Shown: piece by piece, positions 1-64,000 of the stretch
Layout of the letters: every line of letters begins with the position of its first letter
How positions within the stretch are numbered: the first letter of the stretch is position 1
NCBI RefSeq assembly: GCF_000426825.1
Contig: NZ_AUGC01000001.1
Coordinates: 62,001-126,000, forward strand
Direction of reading: 5' to 3'
Length of the DNA stretch: 64,000 bases
Origin: Thermonema rossianum DSM 10300
Lineage (GTDB): Bacteria; Bacteroidota; Bacteroidia; Cytophagales; Thermonemataceae
Program-made: the position numbers and the translations under genes
Notes under the pieces: model-generated
The model's input: the letters and a program-made list of their open reading frames with translations, nothing else
Database searches by the model: none
What the model was told of the DNA's origin: nothing

Positions 1-1
1 C

Positions 2-220
2 GACGGCAGTTTGCAAGGCACAAACGTTGAGTTTTACCGCCATTTGCAGCAGCAGTGCCCTGAATTGCACTTCATTGCCAGTGGTGGAGTGGCTTCCATC
101 AGCGACTTGCTGCAGTTGCAGGCGGCCGGGCTGTATGGTGTCATTGTAGGCAAAGCCATTTATGAAGGATATATTCAACTCACAGACCTTGCTAAACTGA
201 TAAAAAACAATGCTTACTAA
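2..220 (+). CDS. hisA: Phosphoribosylformimino-5-aminoimidazole carboxamide ribotide isomerase (HisA), C-terminal part
   Basis: This is the last 72 codons of HisA, cut by the window edge. HisA isomerises ProFAR to PRFAR in histidine biosynthesis in the cytoplasm. The visible part begins DGSLQG and carries the C-terminal phosphate-binding signature [12 protein letters not shown] followed by [11 protein letters not shown], both diagnostic of HisA rather than HisF. The stop codon overlaps the start of hisF by 11 bp, so the two are translationally coupled, the usual arrangement in histidine operons. The N-terminal half, including the first catalytic Asp, lies outside the window. Confidence 0.93.
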
Positions 221-986
221 ACGTATTATTCCCTGCTTGGACATTAAAGACGGGCGCACGGTGAAGGGCGTCAACTTTGTGGACTTACGCGACGCCGGCG
301 ACCCCGTGCAGTTAGCCAAGGCTTACGCCGAACAAGGTGCCGATGAGCTGGTTTTTCTTGATATAACCGCTACGGTAGAAAAGCGCAAAACATTGGTAGA
401 GTTGGTGCGGCGTGTGGCTGCGCAAATCAATATTCCCTTTACCGTAGGCGGCGGCATTGGCAGCATAGAAGACGTGTCAGCCCTTTTGCATGCCGGTGCG
501 GACAAAGTATCCATCAATTCGGCAGCCGTAAAAAATCCCCGGTTGATACGCGACTTGGCCAATGAGTTTGGCGCTCAATGTGTGGTGGTGGCCATCGATA
601 CCCGCTGTGTGGAAGGCAAAGACATAGTGCATACTCATGGGGGGCGAAAAGCAACCGGGCGCTTCACCCTTGATTGGGCAAAGCAGGTAGAAGACTTAGG
701 CGCCGGCGAAATCCTGCTGACATCTATGGATGCCGACGGAACAAAAGCCGGTTTTGACCTGCGAGTGACCAAGCTCATTGCCGAAGCCGTAAAAATCCCT
801 GTAATTGCTTCAGGTGGGGCAGGCACACAGGAGCACTTCCTGGAGGTATTCCGGGAAGGCAAAGCAGATGCCGCTTTGGCAGCCAGTGTCTTTCACTTTG
901 GGGAAATTAAGATTCCGGCACTTAAACACTACCTGCATCAGGCAGGAATACCCATGCGTATCAATACAAACTCTTTCAAGCCATGA
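210..986 (+). CDS. hisF: Imidazole glycerol phosphate synthase cyclase subunit HisF
   Basis: HisF is the cyclase subunit of IGP synthase. With HisH-derived ammonia it converts PRFAR into imidazole glycerol phosphate and AICAR. The 258-residue length is standard for this TIM barrel. The two catalytic aspartates fall where expected, Asp11 in IPCLDI and Asp130 in VVAIDTR, and the phosphate-binding loops GGGI (from about residue 80) and ASGGAG are intact. The ATG overlaps the hisA tail, and its TGA overlaps the next start as ATGA, so hisA, hisF and the stress protein form one transcript. HisH is not seen here and presumably lies upstream. Confidence 0.97.
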
Positions 987-1801
987 ATATAGAACGTATT
1001 CTTTTTGCCACTGACTTCTCAGCCCACTCGGTGCAAGCTTTGCGCTTTGCACTGAAGCTTTTCGAACACTCGCTGCAAGAAATTGCCATCTTGCATGTGT
1101 TTGAGCCGCCCTACGACTTTTCGTTGCGCTTGGCAGAACGCTTTCAGGCAGAAGAAGAGAAAGGGCACAAAGCCATTGAGCAACTGTGCCGCGAGGTAGG
1201 TGTGCCCGCTTCTCTCAAAGTGCGGGCTTTGGTAGTACCCGGTAAAGTAGTAGATACAATTCTGGAAGTAGCCGGAGCAGTGCAGGCACAATGCATTGTA
1301 AGTGGCACGCAGGGTAACCGTAGCATTGAAAACCGGGTGTTGGGCAGCACCGCAGCCGAATTGATGGAACTGGCAGAGTGCCCCTTTTTGGCTATTCCCG
1401 AAGGGGCGGTTGTCGAGCGCCCGGAGCATATTTTCTATGCCACGGCCTATAGACCCAAAGATGTGGACATAGTGTGCGACTTAGCCCAAATAGCGCAAGT
1501 GCATCAAGCACAGCTGCATGTTCTTCACGTAGATGAAGAAGACAGTTTTGAAAAACGCTTGCTTTTCCGTGGCTTTCAAAGTGTGATTAAAGAACAATTA
1601 CCCGGTGTGCCGCTCATTTTTGAGCACATTTGCCGCGAGGAGGTGGCACCTGCCTTGCTCGACTACATGAAGCCGTACACCCATGCCTTGCTGGCACTCT
1701 CTTATTACCGGCGCTCTTTCTGGAAAACGCTTTTCTATCACAGCAAAATAGAGGACCTCATTTATATGGCACGGCTGCCCTTGTGGGTGTTGAAAGCCTG
1801 A
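983..1801 (+). CDS. Tandem universal stress protein (UspA family)
   Basis: The 272-residue protein consists of two UspA folds in series (about 1-140 and 141-272). It opens with the typical beta1 segment [12 protein letters not shown]. Domain 1 ends with a complete ATP-binding motif of the G-2x-G-9x-G-S type (GTQGNRS ... GST). Domain 2 has lost that motif (YYRRSF in its place), so only the first half should bind nucleotide. Universal stress proteins are cytoplasmic and linked to starvation and redox stress; the ligand of this one is unknown. The start overlaps the hisF stop by 4 bp. Coupling to histidine genes is a genomic observation only and does not prove a role in histidine synthesis. Confidence 0.88.
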
Positions 1802-1809
1802 TTTAGTTT

Positions 1810-2718
1810 TTACAAGTTGCGGCTGGCATCCCACAGCTTTTGTTTTTCTTCAGGAGTGAGGCTGTCGTAGCCTTGCTCACTGATTTTGTCTAAGATACGA
1901 TCAATTTCATCTTGCAAGCTGCTGCTTGTGCCTTGGGCTTCGTTACCGGCACGGCGGGCAGTGTTGTGTGCACGCACCTTTTCCAAAGGCGGACGATGCA
2001 CTTTCAAGCGAGGCTTGCGGCTGAACAAGCGGCTTATCTTATCCAAAAGGAAGCTTATCCATGCGCCCGCGTCGGTGCCTTTTTGCAGTCCTTTGATGTA
2101 CAGATAGCCCATGAGGCTACCTCCCAAGTGGGCAAAATTGCCGCCTGTATTGGCGCTGCCGATTTCTGTAAACGACAGCAAAACAAAGAAAACGGCAATC
2201 CAGCGTATCTGCACAGGACCAAACAACAGAAGATGCACTGTGTAAGTAGGGCGCAAGGTAGCAGCTCCTACCACAATGGCATATACACTTGCCGACGCGC
2301 CCAGCAACACGGTTACCGGGCGTATTGCTTGAAGTGGCGGCAATACATTGTAAAGCAAGAAATACAAAACACCACCAGCCAAACCGCCCAATATATACAA
2401 AGCTACCAAGCGACGATTGCCCAGAAACTCTTGTAAAATACGCCCAAACCAGTACAAAAACAGCATGTTGAACAAAATATGCCAGAAGCCTTCATGCGTA
2501 AAGAAGTAGGTTATCAAGGTGTAGGGGCGCCGCAGTAGCAGGCTGCCCTCGGCCGGCATGGCAAGATGAAACACCAACCACTGATAGATATGCGTGCTCT
2601 GTGCAGCCCACAGAAACACATAGGCTATTTTCAACAGCAGAAATACCCCTACATTGATAAGTATCAATCTTATCAGGGCGTCGGAGGTGTTGAACGAAGT
2701 GCCTGTATTGCGAAACAT
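1810..2718 (-). CDS. Rhomboid family intramembrane serine protease, long form
   Basis: This is a 302-residue polytopic membrane protein with the rhomboid core. HEGFWHILFNM supplies the TM2 His/Asn (His80, Asn84), GASAS holds the nucleophile Ser142, and NFAHLGG holds the catalytic His197. All catalytic residues are present, so it is predicted active, cleaving transmembrane helices of unknown substrates. After the last helix comes a cytosolic basic stretch and a C-terminal acidic helix (DEIDRILDKISEQGYDSLTPEE) that I recall as a tail common in Bacteroidota rhomboids. It is downstream of a second rhomboid gene on the same strand, with 47 bp between them. It converges with the stress-protein gene, with only 8 bp between the stops. 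Confidence 0.9.
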   Translation of the reverse strand: MFRNTGTSFNTSDALIRLILINVGVFLLLKIAYVFLWAAQSTHIYQWLVFHLAMPAEGSLLLRRPYTLITYFFTHEGFWHILFNMLFLYWFGRILQEFLGNRRLVALYILGGLAGGVLYFLLYNVLPPLQAIRPVTVLLGASASVYAIVVGAATLRPTYTVHLLLFGPVQIRWIAVFFVLLSFTEIGSANTGGNFAHLGGSLMGYLYIKGLQKGTDAGAWISFLLDKISRLFSRKPRLKVHRPPLEKVRAHNTARRAGNEAQGTSSSLQDEIDRILDKISEQGYDSLTPEEKQKLWDASRNL

Positions 2719-2765
2719 AGCCGGTAGTTATTTAATGTAAGAACAAAAAGCAAGCAAAAAAGTGC

Positions 2766-3560
2766 CTAATGATACTGTGGCACACGCCAGTACTTAATAA
2801 GTAGGTAAGCAAAAATCATCCCACTTAAGTGTGCAAAATGAGCTATATTGTCATTAGGGTTGCTTTGAATGAGTGAGTACAACTCAAAACCTGCATACAG
2901 CAGTGCCAAATACTTGGCTTTGATAGGGATGGGTGGGATGAGCAACATCATTCGCAAGTTGGGAAACAGCAGCGCAAAAGCCATAATGATGCCGAAAATA
3001 GCTCCCGAAGCCCCAACCGTCGGCACTTCGCTCTGCTGCTGTGCAATACTGCGTGCATACTGCTTGGCCGTGGCTATATAGCTGCTGTTCTCAGGGTTGC
3101 GTTCATAGGCATGCATGAACTCAACAAAGGCCGGGTTGAGTTCTTCTTCCTTGCCTACGTGCTCTTCTATGTAAGCCCGGAATTGGGCAGGTGTCGGTTC
3201 GCTCAAAAAAGCAATTTTATCGTTTTGCAAGTCTTTGTATTCCCAATAACGCACCCCGTTTTGCGCTACGCCGGCGCCTATGCCGCAGACCAGGTAAAGA
3301 ATCAGGTAGCGCTTGTCGCCCAATACCTGCTCGAGCAAAGCCCCGAACACATACAAGCCGAACATATTGCCGAACAAATGCCAAAAGTTGGCATGCAAGA
3401 ACATATAGCTGAACAACTGATGAGGACGGAACAAAGAAGACTGAAAAGGATATAACTCCAGCAGCTGCGCATTGCCCAAAGGCGTGTAGTGATACACGAA
3501 GTACATCAGTAAGTTGCTTGCCAGCAGTGCCAGCGTAATGGGCGGAACTCGGTTTAGCAT
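2766..3560 (-). CDS. Rhomboid family intramembrane serine protease, second copy
   Basis: This is a second rhomboid, 264 residues from the ATG giving MLNRVPPITLALLASN. A TTG ten codons upstream is possible but the ATG fits the family. The core is complete: HANFWHLFGNM (TM2 His and Asn), GASGA (Ser nucleophile) and HFAHLSG (His). Unlike its neighbour it has a charged insertion of roughly 70 residues between TM2/TM3 and the serine helix, rich in Glu, Lys and Gln. The pair probably arose by an old duplication and forms an operon, with this gene first. Substrates cannot be read from the sequence. Confidence 0.9.
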   Translation of the reverse strand: MLNRVPPITLALLASNLLMYFVYHYTPLGNAQLLELYPFQSSLFRPHQLFSYMFLHANFWHLFGNMFGLYVFGALLEQVLGDKRYLILYLVCGIGAGVAQNGVRYWEYKDLQNDKIAFLSEPTPAQFRAYIEEHVGKEEELNPAFVEFMHAYERNPENSSYIATAKQYARSIAQQQSEVPTVGASGAIFGIIMAFALLFPNLRMMLLIPPIPIKAKYLALLYAGFELYSLIQSNPNDNIAHFAHLSGMIFAYLLIKYWRVPQYH

Positions 3561-3592
3561 AACTATCAATAAGGTTGGTTGGATACTCAAGC

Positions 3593-3600
3593 CAAAAATA
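3593..3600 (-). promoter_or_regulatory. Candidate -7 box for the rhomboid operon
   Basis: The minus strand reads TATTTTTG, matching the Bacteroidota -7 consensus TAnnTTTG, about 33 bp before the ATG at 3560. I found no convincing -33 TTTG at the usual spacing, so this is only a candidate. Confidence 0.3.
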
Positions 3601-3690
3601 ACATTTTTATGCTGAACCTTCCGGCTGTGAAAGCGGACATTTACATGCGATTTCGTTGCACTTTTAAAGGGCAGAATTGTAAGTTTTTTG

Positions 3691-3698
3691 TACTTTTG
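3691..3698 (+). promoter_or_regulatory. Candidate -7 box for the aldehyde dehydrogenase gene
   Basis: TACTTTTG matches TAnnTTTG exactly and lies 45 bp before the ATG at 3743, in a stretch much richer in A and T than the flanking genes. No clear -33 element is visible at 19-21 bp upstream. Confidence 0.35.
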
Positions 3699-3742
3699 CT
3701 ATCATTCATTTGTTTAAAAATTGATTTAAAAACGACAGAACC

Positions 3743-5308
3743 ATGAATACGGTAGCAACTCTTTCCCGGGAGATGGAGAGCATATTGAAGCAGTTGGGCA
3801 TCCGGCAACAAAACCCCGCCTACAGTACCGGGCAGCAATGGGGAAGCATCCAGGAAGGAAAGAAAGAAATAAAAGTACATACGCCTATCAATGGAGAGTA
3901 TATTGCCAGTGTGCAGGTAGCTACGCGCGAAGATTATGAAGCCGTGATTCGTAAGGCGCAGGAAGCCTTCAAAGTGTGGCGCAAGGTGCCGGCGCCGAAG
4001 CGTGGCGAGATTGTCCGTCAAATAGGCGACCGCCTGCGTTTTTACAAGGACGCACTGGGCAAGCTCGTAACTTTCGAAATGGGAAAAATCTACCAGGAAG
4101 GTTTGGGCGAAGTGCAGGAAATGATTGATATCTGCGACTTTGCCACCGGCTTGTCGCGTCAGCTGTATGGCTTCACCATGCACTCAGAACGCCCCGAACA
4201 CCGCATGTATGAGCAATATCATCCGTTGGGCTTGGTGGGCATCATTTCGGCATTCAACTTTCCGGTGGCCGTATGGTCTTGGAATGCCATGATTGCCGCC
4301 GTTTGTGGCGATGTTTGCATTTGGAAGCCTTCCGAAAAGACTCCCTTAACCGCCATTGCCTGCCAGCATATTGTGGCAGAAGTGCTGAAAGAAAACGACT
4401 TGCCGGAAGGTATTTTCAGCCTTGTGATTGGCGATGCCGAAGTGGGCAAATGGATGGCAGAAGATACGCGCATTCCCCTGATTTCGGCAACCGGCTCTAC
4501 CCGCATGGGCAAGCAGGTGGCACAAGTAGTAGCCGCCCGCTTGGGCAAATCCTTGCTTGAATTAGGCGGCAACAACGCCATCATCATCACCCCCAATGCC
4601 AACATAGAGATGGCGGTGCGCGCTACGGTCTTTGGCGCAGTAGGCACCTGCGGGCAGCGCTGCACAACCACCCGCCGTTTGATTGTGCATGAGTCGGTAT
4701 ATGATGAAGTAAAAAAACGCCTGATTGAAATTTATGAGCGCTTGCCTATAGGCAACCCCTTGGATCCTTCCGTTTTGGTGGGTCCCCTAATCGACCAACA
4801 GGCGGTGGATGCCTTCGTAAAAGCGCTTGAAAACGTGCAAAAAGAAGGCGGAAAGCTGATTTATGGCGGTGAAGTACTCAAAGGCGATGCCTACGGCAAC
4901 GGGCACTATGTGAAGCCTGCCATTGTAGAGGCAGAGAACCATTTCGCCACGGTACAAGAAGAAACCTTTGCCCCCATTCTGTATCTGATTCGCTACCAAG
5001 GCGATGTAGAAGAAGCCATTGAAATACAAAACGATGTAAAACAGGGGCTTTCGTCTGCCATCTTCACTCAGAACCTGCGCGAGGCAGAGCTGTTCCTGTC
5101 GGCGGCCGGCTCTGACTGCGGCATTGCCAACGTCAATATTGGCACTTCCGGTGCTGAAATTGGTGGTGCTTTTGGTGGGGAAAAAGAAACCGGTGGCGGC
5201 CGCGAATCCGGATCCGACGCCTGGAAGTTCTACATGCGTCGTCAGACCAACACCATCAACTACGGAACGGCACTGCCATTGGCACAAGGCATTAAATTTG
5301 ACGTATAA
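3743..5308 (+). CDS. Aldehyde dehydrogenase, ALDH7/antiquitin type (probable alpha-aminoadipic semialdehyde dehydrogenase)
   Basis: This NAD-dependent aldehyde dehydrogenase has 521 residues. Family landmarks are in place: oxyanion Asn172 in SAFNFPV, Lys195 in WKPSEK, general base Glu273 in LELGGNN, and nucleophile Cys307 in CGQRCTTTRR. The ELGGNNAI and CGQRCTTTRR signatures are those I associate with the ALDH7 branch. ALDH7 enzymes oxidise alpha-aminoadipic semialdehyde (piperideine-6-carboxylate) in lysine catabolism. No other lysine-degradation gene is nearby, so the substrate is an inference from subfamily. It stands alone with its own promoter-like upstream region and an A/T-rich 3' region without a clear terminator. 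Confidence 0.9.
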   Translation: MNTVATLSREMESILKQLGIRQQNPAYSTGQQWGSIQEGKKEIKVHTPINGEYIASVQVATREDYEAVIRKAQEAFKVWRKVPAPKRGEIVRQIGDRLRFYKDALGKLVTFEMGKIYQEGLGEVQEMIDICDFATGLSRQLYGFTMHSERPEHRMYEQYHPLGLVGIISAFNFPVAVWSWNAMIAAVCGDVCIWKPSEKTPLTAIACQHIVAEVLKENDLPEGIFSLVIGDAEVGKWMAEDTRIPLISATGSTRMGKQVAQVVAARLGKSLLELGGNNAIIITPNANIEMAVRATVFGAVGTCGQRCTTTRRLIVHESVYDEVKKRLIEIYERLPIGNPLDPSVLVGPLIDQQAVDAFVKALENVQKEGGKLIYGGEVLKGDAYGNGHYVKPAIVEAENHFATVQEETFAPILYLIRYQGDVEEAIEIQNDVKQGLSSAIFTQNLREAELFLSAAGSDCGIANVNIGTSGAEIGGAFGGEKETGGGRESGSDAWKFYMRRQTNTINYGTALPLAQGIKFDV

Positions 5309-5374
5309 CAATGAAAAATGCACATAAAAATAACGTAAAGTTTTTTTAGTGATTCATATTTTTTAAATTGTCCC

Positions 5375-5386
5375 TTGAACGTTCAA
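5375..5386. promoter_or_regulatory. 12-bp perfect palindrome upstream of the response regulator
   Basis: TTGAACGTTCAA is a perfect inverted repeat ending 18 bp before the ATG of the response-regulator gene. Its position in the leader is compatible with a repressor or autoregulatory site, but no known operator is recognised. Confidence 0.25.
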
Positions 5387-5404
5387 TACAGAAAGCAATA
5401 AACT

Positions 5405-5827
5405 ATGGCAGAAGTTGTAGAAAAGAAATATAAAACCGTCATGCTTATCGATGATAATGAGATAGATAATCTCATTAATCAAAAAATCATAGAATCGGCC
5501 GGCATCTGCGAGCGTATTTTTACGCATACCGGTGGAAAAAGTGCCATTGAGTTTTTGCGTAATATGGAAAAGATTGCCGATGTGGCCGGCGACGCAGTTC
5601 TGCCTGAGCTTATCTTCTTGGACATAGACATGCCCTTGATGGATGGCTTTCAGTTTTTGGATGAGTTCGAGGGACTTTCCGAAAAAACCAAAGAGCACTG
5701 CAAAATCGTAATGCTTACTTCTTCCATCAACCCACAAGACGTAAGCCGCTCGAAGCGTTACAAATCGGTAAAAAAATACTTGAACAAGCCTTTAACGCCA
5801 GAAAGCTTGAAAAAGCTGGACGTGTAA
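5405..5827 (+). CDS. Single-domain response regulator
   Basis: A CheY-like receiver domain of 140 residues with no output domain. Acidic pocket residues Asp16 and Asp17 are in LIDDNEID, the phospho-acceptor is Asp73 in FLDIDMPLMDG, the switch Thr is in MLTSS and the conserved Lys in YLNKPLTP. It should be phosphorylated by a histidine kinase encoded elsewhere and act by protein contact. Receivers of this short kind are common in Bacteroidota phosphorelays. No kinase is adjacent. A palindrome lies just upstream and a strong hairpin terminator follows. Confidence 0.9.
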   Translation: MAEVVEKKYKTVMLIDDNEIDNLINQKIIESAGICERIFTHTGGKSAIEFLRNMEKIADVAGDAVLPELIFLDIDMPLMDGFQFLDEFEGLSEKTKEHCKIVMLTSSINPQDVSRSKRYKSVKKYLNKPLTPESLKKLDV

Positions 5828-5854
5828 CAGGCAACTCAAAAAGCAGTTCAATAG

Positions 5855-5890
5855 AGCAGGGCTATCCGCAACAGGTAGCCCTGCTTTTTT
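5855..5890. terminator. Intrinsic terminator between converging genes
   Basis: A 10-bp perfect stem (AGCAGGGCTA / TAGCCCTGCT) with an 11-nt loop is followed by a run of T. It ends the response-regulator transcript and sits at the very end of the converging glycosyltransferase gene, whose stop codon lies in the T tract. Confidence 0.85.
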
Positions 5891-7055
5891 ATGCGCCTTG
5901 TGCTGCATTTTTGCGAAACAAGACTTCTTCAAATATTCCGGCATAACGCCCGGCTTCATGGCGGGCAGTGAAGGCTGCTTGCAGGCCTTTAAAAGCGGCT
6001 TTGCCCATGGCTTCACGCTCATTGGCAGGTAGTTCCAACGCCGTTTGCAAGACTTCCAACAAACTGTGTCTGTTGGCGGCTTCAAAAAGGAAGCCGTTGC
6101 GCCCGTGCTCGATGAAATCGGCTATGCCGGCTACTTGGCTACCTATGGCAGGGCGTTGTAAAGCGGCTGCTTCGAGCAGTACATTGGGCATGCCGTCGTA
6201 AAAAGAAGGAATAGCCATCCAGTCGCATGCCAAATAATAGGGAATCAACTGCATGCGTTCTACAAAAGGGATGTGTGTATAATGCAGTTGTCCGGCACCG
6301 GTGAGCCGCCGGCGCATTTCTTCTTCCAAATCACCTATTAACAACAGGTGCACTTCATCGGAGTATGCACTTTGCTGTAAGCTATCCACAAAAAAGTCCA
6401 ACCCTTTTTTTTCTTTCAATTGCCCAAACAATCCAACGACCGTGCGCCCTTCGCTATGCATTTTTCGCCAGTCGGCAGCCAGTCGGTAGTCATGTTCATA
6501 GGCTTTCCACTCTGCTGTGTCAATGCCGTTGGGAGTATAATACACTGCGGGCTTGTGCGGAAGCAGGGCACGTATCTTTTGCACTTTGTCGCTGCTTACA
6601 CAGCAGACAGCGGCGGCCTGCTCTATGGCTGTCAGTAGAAGGTCGCGGCGCTTGGGTTGAAACAAGCCCGCATCGAAGTCGTTCCCCCTGAGAAGCAGTA
6701 CATAAGGAAGTCCCAAAAGTGCGGCAAAGGTGGGCACGGCAAAAACAGGTGCATAGCCCCCAAAGGCAACAAGCGCCTCATAGGGCTGCTTTTGGTGTTG
6801 TTTAGACAGCCATAAGTACACACAATTGAGCGTGTGGGCAATATCGCGATGCGCATGAAACACATAGCAGTTACCGCCGGCTTCTTCCATCACATGGGCC
6901 GGCCGGTAGGGTGGTTTGCTTTGTGTAGCCCTGCAAAGGTGCAACACGTCTATATGAAAAAAATCGCGCAGGTGGTAAACAATGCGGTCACAGGCATTGG
7001 CCATTCCCCCGATGGTCGGCGGATAATGTTCGGTAATCCAAAGCAGTCTTTTCAT
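5889..7055 (-). CDS. Glycosyltransferase family 4
   Basis: A 388-residue retaining GT-B glycosyltransferase. The N-terminal acceptor domain starts LLWITEHYPPTIGGMA, with the glycine-rich loop of GT4 enzymes. The donor-binding C-terminal domain has IPSFYDGMPNVLLEAAAL, in which the usual E-x7-E is altered: the first Glu position is Asp (YDGMPNVLLEA). The following RPAIGSQVAGIADFIEHGRNGF loop is typical. It probably transfers a nucleotide-activated sugar to a cell-surface glycan or lipid; donor and acceptor are unknown. The small Cys-rich gene 20 bp upstream on the same strand is likely co-transcribed. Confidence 0.85.
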   Translation of the reverse strand: MKRLLWITEHYPPTIGGMANACDRIVYHLRDFFHIDVLHLCRATQSKPPYRPAHVMEEAGGNCYVFHAHRDIAHTLNCVYLWLSKQHQKQPYEALVAFGGYAPVFAVPTFAALLGLPYVLLLRGNDFDAGLFQPKRRDLLLTAIEQAAAVCCVSSDKVQKIRALLPHKPAVYYTPNGIDTAEWKAYEHDYRLAADWRKMHSEGRTVVGLFGQLKEKKGLDFFVDSLQQSAYSDEVHLLLIGDLEEEMRRRLTGAGQLHYTHIPFVERMQLIPYYLACDWMAIPSFYDGMPNVLLEAAALQRPAIGSQVAGIADFIEHGRNGFLFEAANRHSLLEVLQTALELPANEREAMGKAAFKGLQAAFTARHEAGRYAGIFEEVLFRKNAAQGA

Positions 7056-7075
7056 GTCTTTACAGAAGCCCTTGA

Positions 7076-7477
7076 TTAACTGTCAAAAAAGCCCCCTGTG
7101 GTGTCATCGGTGTCGTAGTCTTCTTGCCCGGCGCTGCTGTCGTAGTCATGGTAGTGTCCCGAATGATAATACACAATCGGTCCATAATGACTATCATAGT
7201 AGCGTCTGTAGTACACCTCTTTTTCTACGGGCGAGTCACCCGGCTGTTGTTGCTCTTGTGGGGCTTTGGCGGCGCACTCAAGGCAAAAAATGGCGTTACC
7301 GTCGATGGTTTGATTATTGGGCTTGTTCAAATCTATTTTTTGCTCAAGTACCAGTTCGGCATATTGCGAGGTGTGTTCTTTGCAAATAAAGCGTTGGCAA
7401 GAGTAGCAGATGGCTACTGCAGGCTTACTGCATGCGCGACGAATGAGAATGCCGCGTTCTACCTGACATTTTTTCAT
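7076..7477 (-). CDS. Hypothetical protein with N-terminal zinc-binding Cys/His cluster
   Basis: Not recognised. The 133-residue protein has Cys4, Cys16, Cys24, Cys27, Cys32, His35, Cys65 and Cys68 in the first half, spaced like a B-box or treble-clef zinc site (CYSCQRFICKEH). The second half is low-complexity, rich in Tyr, His, Asp and Gly (repeated YY, HY and DY), and ends in an acidic tail. There is no signal peptide or membrane segment, so it is presumably cytoplasmic. It lies 20 bp upstream of the glycosyltransferase gene in the same direction, which suggests co-transcription but does not give a function. Confidence 0.7.
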   Translation of the reverse strand: MKKCQVERGILIRRACSKPAVAICYSCQRFICKEHTSQYAELVLEQKIDLNKPNNQTIDGNAIFCLECAAKAPQEQQQPGDSPVEKEVYYRRYYDSHYGPIVYYHSGHYHDYDSSAGQEDYDTDDTTGGFFDS

Positions 7478-7617
7478 GAAGCAGAGGGTTACAACTGTTC
7501 TTTTGAAAGTAATTTAAAAAAGATTTTCTATTGCCTCAAAAAAACAGCAGGCACGAACGACAAAATTTTCTGTCTGTTGAAAAGTGCGTAAATTTAAATG
7601 TTGATAACTTCAATTGT

Positions 7618-10600
7618 ATGAATACGCTTCGTAAATATTGGCTTTTGTTTTTTTTAAGTGCCTGCATTGGTTTGTCTGCGCAGGCTCAGTTTCAAGATGA
7701 TTTCTCGGATGGTGACTTTACGGCCAATCCTGCTTGGTCGGGCGATGTGTCTTTATTTGTTGTGGACAATGGACAGCTGCGCAGCAACGGAACTGCCAGC
7801 AGTGATATTCTACATCTAAGCACACCCTCTGCTATCATGGATAAGGCGGTGTGGTCTTTCTTGGTGGATTTGAAATTTGCCCCTTCCTCGGCAAACTTTG
7901 TGCGTATTTACCTGGCAAGCGACCAAGCCAATTTGGAAAGCGCCTTGAATGGTTACTTCATTCAAATAGGGCAAGTAGGGGGGACCAATTATATTAAATT
8001 TTACAGAAAAACAGGCACCGATAGCACAGAGGTTTTAAGTGGGACGACGGCTTTTTCTGGGAATATCAAAGTGCGCATCAAAGTTGTTCGGGACGCAACG
8101 GGAAAATGGACGGTTTTCGCTGACCCTACCGGCGGCTTCAATTATCAGAAAGAAGGCGAAGTAGTGGACAACACACACACCACCACCACTTTTTTTGGGG
8201 TGTATTGTAAATATGGCACCGCAAGTCGCGCCACTTTGTATTACTTCGATGACTTTCAAGTGTATATAGACAATCAGCCGCCGCAGGTGGTGCAAACCAC
8301 AGCCGTGGGTGCCAATACTTTGGAAGTACTCTTTGACGAACCATTGGAACAGACTTCGGCAGAAGAGGTAACCAACTACAGTGTGAACAATGGTATTGGC
8401 ACCCCCGCAACGGCTACGCTCGATGCCACCACCCTCAACAAGGTAACCCTTACTTTTGCCAACAGCTTCCAAGATGGGCAGCAATATCAACTCACCGTAT
8501 CGAATGTAAAAGATATTCTCAGCAATGCAGTAAGCACGTCGCCGGCACCGCCTTTCGAGTATGTGGAACTAAGTGCGGCTGCTCCCGGCGATATTGTTAT
8601 CAACGAAATCATGGCGGACCCTACACCGGTGGTAGGCTTACCAAATGCCGAATACGTGGAGCTCTACAACCGGAGCAATAAAAATATTGATTTGCAGAAC
8701 TTTACACTGAATGGCAAGGTAATTACTACTTCATCTTATATCTTGAAGAAGGGCCAATATGTGCTGCTGACGGCTGCTGCCGATGCGGCTGCTTTCGGGG
8801 TGTCGAATGTAATTGGCATGACCTCTTTCGATGCGCTTACCAATGGGGGTGAAACCGTGAGTCTGCAAGATGCCGGCAGTGTACTCATTGACGCCGTCAG
8901 TTATACGGATGAGTGGTATCAAGACCCTGCCAAATCTGATGGCGGATGGTCTTTGGAACAGGTCAACCCTCATCTGCCTTGTGGAGCAGGTCCTCATAAT
9001 TGGCGGGCTTCGGTGGCAGCCATAGGCGGCACGCCCGGTGCGCAGAATTCTGTTTATGACCCTTCGCCCGATACCATGCCGCCCGCACTGACTGCCCTGC
9101 AGCCTTCAGGAAGTGTGGCATTGTTGCTTTCTTTTTCGGAGCCTATGGAAACCACTTCTTTGGCTAATGCAGCAAACTATACATTGAGTAATGGGATCGG
9201 CATCAGTAGTGTTCAACTAAACAGCGATGCCGAAGTATTACTTAACCTGGATGCTCCTTTGGTGGCAGGGCAACTCTATACCCTGACCATTCAAAACATA
9301 GCCGATTGCAGTGGCAATGCTCTTTCTCCTGCAAGCTATACAGTTGGTTTGGGAAAAGAGCCCAATGTTTTCGATTTGTTGATTACTGAAATCATGGCAG
9401 ACCCTACGCCCGTAGTGGGCTTGCCTGAGTATGAATATTTGGAAGTGTATAACCCTACCTCCGCTGTCATCAGTCTAAGCGGCTGTGTGTTGAAAGATGC
9501 CACTTCGGCAACGAACTTGCCCCCCGTCAATATTTATCCGGACGAATATGTGATTTTGTGTTCTTCGTCAGCAGCTGCTGAGCTGTCGGCTTACGGACGT
9601 GCCGTTGCAGTTACTTCTTTCCCTTCGTTGAACAACGGCGGTGAGTCGCTTCAAATCCAAAACGCCTCGGGAGAAGTCGTCTTTGCTGTTGAGTATAGCG
9701 ACAGCTGGTATCAAGATCCGGACAAAAAAGAAGGGGGATGGTCGCTGGAGATGATAGATGTGCAAAACCCTTGTGGTGAGTCCAACAATTGGCTCGCCTC
9801 AGAAGATGAAAGAGGCGGCACGCCTGCTGCTCCTAATTCAGTAAGTGAGAGCCGCCCGGACAATACCCCGCCTTCTATCACACAGGTTTATGCTCTCTAT
9901 GCAGATACGCTGGAAGTGTTATTTTCCGAACCTATGGATGAGGCATCGCTGTTGAATGCTTCCGTTATATTGGAGCCTCCGGTGGCGGTGGCTTCTCTTC
10001 AGCCTTTGCCCCCGTTGAATAAACGCATGAAAATAGTTTTAGGCGGGCTTTTAGAAGCCGGACAAGCTTACACTGTTCGCATAAGTGGCGCTACGGACTG
10101 TGCCGGCAATTTAATTAGCAACGAGCCTTATGGTTTCGGTTTGGTGGAAGCGGCCGACTCCGGTGATGTCATTCTAAATGAAGTGCTTTTCAACCCACGC
10201 ACCGGCGGCAGTGATTTTGTTGAGCTCTATAACCGCTCTGCCAAGTACATCAACCTGCAGGGATGGCAAATAGCCCGTTTATATAACGGCGCGATAGACA
10301 GAGCCACCCCCATTGCTACAAGCCCGTTGGTACTGCCGCCCGGTGAGTATATAGCCATAACGGATAATGCGGAAAACATACGACAAAACTACCCTTCTTC
10401 TGTGGGTAAACGCTTTGCAGAAGTAAGCTCCATGCCGGGCTATAACGACGATGAAGGCACCGTATTACTTTTAAATCCTGCCGGGAAGTTATGGGAACAA
10501 TTCGATTATTCGGAGGATTACCATTTTGCGCTTTTGGACGACAAAGAAGGGGTTTCGTTGGAGCGCATTCGCGTGGATGCGCCCACCAACGAGCCTTCCA

Positions 10601-10995
10601 ACTGGTTCTCGGCTGCTTCTACGGCGGGCTATGCTACGCCGGCGCAACCGAACTCGCAGCGTCTTGAGGCAGAGGGCATCACCGGCGGCATTCGTTTGAG
10701 CAGTCCCATGCTTACCCCCGATGAAGACGGTATCCAAGATTTTTTGGAAATTCGCTATGCTTTTGCTCAAAATGGCTATGTGGCAAATGTGATGATTTAT
10801 GACGCGCAAGGGCGTTTGGTACGCCGTTTGGTGTCGAACCAGCTGTTGAGTACCGAAGGCAGTTTCCTGTGGCAAGGCGAAAACGACGAGCGTCAGGCCG
10901 TAAGAAGCGGTTATTACATTATTGTGTTCGAAGTGTTTGACCTGTCCGGTCAACAAAAACGATATAAAGAGACGGTGGTTGTCAATCGTCGTTAG
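7618..10995 (+). CDS. Secreted multidomain lamin-tail-domain (LTD) surface protein
   Basis: This 1125-residue secreted protein was given its start at MNTLRKYW because a clear signal peptide follows (cleavage near AQAQ, residue 24). Domain order: a concanavalin/LamG-like domain (about 25-215); SbsA-type Ig-like domain (from 219); LTD 1 (from 323, [12 protein letters not shown]); Ig 2 (from 486); LTD 2 (from 584); Ig 3 (from 748); LTD 3 (from 848, [12 protein letters not shown]); and a C-terminal FlgD/CHU_C-like beta domain (from 1022, [10 protein letters not shown]). LTD-Ig repeats occur in Bacteroidota cell-surface proteins; the C-terminal domain could be a secretion or anchoring module. No catalytic domain is seen. 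It is monocistronic, and the 234 bp after it hold no gene or clear terminator. Confidence 0.85.
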
Positions 10996-11229
10996 CAGAG
11001 AGGCGAAAAAGTAGCATCTTTTGCTTTGATTAGATTGGATTACGTGAAGCGCAAGCGAGGCATGTTGTTGTAGATGAAGCAGGAGGGGCTTGTATGCCGG
11101 GAATAAAACAAAAAGACTGCTTTTGGGGCAAGTCTATAGAAGGCATGCTCAAAAGTAGGTTATTTCTGTTAAAAAGGCGGTAAGCAAAGCAGTGGCCCAA
11201 AGGCACAACGGGTGATTTAGCCCCTTGCA

Positions 11230-11610
11230 CTACATAAGCAGTTTCCAAAGGGTCAGTATCAGCCAAAAGAACAAAGAGGTAAGCACGGTGAAAGCACGTG
11301 CCGAAATAGTGGGTGGATACACAGGCACCGGCTTTTCCGGTTTGGTTTGTTGCGAAGGCGATGTTTTGTCTTTGTTGGCAGGTATGGAGTTCGACGGCGT
11401 AAACTGCTGTCCTGCGCTTTTAGGTGTTTTTTGGTAGTTGCTCCCGCTTTTGGGACTTATCTGCACCCGCGTGCTGTCTTGTGGAAAACTCAGCTCGTCT
11501 TGCATTAGAACTTCATTGCCTGTCAGTATCAACGACTGCCCCTCAGTGACAACAGGAAACAGCCAAAAAAGGCATGCTAAAAGCCATATGTAGTGTTTGT
11601 ATTGACGCAT
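11230..11610 (-). CDS. Hypothetical membrane-anchored envelope protein
   Basis: Not recognised. The 126-residue protein begins with a hydrophobic signal sequence (HYIWLLACLFWLFPVV). It continues through a polar linker rich in Pro, Ser, Lys and Gln (about 50-95) and ends in a hydrophobic helix (VLTSLFFWLILTLWKLLM) at the very C-terminus. This suggests a periplasm-exposed tail-anchored protein. The reading frame is supported by this layout rather than by homology. It has no close operon partner: the next gene on this strand (CBS/ACT) lies upstream beyond a 127-bp gap. Confidence 0.55.
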   Translation of the reverse strand: MRQYKHYIWLLACLFWLFPVVTEGQSLILTGNEVLMQDELSFPQDSTRVQISPKSGSNYQKTPKSAGQQFTPSNSIPANKDKTSPSQQTKPEKPVPVYPPTISARAFTVLTSLFFWLILTLWKLLM

Positions 11611-11737
11611 GTATGTGTAATGACAAACTCACTGCGATTGTATCAAAGTTAAGTATTTCCTTTTGAAAATGAAATACTTAACAAATAAAAGTCACTTATT
11701 ACATTGCTTGGTGTTGCTGAATGCCCAAAAGTTAGCG

Positions 11738-12406
11738 CTAAATATCCAAATATCGCAAAAGAAGTTCAAGACGGGAACGGTCTATTTGCGCCAGCTCGGC
11801 AGAGTGGAACGTAGCTACCACATGATAATTGAAGCGCTCGAGCGTAGCTACTATGCGACTCACGTCGGGCTTGTCTATTTTGATGGTTACCAGCAGCTGC
11901 TGCGGGTCTTTTTCATCTACGCCCACATTGACACTGATAATCTTGGCGTTGTTTTCTTCTACCAGGCGACTGATATGAGACAGGGAGTAGTCGCGTGCCG
12001 GCATGGAAAGCAAGATGATGGCGCCTTTTTCCTGCATGGCATAGGAGCTTATAAACTGTTTAATGGCATCCTGAACACGCACCAGCCCTACCAGTTTTTG
12101 CTCTTCATCCACTACTGCTATCCATTGCAGGTCATAGTTGTTGGCTTGGCGCAGTACGTTGTAAAAATGTTGAGAGCTATACACGGAAGTATCTTGTGGC
12201 GGCAAGAGGGGCAAGTCTTCAATAGTTGCGCTTGCGCCGGCCTCTTCAACGGCTTTGCGGGTAAGCATGCCTACATACTGCCCTTCGGCATCTACTACAG
12301 GCAATTGCTCCATTTTCAGCTCATCCATTAATTGGCGAGCTGCTTGGGGGCTGTCCTGCAGTTTCACATGCGGTGTGGCAATATGTAAAAGGCTTTCGAC
12401 TATCAT
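11738..12406 (-). CDS. CBS-pair protein with C-terminal ACT-like domain
   Basis: A 222-residue cytoplasmic regulatory protein. Two CBS motifs cover about 1-60 (LPVVDAEGQYVGMLT) and 75-130 (IAVVDEEQKLVGLV). An ACT-like segment follows (about 137-205, KGAIILLSMPARDYSLSHISRLVEENNAKIIS). CBS pairs bind adenosine nucleotides and ACT domains bind small ligands such as amino acids, so it is probably a sensor; its target is unknown. Its ATG overlaps the stop of the upstream hydrolase gene by 4 bp, implying coupled translation. Confidence 0.82.
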   Translation of the reverse strand: MIVESLLHIATPHVKLQDSPQAARQLMDELKMEQLPVVDAEGQYVGMLTRKAVEEAGASATIEDLPLLPPQDTSVYSSQHFYNVLRQANNYDLQWIAVVDEEQKLVGLVRVQDAIKQFISSYAMQEKGAIILLSMPARDYSLSHISRLVEENNAKIISVNVGVDEKDPQQLLVTIKIDKPDVSRIVATLERFNYHVVATFHSAELAQIDRSRLELLLRYLDI

Positions 12407-13176
12407 GTAACCGCTGTTTCTTTACTCTTTTGCAAAAACTGTTCTAAAATACGATTAAACTTCTCGGGGCGCTCCATCATAGGTGCATGACAACACTTGT
12501 CAATGAACCTGAGCTCTGCATTTGGTAAAAGACGTGCAAAATCATGCGCCACATGGGGTGGTGTGATGGTATCGTTTAGTCCCCAAATCAAGAGGGTCGG
12601 CACTTTTATCTTGGGCAGGTCTTTAGCCATGTTGTGGCGCTGCGCCGATTTGGCAATGGCTACAATGTTCATGCATTTGGGGATGCTTCGGGTCACGTTA
12701 AATACTTCTTCCACCAGTTCGGGGGTGGCAGTAGCCGGGTCATAGAAAGTGTATTCCACACGCTCTTTGATGTAGTCATAAGAGCCTCGCTTGGGATAAG
12801 AGCCGCCCATGGTGTTTTCAAAGAGCCCGGAACTGCCCGTTAAGACCAGCCGCTTTACTCTTTCCGGATGGTGCAACGTATAGTTAAGCGCGATGTGTCC
12901 TCCCAGCGAATTCCCCAGCAGGGTCAACTCATGCAAATCGAAGTCTTCAATAAATTGGGCTATGAATTTGGTCAGCGAGTCAATGCCGGCTTTGCGTGGC
13001 GACAGCTCATAGATGGGCATCATGGGGATGACCACGCGATAGCGGTCAGAGAAAGCGTTGACCACGTCTTTCCAGTTGCTGAGTGCCCCAAACAGACCGT
13101 GCAGCAACAACATGACTTCGCCCTGTCCCTCATCTATGTATGTGTATTTGCCTTGTTTCTTTGCTTGAAGTTCCAT
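12403..13176 (-). CDS. Alpha/beta hydrolase
   Basis: A 257-residue alpha/beta-hydrolase-fold enzyme. The oxyanion-hole region is LLLHGLFGALSNW, the nucleophile Ser90 sits in GNSLGGH, the acid is probably Asp in WGLNDTITPP, and the base is His in CCHAPMMERP. There is no signal peptide, so it is cytoplasmic. Substrate specificity in this family (esterase, C-C hydrolase, haloperoxidase) cannot be told from sequence. It is the first gene of a two-gene operon with the CBS/ACT protein (4-bp overlap). Confidence 0.85.
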   Translation of the reverse strand: MELQAKKQGKYTYIDEGQGEVMLLLHGLFGALSNWKDVVNAFSDRYRVVIPMMPIYELSPRKAGIDSLTKFIAQFIEDFDLHELTLLGNSLGGHIALNYTLHHPERVKRLVLTGSSGLFENTMGGSYPKRGSYDYIKERVEYTFYDPATATPELVEEVFNVTRSIPKCMNIVAIAKSAQRHNMAKDLPKIKVPTLLIWGLNDTITPPHVAHDFARLLPNAELRFIDKCCHAPMMERPEKFNRILEQFLQKSKETAVT

Positions 13177-13270
13177 GACTGTTTGTTTCTTTTTAGTATA
13201 TGCACTCCGGCTTAAAAATAGTAACTATCCTATAATATAAACACGAATTGGCAATAAATTTCTACTTGAG

Positions 13271-13852
13271 TTAGTAAGCTTTTGTGATGCCTGTATGTTT
13301 TAACCAATTATTCAATAGTTTTAATCCACCTTGACTGAGGGCTGCTTCGGGGTGAAATTGCACACCAAAGACGGGCAGTTTTTGGTGTTGAAATGCCATT
13401 AACTCCTGGTGGGTATCCAGTGTGTAAGCTGTGGGCAGTAGCTCGGCCGGCAGGCTTTGAACCACCCACGAATGATAGCGTACAACCGCAAGAGGGTTGG
13501 GCAGTGCCTCAAACAGACCACAGCCCCGGTGTGTGATTTGGCTCACTTTGCCGTGCATGGGGCGGTGGGCGTGTGTGAGTGTGGCACCAAAAAACTCGCC
13601 CAGGGCTTGGTGTCCCAGGCAGATGCCCAAAAGAGGGAACCGCCGGTAAAACCGCTCGATGGCATGCATCAAATAGCCGGCTTGGCGGGGGGTACCCGGT
13701 CCCGGTGATAACACAATGCCTTGAAAAGGCAGCGATGCGTAGGTGTCCGGAGGTTGGTCATTACGCACTACATGGCAGCGCACGCCCAAGCGGGCAAAGT
13801 AATCGACCAGGTTGTATGTAAAAGAGTCGTAATTGTCAATTAGCAGTATCAC
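13271..13852 (-). CDS. pabA: Anthranilate/para-aminobenzoate synthase glutamine amidotransferase component (TrpG/PabA)
   Basis: A class I glutamine amidotransferase of 193 residues. I take the GTG at 13852 (VILLIDNYDSFTYNL) as start because this is the conserved N-terminus; the longer frame adds only a basic, non-conserved stretch. The triad is intact: Cys in LLGICLGHQA, and His and Glu in QFHPEA. LSPGPGTP is the family signature. It supplies ammonia to a TrpE or PabB partner for tryptophan or folate synthesis. No such partner is in the window, so TrpG and PabA cannot be separated. The start overlaps the cvpA 3' end by 17 bp. Confidence 0.9.
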   Translation of the reverse strand: MILLIDNYDSFTYNLVDYFARLGVRCHVVRNDQPPDTYASLPFQGIVLSPGPGTPRQAGYLMHAIERFYRRFPLLGICLGHQALGEFFGATLTHAHRPMHGKVSQITHRGCGLFEALPNPLAVVRYHSWVVQSLPAELLPTAYTLDTHQELMAFQHQKLPVFGVQFHPEAALSQGGLKLLNNWLKHTGITKAY

Positions 13853-14399
13853 TCTGACTGTTTTCCTTTTTTTCTTTCGCCTCTTGAACAATCTCTTTCG
13901 ATGCCTCAATGATGCCCTTGCCCTTACTTATCCATTCAGAGCTGTGTTCTACCACATAAGGCGCAAGCGGCGACACCACCGGATAAAAAAGGCTTTCTTC
14001 GAGTGTGTTGTCTTGAAATGTTTTGAATGTACCAAAGAGCCAGAGAAAAGCGCTTACAAAAAGAGCATATTTCAAGCCGCCCAGCGCGGCGCCCAACAAG
14101 CTGTCGAAACTGCCCAGTAGTGTGTTGTCTATGGTGCTTTTTAAACGCTTGCCTATCCACATGATGGCATAGAGCATCAAGCCGAAAGTAATGAAGAAGG
14201 CGATATAAGGCATGGTGCTGTCTGACACATTCACAAAGTTGGCAAGCACCTGCAAGGTCACATGAAAGAATTTAAAAGAAAGCAGCAGGGCAACAAAGAA
14301 TGCCAAGAAGGTAATGAGTGACAACAAAAACCCTTTTTGATACCCTTTGTGCGCCCCCCAGAGAATGGGGAGCGCAATAAATAAATCAAGTAAATTCAT
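13836..14399 (-). CDS. cvpA: CvpA family membrane protein
   Basis: A 187-residue inner-membrane protein with the CvpA layout: four hydrophobic segments in about 1-130, starting MNLLDLFIALPILWGAHKGYQKGFL. The short Gly/Lys turn after TM1 and LLGSFDSLLGAALGG are characteristic. The C-terminal 50 residues are a charged helix (EASKEIVQEAKEKKE). CvpA proteins are linked to colicin V export, biofilm and envelope stress in enterobacteria; the molecular role is unclear. It lies between yqeY (6-bp gap) and pabA (17-bp overlap) in a three-gene operon. Confidence 0.85.
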   Translation of the reverse strand: MNLLDLFIALPILWGAHKGYQKGFLLSLITFLAFFVALLLSFKFFHVTLQVLANFVNVSDSTMPYIAFFITFGLMLYAIMWIGKRLKSTIDNTLLGSFDSLLGAALGGLKYALFVSAFLWLFGTFKTFQDNTLEESLFYPVVSPLAPYVVEHSSEWISKGKGIIEASKEIVQEAKEKKENSQSDTAN

Positions 14400-14405
14400 A
14401 AGGCT

Positions 14406-14861
14406 TTATTTTTGGTCAGAAAGCAAACGCTTGACGGTGTCGGCTATCAGGCGGTTGTCTTGTCCGGCCAATTCTTTAGTGGCAACGCCCATCACTTTGC
14501 CCATGTCTTTGATGCTTTGTGCACCGGTGCGGGCAATAATATCCTTTATTTTGGCTTCTATTTCTGCGGCCGACATTTGAGCAGGCAAGTAGCGCTTGAG
14601 CACTTCTATGATGGCGGCTTCCTCTTGTGCCTGTTCTTCTCGCCCGTTTTGTTTGAACATTTCATAAGTTTCCTGGTGCTGCTTCAGCGCCTTGTTGATA
14701 ATGGCCATTTCTTCGGCTTCGGTCAGGCTTTCTTTATTGCCTTCTTTGGTTTTTTCCAAAGTAATGAACGACTTCAACTCGCGGATGGCTTTTAAAGCAA
14801 TAGCGTCTTTGGCTTTCATTGCCTCTTTCAGGTCCTGCTGTATTTTGCTTTCCAGGCTCAT
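14406..14861 (-). CDS. GatB/YqeY domain protein
   Basis: A 151-residue YqeY-type protein starting MSLESKIQQDLKEAMKAKD; the upstream extension of the frame is rejected because this is the family N-terminus. The helical domain resembles the tRNA-binding tail of GatB amidotransferase subunits (AQSIKDMGKVMGVATKELAG near the end). It is thought to bind tRNA or assist glutaminyl/asparaginyl-tRNA metabolism, though no catalytic activity is established. It heads the yqeY-cvpA-pabA operon and is divergent from the methyltransferase gene, sharing a 71-bp intergenic region. Confidence 0.9.
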   Translation of the reverse strand: MSLESKIQQDLKEAMKAKDAIALKAIRELKSFITLEKTKEGNKESLTEAEEMAIINKALKQHQETYEMFKQNGREEQAQEEAAIIEVLKRYLPAQMSAAEIEAKIKDIIARTGAQSIKDMGKVMGVATKELAGQDNRLIADTVKRLLSDQK

Positions 14862-14932
14862 GTTTCTTGTCAATTTGGGTTCAACAACAATCTTATTGGC
14901 AACGAAATTACTAAATTGCACGCAAAAACTAT

Positions 14933-16348
14933 ATGGGGCGCAAAAAGAAAGTACAGACCGTATTGGAGGGGCTGCTGATTGAAAAAGCCGTGGCAGAAGG
15001 CAAATGCATGGCACATCATGGCGAACGCGTGGTTTTTGTGGAAGGAATGGTGGCACCCGGCGACAAAGCCGACGTGCGCATCATAAAGAAAAAATCGGCT
15101 TATTGGATAGGCCAAGCCATACACGTAGAGCCAAGTTCACCCTTGCGCCAAGCGCCTTTTTGCAAACACTTTGGCACTTGTGGCGGCTGCAAATGGCAGC
15201 ATATGCGTTACGAAGCACAGACGGAACTAAAAGAGCAGCAGGTAAAAGATGCCTTTGAGCGCATAGCCAAAGTGCCTGTGAAGCAATGGGAGCCCATCCT
15301 GGCAGCTGAACAAACAACCTATTATCGCAACAAACTGGACTTTGCGTTCAGCAACCGGCGTTGGCTTACCGGCGAAGAGGTGGCTTCCGGCGACGACCTG
15401 GACCGCCACGCTTTAGGTTTTCATGTGCCCAAGCGCTACGACCGTGTGGTAGATATTGAACACTGCTACCTTCAGCCCGAGCCTTCTAATGCCATCCGCT
15501 TGGCAGTAAAGGCATTTGCTTTGGAAGCAGGCATTCCCTTCTATGACACCGTTCTGCATGAAGGCATTCTGCGCAGTCTTATCATACGCACAGCCAATAC
15601 CGGCGAAGTGATGGTGGTGATTGTATATGCCGGAGGCGCAGAAGGGAAAATAGCTGCAAGCCGTGTGGCTGCATTCATACAAGAACGCTTCCCCGCGGTC
15701 ACTTCTCTTTACCTGATGCACAACCCCAAACAAAACGACAACTACTACGACCTCGAGGCCGAACTGTATGCCGGCAAGGCATATATCACGGAGCAAATGG
15801 AAGACTTGCGTTTTCGTATTGGCCCCAAGTCCTTCTTTCAGACCAATTCGGCACAAGCCTACCGTCTGTACAGCATCGCACGCCATTGGGCGGCGCTCAC
15901 CGGCAACGAGCTGGTGTATGACCTTTACACCGGCACCGGTTCTATTGCCAACTTTGTAGCCCGGAGAGCAAAAAAGGTGGTAGGCATAGAGTATGTAAAA
16001 GAAGCCATTGACGACGCCTGGCAAAACGCACGGGACAATGGCATCGACAACGTGTATTTTGAAGCCGGTGACATGAAAGACGTGCTGACCGATGACTTCA
16101 TAGAGCGCCACGGCAGGCCGGAGGTCATCATTACGGACCCGCCACGTGCCGGCATGCACCCCGACGTGGTGCAGCTGATTGCCCGTGTGGCGCCCCGCCG
16201 CATTGTGTATGTCAGCTGTAACCCCGCCACACAAGCCCGTGATATTGCGCTTTTGGCACCTTTTTATGAAGTGGAGCGGGTGCAGCCGGTCGATATGTTC
16301 CCGCATACGCATCATGTGGAAAGCGTGGCGCTCTTGCATCGCAAGTAG
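14933..16348 (+). CDS. rlmD: 23S rRNA (uracil-C5)-methyltransferase, RlmD/RumA family
   Basis: A 471-residue SAM-dependent methyltransferase making 5-methyluridine in RNA. An N-terminal TRAM domain (about 8-66) is followed by Fe-S cluster cysteines Cys77, Cys83 and Cys86 (CKHFGTCGGC), with the fourth probably in DIEHCYLQ. The Rossmann domain has LYTGTGSIANF for SAM. The catalytic loop VSCNPATQARD carries the nucleophilic Cys, and ITDPPRAGMHP the conserved Asp. The family covers RlmD (m5U1939), RlmCD and TrmA-like members, so the exact target uridine is inferred. It is divergent from yqeY and followed by comM 63 bp later. Confidence 0.9.
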   Translation: MGRKKKVQTVLEGLLIEKAVAEGKCMAHHGERVVFVEGMVAPGDKADVRIIKKKSAYWIGQAIHVEPSSPLRQAPFCKHFGTCGGCKWQHMRYEAQTELKEQQVKDAFERIAKVPVKQWEPILAAEQTTYYRNKLDFAFSNRRWLTGEEVASGDDLDRHALGFHVPKRYDRVVDIEHCYLQPEPSNAIRLAVKAFALEAGIPFYDTVLHEGILRSLIIRTANTGEVMVVIVYAGGAEGKIAASRVAAFIQERFPAVTSLYLMHNPKQNDNYYDLEAELYAGKAYITEQMEDLRFRIGPKSFFQTNSAQAYRLYSIARHWAALTGNELVYDLYTGTGSIANFVARRAKKVVGIEYVKEAIDDAWQNARDNGIDNVYFEAGDMKDVLTDDFIERHGRPEVIITDPPRAGMHPDVVQLIARVAPRRIVYVSCNPATQARDIALLAPFYEVERVQPVDMFPHTHHVESVALLHRK

Positions 16349-16411
16349 AATTCTTGTATTTTGAATGACGGCCTTCAAGGGCTTTGTTCCATCGCTACAA
16401 CCCTTTGTGTT

Positions 16412-17956
16412 ATGTTAGCCAAGACCTACGCTGCTGCTGTTTATGGTGTACAGGCGCTCACCATTACCATAGAAGTAAATGTTACACAGGGCACCCATCT
16501 GTTTATGGTGGGTTTGCCCGACAGCGCCGTGAAAGAGAGTGCGCAGCGGGTCGAATCAGCCATTAAATATTTGGGCTATCAGTTCCCACGCCAAAAAACG
16601 GTTATCAACTTAGCGCCTGCCGATTTACGCAAAGAAGGCGCCAACTACGATTTGCCCATTGCCATCGGTATTTTGTCTGCTTCGGGGCAAATAGAGGTGC
16701 CGCATCTGGAGCAGTATTTAATCATGGGCGAGCTGTCGTTGGACGGCATCCTGCGTCCGGTAAAGGGCGTGTTGCCTATCGCCATTATGGCACGCAAGAA
16801 GGGTTTTAAGGGATTTATTCTGCCAAAAGAAAACGCTTCGGAAGCGGCCATTGTCAACAATCTGGAGGTAATTGGTGTGGAAACACTCGAAGAAGCCGTT
16901 GCTTTTCTGCAAGGGAAAAAACACATAGAGCCGCTTGTCAAGGATACGCGTGCGCTCTTTGCCGCTTCTGCCGATCATTACCCCTTGGATTTTGCCGACG
17001 TGCAAGGACAAGAAAATGTGAAACGTGCCATGGAAGTAGCTGCCGCCGGCGGGCACAACATCATTATGATAGGACCGCCCGGCGCAGGCAAAACCATGCT
17101 TGCCAAGTGCTTGCCATCGATTTTGCCCCCGCTTACCTTGCAGGAAGCACTTGAGACTACCAAAATACATTCAGTAGCAGGGCGCCTGGGCAAAGATGCA
17201 TCGCTCATTACCACACGCCCTTTTCGTGCCCCTCATCACACGGTGAGTGATGTGGCTTTGGTAGGGGGCGGGGCAGTGCCCCAACCCGGCGAAATATCTT
17301 TGGCACATAACGGCGTTTTGTTTCTGGATGAGTTGCCCGAGTTCAAGCGTTCTGTTTTGGAAGTCCTGCGCCAACCGCTCGAAGAGCGCCGTGTGACCAT
17401 CTCGCGTGCTAAAATGACTTTGGATTTCCCCGCCAACTTTATGTTGGTGGCAAGTATGAATCCCTGCCCTTGCGGATATTACAACCATCCGGAAAAGGAA
17501 TGTATTTGTGCCCCGCAAAGTGTGCAGCGTTATTTAAGCAAAATCAGTGGTCCTTTGCTCGACCGCATAGACTTGCACATAGAGGTGGTGCCGGTTTCGT
17601 TTAGCGAAATGACTTCGCGAAAGAAGCAGGAGCGCAGTGCCGACATACGCGCACGTGTAGCACAGGCACGCGAGCGGCAAACCAAACGTTTCGAGCACAT
17701 GCCGGGCATTTACACCAATGCCATGATGCCTTCGCCCCTGGTGAAGGAGTATTGCCGTATAGACAAAGCCGGTGAAACCTTGCTCAAAGCAGCCATGGAG
17801 CGCCTGGGGCTATCGGCGCGTGCCTATGATCGCATATTGAAAGTAGCACGCACCATTGCCGACCTGGCCGGCAGCGATGATATCAAAGTAGAGCACCTTG
17901 CCGAAGCCATTCAATACCGCAGCTTGGACCGCAGCAATTGGGGCGCTACCGTTTGA
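16412..17956 (+). CDS. comM: YifB/ComM-family Mg-chelatase-like AAA+ ATPase
   Basis: This ComM-like AAA+ protein has 514 residues. Start chosen at MLAKTYAAAVYGV, the conserved family N-terminus. An N-terminal Lon-protease-like/ChlI domain (about 1-190) precedes the AAA+ core with Walker A GPPGAGKT, Walker B NGVLFLDELPEF, and sensor region LVASMNPCPCGYY, whose cysteines are typical of the family. A C-terminal Mg_chelatase_C domain ends it (SARAYDRILKVARTIADL). ComM helicases promote branch migration during natural transformation in gamma-proteobacteria; the role in Bacteroidota is not established. Confidence 0.93.
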   Translation: MLAKTYAAAVYGVQALTITIEVNVTQGTHLFMVGLPDSAVKESAQRVESAIKYLGYQFPRQKTVINLAPADLRKEGANYDLPIAIGILSASGQIEVPHLEQYLIMGELSLDGILRPVKGVLPIAIMARKKGFKGFILPKENASEAAIVNNLEVIGVETLEEAVAFLQGKKHIEPLVKDTRALFAASADHYPLDFADVQGQENVKRAMEVAAAGGHNIIMIGPPGAGKTMLAKCLPSILPPLTLQEALETTKIHSVAGRLGKDASLITTRPFRAPHHTVSDVALVGGGAVPQPGEISLAHNGVLFLDELPEFKRSVLEVLRQPLEERRVTISRAKMTLDFPANFMLVASMNPCPCGYYNHPEKECICAPQSVQRYLSKISGPLLDRIDLHIEVVPVSFSEMTSRKKQERSADIRARVAQARERQTKRFEHMPGIYTNAMMPSPLVKEYCRIDKAGETLLKAAMERLGLSARAYDRILKVARTIADLAGSDDIKVEHLAEAIQYRSLDRSNWGATV

Positions 17957-18036
17957 TTTCTCTTTTTTTGTGCTTTTTAAGGGAACTTTTTATCTTAATC
18001 AACTTGTTTTAATTAGCTTAACCTTTTTGCCGCTCG

Positions 18037-18044
18037 TAAGTTTG
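18037..18044 (+). promoter_or_regulatory. Candidate -7 box upstream of the LOG gene
   Basis: TAAGTTTG matches TAnnTTTG 48 bp before the ATG at 18093, in an A/T-rich 136-bp gap after comM. No TTTG at the expected -33 spacing was found. Confidence 0.3.
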
Positions 18045-18092
18045 TTTTACCCTCGAGAAGGGAAGAAGATGTTGAACTAAATTGTGGAGTTT

Positions 18093-18848
18093 ATGGCAGA
18101 AGAATTGAAAAACCTATCACCCAACAACCAAAAGCTGGATAGCGAAGAGGAAATTAAAATCCGCAGAGCTTTTGAAAACCGTAATTGGAGCGAAATAAAA
18201 AGCGCCGACTCTTGGGCTATTTTTAAAATCATGTCGGAGTTTGTACAGGGCTTTGAAAAGCTGGCTAAAATAGGACCCTGTGTGTCCATCTTTGGTTCGG
18301 CGCGTACCAAGCCCGATAACCCCTACTACAAAATGGCAGAGGAAATAGCCGCCGAACTGGTGCGTTGCGGCTATGGTGTCATTACCGGCGGTGGTCCCGG
18401 CATCATGGAAGCCGGTAACAAAGGGGCATTTGAAGCAGGCGGTAAGTCCGTAGGTCTAAATATCATCTTGCCTTTCGAGCAACAGGGCAATATCTACATT
18501 GACCCCGACAAGCTCATTACCTTCGATTACTTCTTTGTACGCAAGGTTATGTTTGTGAAATATGCTCAAGGCTTCATTGTACTGCCCGGCGGCTTTGGCA
18601 CCCTGGATGAGCTTTTCGAAGCGCTCACGCTCATTCAAACCAAAAAAATAGGACGTTTCCCTATTGTATTGGTAGGCAGCAGTTACTGGCAAGGTCTTAT
18701 CGACTGGCTGCGCAATACCATGTTGGAAAAAGAGCACAACATCAGCCCCGAAGACTTGAACCTGTTCAAGGTGGTAGATACGGCACAAGATGCTGTAAAA
18801 GTCATCAATGACTTTTATGCCAAGTATCTTTTGCAACCCAACTTTTAA
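18093..18848 (+). CDS. LOG family protein (nucleoside 5'-monophosphate phosphoribohydrolase)
   Basis: A 251-residue Rossmann-fold LOG protein. Signature motifs are complete: GGGPGIMEA, the conserved Arg in FFVRKVMF, and LPGGFGTLDELFE. LOG enzymes release a free base and ribose 5-phosphate from nucleotides (cytokinin riboside monophosphates in plants; AMP and others in bacteria). The start is set at ATG 18093 (MAEELKNL); a GTG three codons earlier is an alternative. A 45-60-residue N-terminal helical extension precedes the core, a form seen in bacterial long-type LOGs. The lytic transglycosylase gene starts 2 bp after its stop. Confidence 0.88.
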   Translation: MAEELKNLSPNNQKLDSEEEIKIRRAFENRNWSEIKSADSWAIFKIMSEFVQGFEKLAKIGPCVSIFGSARTKPDNPYYKMAEEIAAELVRCGYGVITGGGPGIMEAGNKGAFEAGGKSVGLNIILPFEQQGNIYIDPDKLITFDYFFVRKVMFVKYAQGFIVLPGGFGTLDELFEALTLIQTKKIGRFPIVLVGSSYWQGLIDWLRNTMLEKEHNISPEDLNLFKVVDTAQDAVKVINDFYAKYLLQPNF

Positions 18849-18850
18849 AT

Positions 18851-19882
18851 ATGAGAAACCTACAGCTGCTGGTCTTACTCGGAGTCATTCTGCTGCTGGT
18901 CTTTTATTCCATTTACGAGCGGCTACAAGACCCCGTGCGGTCTGACTACGAGCAAGACTATGCTTATCAATTATATTTAGCCAACAAAGAAGTACCCCAA
19001 CAGATTTATTTCTTGGATGAAGAAGTGCCCCTGTACGATGCACAAGTGCGGGAGCGCTTCGCCTATGAAATTTATATTCTGACCAAGTGGCGCAGCTACA
19101 CCATAGAGCTGTTGTCAAAAGCCAAGTATTGGCTACCTATTTTTGAAAAAATTTTGCGCTCTTATGAGCTGCCTGCCGACTTTAAATATTTGGTGGTGAT
19201 TGAAAGCGGCATGCGCAATGTGGTGTCACCTGCAGGCGCTGCCGGCTTTTGGCAGCTATTGCCCGAAACTGCCCGTATGATGGGTTTGCGTGTGGACCAC
19301 GAAGTGGATGAGCGCTATCACCCGGTAAAAGCAGCCCATGCAGCAGCACGATACTTGCGCCTTGCCTATAAGGAAATAGGCAGCTGGACCTATGTAGCGG
19401 CTTCCTACAACGCAGGCATTGGGGCGATGCGCTATGCCGTTGCCACACAGCAAGCCCCTTCTTATTATTATATGGTGCTCAACCCCGAGACCAACCGCTA
19501 TGTGATGAAAGCAGCGGCCTTTAAAGAAGTGTATGAGCATCCATTAAAATATGGCTTTGATTTGCCAATCCGGGCTTGGCAGCCGCCGGCTTACCGTACC
19601 ATCCAGGTGCGCACAAGCATCCCTTCTTTGAAGAAGTTTGCCCAAATGCAAGGAACCTCTTTGAAGACCTTGCGCGCATTGAACCCTTGGCTGGTGGGCG
19701 AATCACTCACTTTGCCCGAAGGCAAAACCTACGAAATCCGCTTGCCTGTTCAGGCAGACTATGAAGCAACGCTCGAAGACGAAGAAAAAACAACGCCGCC
19801 TCCGGTAGATAGCCTCGGAGTGCCCGCCGATAGCCCCACCGTACAAGATAGAGTAAACCATATAGCTGCCGACAGGGAGTAA
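18851..19882 (+). CDS. Membrane-anchored lytic transglycosylase with LysM-like tail (MltD type)
   Basis: A 343-residue envelope enzyme. An N-terminal hydrophobic helix (LLVLLGVILLLVFYSI) acts as anchor or signal. The GH23 SLT domain spans about 95-225, with catalytic Glu118 in LVVIESGMRN and the downstream family motifs GAAGFWQLLPETA and AASYNAG. A C-terminal segment (from about 250, YRTIQVRTSIPSLKKFAQMQGTSLKTLRALNPWL) has the LysM pattern for peptidoglycan binding. The last 25 residues are Pro/Asp-rich. It cleaves glycan strands to 1,6-anhydro-muropeptides during wall remodelling. It is 2 bp downstream of the LOG gene, so probably co-transcribed. Confidence 0.9.
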   Translation: MRNLQLLVLLGVILLLVFYSIYERLQDPVRSDYEQDYAYQLYLANKEVPQQIYFLDEEVPLYDAQVRERFAYEIYILTKWRSYTIELLSKAKYWLPIFEKILRSYELPADFKYLVVIESGMRNVVSPAGAAGFWQLLPETARMMGLRVDHEVDERYHPVKAAHAAARYLRLAYKEIGSWTYVAASYNAGIGAMRYAVATQQAPSYYYMVLNPETNRYVMKAAAFKEVYEHPLKYGFDLPIRAWQPPAYRTIQVRTSIPSLKKFAQMQGTSLKTLRALNPWLVGESLTLPEGKTYEIRLPVQADYEATLEDEEKTTPPPVDSLGVPADSPTVQDRVNHIAADRE

Positions 19883-19958
19883 GTTCCTTTATCCTTTTTT
19901 TCACTTTTTTAAAAAGGAATTCACCATAGAAATGCCCAGCGGGCTAATAAAAAATCTT

Positions 19959-19966
19959 TATCTTTG
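19959..19966 (+). promoter_or_regulatory. Candidate -7 box for the M1 aminopeptidase
   Basis: TATCTTTG matches TAnnTTTG exactly and ends 27 bp before the chosen ATG at 19994. Its position argues against the longer frame whose TTG lies inside this box. Confidence 0.45.
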
Positions 19967-19993
19967 AACCTCATCAAAAACCACCCCTTATCT

Positions 19994-21877
19994 ATGAGAT
20001 ACGGCGCATGGCTGTTGCTATTAATGATTGTTTTTCAGGCTTGTAACGATATTGAACAACCACAAGAAGATATTATGATGGGAAAAGACATTCATTCTTT
20101 TTCGGAACCCGGCAAAGCGGTAGCCAAACACTTGTCTTTGCAGTTACAGGTGGACTTCGACACCAAACAACTGAGTGGCATTGCTACGTGGGACATTGAC
20201 ACCGCACCGGATGCAGAAGAAATTATTTTCGACACAAAAGGGCTAATCATCGATTCGGTCTTTCTGAATGACGACACCACGGCGGTGCCCTTTTCTTTGG
20301 GCAAAGAAGACCCGGTCTTGGGGCAGGCGTTACGCGTGCCTTTGAAAGCCGGTGCCAAGCGTGTGCGCATTGTTTACCGCACCTCGCCCGGTGCAGCCGC
20401 ACTTCAATGGTTGGAAGCACATCAAACTGCCGGCGGGCGGCATCCTTTCCTGTTCAGTCAATCGCAGTGCATTTTGGCCCGCAGTTGGGTGCCTTGCCAA
20501 GATAGCCCCGGCATTCGCTTTACCTATGATGCCGAAGTAAAGGTACCACAAGGCATGTTGGCATTGATGAGCGCCGAAAATCCACAGCAAAAAAGTGCCG
20601 ATGGTGTGTATCGTTTCCGTATGCGCCAGCCCATCCCTTCTTATTTGTTGGCTATAGCCGCAGGCGATTTGGTGTTTAAGCCCATCAGTGCGCGTGCCGG
20701 TGTGTATGCAGAACCGGAAACCATAGAGGCGGCAGTACACGAGTTCGAAGACCTGGAAGAAATGATTCAGGCAGCAGAGCAGCTGTATGGCGATTATGTG
20801 TGGGAACGGTATGACCTGCTGGTCTTGCCCCCCAGCTTTCCTTTTGGTGGCATGGAAAACCCCCGCCTTACCTTTGCAACCCCCACCATCATTGCCGGTG
20901 ACAAGTCTCTGACCAGCTTGGTAGCCCATGAATTGGCACATTCGTGGTCGGGCAACCTTGTTACCAACCGCACATGGAACGACTTCTGGTTGAATGAAGG
21001 CTTTACCGTCTATTTCGAGCGCCGCATTATGGAAGCCATGTATGGGCGCGACTATGCCGAAATGCTGGCCGAGTTAGGCTATCAGGACTTGCGTCAGACT
21101 ATTGCCCGCATGGGCGAAAACAATAAGGACACCCGCCTGAAGCTGGACCTGCAACGCCGCGACCCCGACGAAGCTGTCACCGATATCGCTTATGAAAAAG
21201 GCTACTTTTTCCTGCGTCTGGTAGAAGAGACCATCGGGCGTGACAAATTTGATGCTTTTGTGAAAACATACTTTCAGCGTTTTGCTTTCCGCTCGATGGA
21301 TACCGAAAGCTTTGTTGAATATTTCCAAAAAGAAGTATTGGACAAAAACCCCGGGGCTGCCAAAGCCATCCGCATGCAAGAATGGATTTACGGCACGGGC
21401 TTGCCTGACAATTGTCCCAAGGTAAATGCCGTGCGTTTTCGCCGTGTGGAACAAGCACTGCAAGACTGGCTGAATGGAACGCCTGCGGATTCATTGCCTA
21501 CAGCCTCTTGGAGCAGTCATGAATGGTTGCACTTTGTGCGCCACTTGCCTGCCGGCCTCTCGGTAGAGCAAATGAAAGCATTAGACGAGGCTTTTGGCTT
21601 CACCCAATCGAACAATGCCGAAATTCAGGCGGAGTGGTACGCACAGGCGGCTTTACACGGATACAGCGATGCTTATCCGGCCATGGAGGCTTTTCTATTG
21701 AAAGTAGGGCGGCGGAAATTCCTGGTGCCTATTTATCGGGCCTTGCTGCAAACCGAAGAAGGTAAGGCACTTGCCTATGATATTTATGCGAAAGCACGGA
21801 AAAACTATCACTATGTATCGGTTTCTACCTTAGACGAAATGCTGCAGTGGAACGAAAAAGTGCACAAAACACCTTGA
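19994..21877 (+). CDS. M1 family metalloaminopeptidase, leukotriene-A4-hydrolase type, exported
   Basis: The 627-residue enzyme begins MRYGAWLLLLMIVFQAC, a signal sequence that may be a lipoprotein signal with a non-ideal lipobox. The M1 core has the substrate-binding GGMEN, zinc ligands HELAH (residues 312-316) and Glu335 in NEGF, and the stretches LTFATPTIIAGDKSL and LVTNRTWNDFWLNEG, closely like human LTA4H. The C-terminal helical domain (from about 490) fits the LTA4H C-terminal domain. It should trim N-terminal residues from peptides in the periplasm or at the cell surface; epoxide hydrolase activity cannot be assumed. It stands alone, with its own -7 box. Confidence 0.92.
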   Translation: MRYGAWLLLLMIVFQACNDIEQPQEDIMMGKDIHSFSEPGKAVAKHLSLQLQVDFDTKQLSGIATWDIDTAPDAEEIIFDTKGLIIDSVFLNDDTTAVPFSLGKEDPVLGQALRVPLKAGAKRVRIVYRTSPGAAALQWLEAHQTAGGRHPFLFSQSQCILARSWVPCQDSPGIRFTYDAEVKVPQGMLALMSAENPQQKSADGVYRFRMRQPIPSYLLAIAAGDLVFKPISARAGVYAEPETIEAAVHEFEDLEEMIQAAEQLYGDYVWERYDLLVLPPSFPFGGMENPRLTFATPTIIAGDKSLTSLVAHELAHSWSGNLVTNRTWNDFWLNEGFTVYFERRIMEAMYGRDYAEMLAELGYQDLRQTIARMGENNKDTRLKLDLQRRDPDEAVTDIAYEKGYFFLRLVEETIGRDKFDAFVKTYFQRFAFRSMDTESFVEYFQKEVLDKNPGAAKAIRMQEWIYGTGLPDNCPKVNAVRFRRVEQALQDWLNGTPADSLPTASWSSHEWLHFVRHLPAGLSVEQMKALDEAFGFTQSNNAEIQAEWYAQAALHGYSDAYPAMEAFLLKVGRRKFLVPIYRALLQTEEGKALAYDIYAKARKNYHYVSVSTLDEMLQWNEKVHKTP

Positions 21878-22034
21878 CTTTTGCACGAACTTTGCAACAA
21901 AAATGACAGCCGGCTTGTATAAAATTGGAATTATTTGTAAAATTGGTAAGAAAGTGCACTGCATATATTCACTTTTGTAGTGCAAAACATAAAAAAAATG
22001 ATTACATTTCGCTTATATCCAAAATAGAAGGGAC

Positions 22035-22529
22035 ATGGCAGTTTTACCAAAAGCAGAAAAACCAAAAAACTTCATCTACGATAGAGCCAAGCATCACTTT
22101 TTGGGCAATTTCCCCAGTGTGTTGCCCATAGAGCAAGCCTATGTGCATATAGGCATGTACTTGGGATGGATCTGTGAGAATGACCTTTACAGCGACTTTT
22201 TCGAAGAAGAAGCGGCTTTGCAAATCTTGCGTTTCCGTAAGCGTCAAATCAGCTGCTCCATTCTGAGTGCCGTATGGGATGGCTATTTGGGCTCGGACCT
22301 CTTCAACGAAGAAGGAAACGAGTTTACACAGTACTATTATTTAAGCGGCAAATACAAAAAAGACTACGAAAAAACACTGGCTGCCAACTTGCCATCTATT
22401 TACCATGTAGAAGACAACTGGGAAAACTACGAGAAGATGGCAAAGAAAATCACGCAGCGTTACAAACAGTGGAAGAAAAAGCGTGAAGGCGAGCAGGCCG
22501 AAGCCCAAAGCCACGACGAAGAAGAGTAG
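22035..22529 (+). CDS. Conserved hypothetical protein, cytoplasmic
   Basis: A 164-residue soluble protein not assigned to a function. It has an aromatic- and acid-rich core (YDRAKHHFLG, YVHIGMYLGWICENDLY, SAVWDGYLGSDLFNEEG, YYYLSGKYKKDY) and a charged C-terminal helix ending in a run of Glu. I have an impression of a Bacteroidota-type domain of unknown function around the GMYLGW and WDGYL motifs, but cannot name it. The gene is preceded by 157 A/T-rich bp with partial -7-like boxes and converges on the DNA polymerase delta' gene 13 bp away. Confidence 0.7.
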   Translation: MAVLPKAEKPKNFIYDRAKHHFLGNFPSVLPIEQAYVHIGMYLGWICENDLYSDFFEEEAALQILRFRKRQISCSILSAVWDGYLGSDLFNEEGNEFTQYYYLSGKYKKDYEKTLAANLPSIYHVEDNWENYEKMAKKITQRYKQWKKKREGEQAEAQSHDEEE

Positions 22530-22542
22530 GATGCCGGGGGGG

Positions 22543-23691
22543 TTATCCCCGCATGCGCTGCCTTTTAGCTTCTGCTAAGGCAGAAAGCAGGCGAACCGAC
22601 AAAGTAGCAAATACCAACTTGTTGTTTACACTCCGCTCAAGGTAGTAAAGGCTTTGTGTAAAATCTTTTAAAAGCCCTTCTATTGCCCGTTGCGGTAAAA
22701 CAGAAGCCAAGCCTTGCACAAACTCTAAATGTTCGGAGCGGAATTTGTTGAGCGCACCTTCGGTGTGTTGCCACATCAGACACTCACGCAAGGTAGCTAT
22801 GCCGTACTCCAATACTTTCCTTTGCGTTACTTTACTTTCGTTCGACAAACGCTCTACCACAGGCGCAATGGCGCACCAATCGGCACGCCAGCAATGACGC
22901 AGCCACTCCCGGAACAATAGATGGCTGTCTTCTTCGCTGTTTTGCATCAAAGCGTCCAGCAACAACATATTGCCTTCGCACAACACAGCCCACTCATTGG
23001 CTTGCTTGGGCGGAATGCCGCGTGTTTTAACAAGCCATTGCTCTATGCTCTCGGCTGTGTAAGGCGGCACTTGTATGCTTTGAACACGCGAGCGAATGGT
23101 AAGGATAATGGCATCCGGGTCTTCGCTTACCAATAGGAAGAAAGTACGGGCAGGGGGCTCTTCTATGAGTTTAAGCAAAGCATTGGCTGCTGCCGTATTC
23201 ATGTATTCCGGCAACCACATCAAAACCAGCTTGTAACCACCTTCAAAAGCGCTCAAACTGAGCTTTTGGGTCAGCTGGCGGCTTTCTTCCACGCTGATAT
23301 TGGCTTGTTTGTTATCGATGCCGGCAAGCTCAAGCCACCGGTCCAAAGAGAAAAAGGGGCTTTGGGCATTCAGGCGGCGCCACTCGTCAATGAAAGCAGC
23401 GGAGGTGTTTTTGCCGGTGCCCTGATTCCCTACGGGAAAAACGAAGTGAACATCCGGGTGTGTCAGTTGTGCCATCTTGCGGCAGTTGCCACATTGGCCG
23501 CAACTGTCTTGGGCATGCGCTTTTTGAGGGTTTTCACACAAGAGCAGGCTTGCAAAAGCCAGCGCAACAGCCCATTGTCCGCCCCCACTTTTGCCCACGA
23601 ACATCAGTGCGTGAGGTACCTGTTCCCGGGCAATCTGCTGCACGAGTTTTTCTTGTAAGGCAGGAATGGGAGGAAGTTGTGAAAACTGCAT
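22543..23691 (-). CDS. holB: DNA polymerase III delta' subunit (clamp loader)
   Basis: A 382-residue clamp-loader subunit. The N-terminal AAA+ domain has the four-cysteine zinc module (DSCGQCGNC plus the upstream CENPQ Cys) and the delta' signature NALLKLIEEPPARTFFLLVSED. The Walker A region is degenerate (VGKSGGGQ, no Lys-Thr after the glycines), as expected for delta', which does not hydrolyse ATP. It helps load the beta clamp at primed sites. The C-terminal helical collar follows from about 260. The gene sits 21 bp downstream of a TPR lipoprotein gene. Confidence 0.9.
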   Translation of the reverse strand: MQFSQLPPIPALQEKLVQQIAREQVPHALMFVGKSGGGQWAVALAFASLLLCENPQKAHAQDSCGQCGNCRKMAQLTHPDVHFVFPVGNQGTGKNTSAAFIDEWRRLNAQSPFFSLDRWLELAGIDNKQANISVEESRQLTQKLSLSAFEGGYKLVLMWLPEYMNTAAANALLKLIEEPPARTFFLLVSEDPDAIILTIRSRVQSIQVPPYTAESIEQWLVKTRGIPPKQANEWAVLCEGNMLLLDALMQNSEEDSHLLFREWLRHCWRADWCAIAPVVERLSNESKVTQRKVLEYGIATLRECLMWQHTEGALNKFRSEHLEFVQGLASVLPQRAIEGLLKDFTQSLYYLERSVNNKLVFATLSVRLLSALAEAKRQRMRG

Positions 23692-23712
23692 GCTTGTTTT
23701 TTTTAAAAGGAA

Positions 23713-24180
23713 CTAAGGGTTAGGGCATATGCCGGCACAAGGCGATTGCAATGAGCGCTGATCCGCAGGAATGGATTGCCATTCCCGGCATGCGCCGGCA
23801 GTGTCGCCATGAATCAGACGGATACCGGCACGCAGCTCATGTGCTTCATATAACTGACCGTTATAGTAAAGTGCCATGTTGTAATCGTTGATGGCGCCTG
23901 AGTAGTCTTTCAGCGCTTCTTTGGCTTTGCCACGCCATAAATAAGCTTCGGCCAGCCGGGGATTGAGCAGCAGGGCTTCGTTCAGCTCGTCAACCGCTTT
24001 TTTGAAAAAAACTTGCCGGTAATAATGTTGCCCTCTGCCCAGCCGGTCGGTGGCCGTCGGTGGGGTGCGGTACCAAATATCTGCCTTCGATTCAAAATGA
24101 GAGTTGCCTTTGCCCTCATTTTGCGCCTGACAGGCTACCGTACATAGGAATAAAGCTATAAATTGTATAAATTTGTGCAT
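23713..24180 (-). CDS. TPR-containing exported protein (probable lipoprotein)
   Basis: A 155-residue exported protein. The start MHKFIQFIALFLCTVACQAQ was chosen because it gives a signal sequence with a lipobox-like TVAC. The mature part has two TPR-like repeats (about 55-120: YYRQVFFKKAVDELNEALLLNPRLAEAYLWRG, then AKEALKDYSGAINDYNMALYYNG), with a Cys-rich tail (SPCAGICPNP). It probably acts as a periplasmic or outer-membrane scaffold; partners are unknown. It is divergent from the DUF4286 gene with 61 bp between the starts, in which -7 boxes for both directions abut. Confidence 0.75.
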   Translation of the reverse strand: MHKFIQFIALFLCTVACQAQNEGKGNSHFESKADIWYRTPPTATDRLGRGQHYYRQVFFKKAVDELNEALLLNPRLAEAYLWRGKAKEALKDYSGAINDYNMALYYNGQLYEAHELRAGIRLIHGDTAGACREWQSIPADQRSLQSPCAGICPNP

Positions 24181-24210
24181 AAGTTTTTTAGCTTGACCGC
24201 TTTCAGGTGG

Positions 24211-24218
24211 TATCTTTG
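24211..24218 (+). promoter_or_regulatory. Candidate -7 box for DUF4286-yebC
   Basis: TATCTTTG matches TAnnTTTG, 23 bp before the ATG at 24242. It lies immediately beside the opposing box at 24220-24227. Confidence 0.45.
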
Positions 24219-24219
24219 A

Positions 24220-24227
24220 CAAAATTA
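24220..24227 (-). promoter_or_regulatory. Candidate -7 box for the TPR lipoprotein and holB
   Basis: The minus strand reads TAATTTTG, matching TAnnTTTG, 39 bp before the ATG at 24180. Transcripts from this and the neighbouring plus-strand box would overlap at their 5' ends. Confidence 0.4.
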
Positions 24228-24241
24228 CACAAAAGAAAAAG

Positions 24242-24547
24242 ATGATACTTTACAATGTGACCGTCAGTGTGGACAAAGAAGTGCACGACGATTGGCTCGA
24301 CTGGATGCGTCGCGTGCACATTCCCGATGTGCTGGCTACAGGCTTGTTTGTAGAGCACAAAATGCTGCGCTTAATGCATGAGCCTGAGAATGACGGTTTC
24401 ACCTACGCTATTCAGTATTTCTTGAAAAGCATGGAAGACTTCGAGACTTACCAAAAAGAGCATGCCCCTCGCTTGCAGGCCGAACATCAGGCTCGTTATG
24501 GTGAGCATTGCCATGCTTTTCGCACTTTGTTGGAAGTGATAGAATAA
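24242..24547 (+). CDS. DUF4286 family protein
   Basis: A 101-residue cytoplasmic protein of the DUF4286 family, a ferredoxin-like dimeric alpha/beta fold by analogy. It begins MILYNVTVSVD and has the family pattern WLDWMRRVHIPDVLATG with EHKMLRL and FTYAIQYFLKSMEDFETYQ. The function is unknown. A DNA-binding or monooxygenase-like role is not supported by any motif I see. yebC follows after 30 bp, so the pair is probably one transcript. Confidence 0.85.
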   Translation: MILYNVTVSVDKEVHDDWLDWMRRVHIPDVLATGLFVEHKMLRLMHEPENDGFTYAIQYFLKSMEDFETYQKEHAPRLQAEHQARYGEHCHAFRTLLEVIE

Positions 24548-24577
24548 AAACAAACGATAACTAAACCAGACAGAATC

Positions 24578-25327
24578 ATGGCAGGGCATAGTAAATGGGC
24601 TAATATCAAGCACAGAAAAGGCGCACAAGACGCCAAACGAGGCAAGCTGTTTACCAAGCTGACCCGTGAAATCATGATTGCTGCCCGCTTAGGTGGTGGC
24701 GACCCCGCATCCAACCCCCGTTTGCGCATAGCCATTCAAAACGCCAAAGGGGCAAATATGCCCAAAGATAAAATTGAGAAGGCTATAGCCAAGGCCACAG
24801 GCGCCGGGGGCGAGGATTATATCGAGGTGACCTACGAAGGCTATGTCAATGGGGTAGCTCTTTACATAGAGTGCACCACCGACAACACCAACCGTACGGT
24901 AGCCAATGTGCGGGCAATTCTTAGCAAGGGCGGTGGCAGCCTCACCACCAATGGTTCGTTGGACTTCATCTTCGACAGAAAAGGTGTATTTACCATTTCA
25001 CTGGAAGACTACAAGCTCGATGAAGAAGAGTTTACCTTGGAAATGGCAGATGCCGGCGCTGATGAAGTGGAGTTTGACCACGAAAACGGCTTTGTAACCG
25101 TCTATTGTCCTATGGAAGAGTTCGGCAGCATTCAGAAGAAACTCGAAGAAATGAATATCGAAGCAAAAGAAGCCGGACTGCAGCGTATTCCGAAAACCTA
25201 CGTGAAGCTGGACAACGAAACTTTCCAGAAGACCATGAAGGTCATTGAAGCGCTCGAAGATGACGACGATGTGCAAAAAGTATATCACAACATCGAAATT
25301 ACCGATGAGCAAATGGAGATGGCATGA
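24578..25327 (+). CDS. yebC: YebC/PmpR family protein
   Basis: A 249-residue YebC/TACO1 family protein, recognised from its N-terminus MAGHSKWANIKHRKGAQDAKRG, which is near invariant. The central NTNRTVANVRAILSKGGGSL and the acidic C-terminal domain (ALEDDDDVQKVYHNIE) are also standard. Members act as transcription regulators in some bacteria and, for TACO1-like branches, help ribosomes translate polyproline stretches. A strong terminator follows. Co-transcription with the DUF4286 gene is likely. Confidence 0.95.
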   Translation: MAGHSKWANIKHRKGAQDAKRGKLFTKLTREIMIAARLGGGDPASNPRLRIAIQNAKGANMPKDKIEKAIAKATGAGGEDYIEVTYEGYVNGVALYIECTTDNTNRTVANVRAILSKGGGSLTTNGSLDFIFDRKGVFTISLEDYKLDEEEFTLEMADAGADEVEFDHENGFVTVYCPMEEFGSIQKKLEEMNIEAKEAGLQRIPKTYVKLDNETFQKTMKVIEALEDDDDVQKVYHNIEITDEQMEMA

Positions 25328-25351
25328 TGCAGCAAGCATGCAAAAGATAGC

Positions 25352-25389
25352 AAAAAAGGCGAGCTTCTTTCCGAGCCTCGCCTTTTTTT
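25352..25389 (+). terminator. Intrinsic terminator after yebC
   Basis: The hairpin arms AAGGCGAG and CTCGCCTT, extended by flanking A and T runs, enclose a 13-nt loop and are followed by seven T. It ends the yebC transcript 25 bp after the stop. Confidence 0.85.
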
Positions 25390-25424
25390 GTACTTGTGTT
25401 GAGTATTTTGAAAGAACAAGCAAT

Positions 25425-25450
25425 AAAAAAGCCCGTCTTTTCGACGGGCT
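25425..25450 (-). terminator. Intrinsic terminator of the tRNA-Lys gene
   Basis: On the minus strand an 8-bp stem (AGCCCGTC / GACGGGCT) with a short loop is followed by six T. The first stem base is the last base of the encoded CCA end, so the tRNA runs directly into its terminator. Confidence 0.8.
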
Positions 25451-25525
25451 GGTGATCCCGCTGGGGCTCGAACCCAGGACCCCCTCCTTAAAAGGGAGGT
25501 GCTCTACCAACTGAGCTACGGAATC
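25450..25525 (-). tRNA. tRNA-Lys (anticodon UUU)
   Basis: The minus strand folds as a 76-nt cloverleaf with the CCA end encoded. The acceptor arms are GATTCCG and CGGGATC (one G-T pair). The D arm is AGCTCAGTTGGTAGAGC, the anticodon stem CCTCC/GGAGG holds the loop CTTTTAA, giving anticodon TTT, and the T arm contains GGTTCGAGCC. The discriminator base is A. It is a stand-alone tRNA gene between yebC and the SH3-protein gene, with its own terminator. Confidence 0.97.
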
Positions 25526-25589
25526 GTGTGTTGTTTTATCGTTGAATTGCAATGCAAAGGTAGGAGGTTTTTTAAAACTGTGCAAGCGT

Positions 25590-26219
25590 ATGGCAAAAAA
25601 AATTTTAATTTTATTCTTCCTGTTTTTGGGGTTATGTGGGCAAAATATTGTGGGACAGGGGATTGCGCCGGATAGTGAATATTTAAAAAAAGCAATGACC
25701 GCAGAGCAGCAAGGCGACTATGCCCGGGCAGCTGCTTTGCTTTGCAAGCATTATTATACGCACTTCGACAATTTTAGCCGCCACCGCTTGCAGTTATTGA
25801 GTGCGCATTATGGTTTACGGGGCTACGATTTTTTAAACCCGCCGTGGTGGCATATTCCGGCACGCTATTTCAACTTGCTCGCGCTGCTTGCCTGTCTGCT
25901 TTTTTTAGTGTTGTTGAGTTTGTTGGTGCGGCAAAAAAAGCTTCGTTACTTGCTGCTTTGCTGGCTTCTGACAGGCGGGGCCGCTTGGTTTTTCTATACA
26001 CTTCCACCCAAGCGGCTGGCGATAGTCAAAGCAGAAGCGCTGCTGGGGTATCAACACCCCACGGTGGCTGCCCCTCTGCTGGCAACATTACCCCGGGGCA
26101 CCTGCTTGCGTGTCATCGACGAGCAGCCTTTCTGGTGGAAAGTGTACACACCACAAGGGCAAACGGTTTACGTGCAGAAATCCATGGTGTATTTAATAGA
26201 AGCAGAAAACAAACCTTAG
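25590..26219 (+). CDS. Membrane protein with C-terminal SH3-like domain (BatE-like)
   Basis: A 209-residue protein starting MAKKILILFFLFLGLCG, a signal sequence. A TPR-like helical pair follows (KKAMTAEQQGDYARAAALLCKHYYTHF), then two transmembrane helices (about 98-120 and 127-143). A bacterial SH3 domain completes it (about 155-202: IVKAEALLGYQHPTVAAPLLATLPRGTCLRVID ... QTVYVQKSMVYLIE). The TPR-TM-SH3 order recalls the C-terminal part of Bacteroidota BatE proteins, but no other Bat (aerotolerance) genes are near, so I do not use that name. Its stop overlaps the converging helicase stop by 4 bp. Confidence 0.7.
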   Translation: MAKKILILFFLFLGLCGQNIVGQGIAPDSEYLKKAMTAEQQGDYARAAALLCKHYYTHFDNFSRHRLQLLSAHYGLRGYDFLNPPWWHIPARYFNLLALLACLLFLVLLSLLVRQKKLRYLLLCWLLTGGAAWFFYTLPPKRLAIVKAEALLGYQHPTVAAPLLATLPRGTCLRVIDEQPFWWKVYTPQGQTVYVQKSMVYLIEAENKP

Positions 26220-27526
26220 CGGCGCCCTTTGCCGCTACTCTTTTTGCCGCGTTTGTGTTTTTTATGCTTGTGTTGCGTGCGTGTAGTTTTGCGCTTTTTC
26301 TCATGAAATGCGCCCTGGAAGGTGGGGTCTTCTTTTTTTCGCTGTTTGTCTATTTCCCGCGCCATCTCTTGCTTTTCTTCAAAAGGCGTTTCTGCTACCT
26401 CTACCGCATCGGGCAAAGGCAGGCGCGGAATTTTCATTTTGATAAGCGCTTCTATCTTTTTAATGTGGTACTCTTCGGCCGGGTTCACAAAAGTAATAGC
26501 CGTGCCATGCCGGAATGCCCGTCCTGTACGTCCGATGCGGTGTACATACTCTTCGTATAAAACAGGCACTTCGAAATTGATAACGTGTGTAACTTCTGAA
26601 ACATCGATACCACGGGCTGCCACATCGGTAGCTACCAGCACCCGTACCTCGCCTTTGCGGAAGGCATCCAAGGCATTGGTGCGTGCGTTTTGGTCTTTGT
26701 TGGCGTGAATGACACGTACGCTGTCTTCGCCCAGCTTCCGGTGTAAATACTTATATACTGCCGTGGCAATACGTCTTCTGCGGGTAAATACCAGCACCTT
26801 CTTAAGCGACTCTTGCTCGAGCAGGTGCATGAGCAGGTTGATTTTGGTTTTGATATTGGGCACTTCGTACAAATACTGCTCTACTGTTTCGGCGGGGGTC
26901 GCCTGCGGAGTGATTTCTATTTTTACCGGGTACTCTATAAACTCTTCGCACAGACGCTCTACTTTTTCGGAAAAGGTAGCCGAAAACAGCAGGTTTTGCC
27001 GTTTGCGTGGAAGCACTTCCAAAATACGGCGTATTTGAGGCATAAAGCCCAAGTCCAGCATGCGGTCGGCTTCGTCTATGACGAACGTCTTGACGTGTTT
27101 AAGCTGCAAACCACCGGCAAGATAAACATCCATCAGGCGCCCCGGGGTAGCTACCACAATATCGACTCCTTCTGCCAGCTGCTCTATTTGTTTTTTGATG
27201 CCCTTGCCCCCAAAAATAGGAACACAACGCAGGTCGGTATAACACGCCAGCCGGGCAATGGCTTCACTTACCTGCTTGGTAAGTTCATGGGTGGGCACCA
27301 GCACCAAGCCGCGAGGATGCTTGCCTTGGGCATATTTCAGTTTCATGAGCATAGGCAAAGCATAAGCAGCTGTTTTGCCGGTGCCGGTTTGGGCTATGCC
27401 TATGATGTCGTGTCCGGCGAGTGCCGGCGGAATGGCTTTTTCCTGAATTGGTGTAGGGCTTTGATAGCCTGCCTCTTCTATCGCATTCAGAAACTGGCGG
27501 GTTAGTTTTAACTCTTCGAAGGTCAT
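26216..27526 (-). CDS. DEAD-box ATP-dependent RNA helicase (RhlE-like)
   Basis: A 436-residue DEAD-box helicase starting MTFEELKLTRQF; the longer frame lacks family support. Motifs in order: Q motif (SPTPIQEKAIP), motif I AQTGTGKT, Ia VPTHELTKQ, Ib TPGRL, II DEAD, III SAT, IV LVFTRR, V ATDVAARGID, VI HRIGRTGR. The last 45 residues are a Lys/Arg/His-rich tail (KKRKTTRTQHKHKKHKRGKK) that likely gives non-specific RNA binding. It remodels structured RNA, for example in ribosome assembly or cold response. It is divergent from the nos cluster, with 176 bp between the starts. Confidence 0.93.
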   Translation of the reverse strand: MTFEELKLTRQFLNAIEEAGYQSPTPIQEKAIPPALAGHDIIGIAQTGTGKTAAYALPMLMKLKYAQGKHPRGLVLVPTHELTKQVSEAIARLACYTDLRCVPIFGGKGIKKQIEQLAEGVDIVVATPGRLMDVYLAGGLQLKHVKTFVIDEADRMLDLGFMPQIRRILEVLPRKRQNLLFSATFSEKVERLCEEFIEYPVKIEITPQATPAETVEQYLYEVPNIKTKINLLMHLLEQESLKKVLVFTRRRRIATAVYKYLHRKLGEDSVRVIHANKDQNARTNALDAFRKGEVRVLVATDVAARGIDVSEVTHVINFEVPVLYEEYVHRIGRTGRAFRHGTAITFVNPAEEYHIKKIEALIKMKIPRLPLPDAVEVAETPFEEKQEMAREIDKQRKKEDPTFQGAFHEKKRKTTRTQHKHKKHKRGKKSSGKGRR

Positions 27527-27634
27527 CGTCCCTGCAAATGGTTTGGTTTTGAGAAACACAAAGATAAGCAAGCCGGTGGTATTCAAAGCGTGTGATGTGC
27601 CATTTGATATAGGATGATGAAAATCAGCGGATAT

Positions 27635-27648
27635 ATGACGAAGGTCAT
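27635..27648. promoter_or_regulatory. CRP/FNR-geometry palindrome upstream of the nos cluster
   Basis: ATGAC-N4-GTCAT is a perfect 5-4-5 inverted repeat centred about 61 bp before the cytochrome c start codon. The 14-bp geometry is that of FNR and DNR/NnrR boxes (TTGAT/TTGAC-N4-ATCAA/GTCAA). If it is a class II site at -41.5, transcription would begin near 27683. No regulator of this family is encoded in the window. Confidence 0.4.
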
Positions 27649-27702
27649 TGGTGCAGAAATGAAAAAAGGATAAGATTGTCTATAAATAAAACCAAAAGAC
27701 CT

Positions 27703-28191
27703 ATGAAAAGACACTTCATTTTGACTATCGCGGCAATGACCCTCGGTCTGTTGATGTTTGCCTGCGGCGGGCAGGAGGAAAATACTGCTCAGAACAACGA
27801 ACCACCTCAAAGCATGTTGGCTGACGAAGAGCCGGCAGAAAATGAAGCGCCGGACCCCATGACCGTGAAAGGGGTAGGACCGGTGCAAAGCATTGAGTTG
27901 GGAGAAATAGACCCTGCTATGGCAGAGGAAGGAAAAATGCTGTTTGAATCCAAGTGTTCTGCGTGTCATAAGATAGGCGAAGAATACATTGGTCCGGACT
28001 TGAAAGGCGTAACCGCCCGGCGGGCACCGGAGTGGATTATGAACATGATACTCAATCCGGAAAATATGGTAAAAGAAGACCCCATAGCCAAAGAGCTATT
28101 TGCAAAGTTTAACGGTACACCTATGGCCAATCAGGGCTTAACAGAGGAAGAAGCACGCAAAATATTGGAATACTTCCGCACACAAGAGTAG
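27703..28191 (+). CDS. Lipoprotein monoheme cytochrome c, nos-linked
   Basis: A 162-residue lipoprotein cytochrome. The start was chosen at MKRHFILTIAAMTL, giving a signal peptide with lipobox LMFAC (Cys21). An acidic Pro/Glu-rich linker (25-60) precedes a single class I cytochrome c domain: CSACH (Cys85, Cys88, His89) binds heme and Met141 in GTPMANQG is the probable sixth ligand. It is anchored to the periplasmic face of a membrane. It lies 31 bp before nosZ, so it is the obvious candidate electron donor to N2O reductase. The gene begins the nos transcript, just after the FNR-like palindrome. Confidence 0.9.
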   Translation: MKRHFILTIAAMTLGLLMFACGGQEENTAQNNEPPQSMLADEEPAENEAPDPMTVKGVGPVQSIELGEIDPAMAEEGKMLFESKCSACHKIGEEYIGPDLKGVTARRAPEWIMNMILNPENMVKEDPIAKELFAKFNGTPMANQGLTEEEARKILEYFRTQE

Positions 28192-28222
28192 GTTTTAACT
28201 GTACGAAAAACAACATAGAGGT

Positions 28223-30202
28223 ATGAATGCGAAAATTAAAAAACTATTGGTAGCAGGGCTCGCTACGGCACTGGTGAGTGCCTGTGGCGAATCTAAAAAG
28301 GGGGATTCCAAGCAGGAAACCGCCCTTAATACAGATGCTGCATCAAAAGTATATGTAGCTCCCGGGAAGCATGATGAATTCTACTTATTTACTTCCGGAG
28401 GATTTAGCGGGCAAGTAGGGGTTTATGGCTTGCCTTCCGGGCGCTTGTTCCGGGAAATCCCTGTCTTCTCGCAAGACCCCGAAACAGGCTATGGTTACAA
28501 TGAAGAAACCAAGCCTATGCTTCAAACCAGCTATGGCTTTGTTCCCTGGGGAGATGCACACCACCCCAAGCTGTCTCAAACGGACGGTAAGCATGATGGG
28601 CGCTGGTTGTTTATCAACGAAAACAACACGCCACGCATTGCCCGTATTGACTTAACTACTTTTGAAACAGTAGAAATTATTGAAATACCGAATGCGGGCG
28701 GTAACCACTCTTCGCCTTATGTAACCCAAAATACCGAATATGTCTTTGCCGGTACCCGTTTTAGTGTACCTATACCTCAAAAAGATGTGCCCATCGATTC
28801 TTACAAAGAAAACTTTAAAGGGACTCTTAGCTTCATAAAAGTAGAAAAGGAAAGCGGTGACATGAGCTTGGCTTTCCAAATATTGGTGCCCGGTTATGAC
28901 TACGACCTGGCTACCGGGGGTAAAGGACCTTCTCATGGATGGGCATTCTTCTCTACTTATAACACAGAGCAGGGATATACACTAAAAGAGAAAACCGCTT
29001 CGCAAAATGACAAAGACTATGTGGCGGCTGTCAATTGGAAAAAAGCTGAGGAATATATAGCCCAGGGTAAATACCAGGAATGGGATGTGGAATATTACAA
29101 CAATGAGTATGACGAAGAAAAGCACATGGCTACTTCTAAGGTAGAGAAAAAAGTAAAAGTGCTTATCCCGGCGGAGTGCCCCGGTTTAATTTACTACCTG
29201 CCTACGCCTAAGTCGCCACATGGTATAGATGTAGATCCTTCCGGAAAATATATTGTAGCCAGTGGAAAACTTTCGGCAGATGTAACCGTACATTCATTTG
29301 AAAAAATACAAGAAGCCATTGAAAATGGCGATATCATTGGTGAAGTGGATGGTATCCCCGTACTGAACCCCGAGAAAACAGTAGTTGGTGTCGTGAAATC
29401 GGGTGGTTTAGGGCCTTTGCATACCGAGTTCGATGACAAAGGTTATGCTTATACCTCCTTCTTCATCTCTTCTGAGATTGTGAAATGGAAGTTGGGTACG
29501 TGGGAAGTTGTAGACCGTATTCCTACTTATTATTCTATTGGACACCTGTGTGTACCCGGTGGTGGTTCCATGCATCCGTGGGGCAAGTACGTGATAGCTT
29601 TGAACAAAATAACCAAAGACCGTTACTTACCTACCGGACCTGAATTGACTCAATCGGCTCAATTGATTGATATTTCAGGAGAAAAAATGGAGTTGCTGCT
29701 TGACTTCCCCACGGTAGGTGAGCCGCATTATGCACAAGCCATCCCCGCAGAAATACTGGCTCCGCGTTCGAAGAAAGTATTTAAGCTGGAAGACAACAAG
29801 CACCCCTATGCCGTGAAAAGCGAAGCAGAAGCAAGAGTGGAGCGCAAGGGCAACGAAGTGCATGTGTACATGACTACCATTCGTAGTCACTTCTCACCGG
29901 ACTTTATCGAAGGGGTTAAGGTAGGCGATGTTGTTTATTTCCATGTTACCAACTTAGAGCAAGACTGGGATATTCCGCACGGCTTTGCTGTGATGGGTGC
30001 CAACAATGCCGAGCTGCTGATAATGCCCGGACAAACCGAAACACTCCGCTGGGAGCCGAAGAAAGCAGGGGTATATCCATTCTATTGCTCCGACTTCTGC
30101 TCTGCGCTTCATCAGGAAATGCAAGGTTATATACGCGTTTCTGAAAAAGGCAGCAATGTGCCTCTCAAGTGGGGACTGGGCGAAAGTAAAGAAGAAAAAT
30201 AA
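28223..30202 (+). CDS. nosZ: Nitrous oxide reductase NosZ, clade II, Sec-exported lipoprotein type
   Basis: NosZ reduces N2O to N2 in the periplasm. The 659-residue protein has a Sec lipoprotein signal (ALVSAC, Cys21) instead of the twin-arginine signal of clade I. Seven CuZ ligands can be placed: His113 and His114 (DAHHPKL), His162 (GGNHSSPY), His333 (SPHGID), His400 (GPLHTEFD), His441 (SIGHL) and His502 (GEPHYA). The CuA domain has His586 and FYCSDFCSALHQEM with Cys622, Cys626, His630 and Met633. The Trp of the clade I CxWFC motif is Asp here, typical of clade II and tolerable because the ligand is a backbone carbonyl. All copper ligands are intact, so it should be functional. A 24-nt palindrome follows the stop. 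Confidence 0.97.
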   Translation: MNAKIKKLLVAGLATALVSACGESKKGDSKQETALNTDAASKVYVAPGKHDEFYLFTSGGFSGQVGVYGLPSGRLFREIPVFSQDPETGYGYNEETKPMLQTSYGFVPWGDAHHPKLSQTDGKHDGRWLFINENNTPRIARIDLTTFETVEIIEIPNAGGNHSSPYVTQNTEYVFAGTRFSVPIPQKDVPIDSYKENFKGTLSFIKVEKESGDMSLAFQILVPGYDYDLATGGKGPSHGWAFFSTYNTEQGYTLKEKTASQNDKDYVAAVNWKKAEEYIAQGKYQEWDVEYYNNEYDEEKHMATSKVEKKVKVLIPAECPGLIYYLPTPKSPHGIDVDPSGKYIVASGKLSADVTVHSFEKIQEAIENGDIIGEVDGIPVLNPEKTVVGVVKSGGLGPLHTEFDDKGYAYTSFFISSEIVKWKLGTWEVVDRIPTYYSIGHLCVPGGGSMHPWGKYVIALNKITKDRYLPTGPELTQSAQLIDISGEKMELLLDFPTVGEPHYAQAIPAEILAPRSKKVFKLEDNKHPYAVKSEAEARVERKGNEVHVYMTTIRSHFSPDFIEGVKVGDVVYFHVTNLEQDWDIPHGFAVMGANNAELLIMPGQTETLRWEPKKAGVYPFYCSDFCSALHQEMQGYIRVSEKGSNVPLKWGLGESKEEK

Positions 30203-30220
30203 GCATGTTCTTTAACACAT

Positions 30221-30244
30221 CACCGGAGGCAGCTGCCTCCGGTG
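30221..30244 (+). promoter_or_regulatory. 24-nt perfect palindrome (hairpin) after nosZ
   Basis: A perfect palindrome with left half CACCGGAGGCAG can fold into a G/C-rich hairpin with about 10 stem pairs and an AGCT loop. It lies 18 nt after the nosZ stop and is followed by TTTAAT rather than a long T run. It may be a leaky terminator or a 3'-end stabiliser setting nosZ mRNA above the accessory genes. Confidence 0.7.
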
Positions 30245-30261
30245 TTTAATCAAACGGTACA

Positions 30262-30900
30262 ATGATGACAACTGTATCTTCTACTTCTGCGTCCACCCGG
30301 CAACATCGTTTAAGCTTGCCGGTGCGCATAGCCCTGGCAGCGGTGGTGGTGGCGATGATTATTTCTTTCCGCTATCCGATGTGGAGCATTTACTTGGATG
30401 CACCTCAGTATCCGGAAGGCATTAAAATGGAAATATGGTATGACAATGTGGGGGGCGACGACCCAAGCGTGCTGCAAAATGTGAATCTTTTGAATCATTA
30501 TATTGGTATGAAGCCCATTGAACCGGATGCCATTCCGGAGTTGCGATGGATGCCCTATATCGTATGGGGGTTGATTATCGTAGGTGCAGTATGTGTCATT
30601 AGTGGCAGCTTTCGCCTTTTGGTAACTTGGGCAGTTTTATTTACGCTCTTAGCCGCAGTGGGGCTCTACGATTTTTACCTTTGGGAGTATGATTATGGGC
30701 ATAATTTGGACCCCGAAGCGCCCATCAAAGCTTTGGATTCCTATCAACCACCTTTAATTGGCAGTAAGCAGCTGTTGAATATTACCGCTACTTCATTACC
30801 CGACATAGGAGGAGTGATTCTGATTGCCGGACTGACTGTCATTTATTTGTGCATTATATGGGAATGGATAAATAGAAAGAAGTCTTATGGTGTGGCTTAG
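30262..30900 (+). CDS. Four-helix membrane protein of unknown function in the nos cluster
   Basis: A 212-residue inner-membrane protein. TM1 is about 20-38, a 55-residue non-cytoplasmic loop (DAPQYPEGIKMEIWYDNVGGDDPSV ... LNHYIGM) follows, then TM2 (about 96-116), TM3 (about 117-138), a second acidic and Tyr-rich loop, and TM4 (about 184-204). Genes of this type sit between nosZ and nosL in Bacteroidota nos clusters as far as I recall, and the position parallels nosB of other clade II clusters, but homology to NosB is not established. His and Met residues near the loops (NHYIGMKP) could bind copper; that is speculation. It overlaps nosL by 14 bp. Confidence 0.75.
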   Translation: MMTTVSSTSASTRQHRLSLPVRIALAAVVVAMIISFRYPMWSIYLDAPQYPEGIKMEIWYDNVGGDDPSVLQNVNLLNHYIGMKPIEPDAIPELRWMPYIVWGLIIVGAVCVISGSFRLLVTWAVLFTLLAAVGLYDFYLWEYDYGHNLDPEAPIKALDSYQPPLIGSKQLLNITATSLPDIGGVILIAGLTVIYLCIIWEWINRKKSYGVA

Positions 30901-31330
30901 AAATAAAACCGTTTGGTTCTTGGTAAGCTGGGGTTTTTTCTCCGGCTGCAGCGTAGAACCGGTGCCTATTCAATACGGGGCAGATTATTGCGATTTCTGC
31001 AGGATGACCATCGTGGATAAACGTTATGCGGCTGAATTGGTAAACACCAAAGGGAAGCCTTATAAGTTTGATGCCATTGAGTGTATGTTGCGCTATGCTG
31101 CCGAGTCGGAGCAGACATTTCAGTTGTGGTTGGTGAACACCTACGATAAGCCGGGGCAGCTGGTAGATGCATCAAAAGCGTGGTATCTCATTAGCGAGCA
31201 GTTGCCAAGTCCTATGCGTGGTGACATCAATGCCTTTTCCACCGAAAAAGTACGTGATGAGTTTCATCAAAAATACGGTGGCGATAAAAAAACATGGATT
31301 GACCTGAGAGAAGCATATGAAGTGCAATAA
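30887..31330 (+). CDS. nosL: NosL copper-binding accessory lipoprotein
   Basis: A 147-residue periplasmic lipoprotein with lipobox FFSGC (Cys21). The NosL motif GADYCDFCRM (Cys35, Cys38, Met40) binds Cu(I), which NosL delivers for assembly of the CuZ/CuA sites of NosZ. FDAIECMLRY and VDASKAWYL match the conserved NosL core. It overlaps its upstream neighbour by 14 bp and nosD by 14 bp, so translation is coupled within the cluster. Confidence 0.93.
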   Translation: MVWLRNKTVWFLVSWGFFSGCSVEPVPIQYGADYCDFCRMTIVDKRYAAELVNTKGKPYKFDAIECMLRYAAESEQTFQLWLVNTYDKPGQLVDASKAWYLISEQLPSPMRGDINAFSTEKVRDEFHQKYGGDKKTWIDLREAYEVQ

Positions 31331-32570
31331 CCACAGATGGATACTTTTTATATGGACGATTGTATGCTTGGCAGCTCCTGCAAAAGCAGAGTTGATTGTC
31401 GTTTGCAAGAGTTGTGAGCTAAGCTCTATAAAGGAAGCGGTGGCAGCCGCGCAACCTTGTGATACCGTACTGATTAAAAAAGGCACCTACTACGAACATG
31501 GTATTGTTGTAGATAAATCTTTGTACGTGTTGGGCGAAAAAGGGAGTGTGATTGATGCGCAACAGCGTGGTGAAATTATTTTAGTTACGGCCGATAATGT
31601 TTGGGTGGAAGGGCTCACTCTTCAAAATGTGGGCGTTAGCTACTTACAGGATTGGGCAGCTATCCGGATATTGGAAGCCGCCGTCTGCGTAGTGAAAAAC
31701 AATCATATTATTAACCCTTTCTTCGGGATATATCTGCAACAAGCACGCTACTGTACAGTTGAGAACAACCGGCTGCAATCCTCCGCAGCGAGAGAGATGT
31801 CTTCCGGCAATGCCATTCACTCTTGGTACTCAGAGCACCTGCGTATCATACATAACGAGGTCAGCCACTTCCGCGATGGCATCTATCTTGAATACACAAC
31901 CGACAGCGAAATCACTCATAACCATGCGTATCAAAACCTGCGTTATGGGCTTCATTTCATGTTTTCGGATAACAACCGTTATCAGTATAACCGTTTCAGT
32001 GAGAACGGTGCCGGTGTGGCGGTAATGTTTTCTCGTAATGTGGTGATGGAATACAACGAATTTATACACAATTGGGGGGCAGCAAGCTACGGTCTGTTGT
32101 TAAAAGAAATTTACGATGCCCGCATAGAACACAACATGTTTCAGGAAAACACAACTGCCGTACATGGAGAGAGCGCTACACGCATTCTTTTCCGCTACAA
32201 TCAGTTAAACAACAACGGCAAGGGCTTTATGCTCATGGGCAGCTGCATGGATAATGTTTTTGAATATAACGTTATGGAAGGCAATACTTTTGATGTGGTG
32301 GCAAGCAGCGAGCTGCAGAGCAATGAGTTTAGATATAACTATTGGGCGAACTACTCCGGCTATGACCTTGACCATGATGGCATTGGTGATGTACCTTACC
32401 GTCCTGTCTCTTTGTATTCCTACATTGTGAATCAATCGCCCACTACCATACTGCTGTTAAGAAGTTTTTTTGTGGATGTACTCAATTACACAGAGTATTT
32501 GATGCCTTTTTTCACACCTGATAATGTAAAAGACAACTATCCTCTTATGACACCGCCTTTAAACACATAA
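31317..32570 (+). CDS. nosD: NosD periplasmic copper-cluster maturation protein
   Basis: A 417-residue secreted protein with signal peptide (cleavage near AKAEL, about residue 24) and a right-handed parallel beta-helix built of PbH1/CASH repeats (about 60-345). Typical rungs are NNHIINPFFGIYLQQ and SRNVVMEYNEF. The NosD signatures SGNAIHSWYSEHL, LRYGLHFMFSDNN and FRYNYW..YSGYDLDHDGIGDVPYRP are clear. NosD receives copper from NosL and passes it to NosZ, powered by NosFY. The start overlaps nosL, and nosF begins 3 bp after the stop. Confidence 0.94.
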   Translation: MKCNNHRWILFIWTIVCLAAPAKAELIVVCKSCELSSIKEAVAAAQPCDTVLIKKGTYYEHGIVVDKSLYVLGEKGSVIDAQQRGEIILVTADNVWVEGLTLQNVGVSYLQDWAAIRILEAAVCVVKNNHIINPFFGIYLQQARYCTVENNRLQSSAAREMSSGNAIHSWYSEHLRIIHNEVSHFRDGIYLEYTTDSEITHNHAYQNLRYGLHFMFSDNNRYQYNRFSENGAGVAVMFSRNVVMEYNEFIHNWGAASYGLLLKEIYDARIEHNMFQENTTAVHGESATRILFRYNQLNNNGKGFMLMGSCMDNVFEYNVMEGNTFDVVASSELQSNEFRYNYWANYSGYDLDHDGIGDVPYRPVSLYSYIVNQSPTTILLLRSFFVDVLNYTEYLMPFFTPDNVKDNYPLMTPPLNT

Positions 32571-32573
32571 TTT

Positions 32574-33311
32574 ATGATAGAGCTACTGGATATATCGAAG
32601 CGCTTCGGTAAGACGCAGGTATTGAAAAACATATCCATATCTTGGCAAGAGCCGGGCATTATGGTGTTGGTAGGTCCTAACGGTTCCGGCAAGACCACCC
32701 TCTTGAAGATGTTATTGGGGATGGTGTTGCCTTCTTCCGGTAAGATTCTTTTCGATGGGCAGGACATACGCAAATCCGGGGCCGCTTATAAAAGCAATAT
32801 TAGCTATTTGCCACAGCTGGCTCACTATCCTGAAAACCTAAGTGGCAGAGAGCTGATTCAAATGGTAAAAGAGTTGCGGGGCAATATCAATCAAGAATTA
32901 TTGAACCGCATGTTGAAAGGGTTTCAGCTTGAAAGTCACCTGGACAAGAAGGTGAAACACCTGTCCGGTGGTACTTTGCAAAAGTTAGGTATTGTATTGG
33001 CTTTTATGAATGAAGCAGCTGTGTATGTATTGGATGAACCAACCAATGGCTTGGATCCCCTTTCGCTTTTTTATTTGAAAAAGTTGATACTCGAAAAACG
33101 GGAAGAAGGAAAATACATACTCATTAGTACGCATATTATTCCTTTTGTGGAAGAAATTGCGGACCGCTTGCTTTTTATATTGGAAGGTAGCGCTTTCTTT
33201 GACGGCACCCTTGCCCACCTGCGCGATACTTACGGCGAAGCATCCCTGGAAGAAATTGTGGCTAAAGTAATGGAATCTCAAATCGGCATGACTCATGTGG
33301 AAAGTATTTAA
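32574..33311 (+). CDS. nosF: NosF ABC transporter ATPase
   Basis: A 245-residue ABC ATPase. Walker A GPNGSGKTT, Q-loop in SYLPQLAHYP, signature LSGGTLQK, Walker B VYVLDEPTNGLD and switch His in LISTHI are all present. With NosY it forms the membrane motor that drives NosD for copper-site assembly of NosZ. It is placed 3 bp after nosD and overlaps nosY by 17 bp. Confidence 0.95.
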   Translation: MIELLDISKRFGKTQVLKNISISWQEPGIMVLVGPNGSGKTTLLKMLLGMVLPSSGKILFDGQDIRKSGAAYKSNISYLPQLAHYPENLSGRELIQMVKELRGNINQELLNRMLKGFQLESHLDKKVKHLSGGTLQKLGIVLAFMNEAAVYVLDEPTNGLDPLSLFYLKKLILEKREEGKYILISTHIIPFVEEIADRLLFILEGSAFFDGTLAHLRDTYGEASLEEIVAKVMESQIGMTHVESI

Positions 33312-34077
33312 ATATACCGTTTATGATTTGCTGCGTAGCAAGTGGACTTTCGCTTACGCCTTGTTCTATTTTGCGCTCACTGTCTTTTTGTTTGCTTTCA
33401 GCAGCAGCATAACCAAGGTAGTAGTAGGTTTAATGAATACTATTTTGCTGCTTGCGCCGTTAGTAAGTACTTTTTTTACCGTCAGCTATTATTACAACTC
33501 GAAAGATTTTGTTCTTTTTCTTTTGGCACAACCGCTGAAAAGAACGGATATTATCCGCGGTATGCTGTTGGGGCTGACGGCTTCTTTAGGTATTGCCGTG
33601 TTGGTGGGGATTGGAATGCCCTTCGCCTACATGTCTTTGACACAAGGAAGTTCTATAGCAAGTTATGCTTTCTTGTTGGTAATAGGGGTGATACTCTCTT
33701 CCGTGTTTTCTTTTATTGTGTATTGGATAGCCCTGCGTTTCGACGATAAACTAAAAGGCATTGGGGTTAGCTTACTTGTATGGTTATTTTTTGCCGTTAT
33801 TTATGATGCCATTTTCCTTTTGCTGTTAATTTACCTTCGCGACTATCCCATAGAAAAACTGGCAATAGCTCTGACATTACTCAACCCCATAGATCTGTCG
33901 AGGGTGTTTATTTTGCTTCAGCTCGATATATCCGCTCTGTTTGGTCTTACAGGGGCGTCTGTAAAAGCTTTTTTGGGCAGCACCACCGGCAGCATAGCAA
34001 CATTTGTCGCTTTGTTGTTATGGATGCTCCTTTCTTATATCGGCATTACTGTCATGGCTAAAAAGAAAGATTTTTAA
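33295..34077 (+). CDS. nosY: NosY ABC transporter permease
   Basis: A 260-residue membrane protein with six predicted helices, starting MWKVFKYTVYDLLRSKW, in the ABC-2-like permease pattern. The short sequence FLLAQPLKRTDIIRG after TM2 is the typical coupling-helix region, and LLNPIDLSRVF is conserved in NosY. It is the membrane partner of NosF and docks NosD. It is the last gene of the cluster. No nosR, nosX or nosC homologue follows it in the window. Confidence 0.92.
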   Translation: MWKVFKYTVYDLLRSKWTFAYALFYFALTVFLFAFSSSITKVVVGLMNTILLLAPLVSTFFTVSYYYNSKDFVLFLLAQPLKRTDIIRGMLLGLTASLGIAVLVGIGMPFAYMSLTQGSSIASYAFLLVIGVILSSVFSFIVYWIALRFDDKLKGIGVSLLVWLFFAVIYDAIFLLLLIYLRDYPIEKLAIALTLLNPIDLSRVFILLQLDISALFGLTGASVKAFLGSTTGSIATFVALLLWMLLSYIGITVMAKKKDF

Positions 34078-34116
34078 ATTCCGGCAACCGTTGCCATGCA
34101 TTGCATAAATCACTAT

Positions 34117-34145
34117 CTTCCTTGCATAAACATGTAACAAGGAAG
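34117..34145 (+). promoter_or_regulatory. Leader hairpin directly before the hydrolase start codon
   Basis: CTTCCTTG and CAAGGAAG form a perfect 8-bp stem with a 13-nt loop. It ends 4 nt before the ATG at 34150. The right arm contains AAGGA, a Shine-Dalgarno-like sequence, which the hairpin would mask. This may control translation. Confidence 0.4.
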
Positions 34146-34149
34146 ACAT

Positions 34150-35013
34150 ATGCAAAGCATTCAACGCCTGTCGCACAGCATTCAGACTGCCGGCAGCAAG
34201 CCTGTCACCTTCGACTTGCACTATATGGAAGGGCAGAAAGCGCAACCGGTGCTCATCTTTATTCATGGATTCAAAGGTTTTAAAGACTGGGGGCACTGGC
34301 TCCTTATGGCTGATGCATGGGCTGCCGCAGGCATAGCGGCGGTGCGTATGAACCTGTCTTATAACGGTACCACACCGGAACACCCCACTGATTTTGCCGA
34401 TACGGATGCTTTTGGGCGCGAAACCTTTTCGCGCGACGTGGAAGATGTAAGCCAATTGGTGGCTTTCTTGAAAGCCTCCGGCTGGGCCAACAAAGAAGGA
34501 ATCATTGACCCGGACCGCTTGGCACTGGCAGGACACAGCCGGGGCGGCGCCGTAGCGGTGTTGGCAGCGGCTGCTTTGCGTGAAGCCGTGAAGGCTGTCA
34601 TTACCATGGCATCTATCGATAATACCGGTTTCCTTTGGACAGAAGAGCGGCGCCGGCAAATACTGGATCAAGGTGTGACCCATATATTGAATGCCCGTAC
34701 GGGGCAGCAACTGCCTGTTTACAGAGAAGTGTATGACGACTGGCTGGCTAAAAAAGACACAGATTATAACTTAGAAAACAAAGCCAAGTCACTCGATATC
34801 CCGGCATTGGTGATTCATGGCACTGCCGATGAGGCGGTGCCACTGTCAGCTGCACAAAACCTTGCTGCTTGGATTCCCAACGCCACCTTGCATATAGTGG
34901 AGGGAGCAGGGCACACTTTCGGGGGAATGCATCCTTATGAAAGCAACGAATTGCCCGGGCACGCACAAGAAGTTATTCATGTATCCGTTGATTTCCTAAA
35001 AAAACACTTATGA
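34150..35013 (+). CDS. Alpha/beta hydrolase (dienelactone-hydrolase/acyl-peptidase-like)
   Basis: A 287-residue cytoplasmic hydrolase. It has the oxyanion region IFIHGFKGFKDWG, nucleophile Ser130 in GHSRGGA, the acid in HGTADEAVP and the base in GAGHTFGG. The HGFKGFKDW and GHSRGG motifs place it with prolyl-oligopeptidase/dienelactone-like hydrolases. The substrate is unknown. Its stop overlaps the start of the PLP enzyme by 4 bp (ATGA), so the two are coupled. A hairpin occupies the leader just before the ATG. Confidence 0.85.
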   Translation: MQSIQRLSHSIQTAGSKPVTFDLHYMEGQKAQPVLIFIHGFKGFKDWGHWLLMADAWAAAGIAAVRMNLSYNGTTPEHPTDFADTDAFGRETFSRDVEDVSQLVAFLKASGWANKEGIIDPDRLALAGHSRGGAVAVLAAAALREAVKAVITMASIDNTGFLWTEERRRQILDQGVTHILNARTGQQLPVYREVYDDWLAKKDTDYNLENKAKSLDIPALVIHGTADEAVPLSAAQNLAAWIPNATLHIVEGAGHTFGGMHPYESNELPGHAQEVIHVSVDFLKKHL

Positions 35014-36170
35014 GCGACTCTCTCTCTTTTATCTTGAACGAGCTGGGCGAAGAGCACCCACATGGAAGTGTGGCAACCCCTCTCTACCAAACCTCAATGT
35101 TTGCCTTCGAGTCGGTAGAGCAGATGCGCCGTGCCCTGGCAGAAGAAACCCAATCTTATTTTTACACACGTGGCAACAACCCCACCTTCACCGCTCTGGA
35201 ACGCAAGCTCGCAGCCTTGGAAGGCACCGAAGCCGCTTTACTCTTTGCAAGTGGCAGCGCCGCCGTTGCCGCTGCCGTTATGGCAAACGTAGAGCAGGGA
35301 AGCCACGTAGTGTGTGTGCAGAAGCCTTACAGCTGGACCAACAAGCTGCTTACCAAGCTGCTGGCACGTTTTGGTGTGGAAGTAAGCATGGTTGATGGCA
35401 CACGGCCGGAAAATTTCGCACAAGCCATTCGCCCCAATACACGACTGCTTTATCTCGAATCGCCCAACTCTTTTACTTTCGAACTGCAAGACATTGTCGC
35501 TTGTGTAGCGGTGGCGCGCCAACACGGTTTGCTTACCATTATAGACAACAGCTATGCCACACCGCTGAATCAGCGCCCTGCCGACATGGGCGTGGATATT
35601 GTCGTGCATTCGGCTTCTAAATATATTGGCGGGCACAGCGATGTGGTTGCCGGCATTTTGTGCTGCTCGCAAGCCATGCGCGAAAAGATTTTTTCTTCCG
35701 AATACATGACCTTGGGCGGTGTGATGGCACCTTTCAGTGCATGGCTATTGCTGCGCGGGCTGCGCACCTTGGCGCTGCGTGTGGAACGCGTGGCACAGAC
35801 CACCCCCAAGGTGGTTGATTTTTTAGCCCGGCACCCCAAAGTAGAAGCCGTATTGTATCCGTTTCACCCTTCACACCCGCAATATGAACTGGCAAAAAAA
35901 CAGATGAAGCGCCCCGGAGGAATGTTTTCTTTCCGTCTCAGAGCCAATGAAATGGCAGAAGTCGAGCGCTTTTGCAACCGTTTGCAACGTTTCTTGTTGG
36001 CTTGCTCATGGGGCGGCTACGAGTCGCTGATTTTCCCTGCCTGCACACTCTATGGCTCGGCCAACTATCAAAACCCTTGGCTCGATTGGCGCTTGGTGCG
36101 CGTATATATAGGACTTGAAGACGCCGACGAACTCATAGCCGATTTGCGCCAAGCGCTGGAGTGCTTGTAG
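35010..36170 (+). CDS. Cys/Met-metabolism PLP-dependent enzyme (trans-sulfuration family)
   Basis: A 386-residue fold-type I PLP enzyme of the cystathionine gamma-synthase/beta-lyase/methionine gamma-lyase family. PLP lysine is Lys204 in HSASKYIGGHSDVV, Asp179 (IIDNSYATP) contacts the pyridine N, and YTRGNNPT and ASGSAA are the phosphate and cofactor loops. PATCH-like residues suggest use of cysteine, cystathionine or a homoserine ester. Which reaction cannot be fixed from motifs alone. The family-usual Tyr near CGS-type position is Tyr107 in KPYSWT. It is coupled to the upstream hydrolase by a 4-bp overlap. Confidence 0.88.
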   Translation: MSDSLSFILNELGEEHPHGSVATPLYQTSMFAFESVEQMRRALAEETQSYFYTRGNNPTFTALERKLAALEGTEAALLFASGSAAVAAAVMANVEQGSHVVCVQKPYSWTNKLLTKLLARFGVEVSMVDGTRPENFAQAIRPNTRLLYLESPNSFTFELQDIVACVAVARQHGLLTIIDNSYATPLNQRPADMGVDIVVHSASKYIGGHSDVVAGILCCSQAMREKIFSSEYMTLGGVMAPFSAWLLLRGLRTLALRVERVAQTTPKVVDFLARHPKVEAVLYPFHPSHPQYELAKKQMKRPGGMFSFRLRANEMAEVERFCNRLQRFLLACSWGGYESLIFPACTLYGSANYQNPWLDWRLVRVYIGLEDADELIADLRQALECL

Positions 36171-36267
36171 AAACAAAAGACTTGGACAGCAGAAAAATTC
36201 ATTGCTTGATTTACTTGGTTTTTTGTATTAACTTGCCCTAAATGCTTGGTCTATACTTGCAATTCTT

Positions 36268-37239
36268 ATGTTAAATGCAGAAACATTTTTGGCTCTTTTA
36301 GCAGGGCAGGCGCTCACCGAAGAGCAGTATGAAGAAGTAGAAGCACTGATAGATAAGGTGCCCTATGCCGGCTTGTTGCATCTGTTGGCGGCCCGCTACC
36401 AATCGAAGCAGGGCTCACATTTGGCACCTCAGAAAATACGGCGGGCTGCCTTGCATATGTACAGCCGCAAGCGCCTGGCCGAAGCATTGAATGCACCGGT
36501 TTTTGAGCAAAACGATTTTCAGCTTTCCGGCGCTTCCGGTTCTTTGAAAGAAGAGCTGTCGAAGGCACGCAATGTATTGGACGACATTCAGAAAGAAGTA
36601 AGTGCTTTTGATGAAAAGCTGGCAAGCGCCTCAGAAGAAGAGCTGGATCAAGAGCTTGAAAAAATTACTACTTCTTATACCCAACCGAAAGACTACTTCT
36701 CTTCCTTAGAGGAGGAAGACACTGCCGCCGGCGAGCAGATTGTTTCCAAGCCTCTTGAACAAAAAGAAGAAAACAAAACTGCAAGCCCTGCTCCGGAAAT
36801 ACCCCCACCGGACGAGCTGAGCGAATCATATGCCATTACTTTGTATTCGGCCGGAAAAGTACGCGAAGCTGTGGCGGTGTATGAAGCCTTAAAGAAAAAA
36901 TACCCTGAGCGGGAAGCCTACTATCAAAGCCAAATAGACATACTGAAAGAAGACCTGGGCGACAATGACGTAGTGACACCGGATGTGGAAAACACAACAC
37001 CACCTGCCGGAGAAGACACGGCACAAGAAACGCAGCCACCCACTATGCCTAAGCCTAAGTCTTTGGTAGATGCTTTACAAGAAGCACCTCAAACATTTTA
37101 TACGGAGTTGGATGCCATACGCTTGCGCGATGAAGGCAAAGATGAAGAAGCAATAAAAATTTACGAGCGCTTGATTTTGCAACATCCGGAAAAAAAGGCG
37201 TATTTTGAAAAGCAAATTCAAATCATAAAAGGATTATAG
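36268..37239 (+). CDS. TPR-repeat cytoplasmic protein upstream of secG
   Basis: A 323-residue soluble, acidic protein of unknown function. The N-terminal helical domain (1-80: LLAGQALTEEQYEEVEALIDKVPYAGLLHLLAARY) recurs in Bacteroidota. A charged, probably disordered linker follows (about 110-185, Glu/Lys/Pro-rich). Two TPR-like units end it: LYSAGKVREAVAVYEALKKKYPEREAYY (about 191-220) and RLRDEGKDEEAIKIYERLILQHPEKKAYF (about 288-317). The two units share the ending (K/R)YPE/HPEK-(E/K)AY(Y/F). secG follows after 16 bp, an adjacency I recall from other Bacteroidota; a link to protein export is inferred only from this. Confidence 0.75.
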   Translation: MLNAETFLALLAGQALTEEQYEEVEALIDKVPYAGLLHLLAARYQSKQGSHLAPQKIRRAALHMYSRKRLAEALNAPVFEQNDFQLSGASGSLKEELSKARNVLDDIQKEVSAFDEKLASASEEELDQELEKITTSYTQPKDYFSSLEEEDTAAGEQIVSKPLEQKEENKTASPAPEIPPPDELSESYAITLYSAGKVREAVAVYEALKKKYPEREAYYQSQIDILKEDLGDNDVVTPDVENTTPPAGEDTAQETQPPTMPKPKSLVDALQEAPQTFYTELDAIRLRDEGKDEEAIKIYERLILQHPEKKAYFEKQIQIIKGL

Positions 37240-37255
37240 TTAAAACGATACGATT

Positions 37256-37558
37256 ATGTTGTATGTAGTGATGGGGCTTATCATCCTGATAGCCATCTTA
37301 TTGGTATTAGTTGTCTTACTGCAAGAACCCAAAGGCGGTCTGTCGCGTCAATTTGGTGGCAGTGGTGCCGCTCAAACAACCACCGGTGTACGCAGCACAA
37401 CCGATATGCTTGAGCGTATTACCTGGGGATTGGCCGCCGCCATGTTGGTGCTTATTCTTGGCTTAAGCAAAATGACCGGCAACACAGCGCCCGAGTCACC
37501 CGCTCTCGAAGATATTGAAGCAGCGCCCGTAGAACAACCCGTGGCGCCTCAAGAGTAA
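37256..37558 (+). CDS. secG: Protein translocase subunit SecG
   Basis: A 100-residue SecG, the small subunit of the SecYEG channel. Two transmembrane helices (about 2-22 and 55-73) flank the conserved cytoplasmic loop VLLQEPKGGLSRQFGGSGAAQ. The C-terminal tail is acidic and Pro-rich (APVEQPVAPQE), common in Bacteroidota. It is preceded by the TPR gene by 16 bp and closed by a strong terminator. Confidence 0.93.
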   Translation: MLYVVMGLIILIAILLVLVVLLQEPKGGLSRQFGGSGAAQTTTGVRSTTDMLERITWGLAAAMLVLILGLSKMTGNTAPESPALEDIEAAPVEQPVAPQE

Positions 37559-37580
37559 GCATCCGTTGTGGCATTGCCGG

Positions 37581-37617
37581 AAGGCTTGGAAGTGTACGCA
37601 CTTCCAAGCCTTTTTTT
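37581..37617 (+). terminator. Strong intrinsic terminator after secG
   Basis: A 14-bp perfect stem (AAGGCTTGGAAGTG and its complement) with a TACG tetraloop is followed by seven T. Confidence 0.93.
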
Positions 37618-37673
37618 GTAACCTGTAGTCTGCTTCCTTTCTTGAATAAAAAGAGTCAACCCTGTCGCCTTAT

Positions 37674-37746
37674 TTGTCATATCGAGCGGAACATAGTGAA
37701 GCAAGACATCTCATTAGCCCTTCTTTTCATGCCGAACGCAGTGAGG
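37674..37746. repeat. REP-like intergenic repeat, one full and one partial copy
   Basis: Copy 1 (37674-37712) contains TGTCATATCGAGCGGAAC then AGTGAAGCAAGACATCTC. Copy 2 (37725-37746) contains TTTCATGCCGAACGCAGTG. Both resemble the dispersed GTCATTTCGAGCG..GAAGTGAG..AATCTC repeats found between genes in many Bacteroidota. It sits between the secG terminator and the 3' end of the converging porin gene. Confidence 0.6.
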
Positions 37747-37806
37747 CCGCTCGCTTATGCCTGAAAGGACAAAGACACCTGAAGTGTCACCGGACAAAAG
37801 AAAACC

Positions 37807-39303
37807 TTAAAAGTACCAATGTGTAGAAAACTGCCATTGCATGTAACGATGCTTGCGCTCTACGGTAGGCGAAAAATACTGCTGTGACACATAAGGCTGA
37901 TAGAGGCTCGAGTAATGCGCCCATATGCCCCCCACACTCAGCTGAAACCCTTGCAAGCGATAGCCTATCCCTGCCGTGAAAGCCATGGCATCGTAGTACT
38001 CCTGCCCGCTTCGTAAAGGCGATGGCGTATAGCATACGCCCGAACGCACATACCAGCTGCCCAGGCGCGCTTCAGCACCGACCCTTGCCTGTATCGTATT
38101 ACGAAAAGTCTCTTGAATGGCGCGCCGTTCGCCGCTTTCATCAAAATTATCGTCGCTGCCGCTTACCCCCATCTGACGGTAGGGAATCCATTCCACGTCG
38201 GCGGTAACAAAGCCGTATTTTTTGATTTGCCAAAACAGGCTTCCGGTAGCCCGCCAGGGGCTTCTGTAGCGGAAATCATATTCATAAGGCAGCATGGAGG
38301 CAGATACCTTGCTGAACCCCACCGACTCGCTTTCTATGGAGGCTCTGCTGGTTTCATACAGGGAAAAACCGGTGGGCGTTTGCACCGAGATCCCCAGGCG
38401 CAGCGTCTCAACCGGGCGTACAATAACGCCCAAACCCAAATAAAGCCCGCCACCCGTAGCCGTGTAGCGTTGCCGGAGTGTGAATGCCTGCAGTTCGCCA
38501 TCGGCAGCCGTGCGGCTTAAGCGCTCCTTATAAACATTTTCCCTTTGATAATTAATGACTTCCACCCCGACGGTGGCTCCCCAATACACTTTCTCTTGCA
38601 CTTGCCCGCCAACGGTAATATTGAAAACCGAGCGGTTTCCGCTTTCTTTCACCCGCTCTTCTTGCAAGATAGGAGCTACCAATTGATTATTGACATCGCG
38701 AAATTCGGTATAATAAGCAGTGCTGTCATCGGCATAAGGATTGATAACAAAGGTGGCATAGGCCAAGGAAGCCAAATCATAAATTTCATTGTTGGCAGCT
38801 TCTGCTTCAAACACACCGGCATGAATGCCGGCAGCCTCTTCGGTCCACACATCTGCCAAGCTGCTGTAAGGATTGCTCGCTTGATAGTAAGTGTCTTGGC
38901 GGAAATCGTGCGAACGCACATACGAAATGCCAAATTGAAGGCTCTGGCCGGAAAGACTTTGTGGCGTGGCAAAGATGGCGGCAGCGTGTGAAAGTCCTAT
39001 TTTATCTCTGGTGGCAGTGTTTGTGTTTTCCAGGTAGTTGCTTTGAAGCAGGCTGTTGCCATAGTCTATACCCACGGCTACCTCTGCCCGCCGGAACAGC
39101 CCAATACCGGCCGGATTGACCAATAAAGCAGTGGCATCACCACCCAGTGCCCCCTGAGCACCCCCCAAAGACAGTGCACGCGCACTGCCCGTGGGCAGGG
39201 GGCGATAGGTATAACGAAAAGCATCGGTATAATACACCTGTGCTTGTGCATAAAAAGCCGATAAGCCCATGAAAACCAAAAACAAAAAAAGGCGCTTTAT
39301 CAT
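37807..39303 (-). CDS. OmpP1/FadL/TodX-family outer-membrane transport protein
   Basis: A 498-residue outer-membrane beta-barrel. A signal peptide ends at AQAQ (about residue 22). The N-terminal hatch region with ALSLGGAQGALGGDATALLVNPAGIGLFR matches the FadL pattern (conserved NPAG). Alternating beta strands with many aromatic girdle residues run to the C-terminus, which ends in WQFSTHWYF, with the terminal Phe typical of BAM substrates. FadL-family porins take up hydrophobic compounds such as fatty acids or aromatics. The gene is 59 bp downstream of a lipoprotein gene on the same strand. Confidence 0.88.
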   Translation of the reverse strand: MIKRLFLFLVFMGLSAFYAQAQVYYTDAFRYTYRPLPTGSARALSLGGAQGALGGDATALLVNPAGIGLFRRAEVAVGIDYGNSLLQSNYLENTNTATRDKIGLSHAAAIFATPQSLSGQSLQFGISYVRSHDFRQDTYYQASNPYSSLADVWTEEAAGIHAGVFEAEAANNEIYDLASLAYATFVINPYADDSTAYYTEFRDVNNQLVAPILQEERVKESGNRSVFNITVGGQVQEKVYWGATVGVEVINYQRENVYKERLSRTAADGELQAFTLRQRYTATGGGLYLGLGVIVRPVETLRLGISVQTPTGFSLYETSRASIESESVGFSKVSASMLPYEYDFRYRSPWRATGSLFWQIKKYGFVTADVEWIPYRQMGVSGSDDNFDESGERRAIQETFRNTIQARVGAEARLGSWYVRSGVCYTPSPLRSGQEYYDAMAFTAGIGYRLQGFQLSVGGIWAHYSSLYQPYVSQQYFSPTVERKHRYMQWQFSTHWYF

Positions 39304-39362
39304 ATTTTCTCAGAAAGAATACATGTTTTGCAAAAATATATGGAATTGCCCGCATACAAGCA

Positions 39363-40292
39363 TCAGCGCGGACGGCTGCGGCTACCGCCACTTCTTGAAG
39401 GCGAAGAACCGCGGTTATATGAGGGCGTACTTCGCGGACTGGTAGTGCTTCTGTAGCGGGGCGTGCTTTGGCGTTGTTGGGTATTGCTGTTTCTGTACCG
39501 GGGCGTATAAGTCGGCGTCTTGTTAGGTGTGGTTGAATAACGCGTACGCCCTTGGCGGCTTGGGTTTTGCTGTACCGGCTGCGTACTGATGGTACTTCTT
39601 GTATTCTGCTGTTGGAAGGTGGTGCCACGCGGCGTTAAATGCCTGCGTGGTGCGTAGTAGCTACGCGGGCGCTCGCTGCCGCCGGTTACATAAATTTGGT
39701 TGCCGTACCAACAGTTCCAACAGTTGCCATACCAGGGCGAGTACCAAGGCGAGTAGCGCCAAGGGTTATAGCGCCAACCATTGCCCCAACCAAAAGACAA
39801 GCCCCAGCTGCTGCGCCATCCCCAGGCCGGGTTGTAGTAAAAGTTGCTCCATGTGTTATAAGGCGAATTCCAACCGTAGGGCGAATACCAAGGGTTGCCC
39901 ATAAAAGGCGAGCCCCAGCCACTCATTTGCCAATAGGCATCTTGATAGCCATTGCGGTAACCTTCCCGGTAAGCTTCGAAATCGTCATAATAAGGGTTGT
40001 TTTCCGGTGCCAAGCGGCTTTCCGGGCTTTGATAGTATTCCGTGCTGCCGCCCGCGTCGCTATTGGGTTGATAGTCCGGATTGGCAATGCCGCCATTCAT
40101 GCTGCCCCTTTCGGCAGGCACTGCCTGTGGTTGCCGGCTATAGCTTGTAGAGACTGCCGGCTCGGCGTCGGCGGTGGGCAGGTAATAAACATCATCTACT
40201 TCGCGGCTTGCCGGCTGATATAATTTGGGACTACATCCGCTGAAAAAGATAATAAGGGCGAGTATCGGAAGGGCAGGAAGGGCTCGTTTCAT
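39363..40292 (-). CDS. Low-complexity Trp/Tyr/Gly-rich lipoprotein
   Basis: Function not recognised. The 309-residue lipoprotein has lipobox FFSGC (Cys20). Residues 100-200 are extremely rich in Trp, Tyr, Asn, Pro, Ser and Gly, with repeated SPWY, NPW and YNP units (for example NPWYSPYGWNSPYNTW). Residues 215-309 are a basic, disordered tail rich in Arg, Ser, Thr, Gln and Pro (TPRYRS and PRSTPSY units). This suggests a surface-exposed, aggregation-prone or glycan-binding anchor. It lies upstream of the FadL-type porin gene on the same strand and is divergent from proS. Confidence 0.7.
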   Translation of the reverse strand: MKRALPALPILALIIFFSGCSPKLYQPASREVDDVYYLPTADAEPAVSTSYSRQPQAVPAERGSMNGGIANPDYQPNSDAGGSTEYYQSPESRLAPENNPYYDDFEAYREGYRNGYQDAYWQMSGWGSPFMGNPWYSPYGWNSPYNTWSNFYYNPAWGWRSSWGLSFGWGNGWRYNPWRYSPWYSPWYGNCWNCWYGNQIYVTGGSERPRSYYAPRRHLTPRGTTFQQQNTRSTISTQPVQQNPSRQGRTRYSTTPNKTPTYTPRYRNSNTQQRQSTPRYRSTTSPRSTPSYNRGSSPSRSGGSRSRPR

Positions 40293-40358
40293 AACAACTT
40301 TTCTTTATCTATACAACTGAATTTAAACAAAAAGCATTTCATTCCATAGCATTCTTTT

Positions 40359-40366
40359 TATCTTTG
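40359..40366 (+). promoter_or_regulatory. Candidate -7 box for proS
   Basis: TATCTTTG matches TAnnTTTG, 73 bp before the ATG at 40440. TTTC lies 18 bp upstream as a weak -33 candidate. Confidence 0.4.
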
Positions 40367-40439
40367 CTGCAAAAGACAAGCCAAATGCAAGCCTTGGCGC
40401 TTGCCCTTTGCAAAAGCATACATCTGTAAACGCAATACT

Positions 40440-41915
40440 ATGAGTAAAGGACTTCCTAAACGTTCAGAAGACTACGCTGCTTGGTATCAAGAATTGGTGA
40501 AGCAAGCCGACCTGGCAGAACATGCACCGGTGAAAGGCTGCATGATTATCAAACCCTATGGCTTCGGCATCTGGGAAAAGATGCAGCGTACCTTAGACGA
40601 TATGTTCAAAGAAACGGGGCATGTCAATGCCTACTTCCCTTTGTTTATTCCTAAATCGTATTTAAGCAAAGAAGCGGCACACGTAGAAGGCTTTGCCAAA
40701 GAGTGCGCCGTGGTTACCCACTATCGCTTGAAAAACAGCCCCGACGGCAAAGGGGTAATTGTTGACCCCGAAGCACGTTTGGAGGAAGAACTGATTGTGC
40801 GTCCTACCTCCGAAACCATCATATGGAGTGCTTACCGCAATTGGATTCAGTCGTACCGCGACTTGCCCCTGCTTATCAACCAATGGGCAAACGTGGTGCG
40901 CTGGGAGATGCGCACCCGCCTCTTCTTGCGCACCGCTGAATTCTTGTGGCAGGAAGGCCACACCGCCCATGCTACCAAAGAAGAGGCCATAGAAGAGACC
41001 CGCCGCATGCTGGACGTGTATGCACGTTTTGCCGAAGAATACATGGCCATGCCGGTCATCAAGGGCGTAAAAAGCGAAAACGAGCGTTTTGCCGGCGCAG
41101 TAGATACCTATTGCATTGAAGCCCTCATGCAAGATGGCAAAGCATTGCAAGCCGGCACTTCGCACTTTTTGGGGCAAAATTTCGCCAAAGCTTTCGATGT
41201 GAAGTTTGCCAACAAAGAAGGCGAGCTGGACTACGTATGGGGGACTTCCTGGGGCGTAAGTACCCGTTTGATGGGCGCTTTGATTATGACCCACTCCGAC
41301 GACAAAGGCTTGGTATTGCCCCCCCGTTTGGCGCCTATTCAAGTGGTGATTGTGCCCATCTATCATGGAGATGACGAGCTCGAAGCAATTCAAACATATG
41401 TCCAAGGGATTATAGAGAAGCTGAAACGTGTAGGCATCAAGGTGCACTTTGATGCGCGTGATACCCACCGTCCGGGCTTTAAGTTTGCCGAATGGGAATT
41501 GAAGGGCGTCCCTGTGCGCTTGGCTATTGGTAAGCGTGATATGGAGAACAATCAGGTGGAAGTAGCACGCCGTGATACCGGCGAAAAGCACACCGCCCCT
41601 GTAGATGGCCTTACCGAGCATATACTTGACCTGCTGGATGATGTGCAACAGTCCCTCTTCAAACGTGCTTTGGCCTTCCGCGAAGCCAACACACGCAAAG
41701 CCGACTCTTACGAAGAGTTTAAGGAAATATTGGAAAAGCACGGTGGCTTCATCTTGGCTCACTGGGACGGCACCACCGAAACCGAGTTGCGTATCAAAGA
41801 AGAAACCAAAGCTACCATTCGCTGTATCCCGCTGGATGCCGAAGAGGAAGAAGGCAAGTGCATAGTGACTGGTAAGCCATCGAAACGCAGAGTTTTATTT
41901 GCCAAAGCCTATTAA
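40440..41915 (+). CDS. proS: Prolyl-tRNA synthetase, eukaryote/archaeon-like type (ProS type 3)
   Basis: A 491-residue class II aminoacyl-tRNA synthetase charging tRNA-Pro. Start at [17 protein letters not shown]; the longer frame begins with a TTG and is rejected. Motif 2 is [24 protein letters not shown] and motif 3 is [21 protein letters not shown] and the absence of the large editing insertion mark the archaeal/eukaryotic-like type used by many Bacteroidota. The anticodon-binding domain covers about 285-400. A C-terminal domain ending in Tyr, with the last residues VLFAKAY, is characteristic of this type. purA follows after 23 bp. Confidence 0.96.
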
Positions 41916-41938
41916 CAACAAGCATAAGAACCATAGCT

Positions 41939-43225
41939 ATGAACTTAGACGTACTGTTAGGATTACAATGGGGCGATGAGGGGAAAGGCAAAATAGTGGA
42001 CTTCCTGGCGCCCAAATATCAACTGGTAGCGCGCTTTCAAGGCGGACCGAACGCCGGCCATACCTTGGAGTTCGACGGCATCAAGCATGTGCTGCATCAA
42101 ATTCCTTCGGGCATTTTTCATGAAGGCATTCAGAATGTCATAGGCAATGGGGTAGTGATTGACCCCGTGGTCTTTATGAAAGAAATAGAAGCTCTTAAGC
42201 CTTATGGCGTGCCTTACCAGAGAAACCTTTTTATTTCCAAAAAAGCCCATTTGATTTTGCCTACCCACCGCCTGTTGGATGCTGCCTCGGAGGCTGCCAA
42301 AGGCAAAGAAAAAATAGGCTCTACTTTGCGCGGCATCGGACCTGCCTACATGGATAAAACCGGACGCAACGGCCTCCGCGTAGGCGATATCCTAAGCCCC
42401 GACTTCAAGAAGCGTTATCAAAAGCTTGTAGATAAACACAAAGGCTTGCTGGAGTTTTATCGCTATGAATACGATTTGAATGAAAGCGAGCCGGCTTTCT
42501 TTGAGGCCATTGAGCAGCTCAAAGAACTCCGCCTTGCCGATACCGAATACATGCTGAGCGAAGCTTTGCAGCAAGGCAAGCGGGTATTGGCAGAAGGGGC
42601 ACAAGGCACTTTGCTCGATATTGAATTCGGTTCTTATCCTTATGTAACCAGCTCGCACACGACCACCGCCGGTGCCTGCATTGGCTTGGGGGTGGCGCCC
42701 AAAGCCGTACACGAGGTGTTGGGCATCTTCAAGGCTTACTGCACGCGTGTGGGAAGTGGTCCTTTTCCCACAGAGCTGAACGACGAAACCGGCGAAGCCA
42801 TTCGCCGGGCAGGGCATGAGTTCGGTTCTACCACTGGGCGCTCGCGCCGCTGCGGATGGCTCGACTTGCCCGCGCTGCGCTATGCCTGTATGCTCAATGG
42901 CGTGACCCAGCTATTCATGATGAAAGCTGACGTCCTGAGCGGCTTCGATGAAATCAAAGTTTGTACGCATTACAAGCTTTCCGATGGTACCATTACCCGG
43001 CAAATGCCCTACTGTCTGTTGAATGAGCCGGTAGAGCCTGTATATGAAACGCTGCCCGGTTGGTCCGGAAACATAGAAGCGAGCACCGCCTACGAAGACC
43101 TGCCGCGCAATTTGCGTCATTATGTAAATTTCATTGAAGAATACCTGCACCTGCCCATCGCGCTGGTGTCCATCGGGCCCGACCGGGCACAAACCATCTT
43201 GCGCAAGAATGTGTTTTCTATGTAA
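41939..43225 (+). CDS. purA: Adenylosuccinate synthetase
   Basis: A 428-residue enzyme that joins IMP and aspartate using GTP to form adenylosuccinate, the first committed step to AMP. The catalytic loop LGLQWGDEGKGKIVD (Asp13, Lys17) opens the protein. GGPNAGHT, the IMP-binding STLRGIGPAYMDK and the GTP loop TTTGRSRRCGWLD are intact. It is placed between proS (23 bp upstream) and nuoA (10 bp downstream) and is probably in one transcript with nuoAB. Confidence 0.97.
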   Translation: MNLDVLLGLQWGDEGKGKIVDFLAPKYQLVARFQGGPNAGHTLEFDGIKHVLHQIPSGIFHEGIQNVIGNGVVIDPVVFMKEIEALKPYGVPYQRNLFISKKAHLILPTHRLLDAASEAAKGKEKIGSTLRGIGPAYMDKTGRNGLRVGDILSPDFKKRYQKLVDKHKGLLEFYRYEYDLNESEPAFFEAIEQLKELRLADTEYMLSEALQQGKRVLAEGAQGTLLDIEFGSYPYVTSSHTTTAGACIGLGVAPKAVHEVLGIFKAYCTRVGSGPFPTELNDETGEAIRRAGHEFGSTTGRSRRCGWLDLPALRYACMLNGVTQLFMMKADVLSGFDEIKVCTHYKLSDGTITRQMPYCLLNEPVEPVYETLPGWSGNIEASTAYEDLPRNLRHYVNFIEEYLHLPIALVSIGPDRAQTILRKNVFSM

Positions 43226-43235
43226 GTGATAAAAA

Positions 43236-43745
43236 ATGCCCAATACCATGCAACACGGAGCACTCTCATCCTTTTCCATGATTCTATTGTTCATCATCGG
43301 GAGTGCTCTGTTTTTGTTGGGCGGCCTGTTTGCTGCCTACCTGTTGGCACCCCGCAAGCCCAATCACGAAAAACTATCGACCTACGAGTGTGGCGAGCAG
43401 CCCGTAGGGCATGCATGGGGGCAGTTCAACTTTCGCTTCTATACCCTCGCGCTTATTTTCATTCTTTTTGAAATAGAAACCGTGCTTCTTTTTCCTTGGG
43501 CTATAGTTTTCGGGCAAAAAGAACTTATAGAAGCCACCCAAGGACGGTGGGCATGGTTTGCTTTCATAGAAGCCCTCGTTTTTATTGGTTTGCTGCTTGC
43601 CGGTCTTTTGTATGCCTGGCGGCGTGGTTTTCTTGATTGGGCGAGGCCCCGTCCCAAGGTGCCGTCGGTTCATTCGCCCGTGCCTCATGCCCTGTATGAA
43701 AATGTGAACCGGCGCTATAGCCCGCCATCCAAACAGAAAGCATAA
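43236..43745 (+). CDS. nuoA: NADH-quinone oxidoreductase subunit A
   Basis: A 169-residue membrane subunit of complex I with three helices (about 15-35, 70-92, 103-126). The conserved loop KLSTYECGEQPVGHAWGQFNFRFYTLALIFILFEIE contains the Cys and Asp/Glu landmarks of NuoA. It is longer than the usual 120-130 residues because of a 35-residue Pro/Arg-rich C-terminal extension. It is 10 bp after purA and 3 bp before nuoB. The remaining nuo genes are not next to it. Confidence 0.94.
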   Translation: MPNTMQHGALSSFSMILLFIIGSALFLLGGLFAAYLLAPRKPNHEKLSTYECGEQPVGHAWGQFNFRFYTLALIFILFEIETVLLFPWAIVFGQKELIEATQGRWAWFAFIEALVFIGLLLAGLLYAWRRGFLDWARPRPKVPSVHSPVPHALYENVNRRYSPPSKQKA

Positions 43746-43748
43746 CTT

Positions 43749-44285
43749 ATGGAAATGGAAAGAAACAATCAGGGAAGTGTGCTCTTGCTCAAAGCCGAAG
43801 ACCTGCTGAACTGGGCACGCTTGTCTTCGCTTTTTCCCATGGGCTTTGGTTTGGCTTGTTGTGCCATCGAAATGATGGCCGCCTATGCTTCGGCTTATGA
43901 CATGGACCGCTTTGGCATCATTCCACGGAATTCGCCCCGCCAATCCGATGTGATGATAGTAGCCGGCACCGTCACTTTTAAAATGGCAGACCGCATCCGG
44001 CGGCTCTATGAGCAAATGCCCGAGCCCCGCTATGTGATTTCGATGGGCTCTTGTGCCAACTGCGGCGGCCCTTATTGGCAGCACGGCTATCATGTGGTGA
44101 AAGGCGTCGATAAAATCATACCGGTTGATTTTTATGTGCCCGGTTGCCCCCCACGCCCCGAAGCCCTCATTGGGGCATTCATGAAACTGCAGCAAAAAAT
44201 TAAGGCGGAAGCCTTCCTAAGCAAAGACGTGGCAGGTATCCGGCAAATTTTGGAGAAAAAACGGCAGAGCAATAAAAAAACATAA
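43749..44285 (+). CDS. nuoB: NADH-quinone oxidoreductase subunit B
   Basis: A 178-residue peripheral subunit carrying cluster N2, the last Fe-S centre before quinone. Ligands are Cys37-Cys38 (GLACCAIEM), Cys102 (GSCANCGG) and Cys133 (PGCPPRPEA). The start codon lies 3 bp after the nuoA stop. A Lys-rich tail and a terminator follow, so the nuo transcript ends here rather than continuing into nuoC. Confidence 0.96.
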
Positions 44286-44316
44286 AGGCGGAGCCACAAA
44301 GCCCCGCCTTTGTTTT
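44284..44316 (+). terminator. Intrinsic terminator after nuoB
   Basis: An 8-bp stem (AAAGGCGG / CCGCCTTT) with a 12-nt loop is followed by TGTTTTG. The stem begins inside the nuoB stop codon, separating nuoAB from anything downstream. Confidence 0.75.
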
Positions 44317-44333
44317 GTACAGTGTCCGGCTGC

Positions 44334-44594
44334 TTACTTCATTTCTTCAACGGCTTTTTCGGCCTCTTCTTTTACTTCTTCAGCCCCTTCTTTTACTTCT
44401 TCGGCTGCCTTTTCAGTTTCTTCCTTTACTTCCTCAGCAGCTTCTTTTGCTTCTTCTTTTACCTCTTCGGCGCTTTCTTTTACTTGCTCGGTGGCTTCTT
44501 CCATTGATTTTTCAGCGTTTTCTTGCTGACCTTCGCCGCAAGAAACCAATGCAAAAGTACCGGCAGCCAATAACATCAAAAATAACTTCTTCAT
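44334..44594 (-). CDS. Small acidic lipoprotein with Glu/Lys heptad-like repeats (copy A)
   Basis: An 86-residue lipoprotein with lipobox ALVSC (Cys19). Mature residues 28-86 are a run of imperfect repeats of the form EEVKEEA(E/K)KA, predicted to be one long amphipathic helix or coiled coil like LEA/apolipoprotein repeats. The first 28 residues are identical to those of the neighbouring lipoprotein at 44756-44998. The function is unknown; an envelope spacer or stress-protective role is possible but not shown. Confidence 0.8.
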   Translation of the reverse strand: MKKLFLMLLAAGTFALVSCGEGQQENAEKSMEEATEQVKESAEEVKEEAKEAAEEVKEETEKAAEEVKEGAEEVKEEAEKAVEEMK

Positions 44595-44597
44595 AGT
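44511..44597 (-). repeat. 87-bp duplicated block, copy 1 (lipoprotein N-terminus)
   Basis: It is matched by 44915-45001 with equal length and three mismatches by eye. It covers codons 1-28 and 3 bp upstream of the start of lipoprotein copy A. Confidence 0.88.
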
Positions 44598-44689
44598 TCT
44601 ACTGTTTTTTTAGTTGTGTCACAAGTGTATGTGCACTCTTTAATTCCCGGTTTGCCGAAAGGTAACCCACTGTATTTTTCTTTTTATGC

Positions 44690-44728
44690 ATAAAAGAAAG
44701 CGAGCCGTTCGTTGGAACGGGCTCGCTT
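44690..44728 (-). terminator. Intrinsic terminator of lipoprotein copy B
   Basis: A stem of about 13 bp (AAGCGAGCC plus GTTC against GAAC plus GGGCTCGCTT, one bulge) is followed on the minus strand by TCTTTTAT. It lies 28 bp after the stop at 44756. Confidence 0.75.
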
Positions 44729-44755
44729 GGTTGATAAATGCTGTTTCGTATGAAA

Positions 44756-44998
44756 TTACTCAGCAGGAGCTTCTTCAGGCTGAGCTTCGCCTTCAGCAGG
44801 AGCTTCTTCGGTAGCTTCAGGCTGAGCTTCTTCAGTAGTTTCAGGCTGAGCTTCTTCCACAGCAGGCTGCTCTTCGGCAGGTTGTACATCTTCAGCAGCA
44901 GGTTGCTCCTGGGTTTCAGCGTTTTCTTGCTGACCTTCGCCGCAAGAAACCAATGCAAAAGTACCAGCAGCCAACAACATCAAAAATAACTTTTTCAT
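44756..44998 (-). CDS. Small acidic lipoprotein with Gln/Pro/Glu repeats (copy B)
   Basis: An 80-residue lipoprotein starting MKKLFLMLLAAGTFALVSC. The start was chosen because it gives the same signal peptide and lipobox as copy A; the longer frame adds a non-signal extension. The mature tail is built of EEAQPE/TTEEAQPEATEEAPAE-type units with no Lys or aromatic residues, so it is predicted disordered and strongly acidic. Signal and first mature residues (CGEGQQENAE) match copy A exactly, while the tails are unrelated in periodicity. Function unknown. Confidence 0.8.
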   Translation of the reverse strand: MKKLFLMLLAAGTFALVSCGEGQQENAETQEQPAAEDVQPAEEQPAVEEAQPETTEEAQPEATEEAPAEGEAQPEEAPAE

Positions 44999-45001
44999 AG
45001 T
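44915..45001 (-). repeat. 87-bp duplicated block, copy 2 (lipoprotein N-terminus)
   Basis: It is near-identical to 44511-44597. Identity stops abruptly at the end of the ENAE codons and a few bases before the ATG. Confidence 0.88.
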
Positions 45002-45141
45002 AATTAGAATTTTGAGGTTTAACAATGAACCTAAATGCACCCCTTTATTCCCTTGATTGAAAAAGGTAACCCAAGGCAATAGAAAATTTTTTTTTGTAAA
45101 AAGGATACTGTCCAAGACAAAAGGCGGTTAGTGGGGGCTTC

Positions 45142-45181
45142 AATAAAAAAGGCGCTTGTCTTTGGACTGACAAGCGCCTTT
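45142..45181 (-). terminator. Intrinsic terminator of the thioredoxin-fold operon
   Basis: A 13-bp perfect stem (AAAGGCGCTTGTC / GACAAGCGCCTTT) with an 8-nt loop is followed on the minus strand by TTTTTTATTG, 26 bp after the stop at 45207. Confidence 0.9.
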
Positions 45182-45206
45182 GATAAACAGGGAAGCAAAG
45201 GTTATT

Positions 45207-45809
45207 TTACATTTCGCGCCACTTGATGGTACAGCCTATGGCTTTGGCTTGTTTTACCTCTACCTCTTTGCCATTGAGCAGGGCATCTACGGCTTGCTCT
45301 ACATATTTTTTGCTGGCTTTGCTCGCGTCGCGTGGGCTGTCGTCAATAGCACCAATATAGCTTACTATCAGGTCTTTACCTTCTTTTTTCAATACAAACA
45401 CATGCGGGGTGTTGGTGGCGCCGTAGGTGCGTGCCACCTCTTGGGTTTCGTCGAACAGATAGGGGAAAGTAAAGCCTTTTTCCTTGGCTCTTTCTATCAT
45501 TTTGTCGAAGCTGTCCTCGGGTTGCTTCTTCGGGTCGTTGGGGTTAATGGCTATGACCGGATAGCCCAATGGCTTGTACTTCTTGTCCAAGGCAATGATG
45601 CGGTCTTCGTACATCTTGGAGAAAGGGCAGTGGTTGCAGGTAAATACCACAATGAAGCCCTTGGCTTCCGGGTAGTCGGCAAGCGACACATGGCGCCCAT
45701 CGATATTTTTCAGTTTGAAATCGATGGCTTTGTCGCCGGGCTTATAGCCTTGTGCCCATGTGAGGGCAGCCGGCAACAGCAGCAGAAGGGTAAACAGATA
45801 CTTTTTCAT
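45207..45809 (-). CDS. Periplasmic thioredoxin-like peroxiredoxin-family protein (CNHCP motif)
   Basis: A 200-residue secreted protein with signal peptide (cleavage near TWAQG, about residue 20) and an AhpC/TSA-like thioredoxin fold. The redox site is FTCNHCPF (Cys58-x2-Cys61), with the cis-Pro region TNTPHVFVL. CNHCP-type proteins occur widely in Bacteroidota and Planctomycetes; they may act as thiol oxidoreductases, but the partner is unknown. It follows a TlpA-like gene by 4 bp in a two-gene operon closed by a strong terminator. Confidence 0.85.
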   Translation of the reverse strand: MKKYLFTLLLLLPAALTWAQGYKPGDKAIDFKLKNIDGRHVSLADYPEAKGFIVVFTCNHCPFSKMYEDRIIALDKKYKPLGYPVIAINPNDPKKQPEDSFDKMIERAKEKGFTFPYLFDETQEVARTYGATNTPHVFVLKKEGKDLIVSYIGAIDDSPRDASKASKKYVEQAVDALLNGKEVEVKQAKAIGCTIKWREM

Positions 45810-45813
45810 GACT

Positions 45814-46293
45814 CTATGGGTTTAGTTGCTCTTGAATACGTGTGACCAACGATGCGTAGCTGACAGGACCGGGAATGAAAGCCACCTTTTGCCCGTTGCG
45901 GTAAATCAGGGTCATGGGAATGGCACCTTGCCAGCGCGGCTCAATGCGGTCTATCCATGCGTTATAGTCGGTTTCATCGAGCAGGAAAGTGGGCAGCGCA
46001 ATGCCTTTCTTTTTCAGCAGCGCGAGCGCTTTGGGCTGCTCGTCGGCAAAGTCCAGGCTCACCAAAAGTAGCTGCACGCCCCGTGCCTGAAAGTCTTGAT
46101 AAACACGGTAAAGGTCGGGCAGCTCTTTTACACAAGGTGCACACCAGGTTGCCCAAAAATTGACCACCACCACCCCCTCGCGCCGGGCTATTTCTTTTTC
46201 CAAGCGGTCTATCTTAATGACCTCAACACTTTGGGCTTGTGTGTGTAGCCCCAAGCCAATTGCCAGCAGGCAGAGCCATAACCACCGTTTCAT
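45814..46293 (-). CDS. TlpA-like periplasmic thiol-disulfide oxidoreductase
   Basis: A 159-residue exported thioredoxin-fold protein starting MKRWLWLCLLAIGLGLHTQAQ (signal peptide). The active site is FWATWCAPCVKELP, and the cis-Pro lies in GAIPMTLIYRNG. TlpA/ResA proteins reduce disulfides in the periplasm, often for cytochrome c or copper-centre maturation. A link to the cytochrome and NosZ in this window is possible but only by pathway logic. The first ATG seven codons upstream is less likely because it displaces the signal peptide. Confidence 0.88.
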   Translation of the reverse strand: MKRWLWLCLLAIGLGLHTQAQSVEVIKIDRLEKEIARREGVVVVNFWATWCAPCVKELPDLYRVYQDFQARGVQLLLVSLDFADEQPKALALLKKKGIALPTFLLDETDYNAWIDRIEPRWQGAIPMTLIYRNGQKVAFIPGPVSYASLVTRIQEQLNP

Positions 46294-46502
46294 TGTACCG
46301 ATTGTTGTTTGCATAATTAACGACGCACGGGTTTAAAATGTTGTTTTAGAAGAAAAAAAACAGGTAGCCGGTGTCCGGGCTTGCCACAATTAGCCGGATA
46401 AAGCTGCGCTGTTCTCACTGTGCACTTATTTCATTCGCGAGAAGACAGGCGGAAGTGTGAAGAAAATAGTGGTGGAGTAGGGTGTTTGTGCGTCCCCGGT
46501 GT

Positions 46503-46533
46503 AAAAAGAGCAGGAATGTACCCTGCTCTTTTT
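46503..46533. terminator. Bidirectional-looking intrinsic hairpin
   Basis: A 12-bp stem (AAAAAGAGCAGG / CCTGCTCTTTTT) with a 7-nt loop continues into more T on the plus strand, and A-rich flanks give a U run on the minus strand. Confidence 0.65.
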
Positions 46534-46569
46534 TTGCATGACTATGGAGCGGTTAGCTTTTGCCCGGAA

Positions 46570-46608
46570 AAAAGAAAAGCCACCCGATGAGAAACTCATG
46601 GGCGGCTT
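46570..46608 (-). terminator. Intrinsic terminator of the acyl-CoA dehydrogenase gene
   Basis: The minus strand has a stem AAGCCGCCCATGAG against CTCATCGGGTGGCTT, with two interior mismatches/bulges and a TTT loop, followed by TTCTTTTTTCC. It is 24 bp after the stop. Confidence 0.8.
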
Positions 46609-46631
46609 GGCTATATGTTCAACCCTAAACA

Positions 46632-48431
46632 CTAAAATGCATACTCATTCTTTTCGATGAGATAATCGGCAATGCGACGGCGGGCAGCCTTCACATTGAA
46701 GGGCTCTAATTTAGTAAAGCGTTTCAAACCAAGCAACATTACACGCAACTCGTCACCTTCGGCAAAGGCGGTGATGGCTTCACGCGCAGCTTTTTGAATC
46801 ACATCTACGGCATCGTAAAGGTACACACGAGCCAAGTCTTGGTAAAGGGCAGTCGCTTCTTCACCTTGTTTTTGAGCCATCTTCAACACACGCAACAGCA
46901 CCGACTCTGTTACATAAGTTTCTATGAGCATGTCGGCTACATTCATGATGATTTCTTGTTCTTCGCCCAAGCCTTTGCCCAGTTTTTGAGCTGCCGCACC
47001 GGCTACCATCAAGATGGCTTTCTTGAAGTTTTTCACGGCTTTCAGCTCGGCGGCAAAAAGGCTGGTATCTGCTTCGGCACCGAAATCAGGAATAGCCATC
47101 AGTTCTTTGGCAACAGCCATGGCAGGACCCATCACGTCGAGCTCGCCCTTCATGGCGCGGCGCAGAATCATATCAACGGTCAACAGACGGTTGATTTCGT
47201 TGGTACCTTCGAAAATACGGTTGATGCGGGCGTCGCGGTAGGCACGCTCTACGGGCGACTCGGCAGAATAGCCCATGCCACCGTAAATCTGAACAGCTTC
47301 ATCTACCACATAGTCGAGCACTTCCGAGCCATGTACTTTCATCATGGCACACTCAATGGCAAACTGCTTCAAGCTTTCAAGTTTGGCTTCGGAGTCGCTC
47401 ATGCCGGCTTCTTTATACATCTTGATGGCATCTTCAATGTTTTGACCGGCACGGTAGGTGGCAGCCTCAGAGGCAAAGATTTTTACAGCCGATTCGGCAA
47501 TTTTATGCTTGATGGCACCAAACGAGCTGATGGGGCGACCGAACTGCTTACGTTCGTTGGCGTAGCGGATGGCATGGCTCAGGGCAGCTTTGGAAGCACC
47601 AATAGCGGCAGCAGCCAGCTTGATACGCCCGATATTCAAGATGTTAACGGCTATTTTAAAGCCATTTTCACGCTCCGACAACAAGTTTTCTACGGGCACC
47701 TTGCAGTCGTTGAAGAAGATTTGGCGGGTGTCCGAACCTTTGATACCCATTTTCTTTTCCGGGGGGTTCATGGTGATGCCGCCAAAGTCTTTCTCTACGA
47801 TGAAGGCGCTCAGGTTTTTGTCATCATCAATTTTGGCAAATACAATATACACATCGGCAAAGCCACCGTTAGTTATCCACATCTTTTGCCCGTTGATGAT
47901 ATAATACTTGCCGTCTTCGCTCAAAGTGGCTTTGGTTTTGCCCGAGTTGGCGTCAGAACCGGAGTCGGGCTCGGTGAGGCAGTAAGCTGCTTTCCACTCG
48001 CCCGAAGCCAGCTTGGGCAAATACTTTTTCTTTTGCTCTTCGTTGCCATAGTACTGAATAGGCAGCGTGCCGATACCGGTATGCGCCGAGAAAGCTACGG
48101 CAAAAGAGTGTCCGGCACCCAGATATTCGGTAATAAGCATGGTAGAGTTGAAGTCCATGCCCATGCCACCGTACTCTTCGGGCACGCCTGCACCCAGCAA
48201 GCCCAATTCACCGGCTTTGTCGAGCAAGCTCACCATCAGAGAAGTGTCTTTGGCTTCGTCCAGCTCTTCCACCTTAGGATATACTTCCTTTTCCAAAAAG
48301 TCTTTACATGCCTGAATCAGCATGCGCTGCTCTTCGGTGAACTCTTCAGGAGTGAAAATTTCTTCGGGGGTAACGTCCTTAATCAGGAATTCACCACCTT
48401 TGATCAGGTTTTTGTTTGCTACGGTTTCCAT
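46632..48431 (-). CDS. Acyl-CoA dehydrogenase, very-long-chain (VLCAD/ACAD9) type
   Basis: A 599-residue FAD-dependent acyl-CoA dehydrogenase. The core shows the FAD/substrate motifs AYCLTEPDSGSDA and WITNGG, and IYGGMGYSAESPVERAYRDARINRIFEGTNEINR, where the Glu of FEGTNE is the probable catalytic base. An extra C-terminal domain of about 180 residues places it with VLCAD/ACAD9 dimers rather than 380-residue short-chain enzymes. It introduces the alpha-beta double bond in the first step of fatty acid beta-oxidation. It is monocistronic with a terminator. The beta-oxidation partners are not in the window; the FadL-type porin at 37.8-39.3 kb is a possible functional companion. Confidence 0.95.
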   Translation of the reverse strand: METVANKNLIKGGEFLIKDVTPEEIFTPEEFTEEQRMLIQACKDFLEKEVYPKVEELDEAKDTSLMVSLLDKAGELGLLGAGVPEEYGGMGMDFNSTMLITEYLGAGHSFAVAFSAHTGIGTLPIQYYGNEEQKKKYLPKLASGEWKAAYCLTEPDSGSDANSGKTKATLSEDGKYYIINGQKMWITNGGFADVYIVFAKIDDDKNLSAFIVEKDFGGITMNPPEKKMGIKGSDTRQIFFNDCKVPVENLLSERENGFKIAVNILNIGRIKLAAAAIGASKAALSHAIRYANERKQFGRPISSFGAIKHKIAESAVKIFASEAATYRAGQNIEDAIKMYKEAGMSDSEAKLESLKQFAIECAMMKVHGSEVLDYVVDEAVQIYGGMGYSAESPVERAYRDARINRIFEGTNEINRLLTVDMILRRAMKGELDVMGPAMAVAKELMAIPDFGAEADTSLFAAELKAVKNFKKAILMVAGAAAQKLGKGLGEEQEIIMNVADMLIETYVTESVLLRVLKMAQKQGEEATALYQDLARVYLYDAVDVIQKAAREAITAFAEGDELRVMLLGLKRFTKLEPFNVKAARRRIADYLIEKNEYAF

Positions 48432-48480
48432 AGTTTATAACGGTTTTCGTATTGACGAAAGAAGGAATCATTCTTATCGA

Positions 48481-48488
48481 CAAATGTA
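48481..48488 (-). promoter_or_regulatory. Candidate -7 box for the acyl-CoA dehydrogenase gene
   Basis: The minus strand reads TACATTTG, matching TAnnTTTG, 49 bp before the ATG, within a very A/T-rich stretch. No clear -33 box. Confidence 0.4.
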
Positions 48489-48551
48489 ATAAAAAATTAT
48501 TATGCATGCAGAATAATTGTAAGATTTTTATAAAACTTATTGTGATACAAA

Positions 48552-48581
48552 AATTTAGGGAAGTCCGTAGGGCTTCCCTTT
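48552..48581 (-). terminator. Probable terminator of the ECF sigma gene at 48.6 kb
   Basis: The arms AGGGAAG and CTTCCCT form a 7-bp stem, extendable through an inner CC/GG, about 40 bp after the sigma-factor stop. The minus-strand 3' flank is AAATTTTTG. Confidence 0.55.
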
Positions 48582-48620
48582 TATAAGGCGTTGTGGCGTG
48601 TTTTTGTTCGTGCGGAGGGC

Positions 48621-49124
48621 TTAATCTCTTTGTAATTTTTCCTTTAGCTGCTTTCGTGCAATATGAATGCGGTTTTTCACCGTGCCAATAGGGATGCCCA
48701 AGCGGTCGGCAATTTCCTGATATTTGAACCCACGGTAATACATCAGGAAGGGGAGGCGGTAGTGTTCGGCAAGGGCATCTATGGCATGCATGATTTCCTC
48801 GGTCATCAAGTGGCTGAGTGCCGCGTTGTGTGCAGTGCGCTCGCCCGAGTTGATAAAGTGCTGGTTGTCGGTAGTATCTACGAAGGTTTGCCGGCGGCTG
48901 GCCTTTTGGTAGCGTGTAATAAAAGTGTTTTTCATGATGGTGTAAAGCCATGCCTTCAGGTTGGTACCTATGGAAAACTTGTCTTTGTTTTTGAGCGCTT
49001 TATATAAAGTTTCCTGAATGAGATCATCGGCAGCGTCTTGGTCTTTGACCATACGCAGGGCAAAGGGGCGCAACGAGGCGCCGGCTTCATGCAGTCTGTA
49101 TCCGAAATCTTCGCGTGGGTTCAT
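48621..49124 (-). CDS. ECF-type RNA polymerase sigma factor 1
   Basis: A 167-residue sigma-70 family ECF factor. Start at MNPREDFGYRLHEAG, near the expected ECF length. Region 2 is about 10-85 (DAADDLIQETLYKAL, NLKAWLYTIMKNTFI). Region 4 is about 110-165 with helix-turn-helix FKYQEIADRLGIPIGTVKNRIHIARK. Unlike the other two sigma genes here, no anti-sigma gene follows it. It is divergent from sigma factor 2, and the 236-bp shared region carries a good -33/-7 promoter for this gene and a pair of direct repeats. Confidence 0.92.
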   Translation of the reverse strand: MNPREDFGYRLHEAGASLRPFALRMVKDQDAADDLIQETLYKALKNKDKFSIGTNLKAWLYTIMKNTFITRYQKASRRQTFVDTTDNQHFINSGERTAHNAALSHLMTEEIMHAIDALAEHYRLPFLMYYRGFKYQEIADRLGIPIGTVKNRIHIARKQLKEKLQRD

Positions 49125-49153
49125 AGCTGTGGGGCTTTGGTTTCTATGTTTTT

Positions 49154-49185
49154 CAAATATAGGAAGTTTGCAGATGGTATCCAAA
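49154..49185 (-). promoter_or_regulatory. Promoter of ECF sigma factor 1
   Basis: On the minus strand TTTG (49182-49185) and TATATTTG (49154-49161) are 20 bp apart. They match both Bacteroidota elements (TTTG, TAnnTTTG) at the consensus spacing, 30 bp before the ATG. This is the best-formed promoter I can see in the window. Confidence 0.65.
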
Positions 49186-49222
49186 TTTTGTTTAACTTTT
49201 TATTGTTTAATATTAAACAAAA

Positions 49223-49272
49223 TCAATATTTAAACATTTTTTGTTTTCCTTTTGGTTCTCAATATTTAAACA
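49223..49272. repeat. Pair of 14-bp direct repeats between divergent sigma genes
   Basis: TCAATATTTAAACA occurs at 49223-49236 and again at 49259-49272, start-to-start distance 36 bp. Both lie in the control region between two ECF sigma genes. They may be binding sites of a regulator. Confidence 0.6.
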
Positions 49273-49360
49273 AAAAAGCTTGCCATAAAAAAATATTATC
49301 TTCAGGCAACCCTTTTGCAAGGAGTGGCATCTATATAAGTGAAGGCTTTCATAAAAGCAG

Positions 49361-49942
49361 ATGATACGACTACGAAAGAGAAGTATAACAGATGAAGCGT
49401 CGCTGATAGCAGCCATACGCAAGGGAAGCGAAAAGGCAATGTCGGCATTATATGAGCGCTATGCGGCCAAAATGATGGGCGTGTGTCGCCGTTATTTGCC
49501 CATGCCGGAGGCCGAAGACGCTTTTATTGAAGGGTTTCAGCGCGTATTTCAACACATAGAGCAGTACAAAGGCGAGGGCAGCTTTGAAGGCTGGATGCGG
49601 CGCATCTTTGTCAATCACTGCCTGCAGTATTTGCGAAGCAAAAGCCGCTTGCTGAGTGTGGAGACAGAAGAAACAGAGGCGGTGGCCGACGAGCTGCATG
49701 TAGCCGGCGACGTGCTCGCACAGCTGCAAGAAGAGTATTTGATGGAGCTACTGGAGCGATTGCCCAAAGGTTACCGAACGGTCTTTAACCTTTATGCCAT
49801 AGAAGGATTTACACATGCCGAAATAGCCGGTATGTTGAATATCAGCGAAGGAACGAGTAAAAGTCAGTTGGCGAAAGCCAGAAAGATGTTACAAACATGG
49901 ATAACCGAAGAAGCACAATGCAGCCGGACAAACATCCTATAG
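49361..49942 (+). CDS. ECF-type RNA polymerase sigma factor 2
   Basis: A 193-residue ECF sigma factor. Region 2 covers about 20-95 (MSALYERYAAKMMGVCRRYL, AEDAFIEGFQRVFQHI, FEGWMRRIFVNHCLQYLR). Region 4 covers about 125-182 with LPKGYRTVFNLYAIEGFTHAEIAGMLNISEGTSKSQLAKARK. The SEGTSKSQLAKARK pattern is a hallmark of the Bacteroidota ECF group paired with anti-sigma/beta-barrel genes. Its 3' end overlaps the next gene by 25 bp, so the sigma factor and its probable anti-sigma are coupled. Confidence 0.93.
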   Translation: MIRLRKRSITDEASLIAAIRKGSEKAMSALYERYAAKMMGVCRRYLPMPEAEDAFIEGFQRVFQHIEQYKGEGSFEGWMRRIFVNHCLQYLRSKSRLLSVETEETEAVADELHVAGDVLAQLQEEYLMELLERLPKGYRTVFNLYAIEGFTHAEIAGMLNISEGTSKSQLAKARKMLQTWITEEAQCSRTNIL

Positions 49943-50643
49943 ATGAAGTGTTTCGCAAAAAGCTGAAACACTATCAAGTACCGCCACCGGCCGGTGCTTG
50001 GGAGCGCATACGGAGGGGGGCAGCCGGCGGCAAGCAGCCGTTTACGAGTGGTAAAAAACACTGGATATGGGCGCTGCTGCTCATGGGCAGCCTGATGCTG
50101 GGCGGATACTACGCCTTCAAAGGCGAGCATGCAACCGCTTTGCCCACCGACAGCATGGCTATGGGAACAGAGCAAGAGAGTTTATTGAATACAAGCGGAA
50201 AATCTTCTGCTGCCGGTAGCGAAGTCAAAGCAGCTGAAGAATCAAAAGTAAGCGGGCTTGTGCCTTTGGCAGAAGAAAACACCGGGCAGACAAAGAGAGC
50301 AGCAGAGACCAAACAGCAGGCCGAAGCGACACCAAAAGCCAACCCCATACGGAAAGAAGTGCCTCAGCAGCCCCAACAAGCCCTGCCGGAGACAGACAAG
50401 GAAGCCGGCAATTCGCCGGAGGAGCCTATGCAGCAGACTACTGCCGCTCCTGACCGTTACGAGCGGCCGCCCGCACGGGTGCGGGTACAAGTAAGCATTT
50501 CGCCCGAGCGGGAACAACAAGCCACTTCCAATGCCAAACCGGAAGGGCACAAAAAGATGGGAACCCGCATCATTTGGAATAAGCAAAAGGTAGAGAAAGT
50601 GCTCAACCAAGTATTGTATTTGAAAAAAGACATTGGTCAGTAG
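49918..50643 (+). CDS. Single-TM anti-sigma-like protein partner of sigma factor 2
   Basis: A 241-residue protein starting MQPDKHPIDEVFRKKL; an ATG seven codons upstream is also possible. The N-terminal cytoplasmic helix with DEVFRKKLKHYQVPPPAGAWERI is the pattern seen in Bacteroidota anti-sigma-like proteins encoded after ECF factors. One transmembrane helix follows (about 49-67), then a long, probably disordered periplasmic region rich in Glu, Lys, Gln and Ala. It likely holds sigma factor 2 inactive at the membrane until a signal arrives. The overlap with the sigma gene and the beta-barrel gene 38 bp downstream support a three-gene signalling operon. Confidence 0.72.
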   Translation: MQPDKHPIDEVFRKKLKHYQVPPPAGAWERIRRGAAGGKQPFTSGKKHWIWALLLMGSLMLGGYYAFKGEHATALPTDSMAMGTEQESLLNTSGKSSAAGSEVKAAEESKVSGLVPLAEENTGQTKRAAETKQQAEATPKANPIRKEVPQQPQQALPETDKEAGNSPEEPMQQTTAAPDRYERPPARVRVQVSISPEREQQATSNAKPEGHKKMGTRIIWNKQKVEKVLNQVLYLKKDIGQ

Positions 50644-50681
50644 TTTGAAATAAAAATCTCACTTTAAAAACAGGAAGAACA

Positions 50682-51884
50682 ATGAAACGACTCAGCAAAA
50701 TGATCTTGCTGTGCACCACCGCTTTGTGTCTGTGGGTGCCGGCACATGCCCAAGATACCATCCGGGTAGAGGTGGAAGACCATACTACCGTGATAGTAGC
50801 CACCAAAGACAAGCAGGCGTTGAAACAACTGAAGTATATCGACTTCAACAACCTGATTGAACAAGTAATAAAGGAAGTAGGTGCGGACTTGCCCCCTGAC
50901 ACCGCCGTTACTTACAACTATGAACTGGTCAATGCCGGCGACAAGAGTGTGCTGGTGCGCGTAGATGATGAACAAGAGCAACAAGAAAAAGAGTATGTGC
51001 AGCTTACAATTCGCAATAACAAGCGTGGCAAAACCATTTTGAACCTGCGTATTCCGGCCGACAGCGAAGACCTGAAAGATTGGGAGGAAGTGGAAGCAGA
51101 CGTAGAAGAACTCGAAGCCATTCTGGGCGATAAGTTTTCCATCCGTATAGAACACAGTCAGGCTGACATGGATGACATGGCAGAGGAAGAAGACGATGAT
51201 GAAGGAGAGGTAGAGGTAGATGCATGGTTGGGCGGCGAAGGTATTACTTTTTACCAAACACCTTGGAACACGATCGCTTATTTCGATTTTGGGATAAACA
51301 ACTATCTGCAAGATGGCAACTTCCCGAACGACCAAAACGCACCTTATGCCGTGCGTCCTTTGAACTCTACTTATGTAGGCATAGGCATTACGGCACGCCG
51401 CCACTTGGTGACCGGCAAAAACGGTAGCTACCTGGCTGTTGATTTCGGGCTTTTGTGGGATTGGTACAATTTCAAATACAAGCCGTCCTATTATTTGCGC
51501 GCCACCGATACCGGCGTAAGCTGGGGTGACTATAAGGCAGATTTTGGAGAAGACCTAAAGAAAAACAAACTGGTGGTTTCTTATCTGAACGTGCCGGTGC
51601 GTTTGGTATATCGTGGCATGAATGCCAACGGCAACCGTACGCTCAATTTGGGTATTGGCGGCTATGTGGGATACCGGGTCAATGCCTGGACCAAAGTGCA
51701 GCCTGTGGGCGGTTCCAAAACCAAAGAAAAAGGCGACTTTTATTTGAACAGCCTGCGCTACGGCGTGGAAGGACAGATAGGCTTCGGCAGTCTTTTGCTC
51801 TTTGTAAAATATGATCTGAATACACTTTTCGACGAATCGCAAAACATCAACCTGCAGCCCATCTCTTTTGGTATCCGGCTCTAA
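50682..51884 (+). CDS. Outer-membrane beta-barrel protein of the sigma-2 operon
   Basis: A 400-residue exported protein with signal peptide (cleavage near AHAQD, about residue 23). A periplasmic part (24-185) is followed by a very acidic patch (EEEDDDEGEVEVDA, about 167-180) and then a beta-barrel-like C-terminal half with aromatic strand ends (YVGIGITARRHL, YLAVDFGLLWDWYNF). The C-terminus is PISFGIRL. It resembles outer-membrane beta-barrel domain proteins of Bacteroidota. Given its place after a sigma/anti-sigma pair, it could be sensor or target; I cannot decide. It is followed by a hairpin terminator. Confidence 0.75.
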   Translation: MKRLSKMILLCTTALCLWVPAHAQDTIRVEVEDHTTVIVATKDKQALKQLKYIDFNNLIEQVIKEVGADLPPDTAVTYNYELVNAGDKSVLVRVDDEQEQQEKEYVQLTIRNNKRGKTILNLRIPADSEDLKDWEEVEADVEELEAILGDKFSIRIEHSQADMDDMAEEEDDDEGEVEVDAWLGGEGITFYQTPWNTIAYFDFGINNYLQDGNFPNDQNAPYAVRPLNSTYVGIGITARRHLVTGKNGSYLAVDFGLLWDWYNFKYKPSYYLRATDTGVSWGDYKADFGEDLKKNKLVVSYLNVPVRLVYRGMNANGNRTLNLGIGGYVGYRVNAWTKVQPVGGSKTKEKGDFYLNSLRYGVEGQIGFGSLLLFVKYDLNTLFDESQNINLQPISFGIRL

Positions 51885-51932
51885 GCCGCACCTACGGTTT
51901 CTCTATACAACCAAAGACTTGTGTACCGCTAC

Positions 51933-51970
51933 AAGGAAGTGCCCTTCGGTGGAGGGCAGCTTCCTTTTTT
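51933..51970 (+). terminator. Intrinsic terminator of the sigma-2 operon
   Basis: The arms GGAAGTGCCC and GGGCAGCTTCC pair over about 10 bp with one bulge around a TTCGGTGGA loop, followed by six T, 49 bp after the barrel gene stop. Confidence 0.82.
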
Positions 51971-52112
51971 CTATAGCCGGCAAAGCAAGCAAAGCATGCA
52001 ATAAGTCCGGCAGGGGCGCGTTGCTTTCAAAGCAATGTCCGGACTACATCTTTTTTTTAACTTTATGTGCTAACATTGCAGCGCTTCTTTTTACTAAATA
52101 CCTGAAATCGAA

Positions 52113-52691
52113 ATGGCTATTAGTGACCGGCAACTATTGGAGGCAGTCAAAACAGGGAACCAACAAGTGGTGGAACGCTACTACTTAGACGTACATGCTG
52201 AATTTATTCATTGGTGTTACAAACAATTTGCTCTGGACCGGGAACAAGCGCTGGATGCATTTCAGGATGCATTCGTGATTTTCTATGAGAAGCTATGCCG
52301 CGGCACCATGCCGGATATCAAAAGCTCGCTGAAAACTTATCTGTTTGCCATTGGTAAGCATTTAATATACAGAAGGTTTCAAAAAGCAGACATCCGGCAG
52401 CGCAACCAGGAGCAAATGGCTTATTTGAGCGAAGACCGTTTTGCACCGGCTTTTCTCGAAGAGGAAGAGCAGGCGCAAATGGAGCAAATAGCGCTGGAAG
52501 CTGCCCGGAATATGAAAGAGCCCTGCCGGAGTATCTTGCAGTGGTTTTATTTCGACAGACTGTCTTTGACAGTTATTGCCCAAAAGCTGGGCTACAAAAA
52601 TGATAATGTGATGAAAAACAAAAAGGCACGTTGTTTGCAAAAACTTAGAAAAACCGTAGAAAAGCGTTTGAAAAACTATTCTGTGGATTAA
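52113..52691 (+). CDS. ECF-type RNA polymerase sigma factor 3
   Basis: A 192-residue divergent ECF sigma factor starting MAISDRQLLEAVKTGNQ. Region 2 is about 20-95 (DREQALDAFQDAFVIFYEKL, LKTYLFAIGKHLIYRRFQ). Region 4 is about 128-185 (CRSILQWFYFDRLSLTVIAQKLGYKNDNVMKNKKARCLQKLRK). The HTH NDNVMKNKKARCLQKLR pattern is typical of the sigma-70 subgroup common in Bacteroidota. The next gene begins 18 bp later and encodes a TM protein likely to be its regulator. Confidence 0.9.
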   Translation: MAISDRQLLEAVKTGNQQVVERYYLDVHAEFIHWCYKQFALDREQALDAFQDAFVIFYEKLCRGTMPDIKSSLKTYLFAIGKHLIYRRFQKADIRQRNQEQMAYLSEDRFAPAFLEEEEQAQMEQIALEAARNMKEPCRSILQWFYFDRLSLTVIAQKLGYKNDNVMKNKKARCLQKLRKTVEKRLKNYSVD

Positions 52692-52709
52692 AGAGGCGAA
52701 AAGGTTGGT

Positions 52710-53429
52710 ATGATGAATACAGCATTTGAAACACTGATAGAAAAGATGCACCGGGGCGAAGCAAGCCCCGAGGAGCAAATAGAGTTGGAAATGACCTTGC
52801 AAAAAGAGCCGGCTTTGCGGCGCGAGGCAGTTTTGCTATGGGGCGTGATGGAAGGGGCACGGCGTGCAGGAAGAGCCGGCATGAAGCAACGCCTAAAGAT
52901 GTTGCATCTGCATGAGCAACGCCGCAGCCGTTTGCAAAAACGCATGCGCTGGGGACTGGCCGTAGTGGTGGCTTTGTTTGTTTTTGCTTTGGGCTTTCAG
53001 TATTACTACACCCCTCATCGTTTATTTGAAGCACACTACAAACCACTGCCCACCCAAGGGCTGGCAGCACATGAAGTGCCTTTGTCGCCCGAACTGGAAG
53101 AAGCCTTGGAGGCTTATGAGCAAAAAGCATATGCCAAGGCAGTGAAAGAGTTCAAAGAGGCACGTGCGGCAGGTGCTTCGGCAGAGGCAACGCAGCTTTA
53201 CGAAGCCATCAGTTACATAGAAATGGGCAAACCCAAAGAAGCGAAAGAGATATTGCTTGCTTTCCGTTCGGAAAACAGCTACTACGCCGAAACAGCACGC
53301 TGGTACTTGGCTTTGGTTTTTTTGCGGGAGTACCGTCCACAAGCTGCCCGCCGTATCTTGGAAGAGCTTGCCAAGGGGCAATATTATGCACCGGTAGCCA
53401 AAGAGCTGTTGAAGACACTGTCGGAGTAA
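52710..53429 (+). CDS. Single-TM TPR protein, probable anti-sigma partner of sigma factor 3
   Basis: A 239-residue protein. The N-terminal cytoplasmic domain (1-80: FETLIEKMHRGEASPEEQIELEMTLQKEPALRREAVL) resembles zinc-less anti-sigma domains. A basic stretch (EQRRSRLQKRMR) precedes one TM helix (about 82-99). The periplasmic part (105-239) has TPR-like repeats (ALEAYEQKAYAKAVKEFKEA, AISYIEMGKPKEAKEILLAFR, WYLALVFLREYRPQAARRILEELAKG). It probably tethers sigma factor 3 and senses through the TPR domain. The placement 18 bp after the sigma gene supports this; direct evidence is absent. Confidence 0.75.
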   Translation: MMNTAFETLIEKMHRGEASPEEQIELEMTLQKEPALRREAVLLWGVMEGARRAGRAGMKQRLKMLHLHEQRRSRLQKRMRWGLAVVVALFVFALGFQYYYTPHRLFEAHYKPLPTQGLAAHEVPLSPELEEALEAYEQKAYAKAVKEFKEARAAGASAEATQLYEAISYIEMGKPKEAKEILLAFRSENSYYAETARWYLALVFLREYRPQAARRILEELAKGQYYAPVAKELLKTLSE

Positions 53430-53449
53430 GGCAGAAGAGGCACACCCCT

Positions 53450-53947
53450 TCAACTCTTTTTTACTTTGGGGTCGGTATGTAAAACACTTTTATTGCGGCG
53501 GCGTGCCTTTTCCCATCCGTTATAGCCGTAATGTTTTTCGAAAGTGTCTGTAATGACTTGAAGAACATCCAATAACTTATTTACTTCGGTTTCATAATCA
53601 CCGGGCTTGAAGACGCGTTGACCGTGTACAAGCTTATTTCTTTTTTCACCGGCTTCATTAATGGTTTTGACTGCCTCGTCCCCGAGTATGTCTTTTAATT
53701 TCCGGTGTTGAGGGTCATATATTTCCCATGCTTCTTGAATGCCATTGAGCCCACTTGCTCGTCTTATAAGCTTATCGGCAATTGTGCTCTTAAAGCCGGC
53801 TGAAATGATGAGCTGCCGGAGGGTTCTGCGTAAAACTCTTTCTATTACAGCAACTGAGGCTATGAACGCTTCAGCGTGAAAATCGCCTTCCATAAGGCGG
53901 TGAATATGTTTTTTGATTTCCTCTTGTGTTAAACGGATGGGATACAT
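53450..53947 (-). CDS. HEPN-domain protein (possible RNase or abortive-infection factor)
   Basis: A 165-residue all-helical protein starting MYPIRLTQEEIKKHIHR; a GTG-started longer form is possible. The central DEAVKTINEAGEKRNKLVHGQR contains R-N-x3-H (Arg103, Asn104, His108), the R-x4-6-H catalytic motif of HEPN RNases. The N-terminal helices (FIASVAVIERVLRRTLRQLI) fit the HEPN helical bundle. Known HEPN proteins are toxins, CRISPR or anti-phage RNases, or nucleotidyltransferase partners. No MNT antitoxin or other defence gene is adjacent; it lies alone between the TPR/anti-sigma gene and the AI-2E transporter. It looks somewhat more A/T-rich than its neighbours. Confidence 0.7.
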   Translation of the reverse strand: MYPIRLTQEEIKKHIHRLMEGDFHAEAFIASVAVIERVLRRTLRQLIISAGFKSTIADKLIRRASGLNGIQEAWEIYDPQHRKLKDILGDEAVKTINEAGEKRNKLVHGQRVFKPGDYETEVNKLLDVLQVITDTFEKHYGYNGWEKARRRNKSVLHTDPKVKKS

Positions 53948-54032
53948 AGGTGGGTGGTTTCTTTCAAAGAAAAAGAATAACTTGTAAGCAAAGGCGCAGT
54001 CTTGTGATTGTTTCACTTAAAAGAAAACCTCC

Positions 54033-55106
54033 ATGCCACAAAGAAACCACTTACAGAAAGCAGCCTCGGGCTTGATAGTACTCCTGGCAAGCGGTTACTT
54101 GCTGCATATTGCCGCTTCCTTTTTTATAGATTTGGCCACTTCGTTTTTGCTTGCCCTTTTGCTGAATCCTTTGGTGGGGTGGCTGCAAAAGAAGACGCGT
54201 ATGCCTGCCATGCTTGCTATTTTTCTGGCTTTGTTGCTGGTAGGGGGCATCCTGTTGTCATTGTTGTTTGTCATTGCATTGCAGTTGAAAGACTTTTCCA
54301 CCAATTGGCAGGAGGTAAGTGCCCGCTTTACATCATGGATAGCACATCTTCGCGACTATATAGAGGCGCGTTGGGGTATTGGGCAGGCAGAACAAGAGCG
54401 CTATTTGCAAGTGTTGGTAAATAACCCCGAGAAAAACCTGTCTATTTTAAACCGGCTGGCCAGCAGTGGCGGGCAGTTCTTTGGAGGCTTGCTTGCTTCG
54501 CTTTCCCTGATACCTATTTACACTTTTTTTATGCTTTACTACAAAGAGCGCCTGCGCCGCTTTTTGTTCACCGTGACGGCACCCGCCTTCCGTGGCAATT
54601 TGAAACGCGTATTGCGCAAGCTGCAGCATGTGATTTTTCGCTACATACTGGGAATGCTGCTTGTGTTCTTGGTAGTGGCAGCCTTAGATACGGGAGTTTT
54701 ACTGGCTTTCAGCATGGAGAATGCCTTGCTGTTGGGCGTACTGGCCGGCCTGCTCAACTTTATACCTTATATCGGTACCGCTCTGGGCGGCTTGATTCCC
54801 ATGATAATCGCACTCATTACCAAAGATAGTCTTTGGTATCCGCTGGGCATAGGGCTTTGTTTTTGGGGAGTGCAGCTGCTGGAAAACAACGTGATAACCC
54901 CCTTGGTAGTAGGTGATCAGGTCAGCTTGAATGCCTTCACTATCATTTTGGTATTGGTCATTGGCGGCATGTTATGGGGCGCAGCCGGTATGGTATTGGC
55001 CATTCCCTACGCTGCCATCGTGAAGTGCATACTGGAGGAAATACCCTCGGGACGCCCCGTGGCGTTGCTCATTGGCGATGAGCCTTTGAGCGCTTTTGAT
55101 AAATAG
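54033..55106 (+). CDS. AI-2E family transporter (PerM/TqsA superfamily)
   Basis: A 357-residue inner-membrane protein with seven to eight predicted helices. Family landmarks are LALLLNPLVGWLQKK near the start, FFMLYYKERLR in the middle, and the C-terminal half with NFIPYIGTALGGLIPMIIAL and LVVGDQVSLNAFTIILVLVIGGMLWGAAGMVLAIPYAAIVK. Members export or permeate autoinducer-2, Na+/H+ or unknown substrates, so the substrate here is open. Its last 38 bp overlap the 3' end of the converging endonuclease/phosphatase gene. Confidence 0.92.
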   Translation: MPQRNHLQKAASGLIVLLASGYLLHIAASFFIDLATSFLLALLLNPLVGWLQKKTRMPAMLAIFLALLLVGGILLSLLFVIALQLKDFSTNWQEVSARFTSWIAHLRDYIEARWGIGQAEQERYLQVLVNNPEKNLSILNRLASSGGQFFGGLLASLSLIPIYTFFMLYYKERLRRFLFTVTAPAFRGNLKRVLRKLQHVIFRYILGMLLVFLVVAALDTGVLLAFSMENALLLGVLAGLLNFIPYIGTALGGLIPMIIALITKDSLWYPLGIGLCFWGVQLLENNVITPLVVGDQVSLNAFTIILVLVIGGMLWGAAGMVLAIPYAAIVKCILEEIPSGRPVALLIGDEPLSAFDK

Positions 55107-56187
55107 TTACCAACGGATAGTGGTCGGAGTAGGGCACATGACGTAATACATGGCACCCCAATACTTGCCAAAAGGTATCGTCAAAGAATTGGTGGTCTAT
55201 GCGCAACAGCAAAGGCGGGTTGGAGTAGGTAAATCCAAAGCCGGTGCCTGCTTCTTCAAAGGCATTGGACAAATGCTTTTTGAATGTGTGGTAGGTGTAG
55301 GAGTGAGGAACGGCGTTGAAGTCCCCACATACGATGACCGGATAAGGGGAGCGCTTGATATGCTCGAGCAGGCGCGCCTGCTCATGGGTGCGCCGTATAA
55401 ACCCTTCTTTAAGCTTGCGTAATACATTCACCCAGTGGGCAGCTTTGGAGGAAGACGGCGTATGCCCGTTGATGTCTATGCTCATGGAAGCCAAATGCAC
55501 ATTGTAAATGCGCACAGTGTCTTTTTCATGTACGATGTCAATAAAAATTGCCCGGTTGGAACGGCGGTACCCCAATTCTAAATAGCCGCTGTGCACTATA
55601 GGGTAAACAGAAAAAATGCCCATGCCGAAGTAGCCTACTTTATAAGGATTGTTGGAGGGCAGTGGTGCCAAGTAGTAGTTATACTTGCCTTTTTGCGCTA
55701 TTTTGGCTACCGTGTTGAATACCTTCGAACTGTCTTCATTATAAATTTCTTGCAAACACTTGATTTGTGCGGGGTGCTCACTTACCCACTGTATCATTTG
55801 GCGCGAAATCAGGCTGTCTTCTGCTTGCAGGTGCTCATACACATTGAATACACGCACGTTGTAGCTCATGATGCTGAGCATGTTGCCGGTTGTTTTGCCC
55901 TGTGAAGGGGCATAGCTGTTCCAGTTGAGCTGAAAGACGCCATCGAGTGTGGGCGTGGCTGCCAGCATCCATAAAACCGATAACCATGCATATAAGCGCC
56001 GGCGGGGCATCCAGAACAACAGCCACAGCAAAAACGAAAGCGCTACAAGCGGAATGGATAAACTCAAAAAGCCTGCCCACCACCATCCTTCGCCGGGCGG
56101 AATCCACAGCGAAGCATAGCACAGCAGAGCAAAGCATCCATAAAGCAGGAAAATCCAAGAGACAAAGCTATAACGGGCTTGTTTCAT
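55069..56187 (-). CDS. Membrane-anchored endonuclease/exonuclease/phosphatase family protein
   Basis: A 372-residue protein with three N-terminal transmembrane helices (about 8-28, 38-60, 66-83) followed by an extracytoplasmic EEP (DNase I-like) domain. Active-site landmarks are MSYNVRVF, CLQEIY (metal-binding Glu), NVHLASM, CGDFNAVP (Asp-x-Asn) and SDHYPL (Asp-His). All are intact, so it should be an active phosphodiesterase or phosphatase outside the cytoplasm. The substrate is unknown. It is the last gene of a four-gene minus-strand operon (9-bp gap from DUF4153) and overlaps the AI-2E gene tail-to-tail by 38 bp. Confidence 0.85.
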   Translation of the reverse strand: MKQARYSFVSWIFLLYGCFALLCYASLWIPPGEGWWWAGFLSLSIPLVALSFLLWLLFWMPRRRLYAWLSVLWMLAATPTLDGVFQLNWNSYAPSQGKTTGNMLSIMSYNVRVFNVYEHLQAEDSLISRQMIQWVSEHPAQIKCLQEIYNEDSSKVFNTVAKIAQKGKYNYYLAPLPSNNPYKVGYFGMGIFSVYPIVHSGYLELGYRRSNRAIFIDIVHEKDTVRIYNVHLASMSIDINGHTPSSSKAAHWVNVLRKLKEGFIRRTHEQARLLEHIKRSPYPVIVCGDFNAVPHSYTYHTFKKHLSNAFEEAGTGFGFTYSNPPLLLRIDHQFFDDTFWQVLGCHVLRHVPYSDHYPLVTIYQKRSKAHRQ

Positions 56188-56196
56188 ACCATAAAC

Positions 56197-58077
56197 TTAA
56201 TCAATGAAGCGAAGTAACAGCCGTCCATGCATTTCTATGATGCGTGGCGGGCTATCCGGGTAATACTCTACATACAAACTTTGCAACAGAAGCTTCGCTT
56301 GGTAGTGTGCCCCTTCTTGAATCAGCGAAAACTCGGTAGGTGCGAGTTCCAGGGAGGTGGTCCATGTGGCATCTTGGCCTTTAGCCCTTGACTCTACGGA
56401 AGCCAGCAGGGGGTTTAGGTCTATGATAATAGCCTCCCGGGTGGCATCGCTGCTTTGAAGGATGAGCCTGTTGTGTGGAGCTTGTGGAAAATTAAGATAA
56501 AAAAGAGGGCGACCCGGTAGTGCAACAGTTTGTGCCGGGGCACTGGGGCAGTCACTACAAACTACCAACAGCAGGAAATCGTAGCCCTGCACCGGAATCA
56601 CCGCTTCAGAAGGGCAGTAAACCTCTACCCGCCGGGCTTGGCTGAGGTGAATCGGAATATCTTGTTTGATTTGCAGTGCATTGAGCAGTACATTAGCCCG
56701 GTAGCTTTCGCTTTTGTCGGCAGTAAAGAGGGTGTCCATGGCACGAGGCAACAAGGGCATGAGGTAGTCCAGCTTTTGGCGCTTTTCGTAAAAACGAATA
56801 ATAGAGATAACACGCTCTTGGGTGTCAGGTTGCCATTGAAAGTCGGTATTGAAGCGAATGAGTCCGTCGGCCCCCAATACATTGTGCTGCTTGAGCAGGC
56901 GAATGAGTTCACTTTGCTGACTTTTGAGAGAAACAGAAAAGAGGTTCCACGGACTGACCAAAGCAAACAGAAACAGAACAAACAGGGTAAAAGGCAGAAA
57001 GGAAAGCAGTTTTTTCTTGCTAAACACAAAGTAAAGACTCATCAACCATAACCATGCATTCAAAATGACGATAAAATAACGTGCTTCGGTCCAGCCATAT
57101 TCATCAATACGTACTGCGATGCCCACGGCATTTAAAGCCAGGAGGGGGAGCAGGAGTGGAAAGAAAAAGCGGATAAGGAAGTACATCCACCGGTTGGTAA
57201 GGCGTTGCTGAATGGGATAAGTCATCAGCAGGGCGGTAATTCCCAAAGCCGCATAGCTGAGCACCAAGTAGGAAAGCCACCCCTTGGGCAGTGACCACAC
57301 CACCAATATTTTTACAAGGTAGGCGTAAAGAATAAGCGTATAGAGCAGCAACAAGGGGAATAAAACAAAGGCTACCAACTGCAAAAATTGCTGCGGGTAG
57401 TGGATGTCTTGCTCCAGGTCTTCTATATTTTCCGGCACGCCCGCCATGAAATAGGTGTTGGCAATGAGTCCATAAATTAAAATGGCTGCAATGGCATAGG
57501 TGCGTTCTGAAACGTAGAGGTTGAACAGTTCTTTAAGTGAAAAGAAAGCCAAGAAGGTGCCTGCAAGCAAGATACCGGCATAAATGCCGCTCCATAGAGC
57601 CCGCTCAATCAAACGCCGGTTGAATTGCCAGAAAGCCGTATCGGTGTAGCGCGAGATGAAATTGACGAAACTAAGCAGCAGCACAGCCGCCCCGAGGCTA
57701 AGGGCAAACAGCCAGGCGTCCTGTATGTTCATATGGCCGGGCGAAAAGGTCAGATACAAGACAGACAGCACCAAAATACCTGCTCCGTCGGCAAGCAAGC
57801 GCTGTTTGGTATTGTATTGGCGCCGCTCTTTGAGCAAAGCCAGGCTCAAAAACAAGGGGAAGCCCACCAAGCAGCAGAGGACCAACTTAGTTAGGTGCCA
57901 CTCATCGGGCGGCGGTAGTGGTGCCGTAAGACGTATGGCGGCATAAACACCCACCACATTGTTCAACAGCACCATGGGAAAGCGAAAAATGGCACTTTCG
58001 AAAGCCCGGTAGAAGCTGACAAGCAGCTGCCAGCTACTTATATATTGCCATAAACTGCGCAGTTTATTCATCTTCAT
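56197..58077 (-). CDS. DUF4153 family polytopic membrane protein with C-terminal extracytoplasmic domain
   Basis: A 626-residue protein. The first 390 residues hold about ten transmembrane helices in the DUF4153 pattern, with LLLYTLILYAYLVKILVVWSLPKGWLSYLVLSYAALGI as the conserved core. The last about 230 residues are soluble, probably periplasmic, with beta-rich segments and a VVCSDCPS Cys pair. DUF4153 has no known function. The start overlaps the YihY stop by 14 bp, and the EEP gene follows after 9 bp, so the three membrane proteins are made together. Confidence 0.8.
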   Translation of the reverse strand: MKMNKLRSLWQYISSWQLLVSFYRAFESAIFRFPMVLLNNVVGVYAAIRLTAPLPPPDEWHLTKLVLCCLVGFPLFLSLALLKERRQYNTKQRLLADGAGILVLSVLYLTFSPGHMNIQDAWLFALSLGAAVLLLSFVNFISRYTDTAFWQFNRRLIERALWSGIYAGILLAGTFLAFFSLKELFNLYVSERTYAIAAILIYGLIANTYFMAGVPENIEDLEQDIHYPQQFLQLVAFVLFPLLLLYTLILYAYLVKILVVWSLPKGWLSYLVLSYAALGITALLMTYPIQQRLTNRWMYFLIRFFFPLLLPLLALNAVGIAVRIDEYGWTEARYFIVILNAWLWLMSLYFVFSKKKLLSFLPFTLFVLFLFALVSPWNLFSVSLKSQQSELIRLLKQHNVLGADGLIRFNTDFQWQPDTQERVISIIRFYEKRQKLDYLMPLLPRAMDTLFTADKSESYRANVLLNALQIKQDIPIHLSQARRVEVYCPSEAVIPVQGYDFLLLVVCSDCPSAPAQTVALPGRPLFYLNFPQAPHNRLILQSSDATREAIIIDLNPLLASVESRAKGQDATWTTSLELAPTEFSLIQEGAHYQAKLLLQSLYVEYYPDSPPRIIEMHGRLLLRFID

Positions 58078-59026
58078 CGTTTTGCTCGTTTCGGTAGGTT
58101 ACATGGGCTTCCAGTAATGCCGCATTGACTTCAAAGCCCAAAAGCAGCGTAAAAGCCAAGAGATACACCCACAACATCAGCACAATGAGTGTGCCTATAG
58201 AGCCATACAATTTGTTGTAAGTGTTAAAATATTCAAGATAGACGGAAAAGCCAACCGTAACCAAGATGATGCCCACGGCTGCCACCAAGCTGCCTACCGA
58301 GAAAAAGCGCCATTTCTCGCTGCTTGCCGGGGCAATGTAGTAAATAACCGAGGTGAACAGCCACAGCACAAAAAAGCTAAGTATGTATTTCGCCATATGC
58401 AGCAGGCTTGTGAGCCACCCTTGTTTTAGGATGCCCCATTCCACGAGCAGGTGCAGTGCAAAGCGCCCTACAATCAGTAAGGCGGTAGCCAGAAAAATCA
58501 TAAAAGCCGTGAGAAAAGTAAGCTGCAAAGCCACCCATTTGCGGCGCAAAAACGAGCGTTTTTCTGCCAGCCGGAACGAGCGGTTGAAGGCAGTCACCAG
58601 GGCATCCATGCCTTTTGAGGCAGCATAAACGGCAAAAAAGATACTCAATGAAAGCAGGTCGCCGCGTTGGCTTTGCAACAGGTCTTCCACGGTAGAGTAA
58701 ATGAAGGTATAAATTTCTGTGGGCAGCGTTTCGCGCAGGAACTCAAACACGGCGTCCCGGTCAATGGGCAAGTAGGGCAGGAGTGTAAGGCAAAAGAGAA
58801 TGAAGGGAAAGAGTGCAAGCAATAAGTCAAAAGCCACAGCCGAGGCACGTGTGGCAATTTGGTCTTTGCGTAGCTTATGGCTCAGCCGCTTGATGACCAA
58901 CAAGAGGGGGGCTGTGCGCTTGCGCCCGCCTACGTACAAGTGGCGGGCTTTCATGCGCGCCCAGCGGTAGTATAATTGCCTTTCAAGCCAGTGCCTTATT
59001 TCTTGATATAACTTCGATTTTGCCAT
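58064..59026 (-). CDS. YihY/virulence factor BrkB family membrane protein
   Basis: A 320-residue inner-membrane protein with six helices. The YihY core covers about 60-310: RASAVAFDLLLALFPFILF, FAVYAASKGMDALVTAFNRSF, TSVIYYIAP and YNKLYGSIGTLIVLMLWVYLLAFTLLLGFEVNA are family signatures. About 55 basic N-terminal cytoplasmic residues precede it. The family was once called RNase BN by mistake; its true role is unknown. It sits 4 bp after the NUDIX gene and overlaps DUF4153 by 14 bp. Confidence 0.92.
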   Translation of the reverse strand: MAKSKLYQEIRHWLERQLYYRWARMKARHLYVGGRKRTAPLLLVIKRLSHKLRKDQIATRASAVAFDLLLALFPFILFCLTLLPYLPIDRDAVFEFLRETLPTEIYTFIYSTVEDLLQSQRGDLLSLSIFFAVYAASKGMDALVTAFNRSFRLAEKRSFLRRKWVALQLTFLTAFMIFLATALLIVGRFALHLLVEWGILKQGWLTSLLHMAKYILSFFVLWLFTSVIYYIAPASSEKWRFFSVGSLVAAVGIILVTVGFSVYLEYFNTYNKLYGSIGTLIVLMLWVYLLAFTLLLGFEVNAALLEAHVTYRNEQNDEDE

Positions 59027-59030
59027 ATGC

Positions 59031-59591
59031 TCATATTCCCAGTTTGCGTGCCAGCATCAACAAGCCTGCCACACTGATGGCATCGGTGATACGCCCGCTC
59101 ATGGCCCACTCTATCGCTTCGGATAAGGGCAGTCGTTTGATTTTCAACACTTCGGTATCTTCAAAGTTGGTTTTGCCTTGCCGAAGCCCGGTGGCAAGGA
59201 AAACAAAACCTTCTTCGTCGGTAACGGAATTGGAGGTATGCAGCCGCCCCAGTAGTTCCCATTTGGTGGCTGTCAAGCCTGTTTCTTCTTGCAATTCCCG
59301 CTTGGCGGTACTTAGAATGTCTTCCTTTCCTATGGGGCTGCCCCCCATGGGAATCTCCCAAGAGTACTCGTCCAAGGTATAGCGATACTGCCCCACCAGC
59401 CATGTGTCGCCTTCTTCACTCAAAGGAATGATGCCGATGGCTTTGTTTTTAAAAGAAACCACACCGTAAATGCCGGGCTCGCCGTTGGGCTTCAATACCT
59501 TGTCTTCCCGCACGGCAATCCATGGGTTGTCGTAAACGGGGGTACTGCCCAGGCGGGTCCAAGGATTCTTTTCTTTCGTGTTGTCTTTCAT
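59031..59591 (-). CDS. NUDIX hydrolase (ADP-ribose pyrophosphatase-like)
   Basis: A 186-residue NUDIX enzyme with a perfect Nudix box, GGSPIGKE-x7-RELQEETGL (G-x5-E-x7-REUxEExGU). The segment EYSWEIPMGG before the box is typical of ADP-ribose/nucleoside-diphosphate sugar pyrophosphatases, which cleave to AMP plus sugar phosphate. Substrate is inferred from subfamily similarity. It is the first gene of the NUDIX-YihY-DUF4153-EEP operon and is divergent from bshA with 161 bp between the starts. Confidence 0.9.
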   Translation of the reverse strand: MKDNTKEKNPWTRLGSTPVYDNPWIAVREDKVLKPNGEPGIYGVVSFKNKAIGIIPLSEEGDTWLVGQYRYTLDEYSWEIPMGGSPIGKEDILSTAKRELQEETGLTATKWELLGRLHTSNSVTDEEGFVFLATGLRQGKTNFEDTEVLKIKRLPLSEAIEWAMSGRITDAISVAGLLMLARKLGI

Positions 59592-59752
59592 GTTCGCTTG
59601 TCTTCACTAAGTGTGAATATAACCGAAAAATGCAAGATAATGCTTAATTTGCAACTATAGAGCAACAAAAGCCATTTGGGCTTATCGCCTTAGAACCATT
59701 CAGGGGCAATGCATGTTTTGTTCAAACAAGTATCACCTATCTTAAAAAGCGC

Positions 59753-60892
59753 ATGAAAATAGGCATAGTGTGTTATCCGACCTTTGGTGGCAGTGGGGTT
59801 GTGGCCACCGAGTTGGGCAAAGCCTTGGCACAAAGAGAGCACGACGTGCATTTTATTACTTATACACAACCGGCAAGGCTCGACTTTTTCAATGAGCATT
59901 TGTTTTATCATGAAGTGCGTGTGCCCAATTACCCGCTCTTTCAATACCCGCCTTATGAGATAGCCTTGGCAAGCCAGATGGTCGATATAGCCGAGCGCTT
60001 CGATTTGGACTTGCTGCACGTACACTATGCCATTCCCCATGCGTCGGCAGCTTACATGGCGCGCCAAATTTTGCTTGACAAGGGCGTTTATGTGCCTTTC
60101 ATCACTACACTGCATGGTACCGACATTACCCTTGTAGGCAAAGAGCCATCCTATGCTCCGGTGGTGGCTTTCAGTATCAACCAGTCCGATGGGGTTACGG
60201 CCGTGTCGAAGCATCTGCGCGACGAAACCATGTCTTTTTTCGACATACGGCGCGAAATAGAAGTCATTCCCAACTTCATTGACCTGCAGCGCTTCAGGCG
60301 TCAGCAAAAAGAGCATTTCCGGAAAGCCATCTGCCCACAGGGTGAAAAATTACTGGTGCACACTTCCAACTTTCGTAAGGTGAAACGTGTGCATGATGTC
60401 ATTGAAGTGTTTTACCGCGTGCGTCAAGAAATACCCGTTAAGTTGTTGCTGATAGGCGATGGTCCCGAACGGAGCCATGCCGAAAAGCGTTGCCGCGAGT
60501 TGAAGATATGCAACGATGTGCGCTTTTTGGGCAAATTGGAGGCTGTGGAAGAGGTGTTGTCGGTTGCCGATGTGTTTTTGATGCCTTCCGAGAAAGAGAG
60601 CTTCGGCTTGGCTGCTCTGGAGGCCATGGCTTGCGAAGTGCCGGTGGTTTCATCCAATGCAGGCGGGCTGCCCGAATTGAATGAACATGGCAAAACTGGC
60701 TTTGTAAGCCCGGTGGGTGATGTGGAAAGCATGACGCGCCATACCTTGCAGCTGTTGCGCGATGACGAGCTGCTTGCACGCTTCCGGCGTCAGGCAAGAC
60801 AGCGCGCCGAAATGTTTAGCCTGGAGCGCATTGTGCCGCTTTATGAGCAGTACTACGCCAAGGTGCTGGAACAGCACAAAAGCGCAGTTTAG
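59753..60892 (+). CDS. bshA: N-acetyl-alpha-D-glucosaminyl L-malate synthase BshA
   Basis: A 379-residue GT4 glycosyltransferase that joins UDP-GlcNAc and L-malate, the first step of bacillithiol synthesis. The N-terminus MKIGIVCYPTFGGSGVVATELG is diagnostic for BshA among GT4 enzymes. HVHYAIPHA, LHGTDITLVG, VIPNFIDL and the E-x7-E motif SEKESFGLAALEA follow. It implies the cell makes bacillithiol as its low-molecular-weight thiol; bshB and bshC are not in the window. It overlaps the converging DUF2061 gene by 4 bp. Confidence 0.95.
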   Translation: MKIGIVCYPTFGGSGVVATELGKALAQREHDVHFITYTQPARLDFFNEHLFYHEVRVPNYPLFQYPPYEIALASQMVDIAERFDLDLLHVHYAIPHASAAYMARQILLDKGVYVPFITTLHGTDITLVGKEPSYAPVVAFSINQSDGVTAVSKHLRDETMSFFDIRREIEVIPNFIDLQRFRRQQKEHFRKAICPQGEKLLVHTSNFRKVKRVHDVIEVFYRVRQEIPVKLLLIGDGPERSHAEKRCRELKICNDVRFLGKLEAVEEVLSVADVFLMPSEKESFGLAALEAMACEVPVVSSNAGGLPELNEHGKTGFVSPVGDVESMTRHTLQLLRDDELLARFRRQARQRAEMFSLERIVPLYEQYYAKVLEQHKSAV

Positions 60893-61134
60893 GCACTTTG
60901 TTTGGGGCGCTCTTCTGCCGGCACCCATCCCCATTTGACCTGCGCCCAAGCACGCTCGTGCAGGTAATAAAGAAAGATTTTGGTGATGAGTTCCACGGCA
61001 CCTATGCTGAAGGCATAGGTGGCTTTGCCGGTGATGAGGTAAGACACAAAGATGGTGTCCATGGTGCCGGCAATACGCCAGCTGATGCCTTTTACCAAGC
61101 TGCGCAAGTGCGATTCTTTCATTGATTGATTCAT
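60889..61134 (-). CDS. DUF2061 family small membrane protein
   Basis: An 81-residue protein with two hydrophobic helices (about 24-38 and 42-58) and the DUF2061 pattern LRSLVKGISWRIAGTMDTIFVSYLITG ... ELITKIFLYYLHERAWAQV. In other bacteria the domain is attached to or encoded near sulfate assimilation genes, but the role is unknown. Start taken at 61134; an ATG four codons upstream is possible. It is 37 bp downstream of the exonuclease gene, so likely the third gene of the mpl transcript. Confidence 0.88.
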   Translation of the reverse strand: MNQSMKESHLRSLVKGISWRIAGTMDTIFVSYLITGKATYAFSIGAVELITKIFLYYLHERAWAQVKWGWVPAEERPKQSA

Positions 61135-61171
61135 AGCGTTATACATTCATAGCTAACTCAGGAAGGCAGTT

Positions 61172-61987
61172 CTATAACTTGCCGATCATGGCGGCTCTAA
61201 GCTTGATTTCAGTCAGTTTTTGCTTGCTTTCAAGCGGGAAATCGGCATCCATGAACCAAGAGTAATAACCGGGGTCTTTTTTGAGTACTTCCAGGATGCT
61301 TTGCCCTTTGTATTTGCCAAAGTTAAACACTTCTTCGCCCTTGTCGTTGTAAACGAAGCGCCCGGCAAGATCGACCCGCCGCATGTTCGACAGCTCGTGC
61401 AGGCTTTTTACATCATTTTTTACGGGAATAAACTCTTTGCCGTTTTTATCCTTCATCTTCTTGCCCTCGTAGCGGCGCACTTGGGCATCTAGCACGGCCA
61501 AGGTGGCACGCGCATCGGCTTCGGCAGAGTGGGCATCTTCAAGCTCTTCACCACAATAGAAGCGGTAAGCCGCCGAGAGGGTGCGCGGTTCCATGAGGTG
61601 GAAAATGCGCTGCGCATCGACTATGTGCCGGTTGTTCAGCGAGAAATCCACACCTGCCCGCAAAAACTCTTCCACCAGAATGGGAATATCGAAGCGGGCA
61701 ATATTGAAACCTGCCAGGTCGCAGCCTTCGAGAAATTGCGCCAGGGTTTTGGCTATTTGCTTGAAGGTAGGTTGTCCGGCTACGTCTTCGTCGTAGATGC
61801 CATGCACCATGCTGGATTCTATGGGAATGGGCATTTCCGGATTGAGCCGCCCGCTCATGCTCTCTTCTTTGCCGTTGGGGTGTACTTTCACAAAGGCATA
61901 TTCTATGATGCGGTCGCGTACGATATCCAAGCCCGTAGTTTCCAGATCGAAGAAGACAAGCGGTTTTTTCAGTTTAAGGTGCAACAT
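61172..61987 (-). CDS. DEDDh 3'-5' exonuclease (DnaQ/RNase T fold)
   Basis: A 271-residue exonuclease. Exo I is FFDLETTGLD (Asp14, Glu16), Exo II is LAGFNIARFDIPIL (Asp), and Exo III is EDAHSAEADARATL (His, Asp), giving a complete DEDDh set. The C-terminal 60 residues (FNFGKYKGQSILEVLKKDPGYYSWFMDADFP) form a small domain also seen after exonuclease X-like enzymes. It probably trims or degrades DNA or RNA 3' ends; it is not fused to a polymerase domain. It lies 15 bp after mpl. Confidence 0.9.
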   Translation of the reverse strand: MLHLKLKKPLVFFDLETTGLDIVRDRIIEYAFVKVHPNGKEESMSGRLNPEMPIPIESSMVHGIYDEDVAGQPTFKQIAKTLAQFLEGCDLAGFNIARFDIPILVEEFLRAGVDFSLNNRHIVDAQRIFHLMEPRTLSAAYRFYCGEELEDAHSAEADARATLAVLDAQVRRYEGKKMKDKNGKEFIPVKNDVKSLHELSNMRRVDLAGRFVYNDKGEEVFNFGKYKGQSILEVLKKDPGYYSWFMDADFPLESKQKLTEIKLRAAMIGKL

Positions 61988-62002
61988 GGCAGTGGTTGTT
62001 TT

Positions 62003-63388
62003 TTAAGAGTTGATACAGAGTTTTTGCCCGACGGCCTGTAAATCCAGGTTGTCGAAATTGCCTGAGCTCATCAGCAGCACGTTCATGCCGGGTTCCACAT
62101 GCTTTTCAATGAATGCCTGCATGGCTTGGCTATCGTCGAACACATGCAAGTCGGGGTCATTGAAAGCACGCCGTATGGTGTCTGCCTGCAAGTCGGGCAG
62201 CCCTTTTTGTTTGAGTTTTTTGGGGTTGAAATACACCACACGCACTTCGGCTGCTTTCATACTGTCGGCATATTGCGGCAGAAAGGCTTGGTTCAAGCTG
62301 CTGTATGAGTGCAGTTCAAGACAGGCAAGCAGGCGTCTGTCGGGGTTGCGCTCTTTGACGGCAGCAATGCTTGCCCGCACTTTCGAAGGGGCATGGGCAA
62401 AGTCACTGAATACCGACACAGAGCCGTTTTCACTGATAAGCTGCAGGCGGCGTTGGGCTCCTTTGAAGCTGCGGATGGCTTCGTAAAACATATCTTCCGT
62501 GATGCCAATACGCAAACACACCGCCTTGGCAGCAGCTATGTTTGCCATATTGTGCTTGCCGAACACTTCCACGGGCAGATAGCGCTTATCGGGCAGTTTG
62601 AGTTCATAGCGCCCGTTCTGCACGCGGTAGGGGTGCGTTTCATAGGCAATCAGGCTCACGTCGGGGCGCTCTTTGCCCTCTACTATGCGGCTCAGACGTA
62701 CGTCTTCTTTGTTGTAAACAATGCTGCCGGCTTTTACGCTGCCCAGCTCGGCAAGCTTTTCGAATTGCTGCACATATACCGCTTCTTCGGGATACACATT
62801 GGCGTGGTCCCATGCAATGCCGCTTATAACGGTAATGTGTGGGTGATAATAACAGTACTTAGGCTCGGGGCTGAAAACAGCGGCCGGGTATTCGTCGCCT
62901 TCGATGACAATCACCGGGGCTTCTTCCGACAGCCGCAGGTTGTTTTCGAAGCCTTCCACCTTGGCACCTACCACATAATCGAAGCTGCGCCCATAGTGAT
63001 GGAGCACATGCATAATCATGGAGGTGATGGTGGTTTTGCCATGGCTGCCGGCAACAACAATGCGCTGTTTGTCTTCGGCAAAACGGTAAATGAATTCAGG
63101 GAAGGAGTACACGGGGATGCCCAGTGTCTGCGCTTTCTGCAATTCGGGGTTGTCGGCTTTGGCATGCATGCCTACGATGACGGCATCCAGTCCGTTATGC
63201 ACACGCTCGGGAAACCAGCCTTCTTTTTCGGGGAGCAGCCCATGAGCTGCCAAGCGGCTGCGTGAAGGCTCGAATATCTCATCATCTGAACCGCTGACCT
63301 CCCAACCTTGTCGTTTCAGTTCAATGGCTAAGCTGTGCATAATGCTGCCGCCAATAGCAATAAAATGAATTTTCTGGTGCCGGACCAT
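62003..63388 (-). CDS. mpl: UDP-N-acetylmuramate:L-alanyl-gamma-D-glutamyl-meso-diaminopimelate ligase (Mpl)
   Basis: A 461-residue Mur ligase family enzyme for peptidoglycan recycling: it reattaches the tripeptide from recycled wall to UDP-MurNAc. Start at MVRHQKIHFIAIGGSIMHSLA; the longer frame is rejected. IHFIAIGG starts the UDP-binding domain, GSHGKTTITSM is the ATP loop, IEGDEYPAAVF is the conserved central motif that separates Mpl from MurC, and the C-terminal domain has FDDSQ and SSGNFDN. The exonuclease follows after 15 bp. A -7 box is present upstream. Confidence 0.93.
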   Translation of the reverse strand: MVRHQKIHFIAIGGSIMHSLAIELKRQGWEVSGSDDEIFEPSRSRLAAHGLLPEKEGWFPERVHNGLDAVIVGMHAKADNPELQKAQTLGIPVYSFPEFIYRFAEDKQRIVVAGSHGKTTITSMIMHVLHHYGRSFDYVVGAKVEGFENNLRLSEEAPVIVIEGDEYPAAVFSPEPKYCYYHPHITVISGIAWDHANVYPEEAVYVQQFEKLAELGSVKAGSIVYNKEDVRLSRIVEGKERPDVSLIAYETHPYRVQNGRYELKLPDKRYLPVEVFGKHNMANIAAAKAVCLRIGITEDMFYEAIRSFKGAQRRLQLISENGSVSVFSDFAHAPSKVRASIAAVKERNPDRRLLACLELHSYSSLNQAFLPQYADSMKAAEVRVVYFNPKKLKQKGLPDLQADTIRRAFNDPDLHVFDDSQAMQAFIEKHVEPGMNVLLMSSGNFDNLDLQAVGQKLCINS

Positions 63389-63424
63389 AAGTTTCCGTTT
63401 GCTGAAACATGCTGTTACAATTAG

Positions 63425-63432
63425 CAAATATA
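63425..63432 (-). promoter_or_regulatory. Candidate -7 box for mpl
   Basis: The minus strand reads TATATTTG, matching TAnnTTTG, 36 bp before the ATG at 63388. It lies next to an opposite box for the divergent gene. Confidence 0.42.
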
Positions 63433-63434
63433 AG

Positions 63435-63442
63435 TAGTTTTG
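63435..63442 (+). promoter_or_regulatory. Candidate -7 box for the rRNA methyltransferase gene
   Basis: TAGTTTTG matches TAnnTTTG, 35 bp before the ATG at 63478. It is 2 bp from the opposed mpl box, as at 24211-24227. Confidence 0.42.
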
Positions 63443-63477
63443 CGTATTCAGGAAATCTTTTAACTCAGCGCACTGCT

Positions 63478-64000
63478 ATGCATACGTCCGAAAAAAGCCC
63501 GTTACCTGCCGGATTTGAAGAGTTGTTGGAAAGCGCCTTGCCTTTGCAAACAGAGCGCAGGGCGCTGCTGCAAGCCTTGGATGGCAAGCCACCGACGTCG
63601 GTGCGTTTGCACCCGGTGAAAGGGAAGGGGCTGTTTGATGAGCTGCCGGCGGTGCCCTGGTGTGCATGGGGGCGTTATTTGTCTGCCCGCCCCTTCTTTG
63701 CCCATGACCCTTACTTTTGGGCAGGGGCTTATTACGTGCAGGAAGCTGCTTCTATGTTTGTGGGGTATGCAGCAGGGCGTATTTTGGACTTTTTGCGCCG
63801 CCAAGAGGCACGTCCGCTGACACTGGTTGATTTGTGTGCCGCGCCGGGAGGAAAAAGCACGCATTTGGCTTCTTTGCTGCATGCAGGCGACAAGCTCATA
63901 AGCAACGAAATCATGCCCAACCGCATCGGCATATTGGTTGAAAACATGAACCGTTGGGGCAGCGAGCAGTGTATCATTACGCACGACGAAGCCGCTTCGT
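63478..64000 (+). CDS. RsmF/NOP2-type rRNA cytosine-C5 methyltransferase, 5' part
   Basis: The frame is open from the ATG at 63478 to the window end (174 codons), so the gene is truncated by the window, not broken. The translation has LPAGFEELLES at the N-terminus, then YYVQEAASMFV and DLCAAPGGKSTHLASLL, the RNA-binding and SAM-binding motifs of RsmB/RsmF/NOP2 (m5C) methyltransferases. NEIMPNRIGILVENMNRWG follows, the next family segment. The catalytic Cys motifs lie beyond the edge. It is divergent from mpl. Confidence 0.9.
   Translation, partial: MHTSEKSPLPAGFEELLESALPLQTERRALLQALDGKPPTSVRLHPVKGKGLFDELPAVPWCAWGRYLSARPFFAHDPYFWAGAYYVQEAASMFVGYAAGRILDFLRRQEARPLTLVDLCAAPGGKSTHLASLLHAGDKLISNEIMPNRIGILVENMNRWGSEQCIITHDEAAS

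Follow-up and report, generated by a model that had tools for sequence, protein, structure and literature searches.

It is highly probable, in our assessment, that the 64-kb window (the whole stretch of DNA analysed) holds a complete clade II N2O reductase operon, in a genome in which no pathway from nitrite to N2O was found, and that this operon has a promoter that is likely of the class II FNR-like type. The operon type is known; the promoter layout, a conserved architecture which is added here and was absent from the initial annotation of the region, is the less ordinary part. The operon is a compact one of the clade II (Sec, lipoprotein) type, occupying positions 27703-34077 and encoding a cytochrome c, NosZ, NosB, NosL, NosD, NosF and NosY (Table 1). 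The seven head-to-tail genes of the initial annotation all lie where it had placed them, and the same overlaps (14, 14 and 17 bp) and gaps (31, 59 and 3 bp) were measured.

Table 1. Features of the nos operon and its upstream region (window positions).
Feature	Position	Strand	Basis
Second, weaker Crp/Fnr-type palindrome TGATGAAAATCA	27615..27626	.	Sequence
Crp/Fnr-type box TGACGAAGGTCA	27636..27647	+	Sole TGAC-N4-GTCA in the 64-kb window
TAAGATTG, one mismatch to TAnnTTTG	27671..27678	+	35 bp after box start
Lipoprotein cytochrome c, one CxxCH haem site	27703..28191	+	PF00034, 43.7 bits (cut-off 21.3)
nosZ, clade II Sec-dependent lipoprotein N2O reductase	28223..30202	+	TIGR04246, 952 bits; tree; ligands
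nosB, four-TM accessory protein	30262..30900	+	LNHYIGM and YGHN motifs; nosZ co-occurrence; model
nosL, copper lipoprotein chaperone	30887..31330	+	PF05573, 48.5 bits (cut-off 24)
nosD, periplasmic beta-helix maturation protein	31317..32570	+	TIGR04247, 402 bits (cut-off 300)
nosF, ABC ATPase	32574..33311	+	PF00005 (ABC_tran), 102.7 bits (cut-off 25); position, order
nosY, ABC permease	33295..34077	+	Position, order, homologues at equivalent place

The Z-B-L-D-F-Y order is standard in relatives, being present at 70 of the 71 loci that have all five downstream genes, and a cytochrome c homologue lies within 3 kb upstream of nosZ at 68 of 80 loci. The cytochrome c is assigned an ATG start at 27703, with a longer frame opening on TTG at 27676. 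NosY gave a PF12679 (ABC2_membrane_2) match below threshold (18.9 bits, cut-off 27.2). Judged from sequence, the nos gene set is ordinary and complete for conversion of N2O to N2 in a Bacteroidota bacterium.

The placement of NosZ in clade II, which the initial annotation had named as a check, is borne out by both profile scores and phylogeny. The protein scores 952.3 bits with the Sec/clade II model TIGR04246 (cut-off 625) versus 392.7 bits with the clade I model TIGR04244, which is below the cut-off of 625; in a tree of 35 rows, employing 29 of the 81 other clade II rows and five clade I/archaeal rows, it groups with the other clade II proteins, with a 100/100 split from the five clade I/archaeal plasmid NosZ. 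The copper ligands, which we take to be seven His for CuZ and His, Cys, Cys, His and Met for CuA, were mapped on the window NosZ by alignment and are all present in it, as previously proposed, and likewise in 82/82 clade II rows including that of the window; in the same 82 rows, Asp occupies the Trp position of the CuA loop. The signal MNAKIKKLLVAGLATALVSAC, read by eye, has an apparent lipobox, ending ..LVSAC, and no twin arginine, in agreement with the Sec lipoprotein signal assigned to it before. At least one Cys precedes the mature protein in 82/82 rows, six of which are ambiguous (five others with two Cys, and L063, uninformative with a wrongly extended start); because a strict lipobox pattern recovered no more than 41 of 80 NosZ, the signal Cys was counted instead.

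The four-TM protein encoded directly 3' of nosZ, with helices seen in the structural model, had been set down as an unknown four-helix protein. That designation is rejected, since the protein carries the published NosB motifs and co-occurs with NosZ: it is NosB, already described for flavobacteria (PMC9697520, in its available part), and the motifs LNHYIGM and YGHN defined there are found at residues 77-83 and 145-148, respectively. NosZ is present in 59 of the 60 NosB-positive genomes on which co-occurrence was tested (a further 43 lying outside the test), versus none of 20 NosB-negative genomes. The topology of the predicted structure (pLDDT 93.7) may be claudin/TARP-like, a fold defined by the succession TM1, extracellular strands plus helix, TM2, TM3, strands and TM4. 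The structural matches listed (50 from Foldseek and 50 from VIA) are claudin, TARP/GSG1L/GARLH, MP20 and DUOXA1 entries, or complexes holding one. Among these matches the best Foldseek E value is 2.2e-3, with none at 0.001, and the best VIA Z score is 11.3, in a range (below about 13) that can represent a common helical-protein arrangement.

The initial annotation had reported no nitrite or nitric oxide reductase gene in the window, had read the bacterium as a non-denitrifying N2O consumer, and had proposed a search of the rest of the genome; the results of that search support this reading. No nirK, nirS or norB is present among the window's frames, and no match to TIGR02376 (NirK), PF02239 (NirS) or PF02335 (NrfA) was obtained across the assembly (24 contigs, 97.52% complete). 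PF00115 (COX1 family) matches only two genes in the genome, and neither was accepted as an NO reductase, one being an aa3-type oxidase beside a CoxB-like frame and the other a cbb3 CcoNO fusion. The genome-wide search for enzymes of nitrogen-oxide metabolism covered NirK, NirS, NrfA and COX1/NOR. Non-denitrifying N2O reducers have been defined as having nosZ without norB/C and nirK/S (PMC11409646, in its available part), which is the complement found here as far as the 97.52% complete assembly reaches. With no nirK, nirS, nrfA or norB found, and with the COX1 genes assigned as aa3 and cbb3, the bacterium thus appears, in silico, to be a non-denitrifying N2O reducer, i.e. one of a known kind. 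At this degree of completeness a nir or nor gene may have been missed, and a partial denitrifier, the genes of which fall inside the missing 2.5%, would be compatible with a draft assembly in 24 contigs; we regard this as very unlikely, the NirK, NirS, NrfA and NOR searches all being negative.

In the clade II nos operon of Wolinella succinogenes, NosZ is followed by NosB, and NosD, NosF, NosY and NosL are present, all of which are found here; by contrast, the NosG, C1, C2, H electron-transfer module is not seen here, and the lipoprotein cytochrome c precedes nosZ instead. NosB is needed in W. succinogenes, according to work cited inside PMC9697520. As described in the available part of the same source, Flavobacterium azooxidireducens IGB 4-14 and its relatives likewise have a clade II Sec NosZ, NosB, NosL, NosD, NosF and NosY in equal order, the same LNHYIGM and YGHN motifs in NosB (which is annotated as hypothetical in some strains), and, as here, the nos cluster only, with no other denitrification enzymes. 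In the F. azooxidireducens type strain NosB and NosL are fused (PMC9697520), whereas in the window they are encoded by two genes overlapping by 14 bp; the promoter of that cluster is not described in the available part of the paper. The window operon has no visible NosG/C/H electron module, which leaves the route of electrons conjectural, with the lipoprotein cytochrome c as a candidate donor to NosZ.

The promoter region has a composite layout, in which a Crp/Fnr-type box is followed by N23 and then by an element resembling TAnnTTTG, the Bacteroidota -7 element. The region delimited in the initial annotation begins at 27635, coinciding with the box. The second palindrome fits as part of a composite on the minus strand only, with two mismatches, which is about chance level. 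The box, as TGAY-N4-RTCA, occurs in 46 of the 80 regions upstream of nos versus 17 of 232 upstream of other ORFs; the classic form TTGAY-N4-RTCAA (2/80, shuffle mean 0.15) and the CRP form TGTGA-N6-TCACA (0/80) were both rejected. The 35-bp offset from box to TAnnTTTG was observed with at most one mismatch at 33 of 50 box sites, 23 of them exact, the window being included with one mismatch. At this stringency the composite precedes 35 of 80 nos operons, and is absent from the other 45, versus none of 665 readable background windows. A palindromic box at a fixed distance to the -10/-7 element, the arrangement of class II Crp/Fnr promoters, is thus present, and we infer that the nos promoter is class II FNR-like, with the box centre at -41.5.

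The carriers are mostly Bacteroidia, including many Flavobacteriaceae (30 of 45 Bacteroidia-titled loci, titles grouped by hand), as might be anticipated if the box and spacing reflected shared ancestry of promoter DNA and not a functional activator site. This is extremely unlikely, in that the box, distance and -7 element stay constant while spacer and flanks vary freely, and in that the exact composite is found in 49 of 52 related genomes (295 sites in the 52, versus 12 for a reversed control), before unrelated genes at the loci inspected.

Nitrosophilus labii belongs to the Campylobacterota, another phylum than the window host. In N. labii HRV44, candidate Crp/Fnr boxes are, as here, present upstream of clade II nos genes, and Crp/Fnr control of clade II nosZ was suggested (PMC11539149, in its available part). 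A search there with the consensus TTGA-N6-TCAA, allowing up to two mismatches, gave exact boxes 48-49 bases before the predicted starts of napA, norE and nosB and inexact sites only for nosZ itself; unlike here, no TAnnTTTG partner or fixed spacing is described in the available part of that paper. FNR/DNR/HcpR promoters (PMC1274295, in its available part) have inverted TGA(C/T)-N4-(A/G)TCA half-sites before nitrogen-oxide genes, as here, but have the form TTGAY...RTCAA; the boxes here instead carry mainly A/T at their outer positions (TATGAY...RTCATA being frequent) and are paired, across a constant gap of 23 bp, with a TAnnTTTG element.

In the organism's own genome, the composite with at most one mismatch has 8 sites versus 3 in the control, so single sites are not each certain. 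Genes for Usp, rhodanese, FeoA, globin and a metal P-type ATPase are among those preceded by such sites, and two sites lie before frames of less clear standing, L156 being short and unknown and L162 doubtful. No composite with up to two mismatches lies before the own cbb3 genes (4.3 kb around ccoNO), and none with fewer than two in the 2.5 kb around the own REC-Crp gene (G000:C4:63425-64462). When the genome was scanned for the box without its partner, 25 places matched, each on both strands, versus 13 in the control, 13 of the 25 being inside frames of at least 90 aa. In other genomes the composite precedes genes for a COX1-family oxidase, Usp, CcmE and a radical SAM protein (judged HemN-like by eye). 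This promoter layout, common to many relatives, suggests that nos is turned on along with respiration at low oxygen.

Alternatively, the operon may not be respiratory but may serve to detoxify NO or N2O or to dump electrons, and be NO-induced via an NO-sensing Crp/Fnr regulator (DNR/NNR/HcpR-like). Consistent with this proposal, a Ric homologue is present in 18 of 80 named nos loci (two of the 18 being partial matches), nine of these loci having it no more than about 2.6 kb upstream of nosZ; the order on the Hymenobacter plasmid that was the source of the query is ric - crp/fnr - nosZ; the published HcpR motif TTGACnnnnGTCAA has the same half-site, TGAC (PMC1274295, in part); and N2O use uncoupled from growth is reported in F. 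azooxidireducens (PMC9697520, in part). We nevertheless consider it unlikely, as the positions of the composite before oxidase, Usp, CcmE and radical SAM genes point to low oxygen rather than to NO alone, and 20 genomes that lack nos carry the composite too, at 80 sites. The operon on the Hymenobacter plasmid, although accompanied by a crp/fnr gene, has no composite at one mismatch or fewer, the best having three.

In a low-oxygen scheme for the window operon, transcription would most likely start from the class II FNR-like promoter, with a Crp/Fnr-family activator dimer on TGACGAAGGTCA, centred near -41.5 beside the weak -7 element; induction of the operon would then accompany that of the cbb3-type respiratory genes used at low oxygen. 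NosZ, as a periplasmic-side lipoprotein, would reduce N2O to N2, with electrons probably arriving via the lipoprotein cytochrome c, first gene of the operon. NosD, NosF and NosY would meet the needs of CuZ assembly, NosL would deliver copper, and NosB would act as a membrane accessory protein of clade II.

A REC-cNMP-HTH_Crp hybrid perhaps serves the nos promoter; the organism's own genome encodes such a hybrid and also a stand-alone Crp. Two genomes (G072 and G122) have the hybrid regulator and lack the exact composite, and another (G041) has three composite sites and no match to the hybrid, a pattern that counts against the hybrid as sole factor; some genomes with stand-alone Crp matches only also carry composite sites. 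A broader proposal, which we advance tentatively and rate somewhat below even, is of an as yet undescribed FNR-like regulon of Bacteroidota, built on a class II promoter of hard-wired form (TGAY-N4-RTCA-N23-TAnnTTTG), in which genes for cbb3-type oxidase, stress and cofactors are coupled to N2O reductase. It would be run here by the receiver-cNMP-HTH_Crp hybrid, with the activity of that regulator set by phosphorylation and not by an iron-sulphur cluster, and with NosB as a bacterial claudin-fold protein docking on or maturing NosZ.

Bacteroidota account for 70.6% of the nosZ clade II MAGs in one large wastewater genome set (PMC11409646, in its available part), and no description of what switches on the nos genes in clade II Bacteroidota was found in literature searches. 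A promoter signature legible from sequence would help to predict N2O sink activity from genomes and metatranscriptomes, i.e. whether such bacteria would act as an N2O sink in micro-oxic water or only with nitrogen oxides present, and would also yield a testable regulator candidate.

Re-reading of the window bore out the placement of the seven genes of the nos operon in the initial annotation (see table). NosZ clears the cut-off of the Sec-dependent model, whereas against the Tat model TIGR04244 it reaches merely 393 bits, below the cut-off of 625. The window NosZ was aligned with the proteins of 80 named relatives and of a Hymenobacter plasmid, and with 5 clade I or archaeal plasmid copies. 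The CuZ and CuA ligands are complete in the window protein, as had been claimed; they are complete in 82/82 clade II rows, the window included, and in 5/5 others. The clade II assignment is likewise upheld by a 35-row tree, in which a 100/100 split sets the clade I/archaeal rows apart from those of clade II. The window NosZ adjoins the main Bacteroidia group at 91/96, below the level that the program regards as firm support, a position in line with vertical descent. A position in the CuA loop, residue 624 (window 30092-30094), is Asp in 82/82 clade II rows, versus Trp in four and Phe in the fifth of the clade I/archaeal rows; Asp here is a possible clade II marker.

Features of the T. rossianum genome (G000) and of one relative (G004); positions are those of the window except where a contig (C) or locus (L) is named
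Feature	Position	Description
Crp/Fnr-type box	27636-27647	palindrome
-7-like element TAAGATTG	27671-27678	35 bp after box start
First gene of operon		single-haem cytochrome c with lipoprotein signal
NosZ	28223-30202	TIGR04246 (Sec-dependent NosZ model), 952 bits, cut-off 625
NosB	30262-30900	four-helix protein
NosL		above PF05573 cut-off
NosD		above TIGR04247 cut-off
NosF		ABC ATPase
NosY		ABC permease, weak family match
Hybrid regulator gene	G000:C4:63425-64462 (L126 426-1463)	receiver + cNMP-binding + HTH_Crp
Composite sites, own genome		before metallo-beta-lactamase/rhodanese protein, 72-aa membrane protein (by eye), Usp, nos operon, FeoA, bacterial globin, metal P-type ATPase, one doubtful frame
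Orphan NosB homologue	G004:C18 (L125 3952-4599, -)	28% identity; LNHYLGM and SYGHS retained

The four-helix protein initially left as unknown is NosB, in that it carries both LNHYIGM and YGHN, two stretches conserved in flavobacterial NosB (PMC9697520). NosB is present in 103 of the 296 Bacteroidota genomes searched, T. rossianum included. When 80 genomes were sampled for NosZ, it was above cut-off in 59 of 60 NosB-positive genomes (drawn from the 103) versus 0 of 20 NosB-negative ones (drawn from the 193). Of the 80 named nos loci, 66 encode NosB as a separate protein and 12 as a fusion with NosL; it was not found in the remaining 2, where little downstream sequence was available. All five downstream genes are present in 71/80, in the order B-L-D-F-Y in 70 of those 71, the sole departure (L044) being taken as a start-codon artefact; eight of the nine incomplete loci are cut by contig ends, and in the ninth, L069, a NosY match was not found within 8 kb of sequence. 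A cytochrome c homologue lies at most 3 kb upstream of nosZ in 68/80 loci, immediately before it in 42. Thus, from the co-occurrence of NosB and NosZ, the gene order and the cytochrome c position in relatives, the window cluster is ordinary for Bacteroidota and belongs to a well-known kind.

The one NosB-positive exception, G004, has an orphan NosB copy, with NosZ not above cut-off; its neighbours include an Rrf2 regulator, a hemerythrin-domain protein and, by eye, a NapH-like polytopic 4Fe-4S protein and a Ric-like protein. This copy and its surroundings suggest that NosB may have a role beyond N2O reduction. A Ric (iron-sulphur repair) homologue is found in 18/80 named nos loci, within ~2.6 kb upstream of nosZ in 9, and a Hymenobacter sp. 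DG25B plasmid (NZ_CP010056.1) has ric and a Crp/Fnr regulator gene ahead of its clade II nos cluster, which is complete. On a Natronorubrum aibiense plasmid, a NosB-like frame of 28% identity starts at the end of a Tat-dependent archaeal nosZ and extends beyond it.

The proposal that the organism is a non-denitrifying N2O consumer withstood a genome-wide check for nirK, nirS and norB: no match to the NirK, NirS or NrfA models was found in the 2.95 Mb genome, which is 97.52% complete, nor any norB. The COX1 model detects two genes, for both of which sequence reading led us to reject an NO reductase identity; the first stands after a CoxB-like subunit II and is of aa3 type, and the second fuses CcoN to CcoO and carries a GCNNCH haem site. 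By gene content, strain DSM 10300 fits the known class of non-denitrifying N2O reducers, i.e. those with nosZ and without norB/C and nirK/S; of 144 non-denitrifying clade II MAGs reported, 77.1% are Bacteroidota (PMC11409646).

The start assigned to the cluster, 27635, coincides with the palindrome ATGAC-gaag-GTCAT. TGAC-N4-GTCA occurs as a single copy in the 64-kb window, about chance frequency, but upstream of the nos operon. In 80 nos upstream regions (those of the window, the Hymenobacter plasmid and every named locus except L037 and L084, which lack upstream sequence, leaving 78 of 80), the box TGAY-N4-RTCA is present in 46, versus a mean of 2.35 after approximate dinucleotide shuffling, with backgrounds of 146/3544 random windows and 17/232 regions upstream of other ORFs (enrichment, Fisher p 1.4e-19, kinship ignored). 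In 23/50 box sites an exact TAnnTTTG, the Bacteroidota -7 element, begins at an offset of precisely 35 bp downstream of the box start (33/50 with at most one mismatch), compared with means of 0.02 and 0.4, respectively, at the other 57 offsets. The composite TGAY-N4-RTCA-N23-TAnnTTTG, at up to one mismatch, occurs in 35/80 regions versus 0.05 after single-base shuffling, and in none of 666 background windows, one of these masked. By hand-grouped titles, it is present in 30/45 Bacteroidia, 3/9 unresolved entries and 1/24 from other classes or phyla, plus the window; the Hymenobacter plasmid region is without it at this threshold. With the -7 element placed from -12 onwards, the box would be centred at -41.5, the class II activator position.

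The composite extends beyond nos. The genomes of 52 relatives from its order and class contain 295 exact sites versus 12 for the reversed pattern; the 20 that lack nos contribute 80 of the exact sites and the 32 that have it 215. T. rossianum has 3 exact and 5 one-mismatch sites versus 3 in the control, including one before a CcoI-like metal P-type ATPase. From the 38 loci examined (8 own, 30 in relatives), a Pfam scan of 17 downstream proteins, chosen by eye and hence not a fair sample, identified in relatives COX1 (2), Usp, nos cytochrome c, CcmE, S30AE, a radical SAM protein and a pyridine nucleotide oxidoreductase; L156 and L163 gave no match, and L171 and L175 only matches below cut-off. 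The gene set resembles an FNR/Anr low-oxygen regulon. Around the T. rossianum ccoNO gene, no composite closer than 3 mismatches occurs in the stretch examined.

The genome encodes two HTH_Crp_2 proteins above cut-off, a receiver-cNMP-HTH_Crp hybrid (345 aa) and a plain Crp protein (237 aa), and three weaker matches. The hybrid is common among Bacteroidia relatives, often close to composite sites: in the 18 genomes with a full-length hybrid, at least one exact site and a complete site list, 25/97 exact sites lie within 20 kb of its gene versus ~1 expected, clustered sites not being independent, and at least one site does so in 12/18 genomes. Two genomes (G072, G122) with a full-length hybrid, yet no exact site, were excluded from this count, and another (G041) has no match to the hybrid but three exact sites. 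The recognition helix reads E-S/T-x-I/S-R in 16/16 copies read, of 20, like the E..R of FNR. The hybrid is thus a candidate, not a proven, factor acting at the composite promoter.

An AlphaFold2 model of NosB (mean pLDDT 93.7, pTM 0.86), built from 53 aligned sequences taken from the 66 separate copies with the window added and with fusions and long frames excluded, comprises TM1, two strands, a short helix, TM2, TM3, two strands and TM4, with LNHYIGM on the short helix between the TM1-side strands and TM2. The PDB matches listed are all of claudin/TARP/MP20/DUOXA1 type, alone or within receptor complexes; DUOXA1 is an NADPH oxidase maturation factor. The best Foldseek E value is 2.2e-3, with none at 0.001, and TM scores on the query are 0.33-0.46 in the best 50 rows. 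VIA comparison with a TARP gave Z 11.3 (150 aligned, 3.9 A) and with a designed claudin fold Z 10.6, both under the mark of ~13 below which a common helical-protein arrangement can suffice; the predicted fold is, at such scores, possibly claudin-like. Asn78, His79, Tyr80, Gly82, Met83, Glu93, Asp137, Trp141 and Gly146 are invariant in 53/53 sequences and position 147 is His in 50/53; these are candidate contact or copper residues.

Crp/Fnr control of nos is already known from precedents, including FNR-like boxes upstream of proteobacterial nosZ (PMC1274295). The nearest to the composite promoter are the TTGA-N6-TCAA boxes proposed for clade II nos genes in Nitrosophilus labii, the exact ones lying 48-49 bases upstream of predicted starts (PMC11539149). 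Neither the Bacteroidota composite nor its wide distribution was found in the open-access literature, judged mostly on titles and abstract starts. It is the conserved promoter, the candidate regulator and the predicted fold of NosB that merit follow-up.
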